From an uncultured Chryseobacterium sp. (GTDB lineage Bacteria > Bacteroidota > Bacteroidia > Flavobacteriales > Weeksellaceae), in assembly GCA_913775525.1 (NCBI GenBank), contig CAJYLH010000044.1, positions 57,022 to 121,021 of the forward strand: DNA of 64,000 nucleotides. The letters are read 5' to 3'. Made by a program: the position numbers and the translations under genes. Below the pieces are notes generated by a model. It was not told the origin of the DNA. It did not search any database and was given only the letters and a program-made list of their open reading frames with translations. Shown here one piece after another: positions 1-64,000 of the stretch (its first letter is position 1; each line of letters starts with the position of its first letter).

Positions 1-2
1 AT

Positions 3-71
3 TTTTTTACGTCAAGTTCTGTCGTTACCGGCATTGATATTTGCATTGGAGCTATTGAGACATTGGCTTAA
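3..71 (+). CDS. Possible 3' end of an upstream gene, cut by the window edge
   Basis: An open frame enters from the left edge and stops at a TAA at 69-71, giving a tail that reads TSSSVVTGIDICIGAIETLA. A second frame (1-90) is also open and ends in LNAISMI, so the choice of frame is uncertain. Codon use looks slightly better in the first. No family can be assigned from about 20 residues. If real, it would lie about 60 bp upstream of the toxin gene and could be part of the same locus. Confidence 0.25.
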   Translation, partial: FFTSSSVVTGIDICIGAIETLA

Positions 72-131
72 TGCCATTTCAATGATCTGAATACTATATG
101 AACAATATATTAATAATGAAAAAACTTAAAG

Positions 132-2795
132 ATGAATTTTAAAAACTCTTTAAAAGGGATGGATGATTTTGACAGGATCAGCCGCGACATATGGGCCGAT
201 ATGAGAGGAGAAAAAATCGCTACCAATTCCATAGAACCTTTTTTTACCAATCTGTGGGTAGATGAAAGGAAGCTTTTCACATTACTTGCTTCTTCAACAG
301 ATTTTAACACGTATCTGTTTGATGCCAAGAAAAACTTTATCAATTATGCTCAGGAAGTAGAACAGGTAAACCTGAAAGAAATACCTCCGGCAAAGATTGA
401 TAATGTAAGAGTAAAGGCCAAGATGATTGAGAAATTAGTTATCCAGGAGCCTAAACTGGATGAGAAACAATTTCAAAATTCTTTTCTGGAACGCCTTGAT
501 CAAAAGGTTTGGGTTAACGTAAGCCCAGGTTATATTGACCCAAGAAAATACACCCATCACACGGAGATCGGAATCAGGGAGAGAAAAATAGAATGTACGA
601 TCAATATCCCTTATCGTAACTATCATCGGGAAGCCACAAAAACCGTCATAAACGAGACGGAAGCCACTGTACATTATTCTTCAGAATCTCCTGATGCCAT
701 ACAAATCAGGCTGAGCGATGCAGAAGACTATATGGCTGCTATCACCTACCTTTTTCCGTACCATCGACAGGAGGCACAGGTTGCGCTTATATCTCATTTT
801 GAAGAGGCCGGAAACGGGCTTACCTCTATTGATGACCTGATGTTCTTCTACAACCAGCTTCCTAATTTTGCCCTGACCGGGGTGGATTACAAAGGAAAGG
901 CAAAGAAACTTTCAGACGAGCTGTTATGGGATCATTTTTTACAGTTTTTAAATTTTGATTCCCAATTAATCCGTGATGTAGATTCCATAGGCAAAGCCGC
1001 TGCTTTGGCAGCAGAGCCTTTCCGCGATAAAAGCCGGTATGCGATCCGTATCCTAACAGCCATTTCCGGGGAATTTGTTTATAAAAAAATAAAAAATGAC
1101 CCCAAGCTTATTCTTCATATTTATCATTCTTTAGACGGAGAGAGTGTTTATATGGGAAAAGGCATCATTGCAGATACCACACAGGCTGCTTATGGACAAA
1201 TGTATGAAAACAAGGAGCTTTTCGTCATTTATGTAACGGCATTCATGCAGGCACAGCATGCTACGGATGATGCTCATCAGCCCCTGGACAGAGGTTCTCT
1301 TTTCGCATTAGGTGTGAGCAGGGATTCTGATACGATAGAAAGGCATTGTGAGCTGACAGGATATTTTATGGAAGGAGATGCTGACAATATCGTAACCTTG
1401 ATTAATACTGTAAAAGTATTTAATCTGAAAACAAAGGAAATTGAAGCTGAAAATGAAATTGAAAACGGAGAATTCAGACCACTGGATATGCTGCACCTGA
1501 AGGTGTATGAAAAGATGAAACTTCGGACGGGTACCGTTCAAACCCTTGAAACCGATACTGAAGTGCCTGCACTATTCTTGTATCACATTGCGCAAAAGAA
1601 AGCCGCAGAGGATGCGTTAAGATGTCTTCGCGTTGTCGCGGATCTCATGGTGATCTCAGCCAGTCTTGCGACCATTGAATCCGGAGTTTCAGGATTGCCT
1701 TTGTATGCAGCATATGCAGATATTGGAGTTGCACTCTCAGATTTTTATATAGATACCCAGTTGAGGGATGAGCTTACAATGACCACCAGAGGAAAAAAGC
1801 TTTTAGAATTATGGGATGATATTTACATGGTTCAGGGTACGGCAAGTGCAATGGCAAGCATGCTGACTAAAGCAGAAAAAGCACTGGATGCCACCGTAGA
1901 AGTACTGTATACTTCCCGATATCCGCGTCAACAGGAAAGCCTGCAAAAATTAATTAAAAATGCAGTATATTCGTTTCCTTTAAGGGATTATTCTAAAAAC
2001 GGATTAAGGGTTCTTTTAAAAGATGGTATCAGAAGTATCACCAATCATGCTGCTGATTTTGAGAAGCTGAGAGTGCTGTTTGTGGAGAATGCGGCGAAAG
2101 AAATAGGTTTGCTTTATAGAGGAAAAATGTTTTTTTATGCTACCGAAGCAGCAACCCATAATTTTATAGCCCGACTTTATAAAAAGGTAAATAATGAAAA
2201 GCAACTTGAAAAGTATTTAGATGAAATTGTCCGTTTAGAAAATTTCGGGAAAAATCTTAATGCTATTAGATTAACAGAACTGGAATTGCAAGAATGGATA
2301 CAGATTATCCGCAGACTTGGTGGAGACGTTAGAGATTATAGAGAATCGGAGGAAATATTTAAACGTTTTAAAGCAAATAATATAGGAGCTGCTTTCCAAG
2401 CAGATAGGATACCTCCAACTATTTGGATAAGGAAAGGAGATGTAAGTGATTTAGAAATGTTTCATGAATGTATGCATTTTGAAGACTTTTTAAGAAGGGG
2501 AAAGAAAGCATATACAAGAGGACATCCAAGAGAAAAACGATCAGTAGGAAATCTACCTGCCATTCCTAAAAGAGATGAATTAATTAGTACATTCATAAAA
2601 GAAAAATATGTGCTTGATAAAGTTTTGGAAGAACAAGAGAGATGGTTGAAAGTATATGGTAAAGGAAGATGGACTGAAATTGAAATAGATGAAAGCAAAG
2701 CATATTTTGAGAGTTTTATTCTGAAAATTAATAAGTTTAATCAAGAAAATGCTGGTAAAAACTTCATTGATATTAACACAATTACAATTAAATAA
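132..2795 (+). CDS. Polymorphic toxin-like protein with C-terminal zincin metallopeptidase domain
   Basis: This 887-residue protein has a long N-terminal part that I do not recognise and a C-terminal domain resembling the zincin-like metallopeptidase toxins (Tox-MPTase4 type). The supporting motif is FHECMH at about residues 777-782: H778, E779 and H782 form HExxH, which in zincins binds zinc and carries the catalytic glutamate. A downstream glutamate (around ERWLKVYGKGRW) could be the third ligand, but this is inference. There is no signal peptide at the start. Base composition falls visibly after about position 2170, so the last roughly 200 residues and the genes that follow are AT-rich while the N-terminal part is not. 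This fits a modular toxin whose tip was swapped together with its immunity genes. Three small putative immunity genes follow at once. The target and secretion route are unknown; a contact-dependent or type VI-like route is possible but not shown. Confidence 0.65.
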   Translation: MNFKNSLKGMDDFDRISRDIWADMRGEKIATNSIEPFFTNLWVDERKLFTLLASSTDFNTYLFDAKKNFINYAQEVEQVNLKEIPPAKIDNVRVKAKMIEKLVIQEPKLDEKQFQNSFLERLDQKVWVNVSPGYIDPRKYTHHTEIGIRERKIECTINIPYRNYHREATKTVINETEATVHYSSESPDAIQIRLSDAEDYMAAITYLFPYHRQEAQVALISHFEEAGNGLTSIDDLMFFYNQLPNFALTGVDYKGKAKKLSDELLWDHFLQFLNFDSQLIRDVDSIGKAAALAAEPFRDKSRYAIRILTAISGEFVYKKIKNDPKLILHIYHSLDGESVYMGKGIIADTTQAAYGQMYENKELFVIYVTAFMQAQHATDDAHQPLDRGSLFALGVSRDSDTIERHCELTGYFMEGDADNIVTLINTVKVFNLKTKEIEAENEIENGEFRPLDMLHLKVYEKMKLRTGTVQTLETDTEVPALFLYHIAQKKAAEDALRCLRVVADLMVISASLATIESGVSGLPLYAAYADIGVALSDFYIDTQLRDELTMTTRGKKLLELWDDIYMVQGTASAMASMLTKAEKALDATVEVLYTSRYPRQQESLQKLIKNAVYSFPLRDYSKNGLRVLLKDGIRSITNHAADFEKLRVLFVENAAKEIGLLYRGKMFFYATEAATHNFIARLYKKVNNEKQLEKYLDEIVRLENFGKNLNAIRLTELELQEWIQIIRRLGGDVRDYRESEEIFKRFKANNIGAAFQADRIPPTIWIRKGDVSDLEMFHECMHFEDFLRRGKKAYTRGHPREKRSVGNLPAIPKRDELISTFIKEKYVLDKVLEEQERWLKVYGKGRWTEIEIDESKAYFESFILKINKFNQENAGKNFIDINTITIK

Positions 2796-2799
2796 AATT

Positions 2800-3078
2800 A
2801 TGATGACAGTAAACGAAAAAGAAAATAAAATGACTTCAACTATAAAGCTAAAACTAGATGAGATTAATTATAGAATAACCAGTATTATGTCATTTTATTC
2901 TGAGAATATGAAGTTAAGAGATAGTACTTATAAAAATGTAATTATAACAGTTTTTACTGAGCCATTTTTTAATTCTGATATCTCCATTATCACAGATTAC
3001 GAAACTTTGCAAATGCTTTATGTATGGACCGGACCCATGCGTTATATGGAAATAGACGATTTCTTCAAAAAAAGTTAA
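2800..3078 (+). CDS. Putative immunity protein, paralogue 1
   Basis: A small protein of about 92 residues starting 4 bp after the toxin stop; ATGs at 2749, 2800 and 2830 are in frame, and 2800 avoids overlap with the toxin gene. It is similar in sequence to the next gene: both carry a stretch like MxLRDxxxKxVIxxxxxxxY, then a DxETLxxLYV motif and end in YxEIxDFF. It has no signal peptide or membrane segment. Position right after the zincin toxin and its AT-rich composition suggest it is the cognate or an orphan immunity protein. I do not recognise a named family, so the function is inferred only from context. Confidence 0.5.
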   Translation: MMTVNEKENKMTSTIKLKLDEINYRITSIMSFYSENMKLRDSTYKNVIITVFTEPFFNSDISIITDYETLQMLYVWTGPMRYMEIDDFFKKS

Positions 3079-3160
3079 TATAATAAAAAAAGGATATTAA
3101 CTGTAATATCTCTCTTTGATCAATGTAAATCAGAAATATTTTAAACAGAGAGTAATAATT

Positions 3161-3418
3161 ATGATAGATAAAGATAAAGCCTTTGAAAAAGTTAAAGAGC
3201 TTATGAAAGTAGATCCTACAATATCTGTAATTAATTCTTTTTATAAGGAAAAAGATATGTTAAGAGATGATTCTATAAAGGATGTTATAGTTGTAAGTTT
3301 ATTAGATGATATTTATGGCAAATCGTTCTATGTTTATATAGATGCTGAAACCTTAGACTTATTATATGTACAAGGTCCTCACAGATATATAGAAATAGCT
3401 GATTTTTTTGAATTGTAA
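3161..3418 (+). CDS. Putative immunity protein, paralogue 2
   Basis: An 85-residue acidic protein, a diverged duplicate of the preceding gene (shared LRDDSIKDVIVVS-like and DAETLDLLYVQGPHRYIEI-like segments). The ATG at 3161 is preferred over an upstream ATG at 3116 because the alignment with the paralogue begins after it. Duplicate immunity genes behind a toxin are common in polymorphic toxin loci, where they protect against related toxins. No signal peptide, no membrane segment and no recognisable domain. Confidence 0.5.
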   Translation: MIDKDKAFEKVKELMKVDPTISVINSFYKEKDMLRDDSIKDVIVVSLLDDIYGKSFYVYIDAETLDLLYVQGPHRYIEIADFFEL

Positions 3419-3457
3419 ATCTCATACATTTAATTTCATTTCTCAATTTGAATAATA

Positions 3458-3772
3458 ATGGTATTAAACAAAGAAGAATTAGATAAAATCGCGGAAAGAT
3501 ATGTAAATATGATATCTGAAAATATAAACGTAGAATTAATTATTCCCAAAGATATTATAATTGATAAATCTTATGGAAGAATCTATTTTTATGGAGCTAA
3601 AGATTACAAGAAACATCGACTGGCAGGTAATGGCCCATTTCTAGTAAAAAATGACACCGGTATTGTAATTCCGTTTGGTACCGCTATGGATGTTGATTAC
3701 TACATTAAGGGATATGAGGATGGCACATGGAAACCGGCGTCATATGGTGTTTGGGATCCTAATCATAATTAA
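3458..3772 (+). CDS. Imm35/YrhB-like immunity protein
   Basis: A 104-residue protein resembling the YrhB/Imm35 family of immunity proteins. The supporting segment runs from about residue 50 to 92: a LAGNGPFLVKNDTG segment, then IPFGTAMDVDYYIKGYEDG. The pattern of an AGNGP loop, a residue pair naming a position in the cell sequence, and a final x-YI-x-x-YE is characteristic of that family. It lies third behind the zincin toxin on the same strand with a 39 bp gap, so it is probably part of the same immunity cassette. Imm35 proteins usually guard against peptidase-type toxins, which agrees with the HExxH toxin upstream. Confidence 0.6.
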   Translation: MVLNKEELDKIAERYVNMISENINVELIIPKDIIIDKSYGRIYFYGAKDYKKHRLAGNGPFLVKNDTGIVIPFGTAMDVDYYIKGYEDGTWKPASYGVWDPNHN

Positions 3773-3827
3773 TATAACCTACGGAGCTATACCAGATAAA
3801 AATTCATTCAGCGACTTTCAGTAATAT

Positions 3828-3849
3828 ACAGCCACTTTCGGGTGGCTGT
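3828..3849 (+). terminator. Hairpin after the immunity genes
   Basis: ACAGCCAC and GTGGCTGT form a perfect 8 bp stem around a TTTCGG loop, 55 bp after the Imm35-like gene. There is no T-run behind it, so termination is uncertain. The rest of 3773-4050 shows no gene. Confidence 0.4.
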
Positions 3850-4051
3850 ATCCATTCAGGCTGTAAGTAATGGTAACAGCATCATTAATGTATCCAAAAT
3901 ATCCTGATTGTATGGTAAAACAGCACACCCAATTCACTTATTCATGATTCGCTATTCACTTTTCCCCTCATTTGCCATTTATATTTCTGAAACAGAACTT
4001 TTTAATCGGCAGATCCGCAGAAAACATGTCTAATAAACCGGCAAAATTTAG

Positions 4052-4059
4052 TAAATTTG
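4052..4059 (+). promoter_or_regulatory. Candidate -7 box of the ileS promoter
   Basis: TAAATTTG matches the Bacteroidota -7 consensus TAnnTTTG and lies 35 bp before the ileS ATG. No clear -33 TTG is found at the usual spacing, so the call rests on the -7 box and position. Confidence 0.4.
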
Positions 4060-4094
4060 CCAACTTAATTAATCATCGATATTGAGATCATACA

Positions 4095-7000
4095 ATGAGC
4101 CAGTTTAAAGAATACAAAAACCTCAACCTTATTGATATAGCCGACAATGTAGCGGAGTTCTGGAAACAGAATAAAACCTTCAGTAAGAGTGTTGAGATCC
4201 GTGAAGGACAGCCTGAGTTTGTTTTTTATGAAGGTCCGCCTTCAGCAAACGGGATGCCCGGAATTCACCACGTAATGGCCAGGGCTTTAAAGGATATTTT
4301 CTGTCGTTACCAGACTCAGAACGGAAAGCAGGTGTTCCGTAAAGCGGGTTGGGATACGCACGGACTGCCGGTAGAGCTGGGTGTGGAAAAAGAATTAGGA
4401 ATCACTAAAGAAGATATTGGCAAAAAGATTTCAATTGAAGATTATAACAAAGCCTGCCGTGAAGCGGTGATGCGCTATACGGACGTTTGGAATAACCTGA
4501 CCGAGAAAATCGGGTATTGGGTAGACCTGGATGACCCGTACATCACCTACAAATCCAAATACATGGAAACGGTATGGTGGCTGTTGAAACAGCTGTATGA
4601 TAAAGAATTGCTGTATAAAGGATATACCATTCAGCCGTATTCCCCGAAAGCAGGAACAGGGCTTTCTTCCCATGAGCTGAACCAGCCGGGAACTTACCGG
4701 GATGTTTCGGATACGACGGTAGTAGCACAGTTCAAGGTGAAAAAGGAGTCTTCAGAACTTTTCCGTGATGTGGAAGGCGATGTAAGTATCCTGGCCTGGA
4801 CGACTACGCCATGGACGCTCCCATCCAACACAGCCCTTACCGTAGGACGAGATATTGAATATGTACTGGTACAAACCTTTAACCAGTATACGTTCGAACC
4901 GGTAACCGTTGTTTTGGCCAGCGTTCTTCTGCCTAAAGTTTTCGGTAAGAAATATGCAGAAGGGACAGAGGAAGATTTTGCCAGCTATACCGCAGAAAGC
5001 AAAACCATCCCTTTTAAAATCCTGAAAGAATTTACAGGAGAAAAACTGGTAGATACAAGATATGAACAATTAGTGCCTTGGTTTACCCCGAATGACCATC
5101 CTGAAAATGCCTTCAGAGTAATTTTAGGCGATTTCGTAACCACAGAAGACGGAACAGGGATTGTTCATACCGCTCCTACCTTCGGTGCCGATGATGCGCG
5201 TGTGGCTAAAATGGCCCAGCCTGAAATTCCGCCGATGCTGGTGAAGGATGAAAATGACAATCTGGTGCCGCTGGTAGATTTACAGGGGAAATTCATCAAA
5301 GGAGAACATGTTCCTGAACTGTTTGCAGGAAAATACATCAAAAATGAATATTACGATGAAGGCACAGCTCCGGAGAAATCCTGGGATGTTGAACTGGCGA
5401 TCTTGTTAAAGACTGAAAACAAAGCCTTCAAAGTAGAAAAATATGTCCACAGCTACCCGCATTGCTGGAGAACGGATAAGCCGGTATTATATTACCCGCT
5501 GGATTCATGGTTCGTGAAAATGACGGCCGTAAAAGAAAGGCTGGTCAACCTGAACAAGGAAATCAACTGGAAGCCGAAAGCCACCGGTGAAGGCCGTTTC
5601 GCCAACTGGCTTGAAAATGTAAACGACTGGAATCTATCCCGTTCAAGATACTGGGGAATTCCGTTGCCGATCTGGAGGACCGATGACCTGAAAGAAGAAA
5701 AGATCATAGGTTCGGTAGAAGAGCTGTACAACGAAATTGAAAAATCGGTAGCGGCAGGGCTGATGGCAGAGAATCCTTTCCAGGGCTTTGTGATCGGGAA
5801 TATGTCTGAGCAGAACTATGCTTTGGTAGACCTGCACAAAAATGTAGTGGATAAAGTGGTGCTTGTTTCGGATTCCGGAAAAGCGATGAGGCGTGAAAGC
5901 GACCTGATCGACGTATGGTTCGATTCCGGGTCTATGCCGTATGCACAGCTGCACTACCCTTTTGAGAATAAAGAATTAATCGACACCCATAAAGCCTTCC
6001 CGGCAGATTTCATCGCTGAGGGAGTGGACCAGACCCGCGGATGGTTCTATACGCTGCATGCCATAGGAACGGCTGTATTTGATTCCGTTGCCTATAAAAA
6101 TGTGATGAGCAACGGGCTTGTCCTGGATAAAAACGGACAGAAAATGTCTAAACGTCTCGGAAATGCTGTAGATCCGTTTGAAACGCTTGCCGTATACGGG
6201 CCTGATGCCACGCGCTGGTACATGATCTCCAATGCAAATCCATGGGAGAACCTGAAATTTGACATCGAAGGGATAGACGAAGTGAGAAGGAAGTTCTTCG
6301 GGACATTATACAACACCTACTCTTTCCTGGCTCTGTATGCGAATGTTGACGGATTCACCTATGCTGAAAAGGACGTGGAAAACCGCCCGGAAATCGACCG
6401 CTGGATCCTTTCTGAACTGAATCTTTTAATTAAAGAGGTTAAAGCATTCTATGAAGATTATGAACCAACACGGGTTGCCAGAGCGATCAGCACTTTCGTT
6501 AATGATAACCTGAGCAATTGGTATGTACGGTTATGCAGAAGGCGTTTCTGGAAAGGAGAATATTCAGAAGATAAAATCTCCGCTTACCAGACCTTATATA
6601 CCTGTCTTGAGGTGATCGCCAAATTATCCGCGCCTATTGCCCCATTCTTTATGGACCAGCTGTACCAGGACCTCAATGCCGTTACCGGAAAAGAGCAGTG
6701 CGAATCTGTACACCTTACGGATTTCCCTGTGGCAGATGAAAGCCTGATCGATAACGACCTGGTTGAGAAGACCCATCTGGCGCAGAATATTACCAGCATG
6801 GTATTCTCTTTAAGAAAGAAAGAGAATGTAAAAGTACGTCAGCCATTGCAGAAGGTACTAATCCCGGTGCTGGATGCCAGAGCAGAAGCGCAAATCCTGG
6901 CTGTTGCCGACCTGATCAAGCAGGAGGTGAACGTAAAGGAACTTCAACTGATCAATGCGGAAGAAGCCTCTCACCTGATTATCAAACAGATCAAACCGAA

Positions 7001-7490
7001 CTTCAAAGCCCTGGGTCCTAAACTGGGCAAGGATATGAAGACCGTAGGCGGAACCATTGCCGGATTTACGGCAGAGAAGATTGCAGAGCTTGAAAAACAG
7101 GGAACAATTGATGTTCAGGGGTATGAAATCACACTGGATGATGTGGAAATTTCAACTAAAGATATCCCGGGCTGGACAGTAACTTCTGACGGTAAAACAA
7201 CTGTGGCATTAGATTTGAAGTTGACTGACGAGTTAAAATCTGAAGGGATTGCCAGAGAGTTCATTAACAGAATCCAGAACCTGAGAAAGGACAAAGATTT
7301 CGAACTGACAGACCGGATTATCATTTCAGTGGAAGAGCATACGCCTTTCCTGAATGATATCATGAAGAACAAAGAATATATTTCTTCCGAAGTGCTGTCC
7401 AATGAAATAAAAACGGCACCTTCCCTTGAAAATTTTAATGAAATTGAAATTGATGAGGTTAGTTTTAAGATAAATATTCAGAAAAATTAA
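4095..7490 (+). CDS. ileS: Isoleucyl-tRNA synthetase, type 2
   Basis: Charges tRNA-Ile with isoleucine in the cytoplasm. At 1131 residues it has the length of the long, eukaryote-like IleRS2 form. The class I signatures are visible: the HIGH-equivalent at residues 56-59 and KMSKR at 683-687. The insertion after the first signature is the editing (CP1) domain, and the part after KMSKR holds the anticodon-binding helical domain. The first signature reads GIHH instead of HxGH, that is, its first and third residues are swapped. This variant is known from a subset of IleRS2 enzymes and is linked there to very strong mupirocin resistance, so resistance is predicted here. The gene stands alone with its own putative promoter and is followed by a DksA-like gene after 60 bp. 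Confidence 0.97.
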   Translation: MSQFKEYKNLNLIDIADNVAEFWKQNKTFSKSVEIREGQPEFVFYEGPPSANGMPGIHHVMARALKDIFCRYQTQNGKQVFRKAGWDTHGLPVELGVEKELGITKEDIGKKISIEDYNKACREAVMRYTDVWNNLTEKIGYWVDLDDPYITYKSKYMETVWWLLKQLYDKELLYKGYTIQPYSPKAGTGLSSHELNQPGTYRDVSDTTVVAQFKVKKESSELFRDVEGDVSILAWTTTPWTLPSNTALTVGRDIEYVLVQTFNQYTFEPVTVVLASVLLPKVFGKKYAEGTEEDFASYTAESKTIPFKILKEFTGEKLVDTRYEQLVPWFTPNDHPENAFRVILGDFVTTEDGTGIVHTAPTFGADDARVAKMAQPEIPPMLVKDENDNLVPLVDLQGKFIKGEHVPELFAGKYIKNEYYDEGTAPEKSWDVELAILLKTENKAFKVEKYVHSYPHCWRTDKPVLYYPLDSWFVKMTAVKERLVNLNKEINWKPKATGEGRFANWLENVNDWNLSRSRYWGIPLPIWRTDDLKEEKIIGSVEELYNEIEKSVAAGLMAENPFQGFVIGNMSEQNYALVDLHKNVVDKVVLVSDSGKAMRRESDLIDVWFDSGSMPYAQLHYPFENKELIDTHKAFPADFIAEGVDQTRGWFYTLHAIGTAVFDSVAYKNVMSNGLVLDKNGQKMSKRLGNAVDPFETLAVYGPDATRWYMISNANPWENLKFDIEGIDEVRRKFFGTLYNTYSFLALYANVDGFTYAEKDVENRPEIDRWILSELNLLIKEVKAFYEDYEPTRVARAISTFVNDNLSNWYVRLCRRRFWKGEYSEDKISAYQTLYTCLEVIAKLSAPIAPFFMDQLYQDLNAVTGKEQCESVHLTDFPVADESLIDNDLVEKTHLAQNITSMVFSLRKKENVKVRQPLQKVLIPVLDARAEAQILAVADLIKQEVNVKELQLINAEEASHLIIKQIKPNFKALGPKLGKDMKTVGGTIAGFTAEKIAELEKQGTIDVQGYEITLDDVEISTKDIPGWTVTSDGKTTVALDLKLTDELKSEGIAREFINRIQNLRKDKDFELTDRIIISVEEHTPFLNDIMKNKEYISSEVLSNEIKTAPSLENFNEIEIDEVSFKINIQKN

Positions 7491-7550
7491 CATTTAGTTA
7501 TTGTATTTCAAATTCCATTTCATAAATTTATTAAAAAAGAGAAGAACAAC

Positions 7551-7931
7551 ATGACAGACGAGAGAATCAGATACAGCGATTCCGATTTACAGGAATTCAA
7601 AGCCATTATCCGTGAAAAAATAGAAAAAGCAGAAAGGGACCTGCAACTGATCCGTGAAAGCTTTATCAACGACCAGAATAATGGGACGGACGATACTTCC
7701 CCTACTTTCAAGGCATTTGAAGAAGGGGCTGAGACACTGAGCAAAGAGCAGAATTCAATCCTTGCTGGGAGACAGGAAAAATTTGTGCGCGACCTTAAAA
7801 ATGCACTGATCCGTATTGAAAACAAAACATACGGCGTATGCAGGGTTACCGGTAAACTGATCCCTAAAGAAAGGCTTCTTGCCGTGCCTCATGCTACCCT
7901 GAGCATCGAAGCTAAGAACATGCAGAAATAA
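7551..7931 (+). CDS. TraR/DksA-family regulator lacking the zinc-finger cysteines
   Basis: A 126-residue protein of the DksA/TraR type, proteins that bind the secondary channel of RNA polymerase and tune initiation with ppGpp. The N-terminal two-thirds is a predicted coiled coil rich in K, E and R. The C-terminal part has the family pattern YGVCRVTGKLIPKERL followed by VPHATLSIEAK. In E. coli DksA this region contains two CxxC pairs; here only one cysteine (in GVC) remains, so the fold cannot be held by a four-cysteine zinc site. This is a recurrent state in Flavobacteriia. The gene follows ileS on the same strand. Confidence 0.85.
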   Translation: MTDERIRYSDSDLQEFKAIIREKIEKAERDLQLIRESFINDQNNGTDDTSPTFKAFEEGAETLSKEQNSILAGRQEKFVRDLKNALIRIENKTYGVCRVTGKLIPKERLLAVPHATLSIEAKNMQK

Positions 7932-8011
7932 CGATTTACTGATCATCATACATTTAGGTTTATATCGTATTGTAACAAAATATGATGTAAACCTAATTTT
8001 TAATTTCCACC

Positions 8012-8257
8012 ATGACGGAATTGTTAATTTTAATTCTTATTATTGCTGCCGTGTTGGCGTTCTTTAACCGCACCTGGATAAAGGACAGATTTTTCCCGGA
8101 CCGCCAGAAAAACTATACGATTGACGATCAGTTCAATTCGGAAAAGCGCGAACGGGAAAAAGAAATAGACCGGCTGTTAAGTAAAATGGGCAGGAACGGC
8201 ATCAACGACCTGTCTGCCAAAGACAGGAAACGCCTTGACGAACTGTCTAAAAAGTAA
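8012..8257 (+). CDS. Small membrane-anchored protein, DUF6576-like
   Basis: An 81-residue protein with one N-terminal hydrophobic segment (about residues 3-17) and a basic, charged tail. The tail reads EIDRLLSKMGRNGINDLSAK and then a short KRLDEL, which resembles the DUF6576 module found at the C-terminus of rhomboid-like proteins of Bacteroidota. It is the first of four closely spaced plus-strand genes leading to lspA. Its function is unknown. Confidence 0.6.
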   Translation: MTELLILILIIAAVLAFFNRTWIKDRFFPDRQKNYTIDDQFNSEKREREKEIDRLLSKMGRNGINDLSAKDRKRLDELSKK

Positions 8258-8271
8258 AAACTCATAGTATA

Positions 8272-8463
8272 ATGGAATCCATAATTGTCCACACCAAAAA
8301 TGCCATGGAACTGAATGCGCTGAAAAGCGTATTGAAAGACATGAATATCAAATTCGAGAAATTCCACACCAAGAATACACATCACAATCAGAAAACGATA
8401 AAAAAAATCGTTGACCAGAAAAATGAGAAAATAGGAAAACCATCAAAACCTAAAGGACTGTAA
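8272..8463 (+). CDS. Small conserved protein, DUF2683-like
   Basis: A 63-residue protein starting 14 bp after the preceding gene; its TAA shares bases with the lspA start (TAATG), so the two are translationally coupled. The start MESIIVHTKNAMELNALKSV resembles the DUF2683 family of small toxin-antitoxin-associated or stand-alone proteins. The C-terminus is lysine-rich. No catalytic motif is present and its role is unknown. Confidence 0.55.
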   Translation: MESIIVHTKNAMELNALKSVLKDMNIKFEKFHTKNTHHNQKTIKKIVDQKNEKIGKPSKPKGL

Positions 8464-9101
8464 TGAAAAAGATTGTATGGGTCACTTTCCTTATTCTACT
8501 GATTGATCAGGCTTCAAAAATTTACGTAAAAACGCATTTTAACCTGGATGACAGCATTCCGGTCTTTCCCGGGTTTAAGCTGACCTTTGTGGAAAATCCC
8601 GGCATGGCTTACGGACTTCATTTCGGTGGGGTCATCGGCAAGTATTTCCTGGTGATGGTACGGATCTTCCTGATCGGGGGAATGATTTACCTGTTTAAAA
8701 AATGGATCCAGAAAGGGGAATCCAATTACCTCCTGATTCCTATGGCCATGATTTTCGCCGGAGCCATCGGAAACCTTATTGACGGAATGTTTTACGGACT
8801 GATCTTTGACAGCGGAACTGTTTACGATGCCAGCATTGACCGATGGATCGGATATGGCGGAATTTCCAAACTTGTCCCTGTAGGGCACGGATATTCCACG
8901 TTTATGAGGGGCTGCGTGGTAGATATGCTCCATTTCCCTCTCGTAGACTGGAATGTTCCGGAAAGCTGGCCTCTGATCGGAGGAAAGCATATTGAGTTCT
9001 TCAAATACATTTTTAATGTTGCCGATTCGGCCATTACGGTAGGCGCCGTCCTGCTGCTGGCCTTCAGGAAAAAAGCATTCCCGAACGGACTTGAGTTTTA
9101 A
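8463..9101 (+). CDS. lspA: Lipoprotein signal peptidase II
   Basis: Inner-membrane aspartic protease that removes the signal peptide from prolipoproteins. Family motifs are the LIDQASKIYVK start, FVENPGMAYG, the first catalytic aspartate in GAIGNLIDGM and the second in FNVADSAITVG. Four hydrophobic segments are visible. At 212 residues it is longer than the roughly 160 residues of E. coli LspA because of an extra periplasmic stretch between the two aspartates, as in other Bacteroidota. Its likely substrates in this window include the lipoproteins encoded at 23-26 kb. It overlaps the preceding small gene by 1 bp and precedes the SanA-like gene by 9 bp. Confidence 0.96.
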   Translation: MKKIVWVTFLILLIDQASKIYVKTHFNLDDSIPVFPGFKLTFVENPGMAYGLHFGGVIGKYFLVMVRIFLIGGMIYLFKKWIQKGESNYLLIPMAMIFAGAIGNLIDGMFYGLIFDSGTVYDASIDRWIGYGGISKLVPVGHGYSTFMRGCVVDMLHFPLVDWNVPESWPLIGGKHIEFFKYIFNVADSAITVGAVLLLAFRKKAFPNGLEF

Positions 9102-9110
9102 AATGAAAGA

Positions 9111-9758
9111 ATGATGAAAAAATTCATTAAAAATATTCTTATCCTTTTCCTGCTGCTTTTTGTTGCAGGAATTGTTTTTATCGGCTGGGCCAACTACAGC
9201 ATCGAGGAAAACAGCGATCCTTATATTTCCTATAATGTTTCCGATCTTCCCCAAACCAAGACAGCCCTGCTGCTGGGCACCAGCAAAAACCTGGATAACG
9301 GGCTGCCGAATGCTTATTTTTATAACCGCATCCAGGCGGCGATTGACTTGTACAAAAGCGGCAAAATCAAATATATTATCGTCAGCGGCGATAACAGCAG
9401 GGAAGACTATAACGAGCCTGAAGACATGCAGCTCACCCTGATGAAATACGGCATTCCCGAAGACCGTATTTATGCGGATTTTGCAGGGTTCAGGACCCTG
9501 GATTCCGTTGTACGGGCCAAGGAGATCTTCGGGCAGAAAAAAATCATCATCATTTCGCAGAAGTTCCATAATGAGCGGGCCGTTTTTCTCGGGAGAAAAA
9601 ACGGTATTGAGGCTTTTGGCTATAATGCCAATGATGTGAGCAAAAACGCAGGCTTCAAAACCCATATGAGGGAATACCTTGCCAAGGCCAAAGTATACTG
9701 GGACCTGCTTTTCGGGGTAGAGCCCAAGTTCGGGGGCGAAAAAATCATCATTCCCTGA
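9111..9758 (+). CDS. SanA/YdcF-like DUF218 membrane protein
   Basis: A 215-residue protein with one N-terminal membrane anchor (about residues 7-24) and a DUF218 domain. Signature segments are TALLLGTSKNLDNGLPNAYF, where SanA has a GTS motif, then YIIVSGDNSREDYNEPEDM and IIIISQKFHNERA. E. coli SanA takes part in outer-membrane barrier function and vancomycin sensitivity, but the biochemical reaction is not settled. It is the last gene of the lspA cluster; spacing of 9 bp suggests the same transcript. Two ATGs stand in tandem at 9111 and 9114. Confidence 0.8.
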   Translation: MMKKFIKNILILFLLLFVAGIVFIGWANYSIEENSDPYISYNVSDLPQTKTALLLGTSKNLDNGLPNAYFYNRIQAAIDLYKSGKIKYIIVSGDNSREDYNEPEDMQLTLMKYGIPEDRIYADFAGFRTLDSVVRAKEIFGQKKIIIISQKFHNERAVFLGRKNGIEAFGYNANDVSKNAGFKTHMREYLAKAKVYWDLLFGVEPKFGGEKIIIP

Positions 9759-9788
9759 GTGCAGAGCTGCCAAATAATCCTGTGCATT

Positions 9789-9820
9789 TTTGAAATGCGC
9801 GGGATAAATAATTACATTTG
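9789..9820 (+). promoter_or_regulatory. trpS promoter
   Basis: TTTG at 9789-9792 and TACATTTG at 9813-9820, separated by 20 bp, match the Bacteroidota -33 and -7 boxes. The -7 box is 27 bp before the trpS ATG. Confidence 0.5.
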
Positions 9821-9846
9821 CAGTTCATTAATTTAATCATACAACA

Positions 9847-10815
9847 ATGTCAAGAATTCTTACCGGCATTCAAGCCACCGGAACCCCGCACCTTGGGAAT
9901 CTTTTAGGTGCGATTATTCCTGCCATAGAGCTATCCAAGCAGGAAGGAAACGAATCATTTTTATTCATCGCAAATCTTCATTCTTTAACACAGATTAAAG
10001 ATGCGAAAGAACTGAAACAGAATACCTACGAGATTGCTGCGGCTTGGCTTGCTTGTGGGCTGGATACGGAAAAAACATATTTCTACAGGCAGAGTGATAT
10101 CCCTGAAACCTGTGAACTTTCTTGGCAGTTATCTTGTTTTTTTCCCTATCAGAGACTTACTTTAGCCCATTCATTCAAAGATAAGGCAGACCGGTTACAG
10201 GATGTCAATGCAGGGTTGTTTACCTATCCGCTCCTGATGGCTGCGGACATTTTACTGTATGATGCGGAAATTGTTCCTGTAGGAAAAGACCAGCTCCAGC
10301 ATCTTGAGTATGCAAGGGACGTAGCGTCAAGGTTCAATAACCAGATGGGTGAGACGTTTATCCTTCCACAGTCTGAACTTCAGGAAGACACCAAATACGT
10401 TCCTGGGACTGATGGGAATAAAATGTCGAAATCCAGAGGGAATATCATCAATATTTTCCTCCCGGAAAAGGAACTGAAAAAACAGGTAATGAGCATTGAA
10501 ACGGATTCCAAGACCCTGGAAGAGCCTAAAGATCCTGAAACCGATAAAATATTTGCGATCTACCAGCTGATTGCCACTCCTGAACAGACGGAAGAACTCA
10601 GGGCAAAATACCTGGCCGGAAACTTCGGATACGGCCATGCCAAAAAAGAGCTTCTTGACCTGATCCTGACCCGGTTTGAAAAAGAAAGGGAACTTTTCTC
10701 TTATTACATGAACAACCTGGACCAGCTTGAAAGCAAACTTCAGGAAGGAGCCGCAAAAACCAGGATCATTGCTGTTGAGACCATAAAGCGTGTGAGGGCA
10801 AGTTTAGGCCTTTAA
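9847..10815 (+). CDS. trpS: Tryptophanyl-tRNA synthetase
   Basis: Charges tRNA-Trp with tryptophan. It is a class I synthetase of 322 residues, the usual bacterial length. The HIGH-equivalent is TPHLGN at residues 13-18 and the second signature is KMSKS at 192-196. Between them lie the tryptophan-pocket and tRNA-binding segments (for example GKDQLQHLEYARD). The gene has its own promoter and ends at a strong hairpin shared with the convergent kinase gene. Confidence 0.97.
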   Translation: MSRILTGIQATGTPHLGNLLGAIIPAIELSKQEGNESFLFIANLHSLTQIKDAKELKQNTYEIAAAWLACGLDTEKTYFYRQSDIPETCELSWQLSCFFPYQRLTLAHSFKDKADRLQDVNAGLFTYPLLMAADILLYDAEIVPVGKDQLQHLEYARDVASRFNNQMGETFILPQSELQEDTKYVPGTDGNKMSKSRGNIINIFLPEKELKKQVMSIETDSKTLEEPKDPETDKIFAIYQLIATPEQTEELRAKYLAGNFGYGHAKKELLDLILTRFEKERELFSYYMNNLDQLESKLQEGAAKTRIIAVETIKRVRASLGL

Positions 10816-10829
10816 ACTTACAATATCTT

Positions 10830-10861
10830 AAGCCTTTCTTTTCCGAAAGGCTTATTTTTTT
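10830..10861. terminator. Bidirectional terminator between trpS and the histidine kinase
   Basis: AAGCCTTTC and GAAAGGCTT form a perfect 9 bp stem around TTTTCC, followed by a T-run on the plus strand. It serves trpS and may also serve the convergent kinase gene, which ends at 10852 inside the element. Confidence 0.85.
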
Positions 10862-12129
10862 GAAATAATCAGCTGGTGCATTTCCTCTTCAAAGCGGTAT
10901 TCGATGCTGAACAAGGGATACCGCCTGATGATGGAATGAACGATTGATAATCCCAGGCCCGTTGAGTTGTGGTCTGAGGCCTGCTTGTAAAACCTGCTGA
11001 AAATCTGATTCTCGTCCAGAGGATATTTTTGCCCGGTATTCATCATCACGATCCTGTCATTCTCAATAATCACTTTAATGATCCCATCAGGAATATTGTA
11101 CTTAATGGCATTCTTAAGCAGGTTGGAAATCAGGATATGGGCGAGATCGGAATTGAATGATGCACTGAAATTCCCGCGTTCAACTGTTTCAATACTAATT
11201 CGCTTATGATCGGTAAAATCCCGGTAATCTGCGATCATCTCCTTGATCAGCACGTTAAAATCTACTATTTCTGTCGTACTGAACTGGTTATTATCAATCC
11301 TGGACAGCATCAGGAGTGATTTATTGAGGCCGGACATCCTCGTAAGGTTAGCTTTGAGATCCATCAGGAGATGCATATGATGGTCCTCAATCTTTCCGTC
11401 CTGTACCGAAAGATCAATTTTATTGATCATGATAGCCAATGGCGTCTGCAGTTCATGGGAAGCATTTTCTATAAATTTCTTCTGCTGGTTGAATACCTGT
11501 TCATTCCTGCGGATCATCTCATCAATTTCCTCATCAAGCTGCCCGAATTCCCTAATGGAATATGCCTGCTTCCGGTCATCCCTTTTTTCTCCGAACTGAT
11601 AGTTCCTCAGTTTTTCCAGAATGGCATAAAACGGTTTCCACGCTTTGTTCAGGAGAAAACCGTTTACAAAGAGGATACTCAGCACCAGGAAAAAATAGAG
11701 CACGATAAGGGCAATGCTTAAATCATAAATCAGATCATCCTCCTCTACCGTTGACGTCCTGATTACCAGCTTCCTGTGTCCGCCGAACTGATCGGTAAAG
11801 CAGGTTTCCAGAACTCGGTACGGTTCATCATCATCGTCATACTCCATGTAATACGTCCTGTTGTAGAACTTATTCCTGTTGTTGCATTCCTCCTCCGAAA
11901 TGGGAACAATTTTAAATTCGTTAAATTCAAAATCCACGTTATTGAGCAGCTCTTTATCTTTATAGACCGCTTTGATCAGCTGGATTTTCCTGTTCTTCAG
12001 GCCATCGTCCACATTATCATATACCTCATCCAGGATAAAGGCATAAAACAGCGCGGCCCATAGCGCAATAATCAACAACAGGGCGACCACGATGTACTTC
12101 AGGGTATAGTATTTTAAAGACAGCTTCAT
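10852..12129 (-). CDS. Sensor histidine kinase
   Basis: A 425-residue membrane sensor kinase. Two membrane segments (about residues 11-33 and 138-160) frame a periplasmic sensor of roughly 100 residues. The cytoplasmic part has the H-box FIENASHELQTPLAIM with the phosphorylated histidine at about residue 225, the N-box HILISNLLKNAIKYN, and the G-box STGLGLSIVHSIIRRY. Its start overlaps the response regulator stop by 4 bp, so the pair is translated together. The signal is unknown. A secreted PepSY-like protein is encoded just upstream on the same strand, an arrangement often seen with envelope-stress sensors. Confidence 0.9.
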   Translation of the reverse strand: MKLSLKYYTLKYIVVALLLIIALWAALFYAFILDEVYDNVDDGLKNRKIQLIKAVYKDKELLNNVDFEFNEFKIVPISEEECNNRNKFYNRTYYMEYDDDDEPYRVLETCFTDQFGGHRKLVIRTSTVEEDDLIYDLSIALIVLYFFLVLSILFVNGFLLNKAWKPFYAILEKLRNYQFGEKRDDRKQAYSIREFGQLDEEIDEMIRRNEQVFNQQKKFIENASHELQTPLAIMINKIDLSVQDGKIEDHHMHLLMDLKANLTRMSGLNKSLLMLSRIDNNQFSTTEIVDFNVLIKEMIADYRDFTDHKRISIETVERGNFSASFNSDLAHILISNLLKNAIKYNIPDGIIKVIIENDRIVMMNTGQKYPLDENQIFSRFYKQASDHNSTGLGLSIVHSIIRRYPLFSIEYRFEEEMHQLIISKK

Positions 12130-12800
12130 GATACTAATTTATACCCGATACCGTATACGGCCTGGAAATCTGCTTTGGCTCCATGGTCTTTCAGTTTTTT
12201 GCGGAGGTTCTTTATCTGGGAGTAAATAAAATCAAAGCTGTCTGCCTGATCGATATAATCTCCCCAGATGGCTTCTGCCAGCATGGTTTTCTGCAGAGTT
12301 CTTTCAGGATTGCTCATAAAATAATACAGCACATCATATTCTTTCCTGTTCAGTGCAAGTTCCTTATCGCCTATGGTGACTTTCCTGCTGTCGGGATATA
12401 TGGAGATATTGCTATATTGAAGCCTGCTTTCACCATCCTGGTTTTTCCTTCTGATAACCGATTTTATCCTTGCTAGAAGTTCTGCCAGATGGAACGGCTT
12501 GGCAAGGTAATCGTCTGCTCCTATCTCAAGACCGCTCACTTTATCATCTACCGAATCCTTTGCCGATAAAATAATGACGGGATCTTTCTTATCCAGCTTT
12601 TTAAGCTCCTTCAGCAGGTCCATTCCGCTTCCGTCCGGCAACATGATGTCCAGCAGAATGCAGTCATACTCATAGGAAATGATTTTGTCCATTCCCGACC
12701 GGTAGTCTTCCGCATACTCCACCAGGAATAATTCTCCTTCAAGGAAATGCTGTATGACATTCCTTAGTTCAGGTTCATCTTCAATAATCAATATTTTCAT
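12126..12800 (-). CDS. OmpR-family response regulator
   Basis: A 224-residue DNA-binding regulator, partner of the overlapping kinase. The receiver domain spans about residues 1-115 with acidic pocket residues E7 and D8, phosphoacceptor D51 (in ILLDIMLPDGSG) and the lysine in YLAKPF. The C-terminal winged helix (from about residue 130) contains ELALNRKEYDVLYYFMSNP and ends with GYKLVS, typical of OmpR/PhoB proteins. It probably controls its own operon and perhaps the PepSY-like gene next to it, which is inference. Confidence 0.93.
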   Translation of the reverse strand: MKILIIEDEPELRNVIQHFLEGELFLVEYAEDYRSGMDKIISYEYDCILLDIMLPDGSGMDLLKELKKLDKKDPVIILSAKDSVDDKVSGLEIGADDYLAKPFHLAELLARIKSVIRRKNQDGESRLQYSNISIYPDSRKVTIGDKELALNRKEYDVLYYFMSNPERTLQKTMLAEAIWGDYIDQADSFDFIYSQIKNLRKKLKDHGAKADFQAVYGIGYKLVS

Positions 12801-12835
12801 GCTGTGTCCGGCGTTTGGTATTTACTCTCAAATAT

Positions 12836-12865
12836 ATAAATAACCTTCGTTTCTGAAGGTTATTT
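12836..12865 (-). terminator. Hairpin downstream of the PepSY-like gene
   Basis: AATAACCTTC and GAAGGTTATT pair around GTTTCT, 35-60 bp below the stop of the PepSY-like gene. The T-run is weak. Confidence 0.55.
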
Positions 12866-12899
12866 ATGTATATTACTATTGGTATGATGCAGAACCTGA

Positions 12900-13349
12900 T
12901 CAGTCATCGATTGTACTGAAATTCCCGTTGCGGTCAAACTCTATATCCAGGCCGTTGGATAAATCGGCTTTATATTTCCAACGTTCCTTCTTGATCTTTG
13001 TCATATAAGTATTCGGGAAGTTTTTGGCAACATAGTTTCTGATAGCAGCAGGAACGAAACCATTGGGAACTTTCTGATGTTCACCGTCCACTTCCTTCCA
13101 GTTTCCTTTGCTGTCGAATTCAACCTTTATTCCGTTTCCTAACCTGACCTTGTATTCGTCAACACCGTAGATTTCCCGGTCTTCAATGGCTGAAGCAATG
13201 GGAACTCCCCTGAAGTTGGCCAACAGAAAATTCTTGGCTGTTTTAGGCAGCTGGTTCTGGTTAATCACTCTGTCCTGGCCATACACACAGCCGGTCATCA
13301 AAGTCAGGATCAGGCCTAACATAACGGTAATACTTTGCTTCTTTTCCAT
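12900..13349 (-). CDS. Secreted PepSY-like (BLIP-fold) protein
   Basis: A 149-residue exported protein made of two similar units: PKTAKNFLLANFRG with NGIKVEFDSKGNWKEVDG, then PAAIRNYVAKNFPN with NGLDIEFDRNGNFSTIDD. This is the pattern of PepSY-like domains of Bacteroidota. The N-terminus is a signal peptide with a possible lipobox (LMTGC at about residues 17-21); cleavage after GQ is the alternative. Such proteins are common next to two-component systems, as here. Whether it is a target or a modulator of the kinase cannot be told from sequence. Confidence 0.8.
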   Translation of the reverse strand: MEKKQSITVMLGLILTLMTGCVYGQDRVINQNQLPKTAKNFLLANFRGVPIASAIEDREIYGVDEYKVRLGNGIKVEFDSKGNWKEVDGEHQKVPNGFVPAAIRNYVAKNFPNTYMTKIKKERWKYKADLSNGLDIEFDRNGNFSTIDD

Positions 13350-13458
13350 AATTCTATATTTTTCAAATTATTATTATGAAGCAAATTTCAGGATCAATTT
13401 GGGAAAGATTTAGGAATAGGAAAAATGATCAACATATTATTTCTCCTGACGGACTGCA

Positions 13459-14154
13459 TTATAAAAATTCCCTGATCTGCAAAAGATGTTTGATGACCTT
13501 CAGCCCTTTTTCCTGAGGGTCCTCATTGAAAACATCAAAGAAAATCGCATCCATGCCGTAATTCCTGGCACCTACAATATCTGCAATCCAGTCATCCCCG
13601 ATCAGGATACTTTCCCCTGGTGCTGCCTGGGCAAGATTCAGTGAATACTCAAAAATTTCAGGTCTTGGCTTTCTTACGCCAACGGTATCGGCGCTTGTGA
13701 TGGTCTGGAAATAAGGTGCAATTCCGGAGAGCAGGCATTTCCGTTCGGTAACTTCTCTGAATCCGTTGGATATGATGTGTAAGGTATAGCCTTTGGCTTT
13801 CAGGTATTCTAAAATGGATGCAGCACCTTCCACCAGTTCATTGTAATTCAGGATCCGGTCTAAAAAATGCTCCTCAAAATACATGGAAAGCTGTTCGTCC
13901 TGTATATTGAAATGGGTGAAGGTATCGTAGAAGCGGTGTTTCCTCAGGTATTCTTTATCAATAATCCCATCCCGGATATCTTCCCAGAGTTTTTCATTGA
14001 TGCGGTGGTAGACGGCATGGAATGCTTCGAAGTCAATCTGGTATTTCAGGCCGATCTCTTCTTTTTCAAAAAGGTCTTTGATGGTAAGGTAAGCGTTTTT
14101 ACGGTGATCCCAGAGTGTATTGTCGAGATCAAAAAAAATGTGCTGAATATTCAT
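13459..14154 (-). CDS. YjjG-family nucleotidase (HAD hydrolase)
   Basis: A HAD-superfamily phosphatase of about 231 residues, close to YjjG, which removes phosphate from non-canonical pyrimidine nucleotides. Motif I is FFDLDNTLWD with both catalytic aspartates; motif II is HIISNGF; motif III/IV is the lysine in VRKPRPEIF and GDDWIADIVGARN. The helical cap lies between motif I and II. The start MNIQHIFFD (14154) is preferred over an ATG three codons upstream because the first motif should lie about ten residues from the N-terminus. Confidence 0.85.
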   Translation of the reverse strand: MNIQHIFFDLDNTLWDHRKNAYLTIKDLFEKEEIGLKYQIDFEAFHAVYHRINEKLWEDIRDGIIDKEYLRKHRFYDTFTHFNIQDEQLSMYFEEHFLDRILNYNELVEGAASILEYLKAKGYTLHIISNGFREVTERKCLLSGIAPYFQTITSADTVGVRKPRPEIFEYSLNLAQAAPGESILIGDDWIADIVGARNYGMDAIFFDVFNEDPQEKGLKVIKHLLQIREFL

Positions 14155-14174
14155 ACAGCACAAAATTAGTCAAT

Positions 14175-14309
14175 TTAATTTTTGGAAATCGGATAATTCT
14201 TTTCCCTGACTTTTACTACTTCCAGGCTTTTGGAGTAGCTGAGCAGAAATTCAATAGTTTGTTTCTTTGGTTTCAAAGTTTTCACTTTTAAGGAGTCATC
14301 TTTTCTCAT
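14175..14309 (-). CDS. Small basic protein of 44 residues between sigma factor and nucleotidase
   Basis: An ORF reading MRKDDSLKVKTLKPKKQTIE and then FLLSYSKSLEVVKVREKNYP before ISKN and a TAA. The frame is open upstream until a stop next to the sigma factor stop, 42 bp above. I recall similar short proteins (KxTIxFLLSYSKSLEV) in many Flavobacteriia, so I consider it real although it is small. It is strongly basic at the N-terminus and lacks a membrane segment. Its role is unknown; placement right behind an ECF sigma gene makes a link to that operon possible. Confidence 0.6.
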   Translation of the reverse strand: MRKDDSLKVKTLKPKKQTIEFLLSYSKSLEVVKVREKNYPISKN

Positions 14310-14351
14310 AAGCGAGAGGTTTTCCTTAAAAACGGCGAAGTCGGGGATTTA

Positions 14352-14942
14352 TTATCTGGTTAATACAATATTCTTCTCATCCATGATTTTTCTCAGGTTG
14401 ATCAGGGCATAACGCACTCTTCCTAAGGTGGTATTGATGCTCATGTCCGTATGTTCAGCGATTTCCTTGAAGCTCAGCCCGTCAAAAAACCTCAGTTTGA
14501 TGACTTCCTGCTGGTTCTGCGGAAGAAACTGAAGCATTTTCAGGAGGTCCTCCTGGATCTGGTTGGTAACCAACTGGTCTTCAATATTTTCAGAAGGCTC
14601 CCTGATCATGTCAAAAATGGAGTATTCATCCGTTTCAAATGTTGTTTCGGATACTTTTACATTTTTGGCTTTGGATCTGAAATGGTCTATGATAAGGTTG
14701 TAGGCAATTCTTTTGCCCCACAGGATAAATTTACCTTCTTCGTTATACCGGCCTTCTTTAAGCATAAGGATAATTTTCATGAACGTGTCCTGAAAGATAT
14801 CATTTGCCAGGTCTTCATCATTAATTTTGTAAAAAATGAATGTAAACAGTTCTTTCTGATGGCGATGGATCAGCGTAGATAATGCTTCTTCATCACCGTT
14901 CTGGTAAAGGGATATTAATAGGCTATCCGATTTTGATTTCAT
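14352..14942 (-). CDS. ECF-type RNA polymerase sigma factor
   Basis: A sigma-70 family factor of about 196 residues with region 2 (FQDTFMKIILMLKEG, binding core enzyme and the -10 element) and region 4 (FFDGLSFKEIAEHTDMSINT, the -35 recognition helix-turn-helix). No region 3 is present, as expected for the ECF group. The ATG at 14942 (MKSKSD) is preferred over 14954. No anti-sigma gene is adjacent, so it may be controlled at the level of expression. The 183 bp upstream contain no other gene. Confidence 0.9.
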   Translation of the reverse strand: MKSKSDSLLISLYQNGDEEALSTLIHRHQKELFTFIFYKINDEDLANDIFQDTFMKIILMLKEGRYNEEGKFILWGKRIAYNLIIDHFRSKAKNVKVSETTFETDEYSIFDMIREPSENIEDQLVTNQIQEDLLKMLQFLPQNQQEVIKLRFFDGLSFKEIAEHTDMSINTTLGRVRYALINLRKIMDEKNIVLTR

Positions 14943-15137
14943 AACTCTTCTCAATAAATATATTTGCAGACAAGCTTTTTTCCAGATATATCATCCGGCA
15001 TCAGCTTTAATTACAAAACAGTTTTTCAGAGTAAAGTAGAATCAATAGGCAGTATCATTTTTATTGATGTAAATATAATAAAAATTTAATAACTGTTAAC
15101 CTTTTATAAAATATTTGCGATAAAAATTTAAAAAATC

Positions 15138-15629
15138 CTATTTAAACATATCATGAATAAATGTGGTAGGGATATTTAGTGTGAAATTAATATTCAGTCC
15201 TTTCATCTGTTTTCCATTCAGGAGGGCATCTCCAACAGGGAAAGCATAACCTCCGGTAAGATCCAGGATCCCGAAAATGCTTACCCCGATCTTAGGGGCG
15301 ATGTATTTGTTGGTCCCTTCGGCACCGGCCAGGAAATAATAGGAGTGGTAGAAATCTACATTCCTTTCAAAATTCAGCAATACATCTGCCTGAAGCTTCG
15401 GCATGATGGCAAACTCACCACGGGCAGATCCCATCAGGGCAGAACCTCCCAGCCTGTAAATCACATCATCATTCTTCAGGAAAAGCAGCCTTCCGCCTAC
15501 TTCCCCGAAACTCTGGTTCTGGTAAGCATAACCCACCTGAATCATCTTATGCACCGTATACTGCGCTTTGGCAGCAATGCTGAAAAAAAATATCGAGAGT
15601 ACGGTCAATGCCGCCCTGAAATTCATCAT
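15138..15629 (-). CDS. Secreted or outer-membrane protein of unknown function
   Basis: A 163-residue protein with a clear signal peptide (cleavage after about KAQ, residue 23). The remainder has alternating polar and hydrophobic strands (for example VGGRLLFLKNDDVIYRLGG, AEGTNKYIAPKIGVSIFG), and ends with NINFTLNIPTTFI, which fits a small outer-membrane beta barrel. I do not recognise the family. It lies alone between the sigma factor and metK. Confidence 0.7.
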   Translation of the reverse strand: MMNFRAALTVLSIFFFSIAAKAQYTVHKMIQVGYAYQNQSFGEVGGRLLFLKNDDVIYRLGGSALMGSARGEFAIMPKLQADVLLNFERNVDFYHSYYFLAGAEGTNKYIAPKIGVSIFGILDLTGGYAFPVGDALLNGKQMKGLNINFTLNIPTTFIHDMFK

Positions 15630-15651
15630 CTTACTATTATTTAATGTAAAA

Positions 15652-15692
15652 ATAAAAAAAAACTGCCTTATCTATGACAGATAAAGCAGCCT
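15652..15692 (-). terminator. metK terminator
   Basis: On the minus strand CTGCTTTATCT pairs with AGATAAGGCAG around GTCAT, followed by an eight-T run. It lies 20 bp below the metK stop. Confidence 0.8.
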
Positions 15693-15711
15693 AATTATGT
15701 GTAATGGAGGA

Positions 15712-16992
15712 TTAAATACCGAAAGCAGCTTTAATTTCCTCTACTTTGTCCAGCTTTTCCCACGTAAAGAACTCCAGGTCTTTCAGGGTAATTTCGTTTT
15801 TATGTCCTTTATTAAAGGTCTTGTCACCTTTGTAGTATTCTTTACCCATGTGTCCGTAAGAAGCTGTTTCCTGATAAATAGGATTTCTCAGTTTCAGGTT
15901 CTGTTCAATCGCATACGGACGAAGATCAAAAATTTCCGACACTTTCCCGGCAATTGCCCCGTCGTGAAGATCTACTTTTGCCGTTCCGTATGTATTGATG
16001 TACAGTCCGCAAGGCTCAGCAACACCAATCGCATAAGAAACCTGCACCAGGACCTCATCAGCCACCCCTGCCGCTACCAGATTCTTGGCAATATGCCTGG
16101 TGGCATAAGCAGCACTTCGATCTACTTTTGAAGGGTCTTTACCGGAAAATGCTCCTCCTCCGTGCGCGCCTTTTCCGCCGTAAGTATCCACGATGATTTT
16201 TCTTCCGGTAAGGCCGGTATCTCCGTGAGGACCTCCGATAACAAATTTACCGGTAGGATTGATATGGTACTTGATCTGATCGTTGAATAAGGCTTTGATC
16301 TCTTCAGACTGCTGTGCCACTACTCTCGGGATCAGGATATTTTTAATGTCTTCGCGGATGGTATTCAGCATTTCTTCTTCAGCTCCGAAATCATCATGCT
16401 GGGTAGATACCACAATCGAATCGATCCTGATCGGCCTGTGGTCGTCAGAATATTCTATCGTCACCTGGCTTTTGGCATCCGGACGTAAGTAAGCGATTTC
16501 TTTTCCTTCCCTTCTGATGGCAGAAAGCTCTTTCAGGATCGTATGGGCAAGGTCAAGGGCCAGAGGCATATAATTAGCGGTCTCGTTGGTGGCATATCCG
16601 AACATCATTCCCTGGTCACCGGCACCCTGAGCATTGGCTTTGGCTTCAAAAGACTCATCATTTACCAATCTGTCAACCCCCTGGTTGATATCCGGCGACT
16701 GCTCATGGATCGCTGAAATCACCCCACAGGAATCCCCGTTGAACATGTATTCACCTTTGGTATATCCGATACCGTTGATCACCTCTCTTGCAATACTCTG
16801 AACATCAAGATACGCTTCAGACTTCACTTCTCCTGCCAATACTACCTGTCCGGTAGTGACCAGTGTTTCACAGGCTACTTTTGAGTTTTTATCGTAAGCT
16901 AAAAAATGGTCGATTAATGCATCGGAAATCTGATCGGCAATTTTATCCGGATGTCCTTCTGAAACGGATTCAGATGTAAATAAATAAGACAT
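15712..16992 (-). CDS. metK: S-adenosylmethionine synthetase
   Basis: Makes S-adenosylmethionine from methionine and ATP in the cytoplasm. The 426-residue protein shows all hallmark segments: [11 protein letters not shown] near the N-terminus (ATP and Mg binding), [12 protein letters not shown], and [19 protein letters not shown] (phosphate binding). A long untranslated leader of about 125 nt separates the predicted promoter from the start. It is a single-gene unit. Confidence 0.97.
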
Positions 16993-17044
16993 ATTATTCT
17001 ATGTTTTTAAGATTAAGTAGGGAGGAAAAAACTGAATACATGGC

Positions 17045-17093
17045 CCGGAAAGCTGAAAAAAGAATACTGTTTTAGCTTTTTTTTATAGAGGTT
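17045..17093. other. Hairpin in the metK leader
   Basis: AAAGCTGAAAA and TTTTAGCTTTT can pair with one bulge and enclose about 14 nt; a T-run follows on the plus strand. It is inside the untranslated leader of metK. It does not fit any SAM riboswitch pattern I know. Confidence 0.3.
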
Positions 17094-17125
17094 GCAATCA
17101 GGTCAAATTTCCTCGTAAACGTGCG

Positions 17126-17157
17126 CAAATTTAAGTACTATTTTTTTAATACTCAAA
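17126..17157 (-). promoter_or_regulatory. metK promoter
   Basis: On the minus strand TTTG (17154-17157) and TAAATTTG (17126-17133) are separated by 20 bp, the same geometry as the trpS promoter. The start codon follows about 130 bp later. Confidence 0.55.
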
Positions 17158-17218
17158 TTTTTGCGCGTTTATTATATTTTTGTTGGTCCGCATCAGTGAT
17201 CCTTCTGGTCTGAAAAGC

Positions 17219-18169
17219 CTACTGCGGCTTGATGCTGACGTAATCTTTCGGATTTTCGGTATAGTTCAGCTTTTTCTCCAGCGAAGTCCTGATGGAATGG
17301 GACAGTTCATCGATAATCTTCTGCTTGAAGGTAGGCTTATAATAGATGATGCTGATTTCCCTGTATGGAAAAGGCTTTTTGAAACGGAACACATTTTTCC
17401 CCTGCTCTTCTGACAGCTGGCTTAAGGCAAGCTCCGGCAGGATACTGATTCCTCCTACTTTATCTACCATATGCACCAGGGTCTGGATATTGGAAGCCAG
17501 GAAATCCAGGTTTTTAGGCTTCAGTGTATTTTCTTTAAGATGGCAGATGTTTTCAAACTGGTTTCTCAGGCAGTTTCCTTCTTCCAGCAACCACACTTTT
17601 TCCACATTCAGCTCCTCCGGAATAATGTAGGCATTTTTCTTATTGGCCTCGGTATCCGAACTGTAGATCATCAGTTCCTCATTGAACAGGAAATCCTGAT
17701 AGAACTCATCAGCCGTATCATATGGTGTGGAAATAATCCCGGCATCGAGCTCTCCCGATTTCAGGGCCCTGATGATGTTATCGGTGGTCATTTCCTTAAC
17801 GTTCATCTGGATTTTAGGATTATCCTTCAGGAATTTGAAAATTTCCGTTGGCAGGATGAAAGAGGAAACGGTAGGAATGATCCCGATGTTGATGGTTCCC
17901 CCCAGAATATTGTTCAGCAGGTTGGCTTTATTTTTCAGTTCATTGACAGCCTCTATAATCACCTTGGCCTGATCAATGATCTGAAGACCTACATCCGTGG
18001 TACGGATGGGATGGGTAGTCCTGTCGAAAACCTTCACATCCAGTTCATCCTCAAACTTCTGTATCATGGCACTCAATGTAGGCTGGGTAATAAAACAGGC
18101 CTGAGCAGCTTTACCAAAATGTTTATACTTATCCACTGCGATAAGATATTCCAATTGCTGAATGTTCAT
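17219..18169 (-). CDS. oxyR: OxyR-type LysR regulator
   Basis: A 316-residue LysR-family regulator. The N-terminal winged helix (residues 1-60) includes LEYLIAVDKYKHFGKAAQAC and the recognition helix TQPTLSAMIQKFEDEL. In the sensor domain the segment EEGNCLRNQFENICH carries C200 and C209, with the same nine-residue spacing as C199 and C208 of E. coli OxyR, which form the peroxide-sensing disulfide. It is transcribed away from the catalase gene, with 133 bp between the starts, so it most likely activates katA on peroxide stress. A -7 box for oxyR itself lies 20 bp upstream. Confidence 0.93.
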   Translation of the reverse strand: MNIQQLEYLIAVDKYKHFGKAAQACFITQPTLSAMIQKFEDELDVKVFDRTTHPIRTTDVGLQIIDQAKVIIEAVNELKNKANLLNNILGGTINIGIIPTVSSFILPTEIFKFLKDNPKIQMNVKEMTTDNIIRALKSGELDAGIISTPYDTADEFYQDFLFNEELMIYSSDTEANKKNAYIIPEELNVEKVWLLEEGNCLRNQFENICHLKENTLKPKNLDFLASNIQTLVHMVDKVGGISILPELALSQLSEEQGKNVFRFKKPFPYREISIIYYKPTFKQKIIDELSHSIRTSLEKKLNYTENPKDYVSIKPQ

Positions 18170-18189
18170 CTGATTAATATTATCTATGA

Positions 18190-18197
18190 CAAAGATA
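18190..18197 (-). promoter_or_regulatory. Candidate -7 box of oxyR
   Basis: TATCTTTG on the minus strand matches TAnnTTTG, 20 bp before the oxyR ATG. It lies inside TATC-N9-GATA, an imperfect palindrome that could be part of an OxyR site. Confidence 0.45.
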
Positions 18198-18231
18198 TGA
18201 TGTTTTTGCCATAAGAAATTAAAAATTCAGC

Positions 18232-18239
18232 TAAATTTG
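18232..18239 (+). promoter_or_regulatory. Candidate -7 box of katA
   Basis: TAAATTTG on the plus strand matches TAnnTTTG, 63 bp before the katA ATG at 18303. The nearest upstream TTG is 23 bp away, longer than normal, as may be expected for an activator-dependent promoter. Confidence 0.45.
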
Positions 18240-18302
18240 ATAAATTGTATGCTGTGCATTTTGCAGTGTACGGGGGATAACAATCAGACAAATCATAAGT
18301 AT

Positions 18303-19790
18303 ATGGATTCTAAAAAGTTAACATTAAGCAATGGGGCTCCTTATTTTGAGCACCAGGACTCTCAGACCGCCGGTCCCAGAGGCCCGGTATTGCTTCAGGA
18401 TTTCATTCTTCAGGAAAACCTTGCGCATTTCGTAAGAGAGAGAATTCCTGAAAGAATCGTCCATGCCAAAGGAAGCGGCGCCTACGGTACCTTTACCGTT
18501 ACCCATGATATTTCAAAATACACGAAAGCAAAATTATTTTCTCAAGTAGGCAACTCATGCAGGATGTTCGCCCGTTTTTCTACCGTGGGGGGAGAAAAAG
18601 GAAGTGCGGACACGGCAAGGGACCCGAGAGGTTTTGCGCTCAAATTTTATACGGAAGACGGAAACTGGGACCTGGTAGGAAACAATACTCCGGTCTTTTT
18701 CATCAAAGATGCCAAGAAGTTCCCGGATTTCATCCACACCCAGAAAAGGGTTCCTAAAACCAACCTGAAAAGTGCCACCATGATGTGGGATTTCTGGAGC
18801 CTGAGCCCGGAATCGCTGCACCAGGTACTGATCCTGATGTCAGACCGCGGTACGCCGTACGGATTCCGGCATATGCACGGTTTCGGATCCCATACCTTCT
18901 CTATGATCAATGCGGCCAATGAGCGGACATGGGTAAAATTCCATTTCAAAACCAAACAGGGCATTAAGAACTTCACCAACGAAGAAGCGATAAAAATGGC
19001 CGGTGAAAATCCGGATTTCGCTCAGGAAGACCTTTGCAATGCCATTGAAAACGGTGAATTTCCGAAATGGACGATGTACATCCAGGTGATGACCGAAGAA
19101 CAGGCCAGAGAATTCAGATGGAATCCTTTTGATATTACCAAAGTCTGGTTCCAGGACGATTTTCCGTTAATCGAAGTCGGTGAAATGGAACTGAACGAAA
19201 TCCCGGCCAATTATTTTGCCCATGTGGAGCAGTCTATCTTCTCCCCAAGCAACCTGGTCAACGGCATCAGTTTTTCACCGGACAAAATGCTCCAGGGAAG
19301 GCTGTTCTCTTATCCGGATGCCCACCGTTACCGCGTAGGCGTCAATGCCCACCAGCTGGAAGTCAACCGATGCCCTTTTGCAGTACATAATTACCAGCGT
19401 GACGGTTTTATGGCAGATGCTTCAGAATACGGTGACAAGCCGAACTATCATCCGAACAGCTTTGATGACATCCAGCCGGACCCTGCTTACAAAAGCTTTG
19501 AGTATGAGCTGGACAGTACCCATGTTGCCTGCTATAACAGAAATGAAAATGATGACGACCATTATACTCAGCCTGGGCTATTGTATACCAAAGCGATGAA
19601 TTCGGAAGACCGTGAACATTTGGTGCATAATATTGTAGAGAGCATGAAAGGCATCAGCGGACCGAAGAGAAATGATATCATTAGCCGTCAGTTATGCCAC
19701 TTTTTCAGGGCTAATATTGAACTCGGCATGAAAGTGGCATCGAAGCTCAATGTTAATATTGATGCCAATATGATGAATCATATGAAATAA
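18303..19790 (+). CDS. katA: Monofunctional heme catalase
   Basis: Breaks down hydrogen peroxide to water and oxygen. The 495-residue length is that of small-subunit catalases. The catalytic histidine is H54 in [14 protein letters not shown], the catalytic asparagine lies in [14 protein letters not shown], and the proximal heme ligand tyrosine is in [12 protein letters not shown]. The ATG at 18303 is chosen because catalases of this group begin close to [13 protein letters not shown]; an in-frame upstream ATG at 18237 would add 22 non-family residues. No signal peptide. Its neighbour oxyR is divergent and likely controls it. Confidence 0.96.
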
Positions 19791-19811
19791 GTATGCATCA
19801 AATAATTCAAT

Positions 19812-19848
19812 CAAAAAGGAAAAAAGCTTATATTTTTTCCTTTTTTTA
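19812..19848 (+). terminator. katA terminator
   Basis: AAAAAGGAAAAAA pairs with TTTTTTCCTTTTT around GCTTATA, with a T-rich end. It lies about 20 bp after the katA stop. Confidence 0.65.
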
Positions 19849-19888
19849 TATAAAAAATCTCTAATTTGCAATCGTAATTATAACCAAG

Positions 19889-20656
19889 ATGAACTACGAG
19901 AATATTCTACTGGATAATGAAGGACCGGTATCGGTAATTACCATCAACAGGCCTGAAAGCCTTAATGCCCTGAATGCCAAAACCATTCAGGAGCTAAGTT
20001 CCGCACTGAAAGACCTCGATCAAAATAAGGACTGCAGAGCCGTAATCATTACCGGAAGCGGAGAAAAATCCTTTGTTGCCGGCGCTGATATTAAGGAGTT
20101 CAGCGATTTCGGACAGGAAAGAGCGGAAGAACTGGCAAGGAACGGGCAGCATGTCCTTTTCAATGCTATTGAGAATATGAAACGTCCTGTGATTGCCGCC
20201 GTTAATGGCTTTGCCCTGGGTGGCGGCCTTGAGCTGGCTATGGCATGCCACATCCGTTATGCTTCAGACAATGCCAAACTGGGCCTTCCGGAAGTTACCC
20301 TGGGGCTCATTCCCGGATACGGCGGAACGCAGAGGCTTCCTAAACTGGTAGGAAAAGGAATGGCTAATGAAATGATCTTTTCTGCAAAAATGATTCCTGC
20401 GCAAAGAGCCAAAGAAATAGGATTGGTGAATGAAGTATTCCCTATCGGGGAATTACTGAATAAAACCAAAGAGTTGGCCCAGACTGTTGCACGCAATTCC
20501 CCTATGGCGATTGCCAGAGCGATACATGCTGTTAATCTCTCAGGTACAGACCAGGGTTTTGAAGCCGAAATCAAATATTTCGGGGAACTTTTTGAACTTG
20601 ACGATAAGAAAGAAGGGGTTTCCGCTTTCATGGAAAAGAGAAAGCCCAATTTCTAA
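19889..20656 (+). CDS. Enoyl-CoA hydratase
   Basis: A 255-residue crotonase-family protein that adds water to the double bond of enoyl-CoA, most likely in fatty-acid or amino-acid degradation. The oxyanion-hole segment is AGADIKEF and the second is ALGGGLELAM. Both catalytic glutamates are in place, in GGLELAMAC and in GLPEVTLGLIPGYGGTQRL, which separates it from crotonases with other activities. It is followed by unrelated genes on the same strand, so the exact pathway cannot be told from neighbours. Confidence 0.9.
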   Translation: MNYENILLDNEGPVSVITINRPESLNALNAKTIQELSSALKDLDQNKDCRAVIITGSGEKSFVAGADIKEFSDFGQERAEELARNGQHVLFNAIENMKRPVIAAVNGFALGGGLELAMACHIRYASDNAKLGLPEVTLGLIPGYGGTQRLPKLVGKGMANEMIFSAKMIPAQRAKEIGLVNEVFPIGELLNKTKELAQTVARNSPMAIARAIHAVNLSGTDQGFEAEIKYFGELFELDDKKEGVSAFMEKRKPNF

Positions 20657-20702
20657 ACGACGACCATAAGATTAATGTATTTCGGAAAAATGATGCCGCT
20701 GT

Positions 20703-21125
20703 ATGAATAAGTTTGATAAAGCTTATCTGAAAATGGCCCAGGAATGGGCAAAGCTGTCCTACTGTAAAAGAAAACAGGTAGGCGCACTGATTGTAAAAGA
20801 CCGTATGATTATTTCAGACGGGTATAACGGAACCCCTTCGGGATTTGAAAACTGCTGTGAAGATGCAGAGGGAAAAACACACTGGTATGTCCTGCATGCA
20901 GAAGCCAATGCCATACTGAAGCTGGCTGCCTCAACACAGTCTGCCAAAGGTGCCACTTTATATCTTACCCTATCGCCGTGCAAAGAATGCAGTAAGCTGA
21001 TCCTGCAGGCGGGGATCACCAGATTGGTCTATATCAATGAATATTCCGATGATGACGGAATATCATTTTTAAAAGGCCATGGGATTGAGATAGAACAAAT
21101 ATCGGATTTTGAACTAAAAAAATAA
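20703..21125 (+). CDS. dCMP deaminase-like zinc deaminase
   Basis: A 140-residue cytidine/deoxycytidylate deaminase-type protein. The zinc site is formed by the histidine and catalytic glutamate in LHAEANAI and by the two cysteines in SPCKECSKLI. The N-terminal KRKQVGALIVKD and ISDGYNGTPSGFENC are typical of the dCMP deaminase group, which provides dUMP for thymidylate synthesis. The distantly related ComE-type proteins are an alternative. It sits 6 bp before xerD, so the two are likely co-transcribed. Confidence 0.85.
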   Translation: MNKFDKAYLKMAQEWAKLSYCKRKQVGALIVKDRMIISDGYNGTPSGFENCCEDAEGKTHWYVLHAEANAILKLAASTQSAKGATLYLTLSPCKECSKLILQAGITRLVYINEYSDDDGISFLKGHGIEIEQISDFELKK

Positions 21126-21131
21126 CACACA

Positions 21132-22046
21132 ATGACTTGGGATGAAAAAATTAAGGATTTTGAAATTTTTCTTCGCTTTGAGAGGAACTTCTCAGAAAAT
21201 ACGCTCGATGCGTACATACGCGACATCAGAAAATTAAAAGAGTACGCAGAGGAAGACCTGGAGAATATATCTCCGGCAACCATTACGTATGAACACCTTC
21301 AGGAATATATTTTTAAGCTTTCCAAACAGAAATTCAGCGAAAGGTCTCAGGCCAGATGGATTTCTTCTATCAAAGCATTCTTTAAATTCCTGTACGAGGA
21401 CGAGTTCCGCGAAGACAATCCGGCCGCCCTTCTGGAAGGCCCTAAACTGGGTTTGTATCTCCCGGACACCCTGACGCTTCCGGATATCAATAAAATCATC
21501 AGCGCCATTGAGATGAATACGGATCTGGGCAGGAGAAACCACTGCATCGTTGAGGTGCTGTACGGGTGCGGGCTGCGCGTATCAGAACTTATTGACCTTA
21601 AGATATCCAATATCAATTTCAAGGAAAATTACATCAAAATCAACGGAAAGGGAAACAAGACCCGTTTTGTGCCTTTAGCAGATTATACAGGAGAACTTCT
21701 TAAAACGTACATTCTGGAAGTCCGCTGTAAGAATAAGGTGAATAAAAAACATGAGGATACGCTGTTTCTGAACAGCAGGGGCACCTCCATGTCCAGGGTC
21801 ATCGTTTTCCTCATCATTAAGGAACTGACGGATAAAGCGGGTGTGAGCAAGAAAATTTCCCCGCATACGTTCCGGCATTCTTTTGCCACCCACCTATTGC
21901 AGAACGGCGCAGACCTGCGGTATATACAGGAAATGCTAGGGCACTCCAGCATTACGACGACAGAAATTTATACCCGCCTTAAAACAGAGGAATTACGGGA
22001 TGTTATCCTGACCTACCATCCCAGAAATACCAATGTACTGGAATGA
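21132..22046 (+). CDS. xerD: Tyrosine recombinase XerD
   Basis: A 304-residue site-specific recombinase that resolves chromosome dimers. An N-terminal SAM-like core-binding domain (about residues 1-95) precedes the catalytic domain. The active-site residues are visible: the first arginine in GCGLRVSELIDL, the lysine in GKGNKTRFVP, the HxxR in SPHTFRHSFATHLLQ, the second histidine in LGHSSITTT and the tyrosine in EIYTRL. The length and absence of neighbours typical of integrases (no attachment sites, no excisionase) argue for the housekeeping XerD/XerC role. The stop overlaps the NUDIX start by 4 bp. Confidence 0.9.
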   Translation: MTWDEKIKDFEIFLRFERNFSENTLDAYIRDIRKLKEYAEEDLENISPATITYEHLQEYIFKLSKQKFSERSQARWISSIKAFFKFLYEDEFREDNPAALLEGPKLGLYLPDTLTLPDINKIISAIEMNTDLGRRNHCIVEVLYGCGLRVSELIDLKISNINFKENYIKINGKGNKTRFVPLADYTGELLKTYILEVRCKNKVNKKHEDTLFLNSRGTSMSRVIVFLIIKELTDKAGVSKKISPHTFRHSFATHLLQNGADLRYIQEMLGHSSITTTEIYTRLKTEELRDVILTYHPRNTNVLE

Positions 22047-22558
22047 AGAAATTATCCTACTGCCCCGAATGCGGACATACAACCCTGAAATGGGACGGTG
22101 AAAAAAAGTGGAGCTGCACAGAGTGCAGCTTCACGCTTTACCATAATGTCGCAGGAGCTGTGGCGGTAGTCATCCGGCACGGAGATGAGATTTATCTTAC
22201 CAGAAGGAACCGGGAGCCCGCAAAGGGCCTGCTGGATCTTGCCGGAGGATTTGTAGACCCTCATGAAAGTGCCGAGGAAACCTGTAAAAGGGAACTTTCT
22301 GAAGAACTGAATATTGATATTGATCCCTCCGGGCTGAGGTATATTATCAGCCTGCCCAATGTATACCACTATAAGGGCATTGATTACAATACCATCGATC
22401 TTTTTTACGAATATGAGATCCAGGAAAAGTTTGAGGAAAATATTGAACTGTCGGAAATTTCAGAGGGTATATGGATTCCGGTAGATCAGCTAAGACAGGA
22501 AGATCTCGCTTTCGATTCCCAGAAGACATTCTTCAGCAGGTACCTGCGGAACAAATAA
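22043..22558 (+). CDS. NUDIX hydrolase with N-terminal zinc ribbon
   Basis: A 171-residue protein. The N-terminal zinc ribbon has two CxxC pairs, CPECGH and CTECSF. The NUDIX box follows as GGFVDPHESAEETCKREL then SEEL, with the GX5EX7REUXEE spacing intact. Such proteins cleave nucleoside diphosphates linked to another group; the ribbon recalls NudC NADH pyrophosphatases, but the substrate is not shown by the sequence. It overlaps xerD by 4 bp. Confidence 0.88.
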   Translation: MKKLSYCPECGHTTLKWDGEKKWSCTECSFTLYHNVAGAVAVVIRHGDEIYLTRRNREPAKGLLDLAGGFVDPHESAEETCKRELSEELNIDIDPSGLRYIISLPNVYHYKGIDYNTIDLFYEYEIQEKFEENIELSEISEGIWIPVDQLRQEDLAFDSQKTFFSRYLRNK

Positions 22559-22600
22559 TGTACTATGACCTGATAAGATCTGCACCTGTCACTCGGCTGC

Positions 22601-23059
22601 TTAATACGATCCTGTTGTCAGCATATTTTCAAAATACTGCTCCAGCAATGTCCTTTCCGCTTCCGAAAGATTGGCTTCCGGATGGTACACCATATAGCCG
22701 GGCATTGGCATGGTCCTGTTTTGCAGGGTCTGTATGGAATGGCTGAGCATACTTTTTTTCAGGTCCTTGTTGTACGTCTCCCACACTGAAAAGTTCAGAT
22801 GCTCCCTTCCTTCATCAATATGGCTTTTTACAGACCATGATACCGGTGCTATAAAGGCATACTTAGGATACACCGTTTCATTGGAATGGCAGTCGTAACA
22901 GGCATTTTTGAGCAGAACTCTGATCTTGTCCGGTGTGTTTTTTACTTCAACAAAGTTCTCAGCTTTTTTCACCGGCGGATTGACGCGGTTGACCGGTATA
23001 AACTGGATGACCACGAATATGATGAGTGACCAGAACAGTACTTTTTTTGCCGTTTTCAT
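22601..23059 (-). CDS. Membrane-anchored heme-binding domain protein
   Basis: A 152-residue protein with an N-terminal membrane anchor (about residues 7-23) and one CxxCH heme attachment motif, CYDCHSNETVYP. The family, known as the haem-binding domain, is common in Bacteroidota and often carries the VSWSVKSHIDEGREHLNFS-like stretch seen here. It probably sits in the periplasm and takes part in electron transfer or heme handling. Its first base overlaps the end of the preceding Ig-like lipoprotein gene, so the two are one transcript. Confidence 0.85.
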   Translation of the reverse strand: MKTAKKVLFWSLIIFVVIQFIPVNRVNPPVKKAENFVEVKNTPDKIRVLLKNACYDCHSNETVYPKYAFIAPVSWSVKSHIDEGREHLNFSVWETYNKDLKKSMLSHSIQTLQNRTMPMPGYMVYHPEANLSEAERTLLEQYFENMLTTGSY

Positions 23060-24834
23060 TAGCGCACGGGTTTCAGAAGTTCCGTTGTTGTTTTCATTTC
23101 CTTATTGCTTTGTACCGGTGCCGGAGGGTTTGCAGCAGGATTTGTATTTGCCGGTACCGCGGTCTCTGTACCGGTAGCGGAAGTTCCTTTCGGATTTTCC
23201 AGGCTTCTGGTATCGTTCAGATCCCAGGATTCATTGGTATCCCAAAGCGGTCTGATCACCACGGTCTTGTAATAGGTATAAGCATCTTCGGCAAAGACCT
23301 GATTCTGGAAATCAGCTTCATCCCAGTATCCGTTCCCATTGTTATCGGCAAGGATACGGACAATATATTCTGACGGCTTGAGAATATCAAACCGGACCCG
23401 GTCTCCTTTGGTGTACTTCTGGTAAACCACCTTATCTGAAGCATCCAGCAGCTGGATCCAATAGCTGGAAGCCGGGGCATTCTGCAATGTGAGCGTCAGG
23501 CTTCCGTAATTATCCGCTTTATCGATTTCAAAATCGAAACGCTTGGACTGAGGATTCCTGGCATAGAATGAAGAAACCGTTTCTTTGGGTACGGTAAGCT
23601 GGTATTTTTTCCCGATCACGAAATCCGACTTTACCATAATCTGATATGGGTTGGTCTGCGAAATAACCGCAGTAAACTGCTGCTGATTAATACTGTCACC
23701 GGCTATCCTCAGCGTCCATTTTTCAGGTTCGATCTTATCTATAATGTAATTGGATGCCATTTTAAAATCAGCTTTCGGAGGGATCAGTGCGCCGCCATTA
23801 TCACTGTCCAGCGTCATAGCACTCTTAGCATTATACCTGTAAAACACGGAAACAGTATCCTGCTTTTTATCCGCATCATAACTGAATTTCAGGTTTTCAT
23901 TAGCGGTCTGCCCGACATTGTTTTTTACAGCATCAAACCAAATCCTTACCGAATCGGATTTCGGACGGTGCGTCACTTTGATATCCTGCAGTTTGTCGTT
24001 GAGGGAAAGTACTTTCACATTTTCCGGGGCTCCTTCAAAAGTCATCAGGATTCCTCCCGGCACTTCTTTCATTTCACCATATTTCAAAGGCTTTTTAGAC
24101 GGGTATACTTTCAGGTTAAGTCCGGAAATAGATTGTTCAACCGTTACCGGTTCTTTCAGGAAACCTACCTTTTCTTTTCCGGGATCATAGACTGAATTTC
24201 CGTTCTCATCATCAAATGCAATCATCCTGTATTTGCCAGGCGACAGGTAATTCAGCTCATAATATCCGTCGTTATCCACTTTGGTGATGTAATAAGGCTT
24301 CTGTTTGTAGTTCATGGTGTCCTGAACTTTATACAGGCCTACTACCAGTTTATTTTCAGTGGCATTCGCCTGCTTTTTCGCAGCCAGCGCATCTTTGACT
24401 TCCCCGCTGATGTACAGGTCATCCAGCTTATCACCGGTGGAGAATGCAAAATTAAAGTAAGGAAGCACATTGGATTCATTATTATCTACAATGGAATTCC
24501 CGAAATTAAAATTATAGGTGGTATTGGCCTGTAACGTATCGGTCCACTGGATCAGGACGAATTTATTGGCAATGTTGGAAGGAAGTATGCGCTTGATATT
24601 CTTGATCGGAGGAGAAATGATCAGATTCTTATTGACATCTTTCAGGGTTACATATTCATCGAAATCCAGGCGGAGTTCTCTGATGTCCCGCGACACATTG
24701 ATCCTGGTCGTATCAATATTGGATCCCAGGAACTTAGGTGCGAGCGTATCTTTTTTGCCTCCCACGGGAGATCCCACCCGTGCGCAGGAATGGACGAGTA
24801 TCGTGATGAGGAATAATAAAAAAAATCTTTTCAT
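23059..24834 (-). CDS. Ig-like domain lipoprotein
   Basis: A 591-residue lipoprotein with the lipobox ILVHSC at about residues 13-18. It contains Ig-like (SbsA/Big_5 type) repeats; a typical one is the EYVTLKDVNKNLIISPPI region near residues 55-75. The middle has SPGKYRMIAFDDENGN and KPSEYIVRILADNNGNGYWD, two transthyretin-like segments. The C-terminus is rich in P, A, T and N. Proteins of this sort sit on the periplasmic or outer face of the outer membrane. The function is unknown. It is co-transcribed with the heme-binding gene downstream. Confidence 0.85.
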   Translation of the reverse strand: MKRFFLLFLITILVHSCARVGSPVGGKKDTLAPKFLGSNIDTTRINVSRDIRELRLDFDEYVTLKDVNKNLIISPPIKNIKRILPSNIANKFVLIQWTDTLQANTTYNFNFGNSIVDNNESNVLPYFNFAFSTGDKLDDLYISGEVKDALAAKKQANATENKLVVGLYKVQDTMNYKQKPYYITKVDNDGYYELNYLSPGKYRMIAFDDENGNSVYDPGKEKVGFLKEPVTVEQSISGLNLKVYPSKKPLKYGEMKEVPGGILMTFEGAPENVKVLSLNDKLQDIKVTHRPKSDSVRIWFDAVKNNVGQTANENLKFSYDADKKQDTVSVFYRYNAKSAMTLDSDNGGALIPPKADFKMASNYIIDKIEPEKWTLRIAGDSINQQQFTAVISQTNPYQIMVKSDFVIGKKYQLTVPKETVSSFYARNPQSKRFDFEIDKADNYGSLTLTLQNAPASSYWIQLLDASDKVVYQKYTKGDRVRFDILKPSEYIVRILADNNGNGYWDEADFQNQVFAEDAYTYYKTVVIRPLWDTNESWDLNDTRSLENPKGTSATGTETAVPANTNPAANPPAPVQSNKEMKTTTELLKPVR

Positions 24835-24859
24835 GAATAGGTTTGGGCAAAAATAAACA

Positions 24860-26122
24860 TTATTCTCCAGAAAACTCCCGCTGCCCGTTTAAAGTATCCC
24901 GGTTATCATCCATCACACTGTGAAGCTTGTCCTGCTGCGGTGGAAAGTTCTCAAAAAGCCCGGATAAAGCCAGCGCCGAATAGACTTTGTTGGAATAACA
25001 GTTCCCGATCGCCACGATGGTTACCTTGGATTTCAGCAGGTGGGCAAATACGGAATTGGTCCCGTGCCACCATCCGTTATGGTAGGTAAGCTTTTCGCCG
25101 TTGTCATAGATTTTCATCCTGAAACCCAGGCCGTAATTATTCATTCCCGCTTTTTCATTGCTGTAGGGCGTGAAAACCATTTCCATCAGTTCAGGCTTCA
25201 GGAAATTCTTGGAGAACATTGCTTTTGAAAAATTCAGCAGGTCCCTGGGTGTGGTGTAGACATTTTTGTCTCCGTAGATCAGGTCCAGCCGGTCCAGCGG
25301 ATATAACCTGTTCCCACCGTAATAAAAGGACTGTGCTGCTGCCGGAATGTCTTTTTCCTGAAAAATATAGGTATGGTTCATTTTCAGCGGCGTGAAGACC
25401 ATTTCTTTCATTGCCTGCGGAAAAGGTATTTTGGTAATCTTCTCAATCAATAGGGCCAGTAAGGCAAAATTGGTATTGCAGTACATAAAACCGGTTTCGG
25501 TTTCCCGGGCCAGTTCAGGCTTGTACTTAATGATCATATTCAAAACATCCTGGTTGGTAATAAAGGTTTTTGAAAGCTCCTGCGGGGCAGGCTGAATCTT
25601 TGTGATGAAATATTCATATTTCGGCAGGCCGCTTCGCTGGCTCAGCAGGCTTTTTACCGTTACATCAGGATAAGGAAAACCAGGAAAAAACTGGGTAAGG
25701 TGATCAGAAAGTTTGATCTTACCTGCTTCTATCAGTTTCATCATGGCCATAGCAGTCATGGTCTTGGAAACGGATGCCACATGCATCGGGGTATCTCTCC
25801 CGATGGGCATCTGCTGCCCTTCCCTTCCGAATCCCCGGTAATTTTCGTACAGAATATCATCGCCTTTTGCCACCAGAAGGCCTCCGCTCAGGTTCCCTCG
25901 TTCCCAGACTTTTTTGTAGTACTGGTCAATATACCGAACAATAGCGGGTTTATTGGGCAACCGGTCATCGGCTGGGGTAAAAATCTTCTGTAAATCTACG
26001 GTACCGTAATTCGGGAGATCGGTTGTGCTTTGGGTGACGGTTTCTTTAGATTCTGCATTCTTTTTACAGGAGGAAAGCAGCAAAGAAACAGCGAGAACAA
26101 ACACAAAATTAAAACTCTTCAT
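24860..26122 (-). CDS. Serine hydrolase lipoprotein of the beta-lactamase/DD-peptidase family
   Basis: A 420-residue lipoprotein with the lipobox LLLSSC. The catalytic SxxK motif is in VASVSKTMTA, the second motif YxN is in FMYCNTNFA and the third is HNG in YHNGWWHG. This group (class C beta-lactamase-like, serine hydrolase/esterase) acts on peptidoglycan peptides, esters or amides. No residue set points to a true beta-lactamase, so resistance should not be assumed. It precedes the Ig-like lipoprotein by 25 bp and may share its transcript. Confidence 0.88.
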   Translation of the reverse strand: MKSFNFVFVLAVSLLLSSCKKNAESKETVTQSTTDLPNYGTVDLQKIFTPADDRLPNKPAIVRYIDQYYKKVWERGNLSGGLLVAKGDDILYENYRGFGREGQQMPIGRDTPMHVASVSKTMTAMAMMKLIEAGKIKLSDHLTQFFPGFPYPDVTVKSLLSQRSGLPKYEYFITKIQPAPQELSKTFITNQDVLNMIIKYKPELARETETGFMYCNTNFALLALLIEKITKIPFPQAMKEMVFTPLKMNHTYIFQEKDIPAAAQSFYYGGNRLYPLDRLDLIYGDKNVYTTPRDLLNFSKAMFSKNFLKPELMEMVFTPYSNEKAGMNNYGLGFRMKIYDNGEKLTYHNGWWHGTNSVFAHLLKSKVTIVAIGNCYSNKVYSALALSGLFENFPPQQDKLHSVMDDNRDTLNGQREFSGE

Positions 26123-26290
26123 ACGGCTAAAAAATGAGCGGCAATTTAATGAAAACTCAAAATAAATTTAAATCTGAGCAGGATATTATGAATTATTTAA
26201 CATAAGTTCCTTCATAAAGGCAGACGCCTAAAATCAGCATAGGCCTGCAGCAGCCGTTCTTCAAATAATTCCGTACAGCAGTACCTGTAT

Positions 26291-27220
26291 TTAGCTAAAG
26301 GAAGCCAATATTTTATCAACGATCACCTGGGCCAGTTTTTCCTTGCTCTGATGGGTCCAGCCTGCGATATGAGGCGTAATAATGACCTTCTCGGATTCCA
26401 GCAGATACGTAAGGTCCTCATTATTTTCCTCCAGGTTCTCAAAAGATGATTTTTCATATTCCAGCACATCAAGGCAGGCTCCTTTCACTTTTCCTGACTC
26501 TAAAGCCCTGACAAGGCTTTGAGTCTCTACGTTTTTCCCTCGTGCGGTATTGACGAAATAAAAATCTTTATGCATCCCTGCAATAAATGCTTCATTTACC
26601 AGATAACGGGTCTGGTCCGTCAGCGGAATGTGCAGGCTGAGGATGTCCGCAGAATCCTGAAGTTCTTCCAGACTGACTTGTTTGGCAAATTCATCGGAAA
26701 GCCCGGGAAGGATGTCATGAAAAACAACCCTGCATCCGAATCCGGAAAGCCTTTTCGCGGTAGCTTTTCCCATATTGCCATAGCCGATGAGCCCTACTGT
26801 CTTACCCAGTAACTCGTCTCCCCTGTTTTCTTCACGGAGCCAGATCCCCCTTTTCACTTCCTGAGAGGCAATGAAAAGGCGGTTCATGAGGATCAGCAGC
26901 ATTCCTACAACATGTTCTGCTACAGAATCCCGGTTACCTTCAGGGGAATTGATCAACTGAATCCCCAGTTCCGCAGCGGCTTCAACATCGATATTTTCCA
27001 TCCCGGCTCCTACCCTGGCAATGAATTTCAGGTTATGTGCTTTTTCCAGTAAGCTTTTGTCCAGAGGAATCCTGCTCCGAATGATGATCCCGTCATACTG
27101 ATCTATTTTCCGCCCCACTTCTTCGTAAGAAGACGTGAAATCCTCTTCCAGTAAAAAGTTTTTTTCTGAAAGCTGAGCAGTGATCAGCGGATGGTTTTTA
27201 TCTAACAAAAGAATTTTCAT
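26291..27220 (-). CDS. D-2-hydroxyacid dehydrogenase, phosphoglycerate dehydrogenase-like
   Basis: A 309-residue NAD-dependent D-2-hydroxyacid dehydrogenase. The nucleotide-binding loop is GLIGYGNMGKATAKRL, the catalytic arginine is in NTARGKNV, the glutamate in CLDVLEYEK and the histidine in ITPHIAGWTHQS. It resembles SerA without the C-terminal regulatory domains, so serine biosynthesis or another hydroxyacid is possible. The ATG at 27220 (MKILLLDKN) is chosen because a longer frame begins with unrelated residues. No co-transcribed serC or serB is present nearby. Confidence 0.88.
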   Translation of the reverse strand: MKILLLDKNHPLITAQLSEKNFLLEEDFTSSYEEVGRKIDQYDGIIIRSRIPLDKSLLEKAHNLKFIARVGAGMENIDVEAAAELGIQLINSPEGNRDSVAEHVVGMLLILMNRLFIASQEVKRGIWLREENRGDELLGKTVGLIGYGNMGKATAKRLSGFGCRVVFHDILPGLSDEFAKQVSLEELQDSADILSLHIPLTDQTRYLVNEAFIAGMHKDFYFVNTARGKNVETQSLVRALESGKVKGACLDVLEYEKSSFENLEENNEDLTYLLESEKVIITPHIAGWTHQSKEKLAQVIVDKILASFS

Positions 27221-27372
27221 GAACTGAATTTTGGGTGATAAGCAGAATGGGATTCTTACCCGGATGAAAGAATTTATTTGGTCTCTCACCATGAATAAAC
27301 AACGGCATCTGTAGTGACATCTAACCTACATACCTTTATTTCTTCATGATGAGAGCATTTTAATGCCTGAAA

Positions 27373-27915
27373 TTACTTTTTATCTCCGGCAGGTTCCTGA
27401 GGCTCCTGAAACAGCTTCTTCAGCTCCACTGATTCCAGTGGTTTCATTCTTCCGGAAAGGATTAGGGAAAGTTCTTTCCTGCGGAAAGCAGCGGCATACC
27501 TCAGCTTTTCTTCTTCGGTTTCCGGGATCATTTCCGGGATCGGGATCGGACGGTTGAATTCGTCTACAGCCACAAAAGTGTAAATCCCTTCATTGGTATG
27601 TACTTTTTTCTGGTTGATCGGGTCATCCAGCCACACATCCACATATACTTCCATGGAAGTGGAAAATGCCCGGGACACTTTGGATTCCAGCACGACAACG
27701 CCGCCTTCGGGAATCGGGTGGTTAAAGGAAACGTGGTTTACGGAAGCCGTTACTACCCTTCTTTCGCAATGCCTGGCGGCAGAAATAGACGCGCAACGGT
27801 CCATTTTAGCCAGAAGCTCGCCGCCGAAAAGGTTTCTTAAAGAGTTGGTTTCATTCGGAAGAACGATATTGGTCATCACCGTCAGGGAATCTGACGCTTT
27901 TTTTATTTTTGCCAT
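27373..27915 (-). CDS. Acyl-CoA thioesterase (hotdog fold)
   Basis: A 180-residue YciA-like acyl-CoA thioesterase. The N-terminus has NETNSLRNLFGGELLAKMD followed by CASISAARHCERRVVTASVN, the typical hotdog segments; the aspartate and asparagine near these positions are the usual active site. The C-terminal part contains a stretch rich in charged residues. Its start overlaps the stop of the HU-like gene by 13 bp, so they are translated together. Confidence 0.88.
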   Translation of the reverse strand: MAKIKKASDSLTVMTNIVLPNETNSLRNLFGGELLAKMDRCASISAARHCERRVVTASVNHVSFNHPIPEGGVVVLESKVSRAFSTSMEVYVDVWLDDPINQKKVHTNEGIYTFVAVDEFNRPIPIPEMIPETEEEKLRYAAAFRRKELSLILSGRMKPLESVELKKLFQEPQEPAGDKK

Positions 27916-28658
27916 GTAGCCTTAGTGGTTTTTGTCTTGGTATTAACATTCTTTGCCGCAGGCAGTATTGCTGAATCCTTCTTGAGCGAATCTTTTTTCA
28001 GCGTATCTGCGATCTGCGGTGCATGAACCTGTATTTTTATGGTATCTTCCACAATCCTGTGGGTTTTGGTCTGTACCGAAACATCATTGAATGATTTCTT
28101 GCCAAACAGAAGATCGCTCTGGGCATAGGCCAGATAGATGAGCCCCAGAACCGGAATAATCAGCAAAAAGATCCAGAGGATGGATTTCTTAAGCCTGTAA
28201 TCTTTTTCAGGGTTTGCCGGAAGTGCTTTTTTCTCCGGCGCATTGTGGATGTCCGAAAGGATAATTTCTTCCAGTCCGTAAAAATCCGGATGGTCTGCCG
28301 CCAGTCGGTTCCCTTTGAAACTTACCGTTCCATTATCCAGGAAAGCTGTTCCAAGGTGTTGGATTTCCAGCTGATGTTCCGCCTGAAGCTTCTTTTTCCA
28401 GAAATCCGTCTGTATTTTCAGATCGGTAGCCGCAGCCTGGGGAGAACGCTGTTCCTGAGCGCTTATAAAAGCTGAAAGGTCATCAGACTTCACCTCATCA
28501 TTAAAGACGAATGCAATCTGGCTTGCCGGCGGAAGGATACTCCCGTTTTCCGAGTTGATGATGGCTTTTGATTTTCCGAGTGAAAAAACGCCAAAACCCG
28601 GAACTGTAACAGAACCAAATTGTTTCAGATATTCTAAAATGTAAGCAGATATATTCAT
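27903..28658 (-). CDS. CCDC81-type HU-domain membrane protein
   Basis: A 251-residue protein whose N-terminal half holds two CCDC81-like prokaryotic HU domains. The first is MNISAYILEYLKQFGSVTVP with the glycine-rich PGFGVFSLG segment. A membrane segment (about residues 163-185) and a proline- and lysine-rich tail follow. Similar Bacteroidota proteins occur as SPOR- or HU-containing proteins; here no SPOR domain is seen. A role in envelope or nucleoid organisation is possible but untested. Confidence 0.8.
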   Translation of the reverse strand: MNISAYILEYLKQFGSVTVPGFGVFSLGKSKAIINSENGSILPPASQIAFVFNDEVKSDDLSAFISAQEQRSPQAAATDLKIQTDFWKKKLQAEHQLEIQHLGTAFLDNGTVSFKGNRLAADHPDFYGLEEIILSDIHNAPEKKALPANPEKDYRLKKSILWIFLLIIPVLGLIYLAYAQSDLLFGKKSFNDVSVQTKTHRIVEDTIKIQVHAPQIADTLKKDSLKKDSAILPAAKNVNTKTKTTKATWQK

Positions 28659-28711
28659 TTGGCAGCAAATTTATAACTTTTTCATGACTTTTCGGATGAT
28701 TTATTGCCATG

Positions 28712-28737
28712 AAAAAAGACTGCAAAAGCAGCCTTTA
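28712..28737 (-). terminator. Terminator of the TonB receptor gene
   Basis: On the minus strand AAAGGCTGC pairs with GCAGTCTTT (one G-T pair) around TTTT, followed by six T. It lies 65 bp below the receptor stop. Confidence 0.75.
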
Positions 28738-28800
28738 TGGTGTACCTTCGGTACTATTTGCAAAAAGATTTGGTTTAAAAAAATTTTCTTTATAAAGCTT

Positions 28801-30918
28801 TTACTGAATTTTCCAGCTGATCCCGAACATAAAATTGGTACCTGCCTGTGAAAAATAATACGGCTGTCCGTCCCATACCGCACCGTTATTCACATATTTG
28901 CGGTTGAAGATATTGTTGACCAGCAGTTTCAGGGCGATATCATTATTTTTGATTTTAAACTGGTACTGCGCATTGAAATCCATCAGGAAATAATCATTCA
29001 GGCGGAGATCATCATTTCCGGTATTATCCAGGTACTGCCTTCCGACATATTGATTGATCAGGGCCAGCCGGAAGTGCTCATCCGGGTTGAATTTCACATT
29101 CAGATTGGCAATAAGATCCGGAGAAAACGAAATCTGGGTATTTCCAAGGTCCCTTACTGCTGCTCCGTCTTCCATTTTAAAATCCAGGTTCCTGTTCTGG
29201 CTTGCACTGAAATTCCCGGAAAGCTCCCATTGTTTCGAAAGCTTGGCCAGTGTTCCCACTTCTATTCCTCTCCTGTAGCTTTTACCGGAATTGGTCCTGA
29301 TGAATGCCCCGACATTATTCAGCTCTCCGTTAAGTACGAGCTGGTTGACATAGTACATATAGTAAAGATTAGCGGTAAGGGAAAATATCCCGATCTGCTT
29401 TTCAAAACCGGCTTCATAATCATGCAGTTTTTCTGCCAGAACGTTGTAATTAGCCATCAGGTCATCCCTGTTCGGCTCGCGGTGGGCGTGGGCATAGGAA
29501 ATGAAGATTTTTCCATTGCCGATGCGGTAATTGATCCCCATTTTCGGGTTGAAGAACAGCCAGCTTTTATTCAGGTCTGCTCCTTCATCGTCTCCTGCCT
29601 GCAGGATCCGGGTATCGTAATCGACATTTCTCAGCTGCAGGTCTCCGAAGAATTCAAAATCGTTCACCCGATATAATGCTTTGGCAAACCCGGCCACCTC
29701 ATTTTTAACTGAACGGTTCCGGTAGTATTCATGCTCATCGATCTGAGGATAAAATACTCCGGTCACATTTCCGAAATGCCTCCCGTAATACTGGTTTCCT
29801 ACGACTCCGAAATTCAGGTCCAGGTTATCAAATTTCCCGTATAAAGTAGAAACGATTCCGTAGAAATCATTGTTCAGCCATTTCTTACGGATAAAATCGG
29901 AGTATTGCTCTACCTGGCCGTTATTCATGAAATCCGGCAAGTTGTACCGTGCAAAAGGATCTCCCTGTTTGTAATTCTCATAATAGCCTTTTCCTTTGGT
30001 GTAATGTAGGGTTGTTTCCAGGTTCCACCGGTCATTGAATTCCTGCTGCCAGAGCAACTGGTAGTGGCTCTGCCTGTAATTATCCGTTTCATTATCATAA
30101 AACCCGGTAATGTTTTTCCAGTCGGCATCGTAGATCGCACCTGAATAGTTGAATCTCGGATTGGTTTCCCATGTTTTCCTGTCGATCCCGTTCCACGCCT
30201 GATAGGTTTTCTCCTTTCCTCCGAAAGCCATCAGCCTGATCCTGGTTTTGCCCTCCTCAAAGAGCGCCGTGAAATTGTAGGAATGCAGATCCGAAAAAGC
30301 CCGGTCTATATATCCATCCGAATGGATATTGGTATACCGCCCCATGACGGAAAGCCTGTTTTTCCAGAATTTTCCTGAACCGGCTTCCGCAGAATATTTA
30401 TAGGTATTGAATGAACCGTAGCTGTCATCCGTTTTTACGTAAAATTTTTCTTCCGGATCTTTGGAAATCACATTGATACTGGCACCGAATGCTGCGGCTC
30501 CATTGTTGGAAGTTCCTACTCCCCGCTGGATCACAATCTGGGATGCAGAACTGGTAAGGTCCGGCACATTAACGAAGAACGTACCCTGGCTTTCGGAATC
30601 ATTGTACGGTACGCCGTTCATCATCACGTTGATTCCTGTCCCGGAAACACCCCGGATCCTGAATCCTGTGTAACCCACTCCGTTTCCGGCATCCGATGTT
30701 GAAATCACCGAAGTCTGGTTCTTTAGCAAAAACGGCAGGTCCTGTCCCAGATTCCGGCTGTCCAGGTCTTTCTGGACATTGATAATTTCTTTGGCTACAG
30801 GAAGTCTTTTGGTAAAATTAACTGCTTCTATTTCCCCGGTTTTCAGGGTGTCCCTGTTCTGGACCTGTGCAAAGCCCATGGCACTTGCGGTAAGGCCTAA
30901 AAAAATAAATCCTTTCAT
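28801..30918 (-). CDS. TonB-dependent outer-membrane receptor, predicted for thiamine
   Basis: A 705-residue receptor with a signal peptide (MKGFIFLGLTASAMGFAQ), a plug domain with TGFRIRGVSGTGINVMMNGV and VIQRGVGTSNNGAAAFGASI, and a long beta barrel ending in the terminal FGISWKIQ. The energy-coupling TonB box may lie in EIEAVNFTKRL, which is inference. A TPP riboswitch stands in its untranslated leader, so it should be switched off when thiamine pyrophosphate is plentiful. This makes thiamine or a precursor the likely substrate. It has no gene for a periplasmic binding protein next to it. Confidence 0.92.
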   Translation of the reverse strand: MKGFIFLGLTASAMGFAQVQNRDTLKTGEIEAVNFTKRLPVAKEIINVQKDLDSRNLGQDLPFLLKNQTSVISTSDAGNGVGYTGFRIRGVSGTGINVMMNGVPYNDSESQGTFFVNVPDLTSSASQIVIQRGVGTSNNGAAAFGASINVISKDPEEKFYVKTDDSYGSFNTYKYSAEAGSGKFWKNRLSVMGRYTNIHSDGYIDRAFSDLHSYNFTALFEEGKTRIRLMAFGGKEKTYQAWNGIDRKTWETNPRFNYSGAIYDADWKNITGFYDNETDNYRQSHYQLLWQQEFNDRWNLETTLHYTKGKGYYENYKQGDPFARYNLPDFMNNGQVEQYSDFIRKKWLNNDFYGIVSTLYGKFDNLDLNFGVVGNQYYGRHFGNVTGVFYPQIDEHEYYRNRSVKNEVAGFAKALYRVNDFEFFGDLQLRNVDYDTRILQAGDDEGADLNKSWLFFNPKMGINYRIGNGKIFISYAHAHREPNRDDLMANYNVLAEKLHDYEAGFEKQIGIFSLTANLYYMYYVNQLVLNGELNNVGAFIRTNSGKSYRRGIEVGTLAKLSKQWELSGNFSASQNRNLDFKMEDGAAVRDLGNTQISFSPDLIANLNVKFNPDEHFRLALINQYVGRQYLDNTGNDDLRLNDYFLMDFNAQYQFKIKNNDIALKLLVNNIFNRKYVNNGAVWDGQPYYFSQAGTNFMFGISWKIQ

Positions 30919-31035
30919 TCTATAAATTTTAACATTTAATGAATAAAAGGGGTAAGTTATGATGAGTAATGAGTAACCGGTAACAGGAATATTTTACGAT
31001 TCACTCCTTATTACCTATTGCTTATTTAATTTCCC

Positions 31036-31097
31036 TAAACAGCATTATCCGTTCCAGGTTCATTGGGTATCATCTCAGCCTTTTACAGCACCCCTTT
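31036..31097 (-). promoter_or_regulatory. TPP riboswitch controlling the TonB receptor
   Basis: On the minus strand the sequence contains AGGGGTGCTG, then GGCTGAGATGATACCC, then GAACCTGGAACGGATAATGC. The CTGAGA loop and the ACCTG...GGATAATGC helix are the core of the THI element. It lies about 120 bp before the receptor ATG. The second half of 30919-31193 has nothing else that I can assign. Confidence 0.92.
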
Positions 31098-31193
31098 ATT
31101 TCAGACTGCGAAAGTACGAAAAATTTGTGAAAGGGCTGCTGAATCTATGCGGGTTTACTATAGCTCATGAGATCGGACCTTAAAATATATTTA

Positions 31194-31958
31194 TCAGTAC
31201 GTTTTATTGTTGGAATCTACGTAATAATAATTTTTGCTGTCTTTGGACACTTCAAACATATGCCCGAGCTTCCAGCTGAAATTGCGTTTGATATCATCAT
31301 ATTCAAATGGGATGATTACCTTATTATGGACATCGATTACCCCAAATTTATCATTGTAGGAGGCAATAATCATCGGGTTGGCGACATCATCACCTTCCAG
31401 GATAAACAGGTACTGGTATTGGGGATAGATCTGGTAATCCCGGTAATCTGCCGCATTGGCAAACTTTTGCTTCTCAATGATCCCGTAAAAGCCATTCAGC
31501 ACATACGCCTGATACAGCTGCTGATTGTATTCCACAGGTTTGCATTTAGCAATATCCGAATCTTTGAACTGGTATACCCTTTTTCCGGCCTGGTTGATCC
31601 TGTAGGAAATCATATCTTTTTCTACGGTAGCATACTCATTGGTGCCGAACTTCCTTACTTTCTCATTGGGAGAATTCAGCAGGTTACAGTCTTCATAAAA
31701 GAATACGGCGATATGATATTCAGGGGTAATGATAAATTTCCCGTTCTGGTTCACATACCCGAATTTCCCGTCTTTCTTCTTCGGAATCAGCACCGGAAGC
31801 TCGCTGTTGACCACAGGAAGATCCAAAACAGGCGCAGCCGGCGCTTTTTTAACGGATGCTTTTGAAGTTTTGCTGACCGGATTTTTTTTAATCTGTTTAC
31901 TCTGGGAGAAAACAAAACAGGAGATTACAAGACAAAATAAATTAACTGCATTTTTCAT
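31194..31958 (-). CDS. WG-repeat protein
   Basis: A secreted protein of about 254 residues. A signal peptide at the start (MKNAVNLFCLVISCFVFSQ) is followed by a lysine- and proline-rich linker and WG-like repeats: KKKDGKFGYVNQNGKFIITP, NGFYGIIEKQKF and NDKFGVIDVHNKVIIPFEY. WG repeats are thought to form beta structures of unknown function. The ATG at 31958 is preferred since two upstream in-frame ATGs would precede a shorter hydrophobic signal. No neighbour explains its role. Confidence 0.75.
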   Translation of the reverse strand: MKNAVNLFCLVISCFVFSQSKQIKKNPVSKTSKASVKKAPAAPVLDLPVVNSELPVLIPKKKDGKFGYVNQNGKFIITPEYHIAVFFYEDCNLLNSPNEKVRKFGTNEYATVEKDMISYRINQAGKRVYQFKDSDIAKCKPVEYNQQLYQAYVLNGFYGIIEKQKFANAADYRDYQIYPQYQYLFILEGDDVANPMIIASYNDKFGVIDVHNKVIIPFEYDDIKRNFSWKLGHMFEVSKDSKNYYYVDSNNKTY

Positions 31959-32061
31959 ATTCAGCATTTTCATGCAAAAGTACAACCAAAAATAGAATCT
32001 ATAAAATTCCTATTTATAAAGAATCTAAATAATTTCGTTCTTATAAAATAGTAAAATTTCG

Positions 32062-32069
32062 TAATTTTG
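32062..32069 (+). promoter_or_regulatory. Candidate -7 box of acnA
   Basis: TAATTTTG matches TAnnTTTG and lies 43 bp before the aconitase ATG. No clear -33 TTG at the usual distance. Confidence 0.45.
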
Positions 32070-32111
32070 AAGACAATTTTAATTGTTTGATAATTTTAAA
32101 ACGTTTGAGAT

Positions 32112-34385
32112 ATGACATTTGATATTGATATGATCAAGAAAGTGTACGAGCGTTACCCTGAAAGGATTGCTGCGGCAAGACAGGCAGTGGGAAAACCTCT
32201 TACATTATCAGAAAAAATATTATATGCTCACCTTTGGGAGGGTAATGCTACACAGGCTTATGAAAGAGGGAACTCGTATGTGGATTTTGCGCCGGACAGA
32301 GTAGCGATGCAGGATGCAACTGCACAAATGGCTCTTCTCCAGTTTATGCAGGCCGGGAAAACCAAAGTGGCTGTGCCGTCAACGGCTCACGCAGACCACC
32401 TTATCCAGGCTAAAGTAGGTGCTGACAAAGATTTACAGGAAGGGATCAATAAGAATTCCGAAGTGTTCAACTTCCTGAGTTCTGTTTGTGATAAATACGG
32501 AATCGGCTTCTGGAAGCCGGGTGCAGGAATCATTCACCAGGTGGTGCTTGAGAACTATGCTTTCCCAGGAGGGATGATGATCGGTACCGACTCCCACACA
32601 GTAAACGCTGGCGGTCTGGGAATGGTTGCTATTGGTGTAGGAGGTGCAGATGCTGTAGATGTAATGGCAGGAATGGCATGGGAACTTAAAATGCCTAAAC
32701 TGATCGGGGTAAAATTAACCGGTAAAATGAACGGATGGACCTCTGCAAAAGACGTTATCCTTAAAGTTGCCGGAATCCTTACCGTAAAAGGAGGAACCGG
32801 ATGCATCGTGGAATATTTCGGTGAAGGGGCGGAATCCCTTTCTGCAACCGGAAAAGGAACGATCTGTAATATGGGTGCTGAAGTAGGTGCCACTACGTCC
32901 ACTTTCGGGTATGATGATTCCATGAGAAGATACCTTGCCGCTACAGGAAGACAGGATGTGGTAGATGCTGCAGACCAGATTGCCGAGCACTTAACCGGTG
33001 ATGCTGAAGTATATGCTAATCCTGAGCAGTATTTTGATCAGTTAATCGAAATCAACCTTTCTGAACTGGCTCCTCACCTGAACGGACCTTTCACGCCGGA
33101 TCTGGCAACCCCTGTTTCTGAATTCAGAGCGAAAGCGGAAGCTAACGGATGGCCGATTGAAGTAGAATGGGCACTGATCGGGTCTTGTACCAACTCATCT
33201 TATGAAGACTTGTCCAGAGCGGCTTCCATCGTTGAAGATGCGGTTGCAAAAGGGGTAAAACCTAAAGCGATCCTGGGAATCAACCCTGGTTCTGAACAGG
33301 TAAAATATACTGCTGAAAGAGACGGATTCCTGGACTCTTTCAGAAAATTTGAAAATGCACGGATCTTTACCAATGCCTGCGGACCTTGTATCGGTCAGTG
33401 GGACAGAGAAGGTGCTGAAAAAGGAGAGAAAAACTCCATTATCCACTCTTTCAACAGAAACTTTGCGAAAAGAGCAGACGGTAACCCGAATACCCACGCT
33501 TTTGTAGCTTCACCGGAAATGGTGGCTGCAGTAGCGATTTCAGGAAGACTGGATTTTAACCCGATTACCGATACATTAACAACGGAATCCGGAGAACAGG
33601 TAAGGCTGAATGAGCCTAACGGTTCTGAACTCCCTTCAAGAGGATTTGCAGTAGAAGATAACGGATACCAGGCTCCTTCTGAAGACGGATCCCAGGTAGT
33701 GGTTAATGTAAGCCCTACTTCAGACAGGCTTCAGCTGCTGGAAGAATTCCCGGCTTGGGACGGTAAAAATATCGAAGGTGCCAAAGTACTGATCAAGGCT
33801 TTCGGAAAATGTACCACAGACCACATTTCTATGGCAGGTCCATGGCTGAAATACAGAGGTCACCTGGATAACATTTCCAACAACATGCTGATTGGTGCCG
33901 TTAACGCTTATAATATGGAAACCAACCATGTTAAAAACCAGTTAACCGGTGAATACGGTGAAGTTCCTGCCGTACAGAGAGCTTACAAAGCAGCACACAT
34001 CCCGTCTATTGTTGTGGGAGACCAGAACTATGGAGAAGGTTCTTCAAGGGAGCACGCTGCCATGGAACCCAGACATTTAGGGGTGAAAGCGGTATTGGTG
34101 AAATCATTTGCCAGAATCCACGAAACCAACCTTAAAAAGCAGGGAATGTTAGGCCTTACTTTTGCCAACGAAGCAGATTATGATAAAATCCTGGAAGACG
34201 ATACCGTAAACTTCCTTGATCTGGATCAGTTTGCTCCTGGTAAACAACTGACATTAGAATTCGTTCATGCGGACGGAACTAAAGATACTGTAATTGCCAA
34301 TCATACTTATAATGATCAGCAGATCGAATGGTTCAAAGCAGGTTCTGCCCTGAACCTGATCAAAAGACAGGAAAAACAGAATTAA
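32112..34385 (+). CDS. acnA: Aconitate hydratase
   Basis: Interconverts citrate and isocitrate in the tricarboxylic acid cycle. The 757-residue length is that of the mitochondrial-type aconitase. Cluster ligands are the cysteine in [12 protein letters not shown] and the pair in [12 protein letters not shown]. Active-site stretches are [15 protein letters not shown] and the C-terminal swivel with [15 protein letters not shown]. The gene has its own promoter-like box and ends at a strong terminator. Confidence 0.96.
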
Positions 34386-34407
34386 TTGTTAGATCGATTA
34401 ATCATAG

Positions 34408-34439
34408 AAAAGCAACTTCAATCTGAGGTTGCTTTTTTT
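34408..34439. terminator. Bidirectional terminator after acnA
   Basis: AAAGCAACTTC pairs with GAGGTTGCTTT (G-T pairs included) around AATCT, followed by a T-run. It separates aconitase from the convergent LytTR gene, which ends at 34438. Confidence 0.85.
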
Positions 34440-35121
34440 ATTTCAGCCGTTGCAGGAAGCCGGTCCGGTAGCTTTCACCTACCGGGATCTCCTGATCTGA
34501 TAAAAGGGTAACATTCCTGGATCCTATACTTTTGATACGATCCAGGTTCACGATAAAAGACTTATGGATGCGGGCGAAAGAAGATTCCGGCAGCTGGCTT
34601 TCCATGAATTTCAGGGTGTCCAGCACAATATATTCCTGTGTTTCGGTACGGATATTCACATAATCTTTGATGCTTTCCTCATACAGGATCTCTTCGAAAT
34701 TAATCCTATGCTGCTGACCGGAACATTTGACAAAAAAGTGCTTCCCTGTTTTACTTTCTACGGTCACGATTCTTTGCTGGGCTTTCATGGCACTTTTGTA
34801 AAACCGCTCAAAAGAGACAGGTTTCAGCAGATAATCAATGATGTTGTGCTCATAGCCTTCCAATGCATATTCGGAATAAGCTGTTGTTAAAATATATTTT
34901 TTCCTGTCCCCAAGGATTTTCATGAAATTGATTCCGGTGAGCTCAGGCATCTGGATGTCCAGAAAAATAAGGTCTGACGGATGGTTCTGAATGTATTCCA
35001 AGGCTGTTATGGGATTTTCTGCAGAAAAAACAAGCTCAAGAAAAGGAACGTTCCGCACATAGCTCTCCAGCGATATAGCCAGAGGCTCGTCATCCATAAT
35101 AATGCATTTAATTTTTTCCAT
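34438..35121 (-). CDS. LytTR-family response regulator
   Basis: A 227-residue regulator with a receiver domain (phosphoacceptor aspartate in DLIFLDIQMPELTG at about residue 57) and a C-terminal LytTR DNA-binding domain (HKSFIVNLDRIKSIGSRNV). Such regulators usually work with a LytS-type kinase. The kinase gene is the next one upstream and is truncated to its last roughly 60 residues, so this regulator has lost its normal partner here. Whether it is still phosphorylated by another kinase is not known. The stop of the remnant overlaps its start. Confidence 0.9.
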   Translation of the reverse strand: MEKIKCIIMDDEPLAISLESYVRNVPFLELVFSAENPITALEYIQNHPSDLIFLDIQMPELTGINFMKILGDRKKYILTTAYSEYALEGYEHNIIDYLLKPVSFERFYKSAMKAQQRIVTVESKTGKHFFVKCSGQQHRINFEEILYEESIKDYVNIRTETQEYIVLDTLKFMESQLPESSFARIHKSFIVNLDRIKSIGSRNVTLLSDQEIPVGESYRTGFLQRLK

Positions 35122-35338
35122 CTCTTAAATCAATGGTTAAATCTACAATAAATTCCGTTTCAGACTCGTCAATGGCCAGCGTATACTTGTTAGGATACAG
35201 GATTTCCAGCCTCTTCTTTACATTTTCGATCCCGATACCTGAAACCACATCTTTCTTCCGGTCGTTTTTGAAATTCAAAAGGTAAAAGTGCAGCATCTGG
35301 TCTTTAACAGAATCTCCCCGACAGGAGTGTAAACTTTT
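35108..35338 (-). pseudogene. Remnant of a LytS-type sensor histidine kinase (3' end only)
   Basis: The frame encodes about 75 residues, of which GIGIENVKKRLEILYPNKYT is the end of a histidine kinase ATPase domain (GIGLxNVxxRLxxLY). Everything before this, including the H-box and the N-box, is missing. The stop overlaps the response regulator start by 14 bp, as expected for the original operon. The missing 5' part borders the 5'-truncated beta-barrel fragment, which points to one deletion across divergent genes. Confidence 0.75.
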
Positions 35339-35339
35339 C

Positions 35340-35594
35340 CTTTACAACTTTTCCAATCTCTCATCAGGTTTTAAAGTTTCGCTGATGGATAAGCAGCTCC
35401 AGATCAATGCAGCCGTTACCAATATCTTTGCCCAACGTTCCCGGGGAGATATTTACTTCACAGACCGTTTATACCATATGAACAATTACTGGGACGGCAG
35501 GAGCTTCCGGTTAAGCGTTAACTACAATTTCGGACAGAAGAAAAGCATCCGCAAAAAGAACATCAGATTTGAAGAAAAAGAAAGGGCTCAGTAA
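35340..35594 (+). pseudogene. Remnant of an outer-membrane beta-barrel protein (3' end only)
   Basis: The frame reads KLFLYNFSNLSSGFKVSLMD, then a strand pair with NAAVTNIFAQRSRGDIYFTD, and ends with SFRLSVNYNFG, the last strand of an OMP_b-brl_3-type TonB-linked barrel. About 80 residues remain of a protein that normally has 700-800. An in-frame ATG at 35385 exists but gives no complete protein. It points away from the kinase remnant and its missing part faces it. Similarity in layout to the C-terminus of the next gene suggests a paralogue. Confidence 0.75.
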
Positions 35595-35647
35595 ATTATT
35601 GTAACAAAAACCGCTTTTCTGTGTCTAATAGGACAGTAGAAAGCGAT

Positions 35648-37876
35648 ATGAAAAAAATTATTATTACTTTGGCGTTTCTGGGAGCAGTTATGGTTTCCGC
35701 TCAGGAAAAAACCAGCAATCAGGTAAAGGAAAAGCAAATTGAAGGGGTAACGATTACCAAAACTAAAAAAGCAGTTGAGCAGAGAGCAGACCGTACGATT
35801 TTTGATTTTTCGGAACAGCCGCAGCTGAATAACGGGAATGTCCTGGAAGGCATCAAAAAGCTTCCCGGATTGGTATCCACTGATATTGCAGGGATGATGT
35901 ACCAGGGAAAAGTCCTTGATGTGTACCTCAACGGAAGGCCGCTGAACATTACTTCCAACGAACTCAATTCTTTCCTGGAAGGCATGCCGGCCAATTCCGT
36001 AGACCGTATTGAAGTGATCACCCAGCCCGGAGCCGAATTCCCTGCAACTTCCGGCGGTGCTATCATGAATATCATTACGAATAAGAATGCGAATAAATAT
36101 TTAACGGCGACCTATTCCGGAAACTATTCCTTCACGAATTATGACAAATTCAGGAGCCGCACAACCAACTCACTCAATTTAAATGCCCGGAACAAGTTTT
36201 TCGGATGGCAGCTGAATGTAGGCCAGAATTACCGTGAAAGCATGCTGAATACCGACCAGAACGGATTGCTTTTAAGCAATACAGACCGCTTCGGACGCGG
36301 ATATTTTGCCAAATCGGGGCTGACTTTTGATCTTGGGCAGGACAGGCTCTTATTAAACTACGATATTTACCACAACAGAAACAGCAATTATACCTTAAGT
36401 AACGGGGAAGGCGAACAGAAACAAGCTATTCCCAACACCAATCCCCAGGAATATGTTTACAGGGACTTCAACTTCAATACATCGGATGCCACCTACACCA
36501 ATAACCTGAGGCAGGAAGCGGTAGTGACTTATCAGAAACGTTTTTCAGATAAGGCACAGAAGCTTGATTTCCAGTTCGGCTATACCAAATCCGACAGCAA
36601 GTTTGACCAGGATAATATTTTCCGCCTCGGTCAGTTTTCAGACGGGCAGCCGATTCCCAATGCACCCGGAAGAGTCCTGAGCAACAATTCCGATATGAGG
36701 GTGGCCAATTTCAAAATCGATTATTCCCAGCCGATCAAGATCATGGACGGCGGAAAAGTAAGTGCAGGCGGATTGTATGAAAAGCAGAATTTCGATACGG
36801 AGAGCTTCGGGATTACCAACCTGGAATATCAGCGGCAGACCGCATCCACTTACCTGGAATTCCAGGCTAAGCTGAAGAAATTCGACTTTATTCTGGGAAC
36901 AAGGGCGGAAAACTACGATATCAGCGGGGTAACCAGAAGAATTGACAGTACAGCATCCATTGTCCAGAAAGATTTGATCCCGTTCAACAAGTTTAAGTTC
37001 TTCCCCAATGCAAGCGTGCAGTACAACCTGATGAGCCAGGTACATATTACCGCCAATTACAACAAAAAGATCAGCCTGCCGAGCATTTCTGCCCTGAACC
37101 CGAATAACACAACTTTCCAGGGACCGAATACCCAGGTAACCGGAAACCCGAATCTTCAGCCGACGATCTTCAACAATTATGAAATGAAGATTTCTGCATT
37201 CGATTATGCATTTATCGGGTATAACGTAAGCTCCGCTAAAAATCAGGTCGCCCAGATCATCCGGAAAGACGGCAAAAACCTGTATAATGAGCAGATCAAT
37301 ATCGCCAATATGACGATTCATAACTTCAATGTCGGCCTTCCTGTTCCCTTCATGATTTTCAGCAAGCCGCTCAGCGAGATTATGAAGTTTGACTTCAATC
37401 CGGATAAGATCAACTTTATGTACCTGTATGCCGGCTATCAGAAGCATGACATCGACAACCTGAACAACAGGGGGTTCTGGATCTTCAACATCATGACCCA
37501 GATCATTCTTCCGAAAGACATCAAGCTAACGGCCAATTACAGTTACCTGACGCCTAAAGCAGGATACTTTTATTTTACGGCAGAAAAACCGTTCAATAAT
37601 TCCTTCGACCTCACGTTAACGAAGAAATTCATGGATAACCGGCTTACGGTTTCCGTTTTCGCGAATGATATCTTTAACGGGCAGGTGATGCAGGTCCGTT
37701 CCAATCCGCCATATGGAGAAACGGTATACATGAGGAATAAATATGATACGAGGAACTTCGGTCTTTCCATCAACTACAAGATCCCGACGAAGAACAAACT
37801 GGCTAAGGAAGATCAGAATATCCTGAACCAGACTAAAAAAGAAGATACCGGCGGAGTGATGCCGCAGGGACAGTAA
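35648..37876 (+). CDS. Outer-membrane beta-barrel protein, TonB-receptor-like
   Basis: A 742-residue protein with a signal peptide (MKKIIITLAFLGAVMVSAQ), a plug-like region (GVTITKTKKAVEQRADRTIF, NGRPLNITSNELNSFLEGMP, EVITQPGAEFPATSGGAIMN) and an OMP_b-brl_3 barrel with the typical aromatic strand ends. It lacks an N-terminal carboxypeptidase-like domain, which most members of this group have. The ATG at 35648 is chosen because the signal peptide begins there; an upstream ATG at 35621 precedes it. Substrate unknown. Confidence 0.88.
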   Translation: MKKIIITLAFLGAVMVSAQEKTSNQVKEKQIEGVTITKTKKAVEQRADRTIFDFSEQPQLNNGNVLEGIKKLPGLVSTDIAGMMYQGKVLDVYLNGRPLNITSNELNSFLEGMPANSVDRIEVITQPGAEFPATSGGAIMNIITNKNANKYLTATYSGNYSFTNYDKFRSRTTNSLNLNARNKFFGWQLNVGQNYRESMLNTDQNGLLLSNTDRFGRGYFAKSGLTFDLGQDRLLLNYDIYHNRNSNYTLSNGEGEQKQAIPNTNPQEYVYRDFNFNTSDATYTNNLRQEAVVTYQKRFSDKAQKLDFQFGYTKSDSKFDQDNIFRLGQFSDGQPIPNAPGRVLSNNSDMRVANFKIDYSQPIKIMDGGKVSAGGLYEKQNFDTESFGITNLEYQRQTASTYLEFQAKLKKFDFILGTRAENYDISGVTRRIDSTASIVQKDLIPFNKFKFFPNASVQYNLMSQVHITANYNKKISLPSISALNPNNTTFQGPNTQVTGNPNLQPTIFNNYEMKISAFDYAFIGYNVSSAKNQVAQIIRKDGKNLYNEQINIANMTIHNFNVGLPVPFMIFSKPLSEIMKFDFNPDKINFMYLYAGYQKHDIDNLNNRGFWIFNIMTQIILPKDIKLTANYSYLTPKAGYFYFTAEKPFNNSFDLTLTKKFMDNRLTVSVFANDIFNGQVMQVRSNPPYGETVYMRNKYDTRNFGLSINYKIPTKNKLAKEDQNILNQTKKEDTGGVMPQGQ

Positions 37877-37900
37877 AAAGATTCAGATAACAGAAAAAGT

Positions 37901-37933
37901 AAACCCCTTTAATTGAAGAAATTAAGGGGGTTT
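37901..37933 (+). terminator. Terminator after the beta-barrel gene
   Basis: AAACCCCTTTAATT pairs with AATTAAGGGGGTTT around GAAGA. A weak T-run follows. Confidence 0.7.
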
Positions 37934-38038
37934 ATCGTATAATCCCGAAAATCCTATGATGCCATTAAAAAAATCTTAATATCCGTATCAGCCTATGCAA
38001 TGAGAGACATTTTTCTTTATTTTTAAAGAAAATTCTGC

Positions 38039-38737
38039 ATGACAAAAAACAAGACCAAGGAACGCTTTTTTCTAAAGATAAGCCCTCTGAAAAGGGGTAT
38101 TATAAGCCTTCTGGCTGCCGTGCTGGTTTTCTTTCTAACCTTCAGGCTGGACCTTAAGCCACTGATCATTCTCATTTTCTGCTGGCTTGCATTTTCTGTG
38201 GTTTTTCTGTTTCTGGACTGGCAGGTTATTCTCCACAGGAAAGTGGACGACATCCGTAAAAAAGCCAGGGCAGATGACGGAAATGCATTTTTTGTTTTTA
38301 CGACCATTATAGTCGCATCTTTAGCAAGCATGTTTGCCATCTTTTTCCTGGTTACTTCCAAAGATAAGGGAGTGCAGAAAGAAATCTATTTTCTGCCGGC
38401 TGTTCTCGGGGCTATAATCCTGTCCTGGATCATGGTGCAGACCCAATATATCTTTCATTATGCCCGGGAATACTATGATGAGGATACGTCAGGAAAAAAA
38501 AAGGAAATTGGCGGACTGGAGTTTCCGACAGAAGATAAAAACGAAATGTACCATCCTGACTATCTGGATTTCGCTTACTATTCGTTCTGTATGGGCTGTA
38601 CATTCCAGGTCTCTGATGTGAGCATTACATCAAGGAATTTAAGAAAAATAACGATGATCCACGGGCTGCTCGCTTTCTTCATGAATACTTTTGTAGTGGC
38701 GCTTACCATTAACCTGGTTGCAGGACTTAACAGTTAA
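38039..38737 (+). CDS. DUF1345 membrane protein
   Basis: A 232-residue integral membrane protein with five or six hydrophobic segments (for example about residues 17-34, 41-60, 80-105, 113-132 and 205-230). The segment YYSFCMGCTFQVSDVSITSR near residue 180 is characteristic of the DUF1345 family. The function of this family is not known. It stands alone with no obvious operon partner. Confidence 0.85.
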   Translation: MTKNKTKERFFLKISPLKRGIISLLAAVLVFFLTFRLDLKPLIILIFCWLAFSVVFLFLDWQVILHRKVDDIRKKARADDGNAFFVFTTIIVASLASMFAIFFLVTSKDKGVQKEIYFLPAVLGAIILSWIMVQTQYIFHYAREYYDEDTSGKKKEIGGLEFPTEDKNEMYHPDYLDFAYYSFCMGCTFQVSDVSITSRNLRKITMIHGLLAFFMNTFVVALTINLVAGLNS

Positions 38738-39058
38738 GAAAATCTGCTTCACATATTGTTCCTCCGGAACAAAGCAAAAATTTTTTAAAGGTAGCAAAGC
38801 GGTGCGGTAAAGCCGCTGATGAAGCAGACGGATTAGTCTTGCGCTTCATCAGATCAGCCTGCTGATCCTTTCTTTGCCTTCTGGGCATGTGCAGAGGAAA
38901 AGCAAACTTTGCGTGAAAAAATAGAATAAAAATTGGGATTACAAATAATACCTATTGGAAACTCCTAACCTTAAGATTGATATACAGAATTTCCGACATT
39001 CAATTCTCCTTCTCTAAACTATTGATCTGATTGATATTTCGGTCAACATGATTTCTGC
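38738..39058. other. 321 bp non-coding stretch with nested inverted repeats
   Basis: No gene is seen. At 38816-38852 CTGATGAAGC pairs with GCTTCATCAG, and directly after it GATCAGC pairs with GCTGATC (38852-38868). AGCGG and CCGCT also pair just before. This is more structure than one terminator needs and is not flanked by a target-site duplication that I can see. It may be a repeat element or a decayed gene. Confidence 0.45.
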
Positions 39059-39769
39059 CTAAAAATCGACCGTCTGAAAAGTCCAGTTGAAGGTATTAAT
39101 CAAAGTCAGCTTATTGACAGGCACCGGAAGGTCCGTCATTATTTCCAATGCTAAATTAGCCATCATGCTTCCCACGATTCCCGGTAAAGCACCCAATACG
39201 CCCAGACTGTCACAGTCGGGAATATATTCATCGGAAGGCGGTTCCGGAAAAATATCCCTGAGGTTCCGGCTGCCCTGACAATTAAAAACCGCAACCTGTC
39301 CGGAAAACCCGAGAATGCTTCCATAAACAAGAGGCTTTCCCAGCTTTACGCAGATATCATTGATTAAATATCTTGTTCTGAAATTATCGGACCCGTCAAC
39401 TATGATGTCATAGCGTGAAATAAGTTCCTCTGCATTGGTATTATCTATTTTCAGGTAATGTCCGGTAAAATTCACCTGATGGTTCAGGCTTTTAACGAAT
39501 TGTCTTGCACTTTCCACTTTGGCCATGCCGACAGAATGTTCCGTATGGACTACCTGCCGGTTCAAATTATGCAGCTCCACTGTATCAAAATCCATTACGC
39601 CCAATATACCGGTTCCTGCTGCAGCCAGGTACTGGATAACCGGGCTGGCCAGTCCTCCTGCACCTATTACCAGGACTTTAGCATTCATTATTTTCTTCTG
39701 TCCTTCTAAACCAATCTCTTCTATAAATATCTGCCGGCTGTACCGGGAAAACCGGTCTTCGTTATTCAT
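39059..39769 (-). CDS. thiF: ThiF/MoeB-type adenylyltransferase
   Basis: The last gene of the thiamine operon. It adenylates the C-terminus of ThiS before sulfur transfer. The nucleotide-binding loop is VIGAGGLASPVIQYL, and NLNRQVVHTE carries the arginine that contacts ATP; the aspartate in DGSDNFRTR binds the metal. The family usually has two CxxC zinc pairs; here the region after GSRNLRDIFPEPP has none and the protein ends early at 236 residues, so zinc is not bound in the standard way. The cysteine in PDCDSLGVLG may still act in transfer. Its start overlaps thiH by 8 bp. Confidence 0.85.
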   Translation of the reverse strand: MNNEDRFSRYSRQIFIEEIGLEGQKKIMNAKVLVIGAGGLASPVIQYLAAAGTGILGVMDFDTVELHNLNRQVVHTEHSVGMAKVESARQFVKSLNHQVNFTGHYLKIDNTNAEELISRYDIIVDGSDNFRTRYLINDICVKLGKPLVYGSILGFSGQVAVFNCQGSRNLRDIFPEPPSDEYIPDCDSLGVLGALPGIVGSMMANLALEIMTDLPVPVNKLTLINTFNWTFQTVDF

Positions 39770-40913
39770 TGTTCATAGTTGTGGTTGATTGAATTCCGCT
39801 GTAAACGGCATCCCAGTCTTTCATAACCGGGTCATAACCGGCATTCCTGATCATGGCCCTTATGTCTTCCATGCTTCTTTCATCACTGGTTTCAAACTGT
39901 TCCAGGGATTCTTTGTCTACGGCATAACCGCCTGGATTGGTTTTGGAAGCGGCGCTCATAGCGGTCGCTCCCAATGAGACGATATGATTCCTGAAGGTTT
40001 CATTTTCCCGGGTAGAAATGGAAATCTCCAGGTCTTCATTCCAGATGCGGTAGGCACATATTAACTGTAATAAATCTTTATCAGACATGATAAAATTCGG
40101 TTCAATAATTCCCTCTGCGGGCCGGAGCCTTGGAAATGATACCGAAAACCTGGACTTCCAGTACTGTTTCTGAAGGTAATCGATATGGAGCGCATTGAAA
40201 AAGCTGTCTACCCTCCAGTCTTCCAGGCCAAGCAGTACGCCTAGTCCGATTTTATGTATGCCTGCCCTTCCGACACGGTCCGGAGTATCAAGCCGGAAGT
40301 TGAAGTTTGATTTTTTGCCTTTCGGATGGTATTCTTTGTATACTTCCTGATGGTAAGTTTCCTGATACACCAGAACGGCATTCACTCCCGCATCATGAAG
40401 CAAACAATATTCTTCTTCCGACAATGGCTGAACTTCGATGGAAATATTAGCAAAATGCGGCCTTAATAACTTTATTGCATTTAGAAAATAGCTGACCCCA
40501 ACGGTCTTATTGGCTTCTCCGCTCACCAGCAATACATAGTTTACACCCATTGATTTTAAAACCGTCGCTTCAATCATAAGTTCTGTATCAGAGAGGGTTT
40601 TCCGTTTAATAGAATTATCCAGGCTAAAACCACAATAGGTACAGATGTTCTGGCACTCATTGCTGAGGTACAACGGGGCATACAGCTGGATGGTTTTCCC
40701 GAACCGCTTCCGGGTAAGCTGCTGCGCCAGCTTCGCCATAGTTTCCAGCTTGACGGATGCCGCCGGCGAAATCAGATTGATGAAATCATCCAGGCTCCTT
40801 TGTTGTTTACAAAGACTCCTTTCTACATCCTGAAGGGTTACTTTGTCCAGCCTCCGGCGTACCTGGTCCCATGAATACTGTTCAAAAACATCTATAAAAC
40901 TATTCATCGTCAT
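39762..40913 (-). CDS. thiH: 2-iminoacetate synthase ThiH
   Basis: Radical SAM enzyme that cleaves tyrosine to dehydroglycine, the precursor of the thiazole ring, in anaerobic-type thiamine synthesis. The cluster motif CX3CX2C is in [14 protein letters not shown] (about residues 100-107). The 383-residue length is normal. Use of ThiH instead of ThiO means the organism depends on SAM and tyrosine rather than on glycine oxidation. It overlaps thiG and thiF by 4 and 8 bp. Confidence 0.95.
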
Positions 40914-41689
40914 TCAAATAAAAAAGAGGTCAGCGGACTTGAGGCTTCGGCATGGTGGGAGACAGCTCCTAAACCGGATTCAAACGCCCGTCTCCCTGCA
41001 ATAACGCCTTCTTTAAAAGCCACAGCCATCTGAACAGGATCTGCCGCTACGGCAATGGCAGTATTCACCAATACGGCATCGACGCCCATTTCCATAGCCT
41101 TGGCTGCATCTGAAGGTGCTCCAATCCCGGCATCTACCACCACCGGAACCCGGCTCTGGCTGATAATAATTTCCAGGAAATCCATTGTCCGCAGTCCTTT
41201 ATTCGTTCCGATAGGTGCGCCTAATGGCATGACTACGGCTGTTCCGGCATCTTCCAGCCGTTTGCACAGCACCGGATCGGCATGGATATATGGCATGACC
41301 ACAAATCCGAGTCTGGCCAGTTCCTCTGTAGCGTAGAGGGTTTCAATAGGATCGGGCAACAGGTATTTCGGATCCGGGTGGATTTCCAGCTTTACCCAGT
41401 CCGTTTCCAATGCTTCCCTGGCCAGTTGTGCTGCCAGTACTGCTTCCTGAGCAGTTCGGGCTCCGGAAGTATTGGGCAGCAGATGGATGTTGGCAGGCTG
41501 TAGTGCGGCAAGCAGGTCATCATCTTCCGCAGAAGCGGCATCAATTCTCTTCAATGCCATAGTGACCATTTGTGATTCTGATGCTATGATGGATTGAGTC
41601 ATGATTTCAGGACTTCCGAACTTTCCGGTTCCCAGGAAAAGCCTGGAACTGAAGGTGCGCCCTGCTATGGTTAAATTTGGGGTTTTCAT
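40910..41689 (-). CDS. thiG: Thiazole synthase ThiG
   Basis: Joins deoxyxylulose 5-phosphate, dehydroglycine and the ThiS thiocarboxylate to the thiazole phosphate. The TIM-barrel enzyme has 259 residues. It starts [17 protein letters not shown], includes [17 protein letters not shown] where the Schiff-base lysine lies, and [10 protein letters not shown] near the phosphate site. It overlaps both neighbours by 4 bp. Confidence 0.95.
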
Positions 41690-42300
41690 TGTAACGCTGT
41701 TTTAAATTGGCTTATTAGTGATGGGTTCTGGGTAATCTGCCCTGAAACAGCTACTCCGTAAATGCCTGCTGGCAGTAAAAATTCAATATCGTCAAGGGTA
41801 ATTCCTCCGATGGCGAAAATCTTCGGGATTTCTATTTCCTCCGACTGCAATTCATGTATGATTTCAAAATAGCCTTTGAAACCTAAGACCGGGCTTAGCT
41901 TTTCTTTGGTAGCCGTGAACCGCAATGGTCCCAGACCGATATAGTCACAGCCTTCCTGTATTCTCTGTACAACATCTGCCGCTGTATTTGCAGTCCCGCC
42001 GATGATCTTATCATGACCCAAAATATGCGTTGCTGATGCTACCGACTGGTCTTCCAAGCCTAAATGAACGCCATCAGCGTCTATCTGCCTGGCAACCTGG
42101 ACATGATCATTGACGATGCATACAGCGCCATAATCCGAGCATAGCCGTTTAGAAGTTTCACAAAGGCTCATCAATTCTTCCGGTGATGCATTTTTCCATC
42201 GCACCTGGACCCATCGGATGCCATGATCCAGTGCAGTGCTGATGTTATTCTCCTGCTCGATCCGGGTTGTTCCCTGTGTTATATACTGTAATTTTTCCAT
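41686..42300 (-). CDS. thiE: Thiamine phosphate synthase ThiE, copy 1
   Basis: Couples the pyrimidine and thiazole halves to thiamine phosphate. The 204-residue TIM barrel has [14 protein letters not shown], then [20 protein letters not shown] with HLGLED, and the diphosphate-binding [12 protein letters not shown]. It ends at [11 protein letters not shown]. It precedes thiG with a 4 bp overlap. A second gene of the same family lies two genes upstream. Confidence 0.92.
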
Positions 42301-42303
42301 TTT

Positions 42304-43013
42304 TTACGAGTGGTATCCTACTAAAGAAGGATTGCTTTTTAAATAGTGTTCAACATATAATTTTGCTTTCCTGCATGCCGTTTCTGTATCTTCTCCCCTG
42401 GCCAGCCAGCTGGCAATTGCCGAAGAAAGCACACAACCTGATCCATGTTTGGGAGTATATAACCGGCTTTCATCTGAAGGCTGAAGGGGTATTTTCATTC
42501 CATGCAGCAGCAGAACATCAGTTCCCGGCCGGTCTGTCCGGTGCCCGCCTTTCATCAGAACGGAACATATATTTTCCTGAAACAGATGATTGTCAGTAAG
42601 CACCTGGTATTCATTCCAGTTAGGCGTTACAAGGCTTAATTTATCCATGACTTTATCCAGCTGTGCAAGCGTGTCAAGGTCAAAAAAGGCAAATTCCGAA
42701 GTGCTTTTCAGAACCGGATCCCAGATAACTTTTATTTTTGCATTGATCCTGATAATCATTTCCAGGATTTCACCCAGCATAGCTGCATCTTTCACGACAC
42801 CGATCTTCACTGTCTGAACAGGATATTTCTTCAGGAGAAGCTCTGCTGTTCTTGTGATGGACTCCATTGGCTGCCACTCTAAGTCTAAGCAGTCAGACTC
42901 TGTCTGTACAGTTATGGCAGTACAGACGGCAAGTCCGGATGTTTGCAGCTGCTCCATGGTTTTGATGTCAGCAAGTACTCCTGCCCCCCCACTCGGATCG
43001 TATCCGGCAATGG

Positions 43014-43041
<28 letters not shown>
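42304..43041 (-). CDS. thiD: Hydroxymethylpyrimidine (phosphate) kinase ThiD
   Basis: Phosphorylates the pyrimidine precursor twice. The 245-residue ribokinase-fold protein starts with TIAGYDPSGGAGVLADIKTM, and the active-site stretch is KHGSGCVLSSAIASWLARG. The start at 43041 overlaps thiE2 by 28 bp; a shorter start at 43017 would give the classic ATGA overlap, and the longer one is chosen since relatives begin with a similar tail before TIAG. It lies 3 bp above thiE. Confidence 0.93.
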
Positions 43042-45643
<2,602 letters not shown>

Positions 45644-45702
45644 TTACATACACTTTAGGAATGGCTGTTATTGTACAATAGAATGTACAGCAAAAGTCAT
45701 CT

Positions 45703-45779
45703 ACTTTTCCCTACGCTGGTATGATCCAGATCAGGTTCAAAGGGTAAAATCTCAGTCTGTTGATACAGACACCCCTAAA
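45703..45779 (-). promoter_or_regulatory. TPP riboswitch of the thiamine operon
   Basis: On the minus strand the leader holds TAGGGGTGTC, then ACTGAGATTTTACCC, then GAACCTGATCTGGATCATACC and the closing AGCGTAGGGAAA. These are the conserved P1-P4 parts of the THI element. It precedes thiS and should shut the whole operon down when thiamine pyrophosphate is high. Confidence 0.95.
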
Positions 45780-46009
45780 GTTGGAAGCGAAGTTAATTAT
45801 TTTTTCAGAACAGGCAATGCATTATTGAAAATAAACATGGAAAAAATCAATATTATTTTCCACATTGATAAGAAATAATTTCCAACTTCATAAATTAATA
45901 TTACTTTTGCCGAAACGGCTATTGCGTATTGACTTCGTACAACACGGAGCCTGCCATCAAAGGCAATAAGCAGGAATCCAGCCGGTTTAACTTAATAAAA
46001 ATAATAAAC

Positions 46010-46558
46010 ATGAAAAGAAAATTATTAATGGTGCTGATCCCGATGGCATCCCTGATGTATGCTCAGGAAAACGCATCCGGACAAAAATCATTTTTTGGTG
46101 TACAGGCAGGCCTTTTCGGGGTTAATGTCTATAATGAATACAGCATAAAAGAAAACTTTATCCTGAGGACAGACATAGATTTTTCTCCTTCCATATGGGG
46201 CGGTGACCTGTACACTAAGACAGGCTTTGCCGTTGCGCCTGAACTGAGAGTTTCTCCCAAATGGTATTATAATCTGGACAAAAGAAAAGCGGATTCAAAA
46301 AACACAGCCTATAATGCAGCCAATTATCTGGCCGCCAAAATAGGATTCGTCCCTGATTTCCTTTTGATTTCCAATGTAGACGGCATTAAGGTGAACCCAA
46401 TGATCTCGCTTGTGCCGACATGGGGACTGAGAAGGAATTTTGCGCAAAATTTCAATTATGAACTGCAGCTGGGATTAGGAGTGGGTAAAATATTGAAGTC
46501 CGGATATGACATCCAGGCGGTTCCCAATCTGAGCTTTAAAATAGGCTATGATTTCTAA
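46010..46558 (+). CDS. Small outer-membrane beta-barrel protein
   Basis: A protein of about 182 residues with a signal peptide ending at MYAQ. The body has the amphipathic strands of a porin-like barrel (GLFGVNVYNEYSIKENFILR, LGLGVGKILKS, LSFKIGYDF at the end). It ends with the aromatic residue expected for the last strand. It lies alone on the plus strand next to the thiamine operon. The family is not named. Confidence 0.75.
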   Translation: MKRKLLMVLIPMASLMYAQENASGQKSFFGVQAGLFGVNVYNEYSIKENFILRTDIDFSPSIWGGDLYTKTGFAVAPELRVSPKWYYNLDKRKADSKNTAYNAANYLAAKIGFVPDFLLISNVDGIKVNPMISLVPTWGLRRNFAQNFNYELQLGLGVGKILKSGYDIQAVPNLSFKIGYDF

Positions 46559-46577
46559 AGCATCAATCGATTATTTA

Positions 46578-46608
46578 AGACCGGGGCAGTACTTGTTCCG
46601 GTTTTTTT
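46578..46608 (+). terminator. Terminator of the small barrel gene
   Basis: ACCGG and CCGGT pair around GGCAGTACTTGTT, followed by seven T. It lies 20 bp after the stop. Confidence 0.6.
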
Positions 46609-46630
46609 ATACCTGTAGATGAAGGGCATG

Positions 46631-46662
46631 AAAAAGGGACCGTCAAGTACTGACAGCCCCTG
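46631..46662 (-). terminator. Terminator of the RluA gene
   Basis: On the minus strand GGGGCTGTCA pairs with TGACGGTCCC around GTACT, with a T-run at its 3' end. It lies 20 bp below the RluA stop. Confidence 0.7.
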
Positions 46663-46681
46663 AAATATTTTGAACATAAGC

Positions 46682-47368
46682 TTATTTCGATCTGGCTTCA
46701 CAAGCCTGCCAGATGGCATCCTGGCCGGGAACCGGAGCTGTAATTTCAATATTCTCTTTCGTCACCGGATGAATGAATTCCAGCTTCCTGGCATGGAGGT
46801 AAATACCGCCGTCAGTATTGGAACGCGGTGAGCCGTATTTCAGGTCGCCTTTGATAGGAATCCCGGTTTTGGACAGTTGTGCACGGATCTGATGGTGCCT
46901 TCCGGTTTCCAAATCAATTTCCAACAGCATATAATGATCCAGTGACTGGATTATATGATAGGTTAGGATTGCCTCCTTGGCTCCTTCTGTCGGCTTTGGG
47001 AAAATAATGGCTTTATTATTTTTTTCATTCTTTTTCAGGTAATGAACCAGACGCTGACTTTGCGGAAGAGGTTCTTTAGGGACTACTGCCCAGTAGGTCT
47101 TTTTAATCTCCCTGTTCTTCACCATCTGCGTTAACCTGGATAAAGCCTTGGAGGTTTTGGCATAAATAACCAGCCCGGAAGTAGGCCGATCGATACGGTG
47201 TACCAGACCCAGGAAAACATTGCCAGGCTTATCGTCTCTTTTTTTAATGTGATTCTTGATGGATTCCAGCAGGGATTCATCCCCTGTCTTGTCACCCTGA
47301 ACCAGCTGCCCTACCTTTTTGTTGATGACCAGGAGATGGTTATCTTCATATACGATCTGTTCTTCCAT
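46682..47368 (-). CDS. RluA-family pseudouridine synthase
   Basis: A 228-residue enzyme that isomerises uridine to pseudouridine in rRNA or tRNA. The catalytic aspartate is in HRIDRPTSGLVIYAK, and the active-site Y/K region is in ETGRHHQIRAQLSKTG. No S4 domain is present at the N-terminus, so it resembles the shorter RluA/C-like subgroup. The substrate base cannot be told from sequence. It is co-directional with the membrane protein and panB. Confidence 0.9.
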   Translation of the reverse strand: MEEQIVYEDNHLLVINKKVGQLVQGDKTGDESLLESIKNHIKKRDDKPGNVFLGLVHRIDRPTSGLVIYAKTSKALSRLTQMVKNREIKKTYWAVVPKEPLPQSQRLVHYLKKNEKNNKAIIFPKPTEGAKEAILTYHIIQSLDHYMLLEIDLETGRHHQIRAQLSKTGIPIKGDLKYGSPRSNTDGGIYLHARKLEFIHPVTKENIEITAPVPGQDAIWQACEARSK

Positions 47369-47371
47369 ATA

Positions 47372-47695
47372 TTACCGGCGGAAATTTGACCTGTTAGACA
47401 GTGAAACAATGACACCGATCAGCAGCCCCAGCGTCTTCATGCCCGAAATCCTGGATTCCAGCGGGAGTAAAGCACCGATAAAGCACAGAGCAGCAGCTGC
47501 ATACATCGCATAAATAAATTTCCTGTCAAAAAGAATCTGTGCCTGCAAAACGAAGCTTACCGAAATAAATATATAGAACATCCTGGCAGACAGGAATGTA
47601 TTAACATCCTGGGGAAACAGGCGGAACCATCCTGCAGCGAGGCACAAAACGGCAATAATGGAAATGACTCCCTGAGCCAATGCAATATTCTTCAT
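47372..47695 (-). CDS. Small multi-pass membrane protein
   Basis: A 107-residue protein with three or four hydrophobic segments (about residues 6-24, 33-52, 60-78 and 86-100). No catalytic motif is visible. It begins 1 bp overlapping the panB stop and ends 3 bp above the RluA start, so the three genes form one operon. The function is unknown. Confidence 0.7.
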   Translation of the reverse strand: MKNIALAQGVISIIAVLCLAAGWFRLFPQDVNTFLSARMFYIFISVSFVLQAQILFDRKFIYAMYAAAALCFIGALLPLESRISGMKTLGLLIGVIVSLSNRSNFRR

Positions 47696-48510
47696 TAATA
47701 ACTTTCGTTTTCATTGGGGAAATCAACATTCTTCACGTCTTTTACATACTGGGCTACCGCACCGGTAATTTCAGTATAGAGATCAAGGTACCTGCGTAAG
47801 AATTTAGGGCTGAATCCCTTATTCATGCCCACCATGTCATGGTAGACCAGAACCTGTCCGTCACAATGAGGTCCGGCACCGATCCCGATGGTTGGAATAG
47901 AGATGCTTTCCGACACTTTTTTAGCCAGGTCAGCAGGAATCTTTTCCAGAACGACTGAAAAACATCCCAATTCTTCCAGAAGCTGTGCATCACTAATAAG
48001 CTTTTCTGCTTCTGCATCTTCTTTTGCCCTAACTTTATAAGTCCCGAATTTATAGATGGACTGAGGGGTCAGTCCCAGGTGGCCCATCACAGGAATACCT
48101 GCATTAATGATTTTTTTGATGGATTTTGAAATTTCTTTGCCGCCTTCAATCTTTACGGCATGGGCACCGCCTTCCTTCATCATCCTTACGGCGGATTCCA
48201 GTGCCTTTTCAGGGTTGCTCTGATAGGTCCCGAACGGAAGATCAGCCACCACCAGTGCACGGTCTGTCCCCCTTACCACACTCTGGGCATGGTAAATCAT
48301 CTGATCCAGCGTAATCGGCAGGGTGGTCTCAAAACCGGCCATTACATTGGCTGCCGAATCACCGATCAGAACGGCATCAATACCTCCGGCATCCACCATT
48401 TTCGCCGTGGTGAAGTCATAGGCAGTAAGCATGGTTATTTTTTCCTTATCGAATTTCATTTTCCGTAAGGTTTCAGTCGTAACTTTCTTGATTTCAGAAT
48501 GAACAGACAT
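47695..48510 (-). CDS. panB: 3-methyl-2-oxobutanoate hydroxymethyltransferase
   Basis: First step of pantothenate synthesis: it adds a hydroxymethyl group to ketoisovalerate. The 271-residue TIM-barrel enzyme has [20 protein letters not shown] with the metal-binding DS in [10 protein letters not shown], then [19 protein letters not shown], and [15 protein letters not shown]. It is the first gene of a three-gene unit. No panC or panD lies nearby. Confidence 0.96.
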
Positions 48511-48530
48511 AATAGATCTATATTAAAGTT

Positions 48531-48552
48531 AAAAAGTCGGCTTTCGCCGACC
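48531..48552 (-). terminator. Terminator of the Crp/Fnr gene
   Basis: On the minus strand GTCGGC pairs with GCCGAC around GAAA, a stable tetraloop, followed by five T. It lies 16 bp below the stop. Confidence 0.85.
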
Positions 48553-48567
48553 TGTATGTGGATGAAA

Positions 48568-49293
48568 TTATAAAACTACGTGACCGAGTTTCATGAGTTT
48601 GTCGTGGTTGAGAATTTTAATGTTCCGGCCGTCGACTTCAATCAGATTGTCCTGTTTGAACTCTGAGATCAGGCGGATGGCACTTTCTGTAGCAGTTCCG
48701 ATAATATTGGCGATCTCTTCCCTGGTAAGGGAGATTTTAATGAATCCTTCAGGATCAACGCCCAGCTTCTGCTCAAGCAGGATCAGGATTTCCGCAAGCC
48801 TTTCGCGCACCGTTTTCTGAGCCAGGAAAGTAATGGTATTGGAGGATTCCCCAAGTTCATAAGAGATTTTCTGCAGCATGGCAAATGAAAGCTGAGGATC
48901 TACTTCCAGAAGGTGCATAAAGATGTCCGAAGGCAGAAAAGTACATTCAATGTCTGTCATCGCCTCAGCCTTTGCCTGGAAATTTTCCCCGCAAAGTAAA
49001 GAACGGTAGCCTATGATATCGCCTTCTTTGATAAATCTAAGAATCTGGTCTTTTCCGAATGCTCCGGATTTGGATAATTTAGCAGCCCCTTTTTCCAAAA
49101 AATAAACCCCTTTCGGAGTTTCTCCATCCTCAAAAATAGTATCATGTTTCTGAAAGCTGAGTTTCTTCTTGCCCTTGATGTATTTATCGAAATCTGCACT
49201 GGAAAGTCTTTCCTTGAATGATTTATCATTAAAAACCCTGGCAAACCTCTCTTCAATAGCAATCTGTTGTTCCTGCGACATTTTATATGACAT
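48568..49293 (-). CDS. Crp/Fnr-family transcriptional regulator
   Basis: A 241-residue regulator with a cyclic-nucleotide-binding-like N-terminal domain (FLEKGAAKLSKSG, FIKEGDIIGYRSL) and a C-terminal helix-turn-helix (LTREEIANIIGTATESAIRL). It lacks the N-terminal cysteine set of E. coli FNR, so it does not bind a cluster in that way. It is divergent from the copper ATPase gene of the cbb3 cluster and probably controls those genes, like FixK. A matching palindrome lies before ccoS. An in-frame ATG at 49281 is also possible. Confidence 0.88.
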   Translation of the reverse strand: MSYKMSQEQQIAIEERFARVFNDKSFKERLSSADFDKYIKGKKKLSFQKHDTIFEDGETPKGVYFLEKGAAKLSKSGAFGKDQILRFIKEGDIIGYRSLLCGENFQAKAEAMTDIECTFLPSDIFMHLLEVDPQLSFAMLQKISYELGESSNTITFLAQKTVRERLAEILILLEQKLGVDPEGFIKISLTREEIANIIGTATESAIRLISEFKQDNLIEVDGRNIKILNHDKLMKLGHVVL

Positions 49294-49342
49294 TTATCAC
49301 AAAAATAGAACATTTTGATTCGATAAACAAAAAAATTTGTTA

Positions 49343-49350
49343 TAATTTTG
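49343..49350 (+). promoter_or_regulatory. Candidate -7 box of ccoI
   Basis: TAATTTTG matches TAnnTTTG 15 bp before the ATG at 49365. The leader would be very short. Confidence 0.35.
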
Positions 49351-49364
49351 TATCTCAATATTTT

Positions 49365-51749
49365 ATGGAGGTGAGCGAGAACTGTTTTCATTGTGGTCAA
49401 GGGATAGAAAAAGAAAGAATTTTATTCGATGAAAAGACTTTCTGCTGCAACGGTTGTAAGTCTGTCTACGAAATTCTGAACACCAATAATCTTACTAATT
49501 TTTACGAACTTAATAAAAGAGCAGGAATCCGCCCGGGTGATGAAAACACTTCTCAGTTTGACTATCTGGATACCCCTGAAATTTTTGAAAAAGTGACCGA
49601 TTTCTCGGAAGGCGATACCAGCCTGGTCACCTTCAAGATTCCGGTGATCCACTGTTCTTCCTGTATCTGGCTTCTGGAAAGCCTCCATACCCTGAATAAG
49701 AACATCAAATATTCACAGGTTAATTTTACCCGGAAGACTTTACAGATCTCCTTCAACCATAAGGAATTGAAATTAAGCGAACTTGCCAATTTCCTGACAA
49801 ACCTCGGTTACAAGCCGGCGATTAGCCTTGAAACAGCTGATAAAAACGTTGACCACCTGGACAAATCGCTTCTCGTCAAGTTTGCCATTGCCGGTTTTGC
49901 TTTCGGAAACGGAATGTTCCTGGCATTTCCCGAATACATTGGCGGCGAAGATTACTGGATGGAGCATTACAAAGGGCTTTTCAGGACCCTGATGTTTTTA
50001 CTGGCCTGCCCGGTCGTATTTTATTCTGCTTCAGATTATTACAAATCGGCCTGGTACGGCCTGAAAAATAAGATTGTCAATATTGACGTGCCGATCGTAC
50101 TGGGAATCCTGGTCCTTTTCGGAAGAAGCGTCTATGAAATCGCTACGGATTACGGTCCCGGTTATTTTGACACGCTGTGTGGCCTTCTGTTCTTTATGCT
50201 GATGGGGAAAATTTTCCAGAAAAGGACCTACAACGCGCTTTCCTATGACAGGGATTATAAATCCTTCTATCCTATCGCAGTGACGAAGGTAGATTTCAAT
50301 GGAAAACAGGACAATATCCTGCTTTCTGAAATCAAAGTCGGTGACAGGATCCTGGTACGGAACCAGGAGATCATCCCTGTAGATGCGATCCTGATCAGCG
50401 GAGAAGGAAATATTGACAACAGCTTTATTACCGGTGAAAGTGTAAGCATCAGCAAACAGCCGGGAGACAAAATTTTTGCCGGAGGAAAGCAGATTGGGTC
50501 TTCGCTTGAGCTGGAGGTGATTAAAAATGTGGACCAGAGCTACCTGACCCAGCTGTGGAACAAGGAGGCATTCAAAAAGCATGAAACAGGGCTTGATACA
50601 TTAACGAATAATATCAGCAAATACTTTACGTTCATCATTTTAGGCATTGCCTTAATTTCCGGGATCTACTGGTCATTCATTGATCTGGAAAAGATGTTCC
50701 AGGTAATTTCCGCCATCCTGATCATCGCCTGTCCATGTGCACTTGCATTATCAGCACCATTTACATTCGGACACATCATGAGGATCCTGGGAAGGAATAA
50801 GTTTTACGTCAAAGACACCCTGACGATTGAGAAGATTGCGAAACTGGATACTGTAGTTTTTGATAAAACAGGAACCATCACCCAGCGCAAAAAATCGAAT
50901 ATCAGGTATGAAGGTGCTGAGATCAGCGAATTCGACCTGCTGAACATCAAAACACTGCTTAAGAACTCTAACCATCCGCTGTCAAAATCCCTGTATGAAT
51001 TTGTAGACGTCAGCGACGACTATTTCCCTGTAGAAAACTTCACAGAAATCTCAGGGAAAGGATATGAGGCAGAGGTGCGAAGCAACAGGTATACAATTGG
51101 TTCTGCAAAATACAACGGGCAGGAATCGAAGAATCTGGAAACAGCTGTCTACATCAGTAAAAATAACGAATATGTCGGGAAGTTCATTTTTAAAAATGAA
51201 TACCGTAAAAACCTGAAAGCCCTTTTCAGCAGGCTTACGGCCTACAAAATATTCATCCTGAGCGGAGATAATGCTTCAGAAGAAAACCAGCTGAAAGAGC
51301 TCATCCCGAACTGTGAGGGCATGGCATTCAATCAAAACCCTGAAGACAAGCTGAACTATATTCAGGAACTCCAGGCCCGGAACCTTAAAGTGGCGATGTT
51401 GGGCGACGGGCTTAACGATGCCGGAGCCCTTAAACAGAGCAATGTGGGAATCGCTATTTCCGATGACACAAATACATTTACGCCTTCCTCAGATGTCATC
51501 ATGGACGGAGACAAAGTGGTGCATTTGGATCACTACTTGAATGTCTGCAAAGGCTCCATCACTATTGTGAAAATGACATTCATAATTAGTTTTCTTTACA
51601 ATATTGTTGGATTAAGTTACGCTGTAACAGGCCATATGCATCCGCTTTTTGCTGCGATCATCATGCCGATCAGCTCTATAACCGTCGTGACATTTACGAC
51701 ACTTTCCACCTGGATCCTGGGAAGGAAATATTTCAGAAAACACGCTTGA
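49365..51749 (+). CDS. ccoI: Copper-transporting P-type ATPase, CcoI/FixI type
   Basis: Exports copper to supply cbb3 oxidase assembly. The 794-residue protein has an N-terminal cysteine-rich part (CFHCGQG, CCNGCKSVYE), a heavy-metal-binding motif (CSSCIWLLES), membrane segments, CPC at residues 456-458 in the channel, the phosphorylation site DKTGT and the hinge GDGLNDAGAL. The ATG at 49365 is preferred over 49287, which would add residues before the first cysteine region. It is the first gene of the cco cluster. Confidence 0.92.
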   Translation: MEVSENCFHCGQGIEKERILFDEKTFCCNGCKSVYEILNTNNLTNFYELNKRAGIRPGDENTSQFDYLDTPEIFEKVTDFSEGDTSLVTFKIPVIHCSSCIWLLESLHTLNKNIKYSQVNFTRKTLQISFNHKELKLSELANFLTNLGYKPAISLETADKNVDHLDKSLLVKFAIAGFAFGNGMFLAFPEYIGGEDYWMEHYKGLFRTLMFLLACPVVFYSASDYYKSAWYGLKNKIVNIDVPIVLGILVLFGRSVYEIATDYGPGYFDTLCGLLFFMLMGKIFQKRTYNALSYDRDYKSFYPIAVTKVDFNGKQDNILLSEIKVGDRILVRNQEIIPVDAILISGEGNIDNSFITGESVSISKQPGDKIFAGGKQIGSSLELEVIKNVDQSYLTQLWNKEAFKKHETGLDTLTNNISKYFTFIILGIALISGIYWSFIDLEKMFQVISAILIIACPCALALSAPFTFGHIMRILGRNKFYVKDTLTIEKIAKLDTVVFDKTGTITQRKKSNIRYEGAEISEFDLLNIKTLLKNSNHPLSKSLYEFVDVSDDYFPVENFTEISGKGYEAEVRSNRYTIGSAKYNGQESKNLETAVYISKNNEYVGKFIFKNEYRKNLKALFSRLTAYKIFILSGDNASEENQLKELIPNCEGMAFNQNPEDKLNYIQELQARNLKVAMLGDGLNDAGALKQSNVGIAISDDTNTFTPSSDVIMDGDKVVHLDHYLNVCKGSITIVKMTFIISFLYNIVGLSYAVTGHMHPLFAAIIMPISSITVVTFTTLSTWILGRKYFRKHA

Positions 51750-51797
51750 AAGCCCGTTATTTAGACTGATTTTAAATTAGCCAAAAGCGCTATTTCG

Positions 51798-51809
51798 TGA
51801 TGAATATCA
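51798..51809 (+). promoter_or_regulatory. Crp/Fnr-like palindrome before ccoS
   Basis: TGATGAATATCA is the core of the Fnr consensus TTGAT-N4-ATCAA, with 4 bp spacing. Two TAnnTTTG boxes lie downstream at 51821-51828 and 51845-51852, and a TTG 16 bp before the second. A Crp/Fnr gene is 2.5 kb away. Confidence 0.5.
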
Positions 51810-51844
51810 TTATTTTTCATTAAATTTGAAACCCGAAAATAGGT

Positions 51845-51852
51845 TAATTTTG
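51845..51852 (+). promoter_or_regulatory. Candidate -7 box of the ccoS operon
   Basis: TAATTTTG with a TTG 16 bp upstream (51826-51828), 9 bp before the ccoS ATG. The alternative box is at 51821-51828. Confidence 0.4.
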
Positions 51853-51860
51853 TTATCCAA

Positions 51861-52085
51861 ATGGATATTCTATATTTAATGATCCTGTGCAGTGTTTCCT
51901 TGGCTGCAGTTTTCCTGGTGGTTTTCATTATTAACGCCAGAAAAGGACAGTTTGAAGATGACGAATCACCGGCTGTAAGGATTCTCTTTGATTCTGATGA
52001 AATTAAGGAAGAAAAGGAGAATGATGACGAGAATCATAGTGATGAAAAGCAAGAAAAAAGTAAAATTGAAGATAAAAGTGAATAG
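51861..52085 (+). CDS. ccoS: cbb3 oxidase assembly protein CcoS
   Basis: A 74-residue protein needed for copper and heme insertion into the cbb3 oxidase. A single membrane segment (about residues 3-24) is followed by a tail with ARKGQFEDDESPAVRILFDS, which is the family signature. A very acidic and lysine-rich tail ends it. It is 5 bp before ccoNO. Confidence 0.9.
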   Translation: MDILYLMILCSVSLAAVFLVVFIINARKGQFEDDESPAVRILFDSDEIKEEKENDDENHSDEKQEKSKIEDKSE

Positions 52086-52090
52086 TTGAT

Positions 52091-54352
52091 ATGGAAACAC
52101 AAAAGTTTAGTTATGATAACAGTATTGTCCGGGCGTTTTTGTACGCGACCGTGACTTTCGGGATCATAGGATTCTTATTCGGGCTGACGGCGGCGCTGAT
52201 GCTTTTCTACCCGGAGCTTCCGGAATTTTTATTCGGGACGGACGATACGACCATCAGGAGTCTGGCTTCCGGTAATATTCAGGGACTGATTAATACACAG
52301 GGAGCGTTCGGATTCGGAAGAATCAGGATGCTGCACACCACGACTGTAATTTTCGCCTTTGTTTGTAACAGTGTATTTGTGGGGGTATATTACTCGCTGC
52401 AAAGACTGCTTAAAACAAGGATGTACAGCGATACATTGTCATGGATCCATTTCTGGTCATGGCAGATCATGATCATTGCGGCTTACATTACATTCTTTAT
52501 GGGGATCAACACCTCAAAAGAATATGCAGAGCACGAATGGCCGATTGATATTTTAATTGCATTTTCATGGATCGTGTTCGGTATCAACATGTTCATGACG
52601 ATTGCCAGAAGAAGGGTACGACACATCTACGTGGCGATCTGGTTCTATATCGGAACATGGATTGCTGTAGTGATGCTGCATATATTCAACAACCTGGAAG
52701 TTCCGTTGTCTTTCACCGGATGGAAGTCTTATTCTGCTTATGCAGGGGTAAAAGATGCCATTGTACAGTGGTGGTACGGACACAACGCGGTAGCTTTCAT
52801 CCTTACTACGCCTGTTTTGGGTCTGATGTATTACTTCCTTCCTAAAGCAGCTGACAGACCGGTATTCTCCTATAAACTGTCGATCATCCACTTCTGGTCA
52901 CTGATCTTCGTTTACATCTGGGCCGGGCCTCACCACCTTCAGTACACTGCACTTCCTGCATGGGCTCAGGCAGTGGGAACAGGATTCTCCATCATGCTGA
53001 TTGCGCCATCCTGGGGAGGAATGCTGAACGGTCTCCTTACATTAAGGGGAGCATGGGATAAGGTAAGGGAAAACCCGATCCTTAAGTTCTTTGTCGTAGC
53101 GGTGACCTGCTATGGTATGGCCACTTTTGAAGGTCCGCTTTTAGCGACTAAAAACATCAATAAAATCGGTCACTTTACCGACTGGGTTATCGGTCACGTT
53201 CACTTAGGAGCGTTAGGCTGGAACGGTTTCATGGCTTTCGGGGTTATCTATTACCTGATCCCGATCCTTTGGAGAACGAAACTGTATTCGACGAAAATGG
53301 CCAACTGGCATTTCTGGCTGGGTACTTTAGGGATCATCTTCTATGCGGTACCAATGTACATTTCAGGATTTACACAAGGATTGATGTGGAAACAGTTCAA
53401 CCCGGACGGAACCCTTGTTTGGAAAAACTGGTTAGATACGGTAACTGCGATCATCCCTTACTTCAAAATGAGATTCGTAGGAGGATTCCTGTATTTCTCA
53501 GGAGGGATTTTAATGGTGATCAACCTTATTGCAACGGCAAGAAAAGGATCATTCCAGAAAGAAGTGCCTGCAGAAGCACCTGCTTTGGCTAACATCAGCG
53601 GAAAACGTAAAGAAGGAGAAGGAACTCACCTTTGGCTGGAAAGAACTCCGGCGATCATGGGTATCCTGTCTTTATTAACGATATCTATAGGAAGTATGGT
53701 AGAGATTATCCCTACCCTATCCTTAAAGAAAAGTGTACCGACCATTTCAGCCGTGAAACCTTATTCACCGCTTGAACTCGAAGGTAGAGATATTTACATC
53801 CGTGAAGCATGTAACTCATGTCACTCTCAGATGGTAAGACCATTCAGGGATGAGATTGTAAGGTTCAACGGTAAAAACGGGCAGTATTCAAAAGCCGGGG
53901 AATTCGTATATGACAGGCCATTCTTATGGGGATCCAAGAGAACTGGACCGGATTTACAGAGATTAGGAGGTAAATATCCTAGTTCTTGGCATTATAAGCA
54001 TATGTATAATCCAAGATCGACGTCTGCAGGTTCCATTATGCCACGTTTTCCTTGGTTAATTGCCAATAACCTAGACAGATCTAAGATGGTAGACAAAATG
54101 GTTCTGATGAAAAATGTCTTTGATGTTCCATACACCAGAGCTGAAATTGATTCTGCCAGCTCATGGGCAAACAACCAATCTTCAAAAATCGTAAGAGATA
54201 TTATGTCTGAAGCTCCGGATTTGAAGAATGCATATGCTAAGAGACCTCAAGGCGAACTGGAGAAGAAAGAGATCGTAGCATTGATCGCTTACCTTCAACG
54301 ATTGGGTACGGATATCAAAACAACCGAGATTAAAACAGCAAGCAATAATTAA
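52091..54352 (+). CDS. ccoN: Fused cbb3 cytochrome oxidase subunits I and II (CcoNO)
   Basis: A 753-residue fusion of CcoN and CcoO. The N-terminal roughly 480 residues are the heme-copper core with 12 membrane segments; the metal ligands lie in HTTTVIFAF, WYGHNAVAF, WAGPHHLQY and IGHVHLGALGW. A C-terminal part contains the cytochrome c of CcoO with one CxxCH at residues 574-578 (CNSCHSQMVRP). In Proteobacteria the two are separate genes; a fused form is typical of Bacteroidota. It reduces oxygen at low concentration and pumps protons. Confidence 0.95.
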   Translation: METQKFSYDNSIVRAFLYATVTFGIIGFLFGLTAALMLFYPELPEFLFGTDDTTIRSLASGNIQGLINTQGAFGFGRIRMLHTTTVIFAFVCNSVFVGVYYSLQRLLKTRMYSDTLSWIHFWSWQIMIIAAYITFFMGINTSKEYAEHEWPIDILIAFSWIVFGINMFMTIARRRVRHIYVAIWFYIGTWIAVVMLHIFNNLEVPLSFTGWKSYSAYAGVKDAIVQWWYGHNAVAFILTTPVLGLMYYFLPKAADRPVFSYKLSIIHFWSLIFVYIWAGPHHLQYTALPAWAQAVGTGFSIMLIAPSWGGMLNGLLTLRGAWDKVRENPILKFFVVAVTCYGMATFEGPLLATKNINKIGHFTDWVIGHVHLGALGWNGFMAFGVIYYLIPILWRTKLYSTKMANWHFWLGTLGIIFYAVPMYISGFTQGLMWKQFNPDGTLVWKNWLDTVTAIIPYFKMRFVGGFLYFSGGILMVINLIATARKGSFQKEVPAEAPALANISGKRKEGEGTHLWLERTPAIMGILSLLTISIGSMVEIIPTLSLKKSVPTISAVKPYSPLELEGRDIYIREACNSCHSQMVRPFRDEIVRFNGKNGQYSKAGEFVYDRPFLWGSKRTGPDLQRLGGKYPSSWHYKHMYNPRSTSAGSIMPRFPWLIANNLDRSKMVDKMVLMKNVFDVPYTRAEIDSASSWANNQSSKIVRDIMSEAPDLKNAYAKRPQGELEKKEIVALIAYLQRLGTDIKTTEIKTASNN

Positions 54353-54369
54353 CATTAAAAGGTTCAAGC

Positions 54370-54567
54370 ATGATTCCTCAGAACTTTAAAGATATATTAT
54401 CCAATACAGACAATGCTGGTTTTTACCAGACGCTGGCTCTGATTTTCTTTATGCTGTTCTTCGTAGCGCTGGTGATCTATGTATTCAGCAGACCAAAGAA
54501 ATACTACCGCGAAGAAGAAGAAGCACCTCTGCAGGATGATAAGGATGAATTGAATTCAAAAAATTAA
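54370..54567 (+). CDS. ccoQ: CcoQ-like small cbb3 subunit
   Basis: A 65-residue protein with one membrane segment (about residues 22-40), then VFSRPKKYYREEEEAP and a hydrophilic tail. Its length, position between ccoNO and ccoP and layout match CcoQ, which stabilises the oxidase. Sequence similarity to other CcoQ proteins is weak, as usual. Confidence 0.8.
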   Translation: MIPQNFKDILSNTDNAGFYQTLALIFFMLFFVALVIYVFSRPKKYYREEEEAPLQDDKDELNSKN

Positions 54568-54576
54568 ACAACCATT

Positions 54577-55458
54577 ATGAAACAAAGGACACCGGTTTTC
54601 GTAAACATTTTAATAATAATCGGACTTTTAATAGTTTTTTATTATCTGTTTGTACAGAGCTACTCGTTTTTAGGTTCACCATATTTCTGGGGGACAGTGG
54701 TTATCGCAGGTATTTTAGCCTATATCCACAGCGCCATTGGTGACCTGATCGAAAACAATAAATTCAAAAGGTTATCACAGGAGGAAAAGGCTGCTTACCT
54801 GGCTGAGAAAAGAATCCCGTATTTCAAAAGACTGTATGATGCTGCCTTTAAGAAGCAGACTGCGTCTGAGGAAAAAGATATCCTTATCGACCATGGTTTC
54901 GATGGAATCATGGAGCTGGACAACCAATTGCCGAAATGGTGGGTAGGTTTATTCTACTTTGGGACTGCTTTTTGTATTCTGTATGTAGCAGCTTATTCTT
55001 TCACCGATTTTGCTCACCCTATCAATGAGTATGAAATTGAATATAAAGAACAGATTGCCAGTATCGCAGAGTATGAAAAGAGCCAGCCTCCTGTAACAAT
55101 TGAAACGGCTAAGTATTCAGCCGATAATATTGCAGATGGTAAAGAGCTGTTCAAGACCAACTGTGCATCATGTCACGGTGAAGACGGACGCGGAGGAATC
55201 GGCCCTAACCTTACGGATAACTACTGGATCAACCAGCCTGAGAAGACGTTATTTAAAAACGTTTTCCATATGGACTGGAACGGTTCTCCAAATAACCCTG
55301 CGATGAGAGCATTCGGTAAAAACGGAGAGGTTTCCGGAGCAGAAATTGAAAAGATTGCTGCTTATGTATACCACATCAACCAGGAACAGCCTCCGATTAC
55401 CCCTGCTCAGGGCGGAGCCGCTCCTCAGGGAACAGAAGCACATTGGGAAAAAGAATAA
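54577..55458 (+). CDS. ccoP: cbb3 oxidase subunit CcoP with a single heme site
   Basis: A 293-residue subunit with two membrane segments in the N-terminal half (about residues 8-30 and 125-145). The C-terminal periplasmic domain has one CxxCH at residues 196-200 (CASCHGEDGRGG), and the methionine ligand is probably in NPAMRAFG. Proteobacterial CcoP has two hemes; only one CxxCH is seen here. The tail is rich in P, A and G. It is 10 bp after ccoQ. Confidence 0.92.
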   Translation: MKQRTPVFVNILIIIGLLIVFYYLFVQSYSFLGSPYFWGTVVIAGILAYIHSAIGDLIENNKFKRLSQEEKAAYLAEKRIPYFKRLYDAAFKKQTASEEKDILIDHGFDGIMELDNQLPKWWVGLFYFGTAFCILYVAAYSFTDFAHPINEYEIEYKEQIASIAEYEKSQPPVTIETAKYSADNIADGKELFKTNCASCHGEDGRGGIGPNLTDNYWINQPEKTLFKNVFHMDWNGSPNNPAMRAFGKNGEVSGAEIEKIAAYVYHINQEQPPITPAQGGAAPQGTEAHWEKE

Positions 55459-55556
55459 TTTAAATTTAAATTAGAAACCTATGAAAACATAATTTGTTAT
55501 TAGAAGAAAAAATAGTAACGAATTATGTTTTTTCATTTTTAAATAGACCATATAAC

Positions 55557-57011
55557 ATGTCAAACATAGAAGAAGTAGAAGTACGCGGCGGACAGGGCCA
55601 GGTTCTGGAACCTGAGACATACAGGGATTCTATAGGAACTATGGAACAATCCGGAAAGAGGAAATGGGTCTTTCCGCGCAAACCCAAAGGTAAATTTACC
55701 AATTACAGAAATATCGTAAGCTATCTTTTATTAGCGGTTTATTTCTTAACTCCATTCATAAGCATCAACGGAAACCCATTCCTGTTGTTTGATGTCATAG
55801 ACCGGGAATTTTATATATTCGGACAGCCTTTCTATCCACAGGACTTTTTTATTCTGACATTGGGTGCCATCGCATCCCTGATATTCATTATTGTATTTAC
55901 GATTGCTTTCGGAAGAATTTTCTGCGGGTGGATATGCCCTCAGACAATTTTTCTGGAGTTTATTTTCCGTAAGATAGAGTATGCCATTGAAGGGGACAGA
56001 AACAAGCAGATGAAACTTGATCGGCAGGAATGGAATAGTGAGAAGATATGGAAGCGGAGCCTTAAATGGAGTATTTATATTGTGATTTCACTGATCATAA
56101 CACATTTCATGTTCATGTACATCGTGGGTTACCGTGAAGTATTCAGGATTGTTTCTGAAGGGCCTTTTGCCCACCCGACGAATTTTATCGTTATGATCCT
56201 GTTCTCGGCAGCATTTTATTTTGTTTTTGCATGGTTCAGGGAACAGGTATGTACCCTGGTATGCCCGTACGGAAGATTACAAGGCGTACTGATTGACAAG
56301 GATACAATTAATGTATTCTATGATTTCAACCGCGGAGAAAACAGGGCGAAATGGAGGAAAGGAGAAGACAGGAAAGCTGCCGGAAAAGGGGATTGTATCG
56401 ACTGCCATCAGTGTGTGGTTGTATGTCCTACCGGAATTGATATCAGGGACGGACAGCAGCTGGAATGCGTGAACTGTACCGCCTGTATCGATGCCTGCGA
56501 TGAAGTGATGGAAAAAGTAGGCTTACCTAAAGGCCTGATCCGTTATGCCTCGGAAAATGAAATTGAAAGGAAAAGCTCATTCCAGTTTACCGGCAGGATG
56601 AAAGGGTTTACCGTAATCCTGATCTTCCTGATGGGATTCCTGGGGTATTTGCTGTACAACCGGGGCGAAATGGAAGCTAAATTCATCAAGCCTGCTGGAA
56701 GCACATTCTTTGTAAGAGACGGCAAGATTACCAATACCTACAATTATACATTCCTCAATAAGACGAATGATAAGAAGATTGTAACCGTAAAAGTTATTGA
56801 ACCTTCCCATGGCGAGATTACGTACAGTGCCTCGAGCAAAATACAGGTAGACCGGGATAAAATATCCAAAGGAACCATTAATATCAGCTTCCCGGAAAGC
56901 GAGATGAAGCTGTCTAAGCAGAATATTACTATCGGTGTTTATGATATGAAAGGTAATCTGATCGATTCTTACCAGACGTATTTTGAAGGACCGTTTAAAT
57001 TGCAATTTTAA
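55557..57011 (+). CDS. ccoG: cbb3 oxidase accessory protein CcoG
   Basis: A 484-residue membrane protein that reduces copper for insertion into the oxidase. It has membrane-embedded cysteines in FCGWICPQTIF and CTLVCPYGRL, and two ferredoxin-type clusters in CIDCHQCVVVCPTG and CVNCTACIDACDEV. The C-terminal Ig-like domain has periplasmic character. The ATG at 55557 (MSNIEEVEVRGG) is preferred because an upstream start at 55494 adds 21 unrelated residues. It begins 98 bp after ccoP. Confidence 0.93.
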   Translation: MSNIEEVEVRGGQGQVLEPETYRDSIGTMEQSGKRKWVFPRKPKGKFTNYRNIVSYLLLAVYFLTPFISINGNPFLLFDVIDREFYIFGQPFYPQDFFILTLGAIASLIFIIVFTIAFGRIFCGWICPQTIFLEFIFRKIEYAIEGDRNKQMKLDRQEWNSEKIWKRSLKWSIYIVISLIITHFMFMYIVGYREVFRIVSEGPFAHPTNFIVMILFSAAFYFVFAWFREQVCTLVCPYGRLQGVLIDKDTINVFYDFNRGENRAKWRKGEDRKAAGKGDCIDCHQCVVVCPTGIDIRDGQQLECVNCTACIDACDEVMEKVGLPKGLIRYASENEIERKSSFQFTGRMKGFTVILIFLMGFLGYLLYNRGEMEAKFIKPAGSTFFVRDGKITNTYNYTFLNKTNDKKIVTVKVIEPSHGEITYSASSKIQVDRDKISKGTINISFPESEMKLSKQNITIGVYDMKGNLIDSYQTYFEGPFKLQF

Positions 57012-57020
57012 GTTTTAAAC

Positions 57021-57473
57021 ATGAAAAATTTTAGTTGGGGCCACGGTGTGGTTATCGCACTGGCAGCCTTTATGATTTTTATACTTTCCATGATGTTTCT
57101 GTTTCCTAACGGTCAGAAAAATTCTGAAATGGTAACGGACAACTATTATGAGGAAGAATTAAAATACCAGGATGTTATCGATGCCAAGAAAAGAGCGGAT
57201 CAGCTGGAAGAAAAGCCACAGTATTCGCAGAATACAAGCGGCATAACGATATCATTTCCCAAAGACTACAACAATTCCAATACTACCGTTAAATTTGTTT
57301 TGAACAGAACAGATGACCAGAACCTGGATATAAAGAAATCTGTGCAACTTAATCAGGCACAGTCATTTATGATTCCGGCGCAGGTGCTGAAACCGGGGAA
57401 CTACACCCTGAGACTGATGTGGACTAAAGATAAGACCGACTACAGGATGGATTTTGATGTGATATGGAAATAG
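57021..57473 (+). CDS. ccoH: cbb3 accessory protein CcoH/FixH
   Basis: A 150-residue protein with one N-terminal membrane segment (about residues 9-29) and a periplasmic domain of the FixH type. The segment VTDNYYEEELKYQDVIDAKK is the family signature. It is needed for assembly or stability of the oxidase. Its last codons overlap the next start by 10 bp. Confidence 0.9.
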   Translation: MKNFSWGHGVVIALAAFMIFILSMMFLFPNGQKNSEMVTDNYYEEELKYQDVIDAKKRADQLEEKPQYSQNTSGITISFPKDYNNSNTTVKFVLNRTDDQNLDIKKSVQLNQAQSFMIPAQVLKPGNYTLRLMWTKDKTDYRMDFDVIWK

Positions 57474-58207
57474 CACTTATTGTATCAGCCATCGGACTGG
57501 GCTTTGCTTCAGGTTTCCATTGTGTGGGAATGTGCGGGCCTATTGCCCTGTCCATGGGTTTGACGAAAAAGCAGGCCACCAATTTCTATCTGCAGAACCT
57601 GACTTACCAGTTTGGGCGTATTTTCACTTATGCCCTTTTGGGCGCTGTTCTGGGGATCATCGGGGAAGGTTTTGAAATGGCCGGCATACAGCAGTACCTC
57701 ACCATTGCAGTAGGAATCATGCTGATCATCATGGCTGTATTCTCTTTCGGAGGAAAAGACTTTGCTTCCAGGATTCCATTCCTTTCCAAGTTTTTATTCT
57801 CCGTAAAATCGAATCTCGGAAGGCTGCTTCAAAAGGCGGACTATCGATCGAGATTTACGACCGGTATCCTAAACGGGTTCCTTCCGTGCGGAATGGTTTA
57901 TATGGCCCTTACGGCTAGTCTTGCCAGCGGCGGAATATGGCAGGGAGGCTTTTATATGGCTTTATTCGGATTGGGAACACTTCCGTTCATGTTTGCGGTA
58001 GTTCTGGTCGGCAACCTCATGAATCAGGCATTTAGGATCAAAGTCCTGAAAGCGGTTCCGATCGTGATGATCATACTCGGCGGTTTATTTATTGTCAGAG
58101 GTCTGGAACTGGGAATTCCTTATCTTTCTCCCCGGGCTGAAGCCATGAAAGTTTCAAATGATGATCACGGAAAACCAATGAATCACACAAATAATAATTG
58201 CCATTAA
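57464..58207 (+). CDS. Membrane protein of the TauE/SafE or DsbD-like group
   Basis: A 247-residue membrane protein with six hydrophobic segments. The N-terminal GFHCVGMCGPIALSMG carries two cysteines often found in cytochrome c biogenesis and copper-related transporters of this fold (DsbD/CcdA-like). In Bacteroidota it usually closes the cco cluster, as here, with a 10 bp overlap with ccoH. A role in copper or heme supply to the oxidase is probable. Confidence 0.85.
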   Translation: MEIALIVSAIGLGFASGFHCVGMCGPIALSMGLTKKQATNFYLQNLTYQFGRIFTYALLGAVLGIIGEGFEMAGIQQYLTIAVGIMLIIMAVFSFGGKDFASRIPFLSKFLFSVKSNLGRLLQKADYRSRFTTGILNGFLPCGMVYMALTASLASGGIWQGGFYMALFGLGTLPFMFAVVLVGNLMNQAFRIKVLKAVPIVMIILGGLFIVRGLELGIPYLSPRAEAMKVSNDDHGKPMNHTNNNCH

Positions 58208-58239
58208 ACTGTACGTACACAATCTTTAGAAACTAATCT

Positions 58240-59331
58240 TTACCATATTTTTTTATAATGATTAATTGCTTCTTGTTTAAGTTTGCTGGATGACCATTCT
58301 TCCCATTCGCCCGTGTATGGGTCATATCCACACTTCAATGGTTTAGATAAATCTAAAAAATTATCATTGATATAAGACTGTTCTGTAAAAGCTCGACAAT
58401 CTGTACATATATAACGAAATTCACAATCTTTACAAATACTTATACTATCCTTTGTAATATTCCAGTATTGCTTGAAATCTTGATGCATTAATGCTCTTTC
58501 TAATGTTATTTCCTTAATGTGTCCAAAACTTTGAGGCATTGCTGGACAATTTTTTATATTTCCATTGACGTCAATTGCTATTTTCTTGTTGAGACAGGAA
58601 TTATGATTTTTAGCCTCTAAAACCTTGGGAAGATTGGTTTGAAAATTATTAAATGTTATTCCACCGCAGAAACTAAAATTAGTATATTTCTTTTGAGAAA
58701 ATATTACTGAACAATATTTTATTCTTGATCTCATATTCATTTTTGCCGGTGCATTAAATAAAAATAAAGAAGTTAGCCTTTCAAATTTCTGGCTGATATG
58801 AGATATTATATTTTCAGAAATATAACTTGAATATGACGTAATTATTTCAACCGACTGTATTGTTGTATCATCGAAAAGCAGCTTTATATCATCGAAATCC
58901 TTCAGAACTAAATCTTCGTAACATACTAATGCTACAAATTTACAGCCTAATTTTTCTACTTGAGAGATAATTGTTTGGAGAGAGGATAATTCATTTTTTT
59001 TTAATTCAATAATTATATTTGAGATTCTTTCCGCACTCTGATATTCTAAATCTAAGTTAATAAACATATCAAATTCCTCACTACTGCAATAAAACCCATA
59101 TTCTTCCTGAAATAAAAAGTCCAAATACTCATCCAAGATCAATTTATTCTCTTTACCATAATCCTGGTAGATAGATATCAAACTTTCTTTTTTGTTGAGC
59201 CTTTCGATAATATCTGCTAATGAATTAGGAATGAAATCTGATTTTTCACGCTGAAGATCACTGATAAGAGATTGTGTATAACCTTTTGTTACAATGCAAT
59301 TGGAAAAGACTTTAAAATAATTATTATTCAT
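58240..59331 (-). CDS. gwsS: SPASM-domain peptide maturase of the grasp-with-spasm system
   Basis: A 363-residue protein. Its C-terminal SPASM domain has C246, then a glycine at 257 followed by C262, C300, C303, C309, C312 and C334 (CX15C, CX2CX5CX2C, C). SPASM domains hold auxiliary iron-sulfur clusters in peptide-modifying enzymes. The CX3CX2C motif of radical SAM proteins is absent from the N-terminal part. The first roughly 85 residues look like a winged-helix precursor-binding domain (LISDLQREKSDFIP, DEYLDFLFQEEYGFY), which is inference. It overlaps the 69-residue ORF by 4 bp and is the last gene of the cluster. Confidence 0.85.
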   Translation of the reverse strand: MNNNYFKVFSNCIVTKGYTQSLISDLQREKSDFIPNSLADIIERLNKKESLISIYQDYGKENKLILDEYLDFLFQEEYGFYCSSEEFDMFINLDLEYQSAERISNIIIELKKNELSSLQTIISQVEKLGCKFVALVCYEDLVLKDFDDIKLLFDDTTIQSVEIITSYSSYISENIISHISQKFERLTSLFLFNAPAKMNMRSRIKYCSVIFSQKKYTNFSFCGGITFNNFQTNLPKVLEAKNHNSCLNKKIAIDVNGNIKNCPAMPQSFGHIKEITLERALMHQDFKQYWNITKDSISICKDCEFRYICTDCRAFTEQSYINDNFLDLSKPLKCGYDPYTGEWEEWSSSKLKQEAINHYKKIW

Positions 59332-59537
59332 TTTTCTATTCTTAATATAGGTTTGTAGAAATGAAGAATGTCTAACTTTCTCGTACCATAATAGCTTGAT
59401 ACAATTTTCCGTTCATTCTTTTTCAATGGTTGTATATGTTTAAATTCCAGTTCTTGAAATACTAGAGGTAATGTACTGTGATTGGTTTCAATCTCCTTTT
59501 TAATATTGTCAATTTTATACTTATATTTCACGATCAC
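59328..59537 (-). CDS. 69-residue ORF coupled between gwsG and gwsS
   Basis: A small protein that starts with GTG and reads PLVFQELEFKHIQPLKKNER in its middle and ends in HFYKPILRIEK. Its first 17 bp overlap the end of gwsG and its stop overlaps the gwsS start by 4 bp, so ribosomes probably pass from one gene to the next. I do not recognise the sequence. It has no signal peptide or membrane segment. It could be a third component of the peptide system (for example a chaperone or a recognition part) or a fragment of a longer ancestor. Confidence 0.55.
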   Translation of the reverse strand: MIVKYKYKIDNIKKEIETNHSTLPLVFQELEFKHIQPLKKNERKIVSSYYGTRKLDILHFYKPILRIEK

Positions 59538-60444
59538 TAATTAAATTTAATGCAATTTCTTTTTCTAAATGATAATTACAGGGATATGATACCATATCAA
59601 ATTGGCCAACAGGATTAACTTCTAAAAAATAAAAATTATTATCCGTAGAATATATTAAATCAATAGACCCGCTTTCTAAAGAAACTTTTTGCATAAGCTG
59701 ATTGATCATCTGCTCAATTGATTGGGGAAGTTTAAAAGGAACGGTTCTATTAGGCATATCATTATTATATCGCCTAAAGTCTATTTGAGTCTTATCATCC
59801 CCTTGCGAAAATATTGCCATACTCCAGCATTTACCGAAAAGGTAAAAAGTTCTTATCTCGAACTTTTTTTCAATATATTCCTGAATTAATGAAGTGCTAA
59901 AGCTTTTTAAATTATCCTGTTGTAAAATTTTTGTATAGGAATCAATATCTATCCCATCTATATCCCCTAAAAATCCTGGAGTAATAGGTTTTGTAATTGC
60001 TTTCTTATATTTTTTCAGGTCTGGAAATTGACTATCAATAAATGATGGCGGAATTTTTAAGCCGACTTCTCTGGCGATATCATTGACAATCAGTTTATTT
60101 ACATTAGCTTTACTAAAAGAATTAATCTGTTTCTTGTGCGACAACTTATACTGAAGATATTCATGCAAAACAGATTTATTATGCAGTAAATAAGAATTCA
60201 ATTGATGTATCTGTAATTTTTTAAATTCTCCGACAGAAATAAAACCTCTCCTGTACCAGACAGCCCTTATCTCATCAATATCTACTAAAACGCCTTTAAT
60301 CTTAAGGAATATTCCGAAATCCGATGATGACATTTCACATTTATCAGTGTCATTAATTCTAAGCCACTTCATCCTGTAATAGTCCAACCAATCAATAACA
60401 ATATTGGTTGACATGTCATATTCATCTGAGATTATTAATATCAT
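59521..60444 (-). CDS. gwsG: ATP-grasp peptide maturase of the grasp-with-spasm system
   Basis: A 307-residue ATP-grasp enzyme that probably forms ester or amide links between side chains of the precursor, as the microviridin-type ligases do. The N-terminal domain starts MILIISDEYDMSTNIVIDWL. The ATP-binding lysine may lie in KKAITKPITPGFLGD; the metal-binding segment is FYFLEVNPVGQF, and SLIQEYIEKKFEIRTFYLFG is the conserved acid/base region. Its neighbours (precursor upstream, SPASM protein downstream) support the call. AT-rich composition differs from the cco genes beside it. Confidence 0.87.
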   Translation of the reverse strand: MILIISDEYDMSTNIVIDWLDYYRMKWLRINDTDKCEMSSSDFGIFLKIKGVLVDIDEIRAVWYRRGFISVGEFKKLQIHQLNSYLLHNKSVLHEYLQYKLSHKKQINSFSKANVNKLIVNDIAREVGLKIPPSFIDSQFPDLKKYKKAITKPITPGFLGDIDGIDIDSYTKILQQDNLKSFSTSLIQEYIEKKFEIRTFYLFGKCWSMAIFSQGDDKTQIDFRRYNNDMPNRTVPFKLPQSIEQMINQLMQKVSLESGSIDLIYSTDNNFYFLEVNPVGQFDMVSYPCNYHLEKEIALNLISDREI

Positions 60445-60532
60445 ATAAAAAGAATTAGTATCACAATGAAATGGTATGATTTCAGAATCCCATGATTAAT
60501 GGCTATTTTTTGGTGGGATGAGAAAAAATCAT

Positions 60533-60568
60533 AAAAAAGTCCGTTTTCACTAGTTGTGAGACGGACTC
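60533..60568 (-). terminator. Hairpin between gwsA and gwsG
   Basis: On the minus strand AGTCCGT pairs with ACGGACT around CTCACAACTAGTGAAA, followed by six T and then ATGA. It stands right after the gwsA stop (60591) and 90 bp before gwsG. It could stop most transcripts after the precursor gene so that far more peptide than enzyme is made. Confidence 0.8.
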
Positions 60569-60590
60569 AATTAATTGTGATGCGATTATT

Positions 60591-60791
60591 TTAACATCCT
60601 GACCAGCATTCAGTACCTAATAAATGTCCATCTTCATCGTAAGTATATAAGACAGAATCAGCACCTCCTCTAGAACGTGTTGTCTGGCGAATAATTCTTT
60701 TTCCTCCAGCAATACTCTTCATTGAATCTCTAGAAATTTTCTTGTTTTTAATTTCGCTTTTGAAATCTGATAGTGATTTTAAATTTTTCAT
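60591..60791 (-). CDS. gwsA: Grasp-with-spasm precursor peptide
   Basis: A 66-residue peptide. The leader has LSDFKSEIKNKKISRDSMKS and then IAGGK, where a double-glycine-like cleavage motif may separate leader and core. The core is rich in R, T, S and G, then reads SVLYTYDEDGHLLGTECWSG and ends with C. Acidic residues (D, E) and hydroxyl residues (S, T) in the core are the side chains that ATP-grasp enzymes of this kind link. The last residues CWSGC carry two cysteines. It is preceded by a promoter-like site and followed by the hairpin. Confidence 0.85.
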   Translation of the reverse strand: MKNLKSLSDFKSEIKNKKISRDSMKSIAGGKRIIRQTTRSRGGADSVLYTYDEDGHLLGTECWSGC

Positions 60792-60938
60792 AATAAATTT
60801 TTAATATTTAGGGCACGTTATTAAAAAAACAATTTATTCAAAAATTTCATTATAATTATGCAGCCGCGACAATTACATAAATCATAAATTAATATTAATT
60901 TAAATAAATATTATTCAATAACTAAACCATTACGTTTT

Positions 60939-60965
60939 CAAATATATAAATTAAACCAACACCAA
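60939..60965 (-). promoter_or_regulatory. Candidate promoter of the gws cluster
   Basis: On the minus strand TTG (60963-60965) and TATATTTG (60939-60946) stand 16 bp apart, 148 bp before the gwsA ATG. The -7 box is a perfect TAnnTTTG match. Confidence 0.4.
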
Positions 60966-61365
60966 GGCGATATTTAACAAAAATTAACATTTCTTTTATA
61001 TAATATTTATTGCTAATATTTCAATAAAAACTGATGTAATTCACTAATATTTATATAATTATAGTTTTTTTATGGAAAATAAAACAAACATAGCTAATTA
61101 TCCATAATAAAAATTTAAAACACCAAATGGTGTATTAATTCTTAATTTAAGTCCTGTTATAGTGAAAATAAATCGATACAAGCTAAAGTATCAGAAAGAA
61201 TCTCATATATAATTCTTAAACATTATTTCAAAATTTATATGCTTAAAGATATAATCAGTTAACTATATCAGGTCTGCATCATCAGTAATTTACTTAAAGT
61301 TATATTATTGGAATATTTTGGCCACTAATGAATATTCCGATAAAGATTACTAAAAAATTGAATCT
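60966..61365. other. AT-rich non-coding gap upstream of the gws cluster
   Basis: About 400 bp without a credible gene on either strand, lying between the gws promoter candidate and the decayed end of the DUF6705 array. No repeat or strong hairpin was seen. It may hold regulatory sites. Confidence 0.5.
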
Positions 61366-61938
61366 TCATAGTTGTTTCGTAATAATTAAATCCTTTATCA
61401 CCGGCAAGTAAATAGTAGTATTTAAAGTTGGAGGACATTTATCTGCTGCTGTTGTATCATTTGGACGATATTCTCAGAAAATTTGTGTTGGATTAGTTTT
61501 TTTAGATAAACTGATCCAAAACCCACGTTGCAATCGGTACCAATATATATTAATTCGGCCTTACTACCATTTTCCGTAACCCATACACTATAGATAGAAT
61601 ACTTTAGATTGTCTGTAGGAAATCTATATTTTGGTTATCTTGTAATATATTTCCTGAAGAACTTTTTATTATATATTTCATTGATAAAACATCTCTATAA
61701 ACTTTCTGATTTCCATAATCAAAAAACTAATCATTTTCTTTAGTGATATACCTGTGATATGATTTCCATTATACGTGGAAATATATGTTCCTACAAAAGA
61801 TTGTAATTCATTATTGGTATCTTTTATATGCGACATATTAGGAACATTATCTAAGGATGTTAACAATGGATATGTTTGTTGTGCTTTACAGAGACATCCA
61901 ACAAGTATTCCTAAGCAAATAATCAAATATTTTTTCAC
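61366..61938 (-). pseudogene. Decayed DUF6705-family gene, last of the array
   Basis: The first 60 residues (from the GTG at 61938) read like the neighbours (YPLLTSLDNVPNMSHIKDTN, then QSFVGTYISTYNG). A one-base loss after NHIT shifts the frame and leads to a stop at 61678. Below this, the sequence still matches the family in other frames (TADKCPP-like, then NTTIYLPV and a final KQL), ending near 61366. At least two more shifts are needed to restore the frame. It is closest to the copy at 63061-63636. Confidence 0.8.
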
Positions 61939-62507
61939 TGCTTTGTAAATATTAAATCTTTTGTCACCGGCAGGTAAATCGTGGTATCCAGATTAGGAGG
62001 GCATTTGGCTGCTGTCGTAGTGATATCATCCGGACGATACTCCCAGGAGATTTGTGTGCTGCTAATTTTTTTTAAATAAATGTCTCCCCATCCAACGCTG
62101 CAGTTTGTCCCAGTATAATTTAATAATACTTTACTTCCATTTTCAATAACCCATAAACTGAAAATTGTATTTAATTGATCAGATTGAAATGATGTATTTT
62201 GAGTTGTTTGAAGTATATTATTCGAAGAATCCTTTATTATATAGCGGATGTAAAGAATATCAGCATATACCTTCTTATTTCCATAATCAAAAAATTTATC
62301 ATTTTCTTTAGTAATATACAATGTGATCTGATTTCCATTATATGTGGAAATGTATGTCCCCACAAAGGGTTGCAACTCATTATTTGTATCCTTTAAGTGA
62401 GACATATTTGGAACATTATCCAAAAAAGTTAACAATGGATATGTTTGTTGTGCTCTACATAGAAATCCAACGAGTATTCCTAAGCAAATAATCAAATATT
62501 TTTTCAC
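61935..62507 (-). CDS. DUF6705-family secreted protein, copy 2 from the array end
   Basis: A 190-residue exported protein starting with GTG at 62507; the GTG overlaps the stop of the gene above (GTGA). The signal peptide ends in CRAQ or similar; a cysteine in the region GFLCRAQQ may be lipidated, which is uncertain. The body has KDTNNELQPFVGTYISTYNG, then ITLYITKENDKFF, and the conserved end CSVGWGDIYLKKISSTQISW, PNLDTTIYLPVTKDLI and FTKQ. The family is common in Chryseobacterium and its function is unknown. Confidence 0.85.
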   Translation of the reverse strand: MKKYLIICLGILVGFLCRAQQTYPLLTFLDNVPNMSHLKDTNNELQPFVGTYISTYNGNQITLYITKENDKFFDYGNKKVYADILYIRYIIKDSSNNILQTTQNTSFQSDQLNTIFSLWVIENGSKVLLNYTGTNCSVGWGDIYLKKISSTQISWEYRPDDITTTAAKCPPNLDTTIYLPVTKDLIFTKQ

Positions 62508-63061
62508 TGCTTCGTAAATATTAAGTCCTTTGTTGCCGGCAGGTAAATCGTGGTATCCAAATTAGGTGGACATTTAGCTGCTGTTGTCGTGATATCATCC
62601 GGACGGTACTCCAAGGAAATTTGTGTGCTGCTAATTTTTTTGAGATAAATATCTCCCCATCCAACACTGCAGTTCGTTCCACTATAATACAGTGTTACTG
62701 CATTTTTGGAAGGATTAGTCGCTAAACTATACAATTCAATATTATATGTATTATTATTTTTTGTATCCTGTAAAACATTTCCTGCGGAATTTTTAACAAT
62801 ATATTTTACAATTAATGCATCCATATAATAGTTCTTTTGCCCTGTTTGTTCTAATTTATCTTCTAGCTTAGTAATGAAAAGAGTAATTTCATTTCCATTA
62901 AAATTAGCTACGTAATTACCTATATATGGTGATAATTCATTATTTGTATCTTTTAAATGTGCACCAGCAGGAATGGTTGAAAAACCAGTATTAAGAGGTA
63001 GGTTCTGAGCCTGACAAAAGGACATCAACATTATCCCTACATATATCAATAAACTTTTCAT
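62504..63061 (-). CDS. DUF6705-family secreted protein, copy 3
   Basis: About 185 residues, starting with ATG at 63061 (a GTG at 63064 is the alternative) so that stop and start overlap in TGATG. Signal peptide MKSLLIYVGIMLMSFCQAQ. The middle differs from copy 2 (EDKLEQTGQKNYYMDALIVK, then DTKNNNTYNIELYS) but resembles the copy at the window edge. The C-terminal third is almost identical to copy 2. Confidence 0.85.
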   Translation of the reverse strand: MKSLLIYVGIMLMSFCQAQNLPLNTGFSTIPAGAHLKDTNNELSPYIGNYVANFNGNEITLFITKLEDKLEQTGQKNYYMDALIVKYIVKNSAGNVLQDTKNNNTYNIELYSLATNPSKNAVTLYYSGTNCSVGWGDIYLKKISSTQISLEYRPDDITTTAAKCPPNLDTTIYLPATKDLIFTKQ

Positions 63062-63636
63062 CACTGCTTCGTAAATATTAAATCTTTTGTCACCGGCAGG
63101 TAAATCGTGGTATCCAAATTAGGTGGACATTTATCTGCTGTTGTTGTTGTATCATTTGGACGATATCCCCAGGAAATTTGTGTTGAACTGACTTTTTTTA
63201 GATTTATTGATCCAAAACCCACGTTGCAGTTAGTACCATTATATATTAACTCAGCCTTACTACCATTTTCGGTAACCCATACACTGTAAATAGAATACTT
63301 TAGATTGTCTGTAGGAAAATCTATATTCTTGGTATCTTGTAATATATTACCTGAAGAACTTTTTATTATATATTTCACTGATAAAACATCCATATAAATT
63401 TGTTGATTGCCATAATCAAAAAACTTGTCAGTCTCTTTAGTGATATAGAGCGTGATGTGATTTCCATTATACATGGAAACATAAGTTCCTACAAAAGATT
63501 GTAATTCATTATTAGTATCTTTTATATGCGACATATTAGGAACATTATCCAAGGATGTTAACAATGGATATGTTTGTTGTGCTTTACACAGACATCCAAC
63601 AAGTATTCCTAAGCAAATAATCAAATATTTTTTCAC
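63061..63636 (-). CDS. DUF6705-family secreted protein, copy 4
   Basis: A 191-residue protein starting with GTG at 63636. The N-terminal half is nearly identical to the pseudogene copy (YPLLTSLDNVPNMSHIKDTN). The C-terminal part reads CNVGFGSINLKKVSSTQISW and GYRPNDTTTTADKCPPNLD, different from copies 2 and 3. It keeps the final IYLPVTKDLIFTKQ. Confidence 0.85.
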   Translation of the reverse strand: MKKYLIICLGILVGCLCKAQQTYPLLTSLDNVPNMSHIKDTNNELQSFVGTYVSMYNGNHITLYITKETDKFFDYGNQQIYMDVLSVKYIIKSSSGNILQDTKNIDFPTDNLKYSIYSVWVTENGSKAELIYNGTNCNVGFGSINLKKVSSTQISWGYRPNDTTTTADKCPPNLDTTIYLPVTKDLIFTKQ

Positions 63637-63661
63637 TGCTTCGTAAATATTAAATCTTTTG

Positions 63662-64000
63662 TCACCGGCAGGTAAATCGTGGTATCCAGATTAGTGGACA
63701 TTTAGCGGCTGTTGTCGTAACATCATCCGGTCTATATTCCCAAGAAATCTGAGTAGCATTAATTTTTTTTAATATTATTCTTCCCCAACCAACACTACAA
63801 TTAGTACCACAGTAAAAAAAATTTACTGTATTTTGAGTAGAAGATGTACTAATACTATATAATTCAATATTTTGATAATTATTATTTTTAGTATCCTGTA
63901 AAATTACCCCTGTAGAATTTTTTATAATGTACTTTATTACTAAAGCATCCATATAGTAATTCTTTTGTCCAGTTTTTTCTAATTTTTGTTCTTGTTTGGT
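63662..64000 (-). CDS. DUF6705-family protein, 5' end beyond the window, shifted C-terminus
   Basis: The frame is open to the window edge and reads QEQKLEKTGQKNYYMDALVI, then CSVGWGRIILKKINATQISW. One base is missing in the otherwise conserved CPPNLDTTIYLP region, so the end becomes CPLIWIPRFTCR and stops at 63662, 26 bp before the next GTG start, instead of overlapping it. It may still be partly functional, as only the last roughly 20 residues change. The type matches copy 3. Confidence 0.75.
   Translation of the reverse strand, partial: TKQEQKLEKTGQKNYYMDALVIKYIIKNSTGVILQDTKNNNYQNIELYSISTSSTQNTVNFFYCGTNCSVGWGRIILKKINATQISWEYRPDDVTTTAAKCPLIWIPRFTCR

What the first reader, a model, noticed from the sequence alone, without database searches (positions are those of the whole stretch)
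58240..60791. Grasp-with-spasm peptide cluster
A precursor (66 residues with a glycine-rich leader end and a CWSGC tail), an ATP-grasp ligase and a SPASM protein without the radical SAM motif form a compact minus-strand cluster. The family is known by name, but its chemistry and product are, as far as I know, unsettled. The SPASM domain cysteine set is complete (C246, C262, C300, C303, C309, C312, C334) while CX3CX2C is missing. This raises the question of what the clusters do.
Basis: partly seen in the sequence, partly recalled or inferred. Interest (0 to 1): 0.85.

Follow-up and report, generated by a model that had tools for sequence, protein, structure and literature searches.

The report
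Peptide-stapling operon with dead radical-SAM helper
A small bacterial operon encodes a peptide, an enzyme predicted to staple it into rings, and two helper proteins, one of which looks like a radical enzyme that lost its catalytic centre but kept the part that grips the peptide; the family is known by name, its chemistry appears not to be worked out, and this suggests a testable division of labour.

Summary
GwsG and GwsS pass the curated grasp-with-spasm cut-offs (319.5 against 230 bits; 370.6 against 175). GwsA is under purifying selection. The family is known: branch 5 of PMC8939145 and probably group 14 of PMC13097080. I found no product in the papers held.

Not found in print here: a confident model of GwsS (pLDDT 90.4) reads as a leader-binding RRE-like domain (residues 4-93), a shortened radical-SAM barrel without the cluster loop, and SPASM. 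CX3CX2C is missing from the first 150 residues of 109 of 109 proteins. The eight cysteines are kept or lost as blocks of four. 20 of 55 candidate precursor cores have no cysteine. gwsL stays with gwsG rather than gwsS.

Best reading: a graspetide pathway in which GwsG makes ester/amide rings, GwsS is a non-catalytic precursor receptor, and GwsL is GwsG's partner, perhaps a leader supplied in trans. No chemistry was tested.

The parts
60591..60791 (-). gwsA, 66-aa precursor; leader ends in AGG (residues 28-30), core KRIIRQTTRSRGGADSVLYTYDEDGHLLGTECWSGC
   Evidence: Leader model NF047798 24.0 bits, cut-off 23.5; orthologues in three other species at 79-86% identity; dN 0.10, dS 0.77 against L070
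60533..60568 (-). hairpin followed by a T run between gwsA and gwsG, terminator-like
   Evidence: RNA fold of 60530-60592: -15.5 kcal/mol, z -4.31; not listed by the simple terminator scan
59521..60444 (-). gwsG, 307-aa ATP-grasp ligase (graspetide synthetase)
   Evidence: TIGR04192 319.5 bits, cut-off 230; solved relatives CdnC, AMdnB, MdnC; nine putative active-site residues kept in at least 92 of 94
   Evidence: ORF; alignment of 68 relatives; LPL motif and position as in PMC8939145; no Pfam or NCBIfam hit at E up to 1
58240..59331 (-). gwsS, 363-aa SPASM protein without the radical-SAM motif
   Evidence: TIGR04193 370.6 bits, cut-off 175; model pLDDT 90.4, pTM 0.85
59053..59322 (-). GwsS residues 4-93: RRE-like domain
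58672..59052 (-). GwsS residues 94-220: shortened radical-SAM-like barrel, cluster loop missing
   Evidence: Strand 105-110 directly followed by helix 112-127; no row of 87 has more than two extra residues there
58297..58671 (-). GwsS residues 221-345: SPASM region with C222 and the seven cysteines of the finding
   Evidence: TIGR04085 32.3 bits, cut-off 27; two Cys quartets

Best explanation
This is a minimal grasp-with-spasm operon (gwsA, gwsG, gwsL, gwsS) that makes a graspetide. GwsG uses ATP to activate Asp/Glu side chains of the GwsA core and joins them to Ser/Thr (or Lys) side chains, one water lost per ring. GwsS is a former RRE-radical SAM-SPASM peptide maturase that lost its radical-SAM site; it keeps an RRE-like domain that binds the GwsA leader, and SPASM clusters that are structural, and it presents GwsA to GwsG. 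GwsL is a partner of GwsG, probably needed for its activity. Leader removal and export are done by an exporter encoded elsewhere; the only C39-peptidase match in the genome is an ABC transporter on another contig. Shown here: gene content, family membership, selection on gwsA, predicted fold, absence of the radical-SAM motif, linkage of gwsL to gwsG. Inferred: leader binding, delivery, ring chemistry, structural role of the clusters, export.
Confidence: 0.6

Rival explanations
1. GwsS is catalytic: it uses the SPASM iron-sulphur clusters, without SAM or with SAM held in an unusual way, to make a second modification such as a thioether or a C-C/C-O bond on the peptide. PMC8939145 treats the family as a radical SAM enzyme of this kind.
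For: SPASM is the best conserved part of GwsS (mean 0.71), all eight cysteines are kept in 79 of 87 rows, the GwsA core has two cysteines, and 35 of 55 candidate cores have at least one.
Against: CX3CX2C absent in the first 150 residues in 109 of 109 and its loop missing; one or both Cys quartets absent in 8 of 87 rows (mostly distant members); 20 of 55 candidate cores, in 19 of 51 loci, have no Cys.
Confidence: 0.15
2. GwsL is the leader-binding chaperone of GwsS (PqqD-like), as proposed in PMC8939145, and GwsG acts without it.
For: gwsL is usually directly before gwsS (53 of 59 within 100 bp), often with an ATGA overlap; co-variation of L with S is as strong as with G (partial 0.38 against 0.36).
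Against: 59 of 59 are within 100 bp of gwsG; genes are inserted between gwsL and gwsS in 9 of 105 loci (gap over 400 bp); four loci carry a second G-L pair without its own gwsS; GwsS seems to have its own RRE-like domain; the GwsL model shows no such fold, but its confidence is low.
Confidence: 0.2
3. The window copy is a decaying or silent cluster that makes nothing.
For: It lacks the GLPGLI and lipoprotein-like genes of the C36 cluster of the same genome and no transporter was seen among the ORFs of 54-64 kb; broken DUF6705 copies lie beside it.
Against: All four ORFs are intact, the operon sits at the same site in four species, and gwsA is under purifying selection.
Confidence: 0.05

Closest known systems
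Grasp-with-spasm system (NCBIfam TIGR04192/TIGR04193; branch 5 graspetide loci of PMC8939145; [quoted passage not shown]
   Same: GG-type precursor, ATP-grasp ligase, LPL protein and SPASM protein in this order
   Different: Minimal version: no cluster-23-like lipoprotein or transporter gene seen beside it; the papers, in the parts read, describe the SPASM protein as a radical SAM or SPASM enzyme and do not mention an RRE in it
Microviridin and chryseoviridin graspetides (MdnC, CdnC)
   Same: Related ATP-grasp ligase; Ser/Thr and Asp/Glu in the core
   Different: Those precursors carry PFFxxFL-type leaders (own genome); GwsA does not, and that pathway has no SPASM or LPL protein in the loci seen here
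Rosaritide (MirB with partner protein MirC), PMC13097080
   Same: A graspetide synthetase that depends on a partner protein; the MirC N-domain is said to resemble an RRE weakly (passage)
   Different: MirC is a PPIase/chaperone-like protein, not a radical-SAM/SPASM relative
RRE-radical SAM-SPASM maturases (TigE 8vpo; 5wgg and 5why, which I recall as CteB; SuiB)
   Same: Domain order in the model and best whole-chain fold matches
   Different: GwsS lacks CX3CX2C and its loop and has a shorter barrel

Membership tests
Grasp-with-spasm system | ATP-grasp protein over the TIGR04192 cut-off | tested here: met
   319.5 bits, cut-off 230
Grasp-with-spasm system | SPASM protein over the TIGR04193 cut-off | tested here: met
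   370.6 bits, cut-off 175
Grasp-with-spasm system | GG-type precursor beside them | tested here: met
   Leader model NF047798 24.0 bits, cut-off 23.5; precursor models TIGR04139 (16.3, cut-off 40) and PF14406 (17.5, cut-off 25) not reached
LPL family of PMC8939145 | small protein with LPL motif directly before the SPASM gene | tested here: met
   LPL at residues 23-25 of the 69-aa ORF at 59328-59537
Graspetide | ligase of the MdnC/CdnC type with its active-site residues | tested here: met
   phmmer E 3.7e-19 to CdnC; conserved residues, their roles recalled
Graspetide | Ser/Thr (or Lys) and Asp/Glu side chains in the core | tested here: met
   Present in GwsA and in 55 of 55 candidate cores; a weak criterion
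Graspetide | ester or amide crosslinks in the product | not testable with these tools
   needs mass spectrometry
Radical SAM enzyme | CX3CX2C motif on the loop after the first barrel strand | tested here: not met
   Absent in the first 150 residues of 109 of 109; strand 105-110 runs directly into helix 112-127
SPASM domain | CX(9-15)GX4C - CX2CX5CX3C - C pattern (recalled) | tested here: met
   TIGR04085 32.3 bits, cut-off 27; the third spacing is CX2C instead of CX3C
RiPP recognition element (RRE) | winged-helix fold of known RREs | tested here: met
RiPP recognition element (RRE) | sequence match to PqqD-like profiles | tested here: inconclusive
   No Pfam PqqD hit; hhalign E 0.0014, probability 17%, controls 0.018-0.32
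RiPP recognition element (RRE) | binds the leader of its precursor | not testable with these tools
   needs a binding assay
Sactipeptide or other thioether pathway | Cys donors in the core | tested here: not met
   For the family: 20 of 55 candidate cores, 19 of 51 loci, have none; this core itself has two

The most novel reading that the evidence does not exclude
Grasp-with-spasm pathways split the job of the leader peptide between two proteins. GwsS, a radical-SAM-SPASM enzyme that lost its catalytic site, keeps its RRE and grips the GwsA leader. GwsL is a genome-encoded activator in trans: its LPLxF[KQ]xxE helix takes the place that PFFxxFLE of microviridin-type leaders occupies on the ATP-grasp enzyme, so that GwsG is switched on only in the complex. 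One GwsS can serve several G-L pairs.
Probability: 0.3. Interest if true: 0.85.

Novelty: new member of a known kind. Interest (0 to 1): 0.6.

Why it matters
127 of 173 genomes of this genus carry GwsS over the curated cut-off, and no product was found in the papers held. If GwsS is a dead radical-SAM enzyme kept as a peptide receptor, attempts to reconstitute it with SAM and reductant would look for the wrong chemistry and GwsG alone should fail; co-expression of all four genes is then the experiment that should work. A trans-acting leader protein would also be a natural version of a tool so far made in vitro by adding leader peptide (PMC5934393, PMC13003496; passages).

Tried and rejected
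Thioether chemistry at the ECWSGC tail: set aside for the family because 20 of 55 candidate cores have no Cys; not excluded for this core.

GwsL as leader mimic by profile comparison: hhalign puts PLVFQELE on PFFASFLE, the register expected, but without significance (E 0.4; reversed control 0.25). The motif counts (LP[LIVFM] in 65 of 103 distinct proteins, shuffles mean 7.7) used patterns chosen after seeing these related sequences, so they show conservation of the motif only.

Mirror-tree of L against G and S on 70 loci: no difference (partial 0.36 and 0.38; bootstrap of the difference -0.25 to 0.16).

Fold of GwsL alone: low confidence (pLDDT 76.7, pTM 0.39), not used.

Core motif [DE]x(2-4)[YW]x(1-2)[DNE]: 32 of 55 candidate cores, shuffles mean 17.1, maximum 25; suggestive, ring connectivity not derivable.

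DUF6705 genes upstream as part of the system: rejected, seen in 1 of 81 loci over 8 kb, the window itself.

Promoter scans: sigma-70-like 21 against 24.1 expected; TTTG-TANNTTTG (recalled Bacteroidetes type) 4 in the window against 2.2 expected, none in this operon.

The first family search used a wrong accession recalled from memory (a cyanobacterial family). Haft and Basu 2011 is not held.

Literature searches for a product, an RRE or the name in this family: 0 papers; 3; 21, 20 listed; 1; 1; 8, 4 listed; 7; 11, 9 listed; 1. Opened in part: PMC8939145, PMC13097080, PMC5934393, PMC13003496. The library holds open-licence papers only, so absence from print is not shown.

Full report
WHAT IS THERE. 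GwsG scores 319.5 bits on TIGR04192 (cut-off 230) and GwsS 370.6 bits on TIGR04193 (cut-off 175). GwsA passes only a leader model (NF047798, 24.0 against 23.5) and stays below the precursor models TIGR04139 and PF14406. It carries the LPL motif of the small family described in PMC8939145 (section 6 parts 1 and 2 read). I call it gwsL here.

HOW COMMON. The window's genome has four TIGR04193 proteins, all over cut-off, and six TIGR04192 matches, three over cut-off. In the genus, 138 of 173 genomes match TIGR04193, 127 of 173 over cut-off. In the phylum sample, 30 of 395 match and 12 of 395 are over cut-off. A scan of named genomes gave 38 loci, mostly Chryseobacterium, with Taibaiella, Niabella, Amniculibacterium and some metagenome bins.

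GwsA IS A REAL GENE. Orthologues at 79-86% identity lie in three other species at the same chromosomal site, beside genes that I read as a cbb3-oxidase cluster. Against L070, dN is 0.10 and dS 0.77; in the core 0.04 and 1.06. The core TTRS..(A/S)DSVLYTYDED.HLL.TECWSGC is kept in all four.

GwsG. Its solved relatives are CdnC (7mgv), AMdnB (7m4s) and MdnC (5ig9). K117, K152, E196, R198, D222, R224, D262, E275 and N277 are each kept in at least 92 of 94 distinct GwsG; that these are active-site positions is my reading. I take GwsG to be an active graspetide synthetase, by inference from its family.

CYSTEINES. Eight are conserved, not seven. In 79 of 87 rows all eight are present. In 7 of 87, C222, C246, C262 and C312 are all absent while C300, C303, C309 and C334 are all present; in 1 of 87 (L114) all eight are absent. 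Loss in blocks is what two separate [4Fe-4S] sites would give, and it points to C222 as the fourth ligand of the first. Two cautions: some of the seven rows are close relatives, and most of the eight are distant members (L111, L112, L113, L114, L116 and the second copy of L115 score 67-133 bits, under the cut-off of 175; L117 scores 183; the second copy in L069 was not scored). The model is also least sure around C222 (mean pLDDT 60 for residues 221-230). Since clusters can go while G17 (87 of 87) and D25 (86 of 87) of the RRE-like part stay, I read the clusters as structural. Of 55 candidate precursor cores from 51 loci (selected by pattern, three dropped by hand), 20, in 19 loci, have no Cys, which does not fit a thioether-forming role for the family. 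Against this: SPASM is the most conserved part of GwsS (mean 0.71; RRE-like part 0.48, barrel 0.35), which catalysis would also explain.

gwsL BELONGS WITH gwsG. [quoted passage not shown] it adds that interaction with the ATP-grasp enzyme cannot be ruled out because LPL is reminiscent of the leader motif Phh[x1-2]h. Searching by profile without regard to position, 59 of 59 distinct GwsL on loci of at least 8 kb lie within 100 bp behind a gwsG, and 53 of 59 within 100 bp before a gwsS. In a looser count that chooses the ORF by nearness to gwsG, 105 of 109 have one, 79 of the 105 profile-supported; of the other four, L091, L047 and L062 have no gwsG in reach and L060 has no such ORF. In 9 of 105 more than 400 bp lie between gwsL and gwsS. 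Of 20 further loci fetched for this, four (L173, L174, L180, L187) have two G-L pairs and one gwsS; in L187 the first gwsG is split over two frames, and in L174 and L187 short gwsS-like remnants remain. So gwsL is kept with gwsG where gwsS has been lost. Mirror-tree analysis did not decide between the partners.

MECHANISM. Published activation of MdnC and AMdnC by a leader helix, also in trans (PMC5934393, passages), the PFFASFLE leader of the chryseoviridin-type precursors of this same genome, the rarity of a Phhx(1,2)h-like motif in grasp-with-spasm precursor candidates (4 of 58) and its presence in GwsL suggest that GwsL supplies the activating helix. The direct profile test was not significant (E 0.4, reversed control 0.25), so I give this 0.3. 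Rosaritide shows that a graspetide synthetase can depend on a partner protein (PMC13097080, passages).

EXPORT. The only C39-peptidase match in the genome is in an ABC transporter on contig C2, beside a HlyD-like gene; no grasp-with-spasm cluster was found on that contig. It is the likely common exporter, by inference.

NOVELTY. The family, its precursors, its SPASM protein and LPL are in print. In the open-licence papers searched (four papers opened in part) I did not see a product, an RRE-like domain in GwsS, the eighth cysteine with its block-wise loss, or the link of LPL to the ATP-grasp gene shown by the tandem loci. The window cluster itself is a new member of a known kind.

Noticed in passing
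window 60533-60568 (-): Hairpin plus T run between gwsA and gwsG (-15.5 kcal/mol, z -4.31). The three orthologues show a different stem (GACTACCA...TGGTAGTC, read by eye in the alignment) at the same place, so the element is kept although its letters changed. The simple terminator scan did not list it.
   Followed up: partly
window 60858-60869 (-): TCGCGGCTGCAT upstream of gwsA is identical in the four orthologous loci; with up to one mismatch the other hits among 249 sequences were scattered. Possibly a regulatory site of this operon.
   Followed up: partly
window 61372-64000 (-): Tandem array of DUF6705 genes with broken copies (three whole ORFs, remnants at both ends) directly upstream of gwsA; among 81 grasp-with-spasm loci over 8 kb it was seen only here.
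   Followed up: partly
L107 (G000:C36), 7361-12559: A second grasp-with-spasm cluster of the same genome carries a GLPGLI protein (TIGR01200, 139.7 bits) and lipoprotein-like genes, one of them between gwsL and gwsS.
   Followed up: partly
L069 17-1857: A second, divergent G-L-S set, without the first cysteine quartet in its GwsS, lies just upstream of the orthologue of the window cluster in C. panacisoli.
   Followed up: no
L149, precursor upstream of its gwsG: Candidate precursor whose core is almost only Ser followed by Ser-Asp repeats (SSSS...FTSDSDSDSDSDSDAD); an odd graspetide substrate if real.
   Followed up: no
L187 3231-4232: ORF whose N-terminus resembles the start of GwsS and continues as a lipoprotein-like protein: apparently a remnant of gwsS fused to the next gene.
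   Followed up: no
L110 3953-6502 (G000:C41): Chryseoviridin-type cluster in the same genome (two ATP-grasp genes, two precursors with KKPFFASFLEKQ leaders); one precursor matches in 142 of 171 genomes of the genus.
   Followed up: partly
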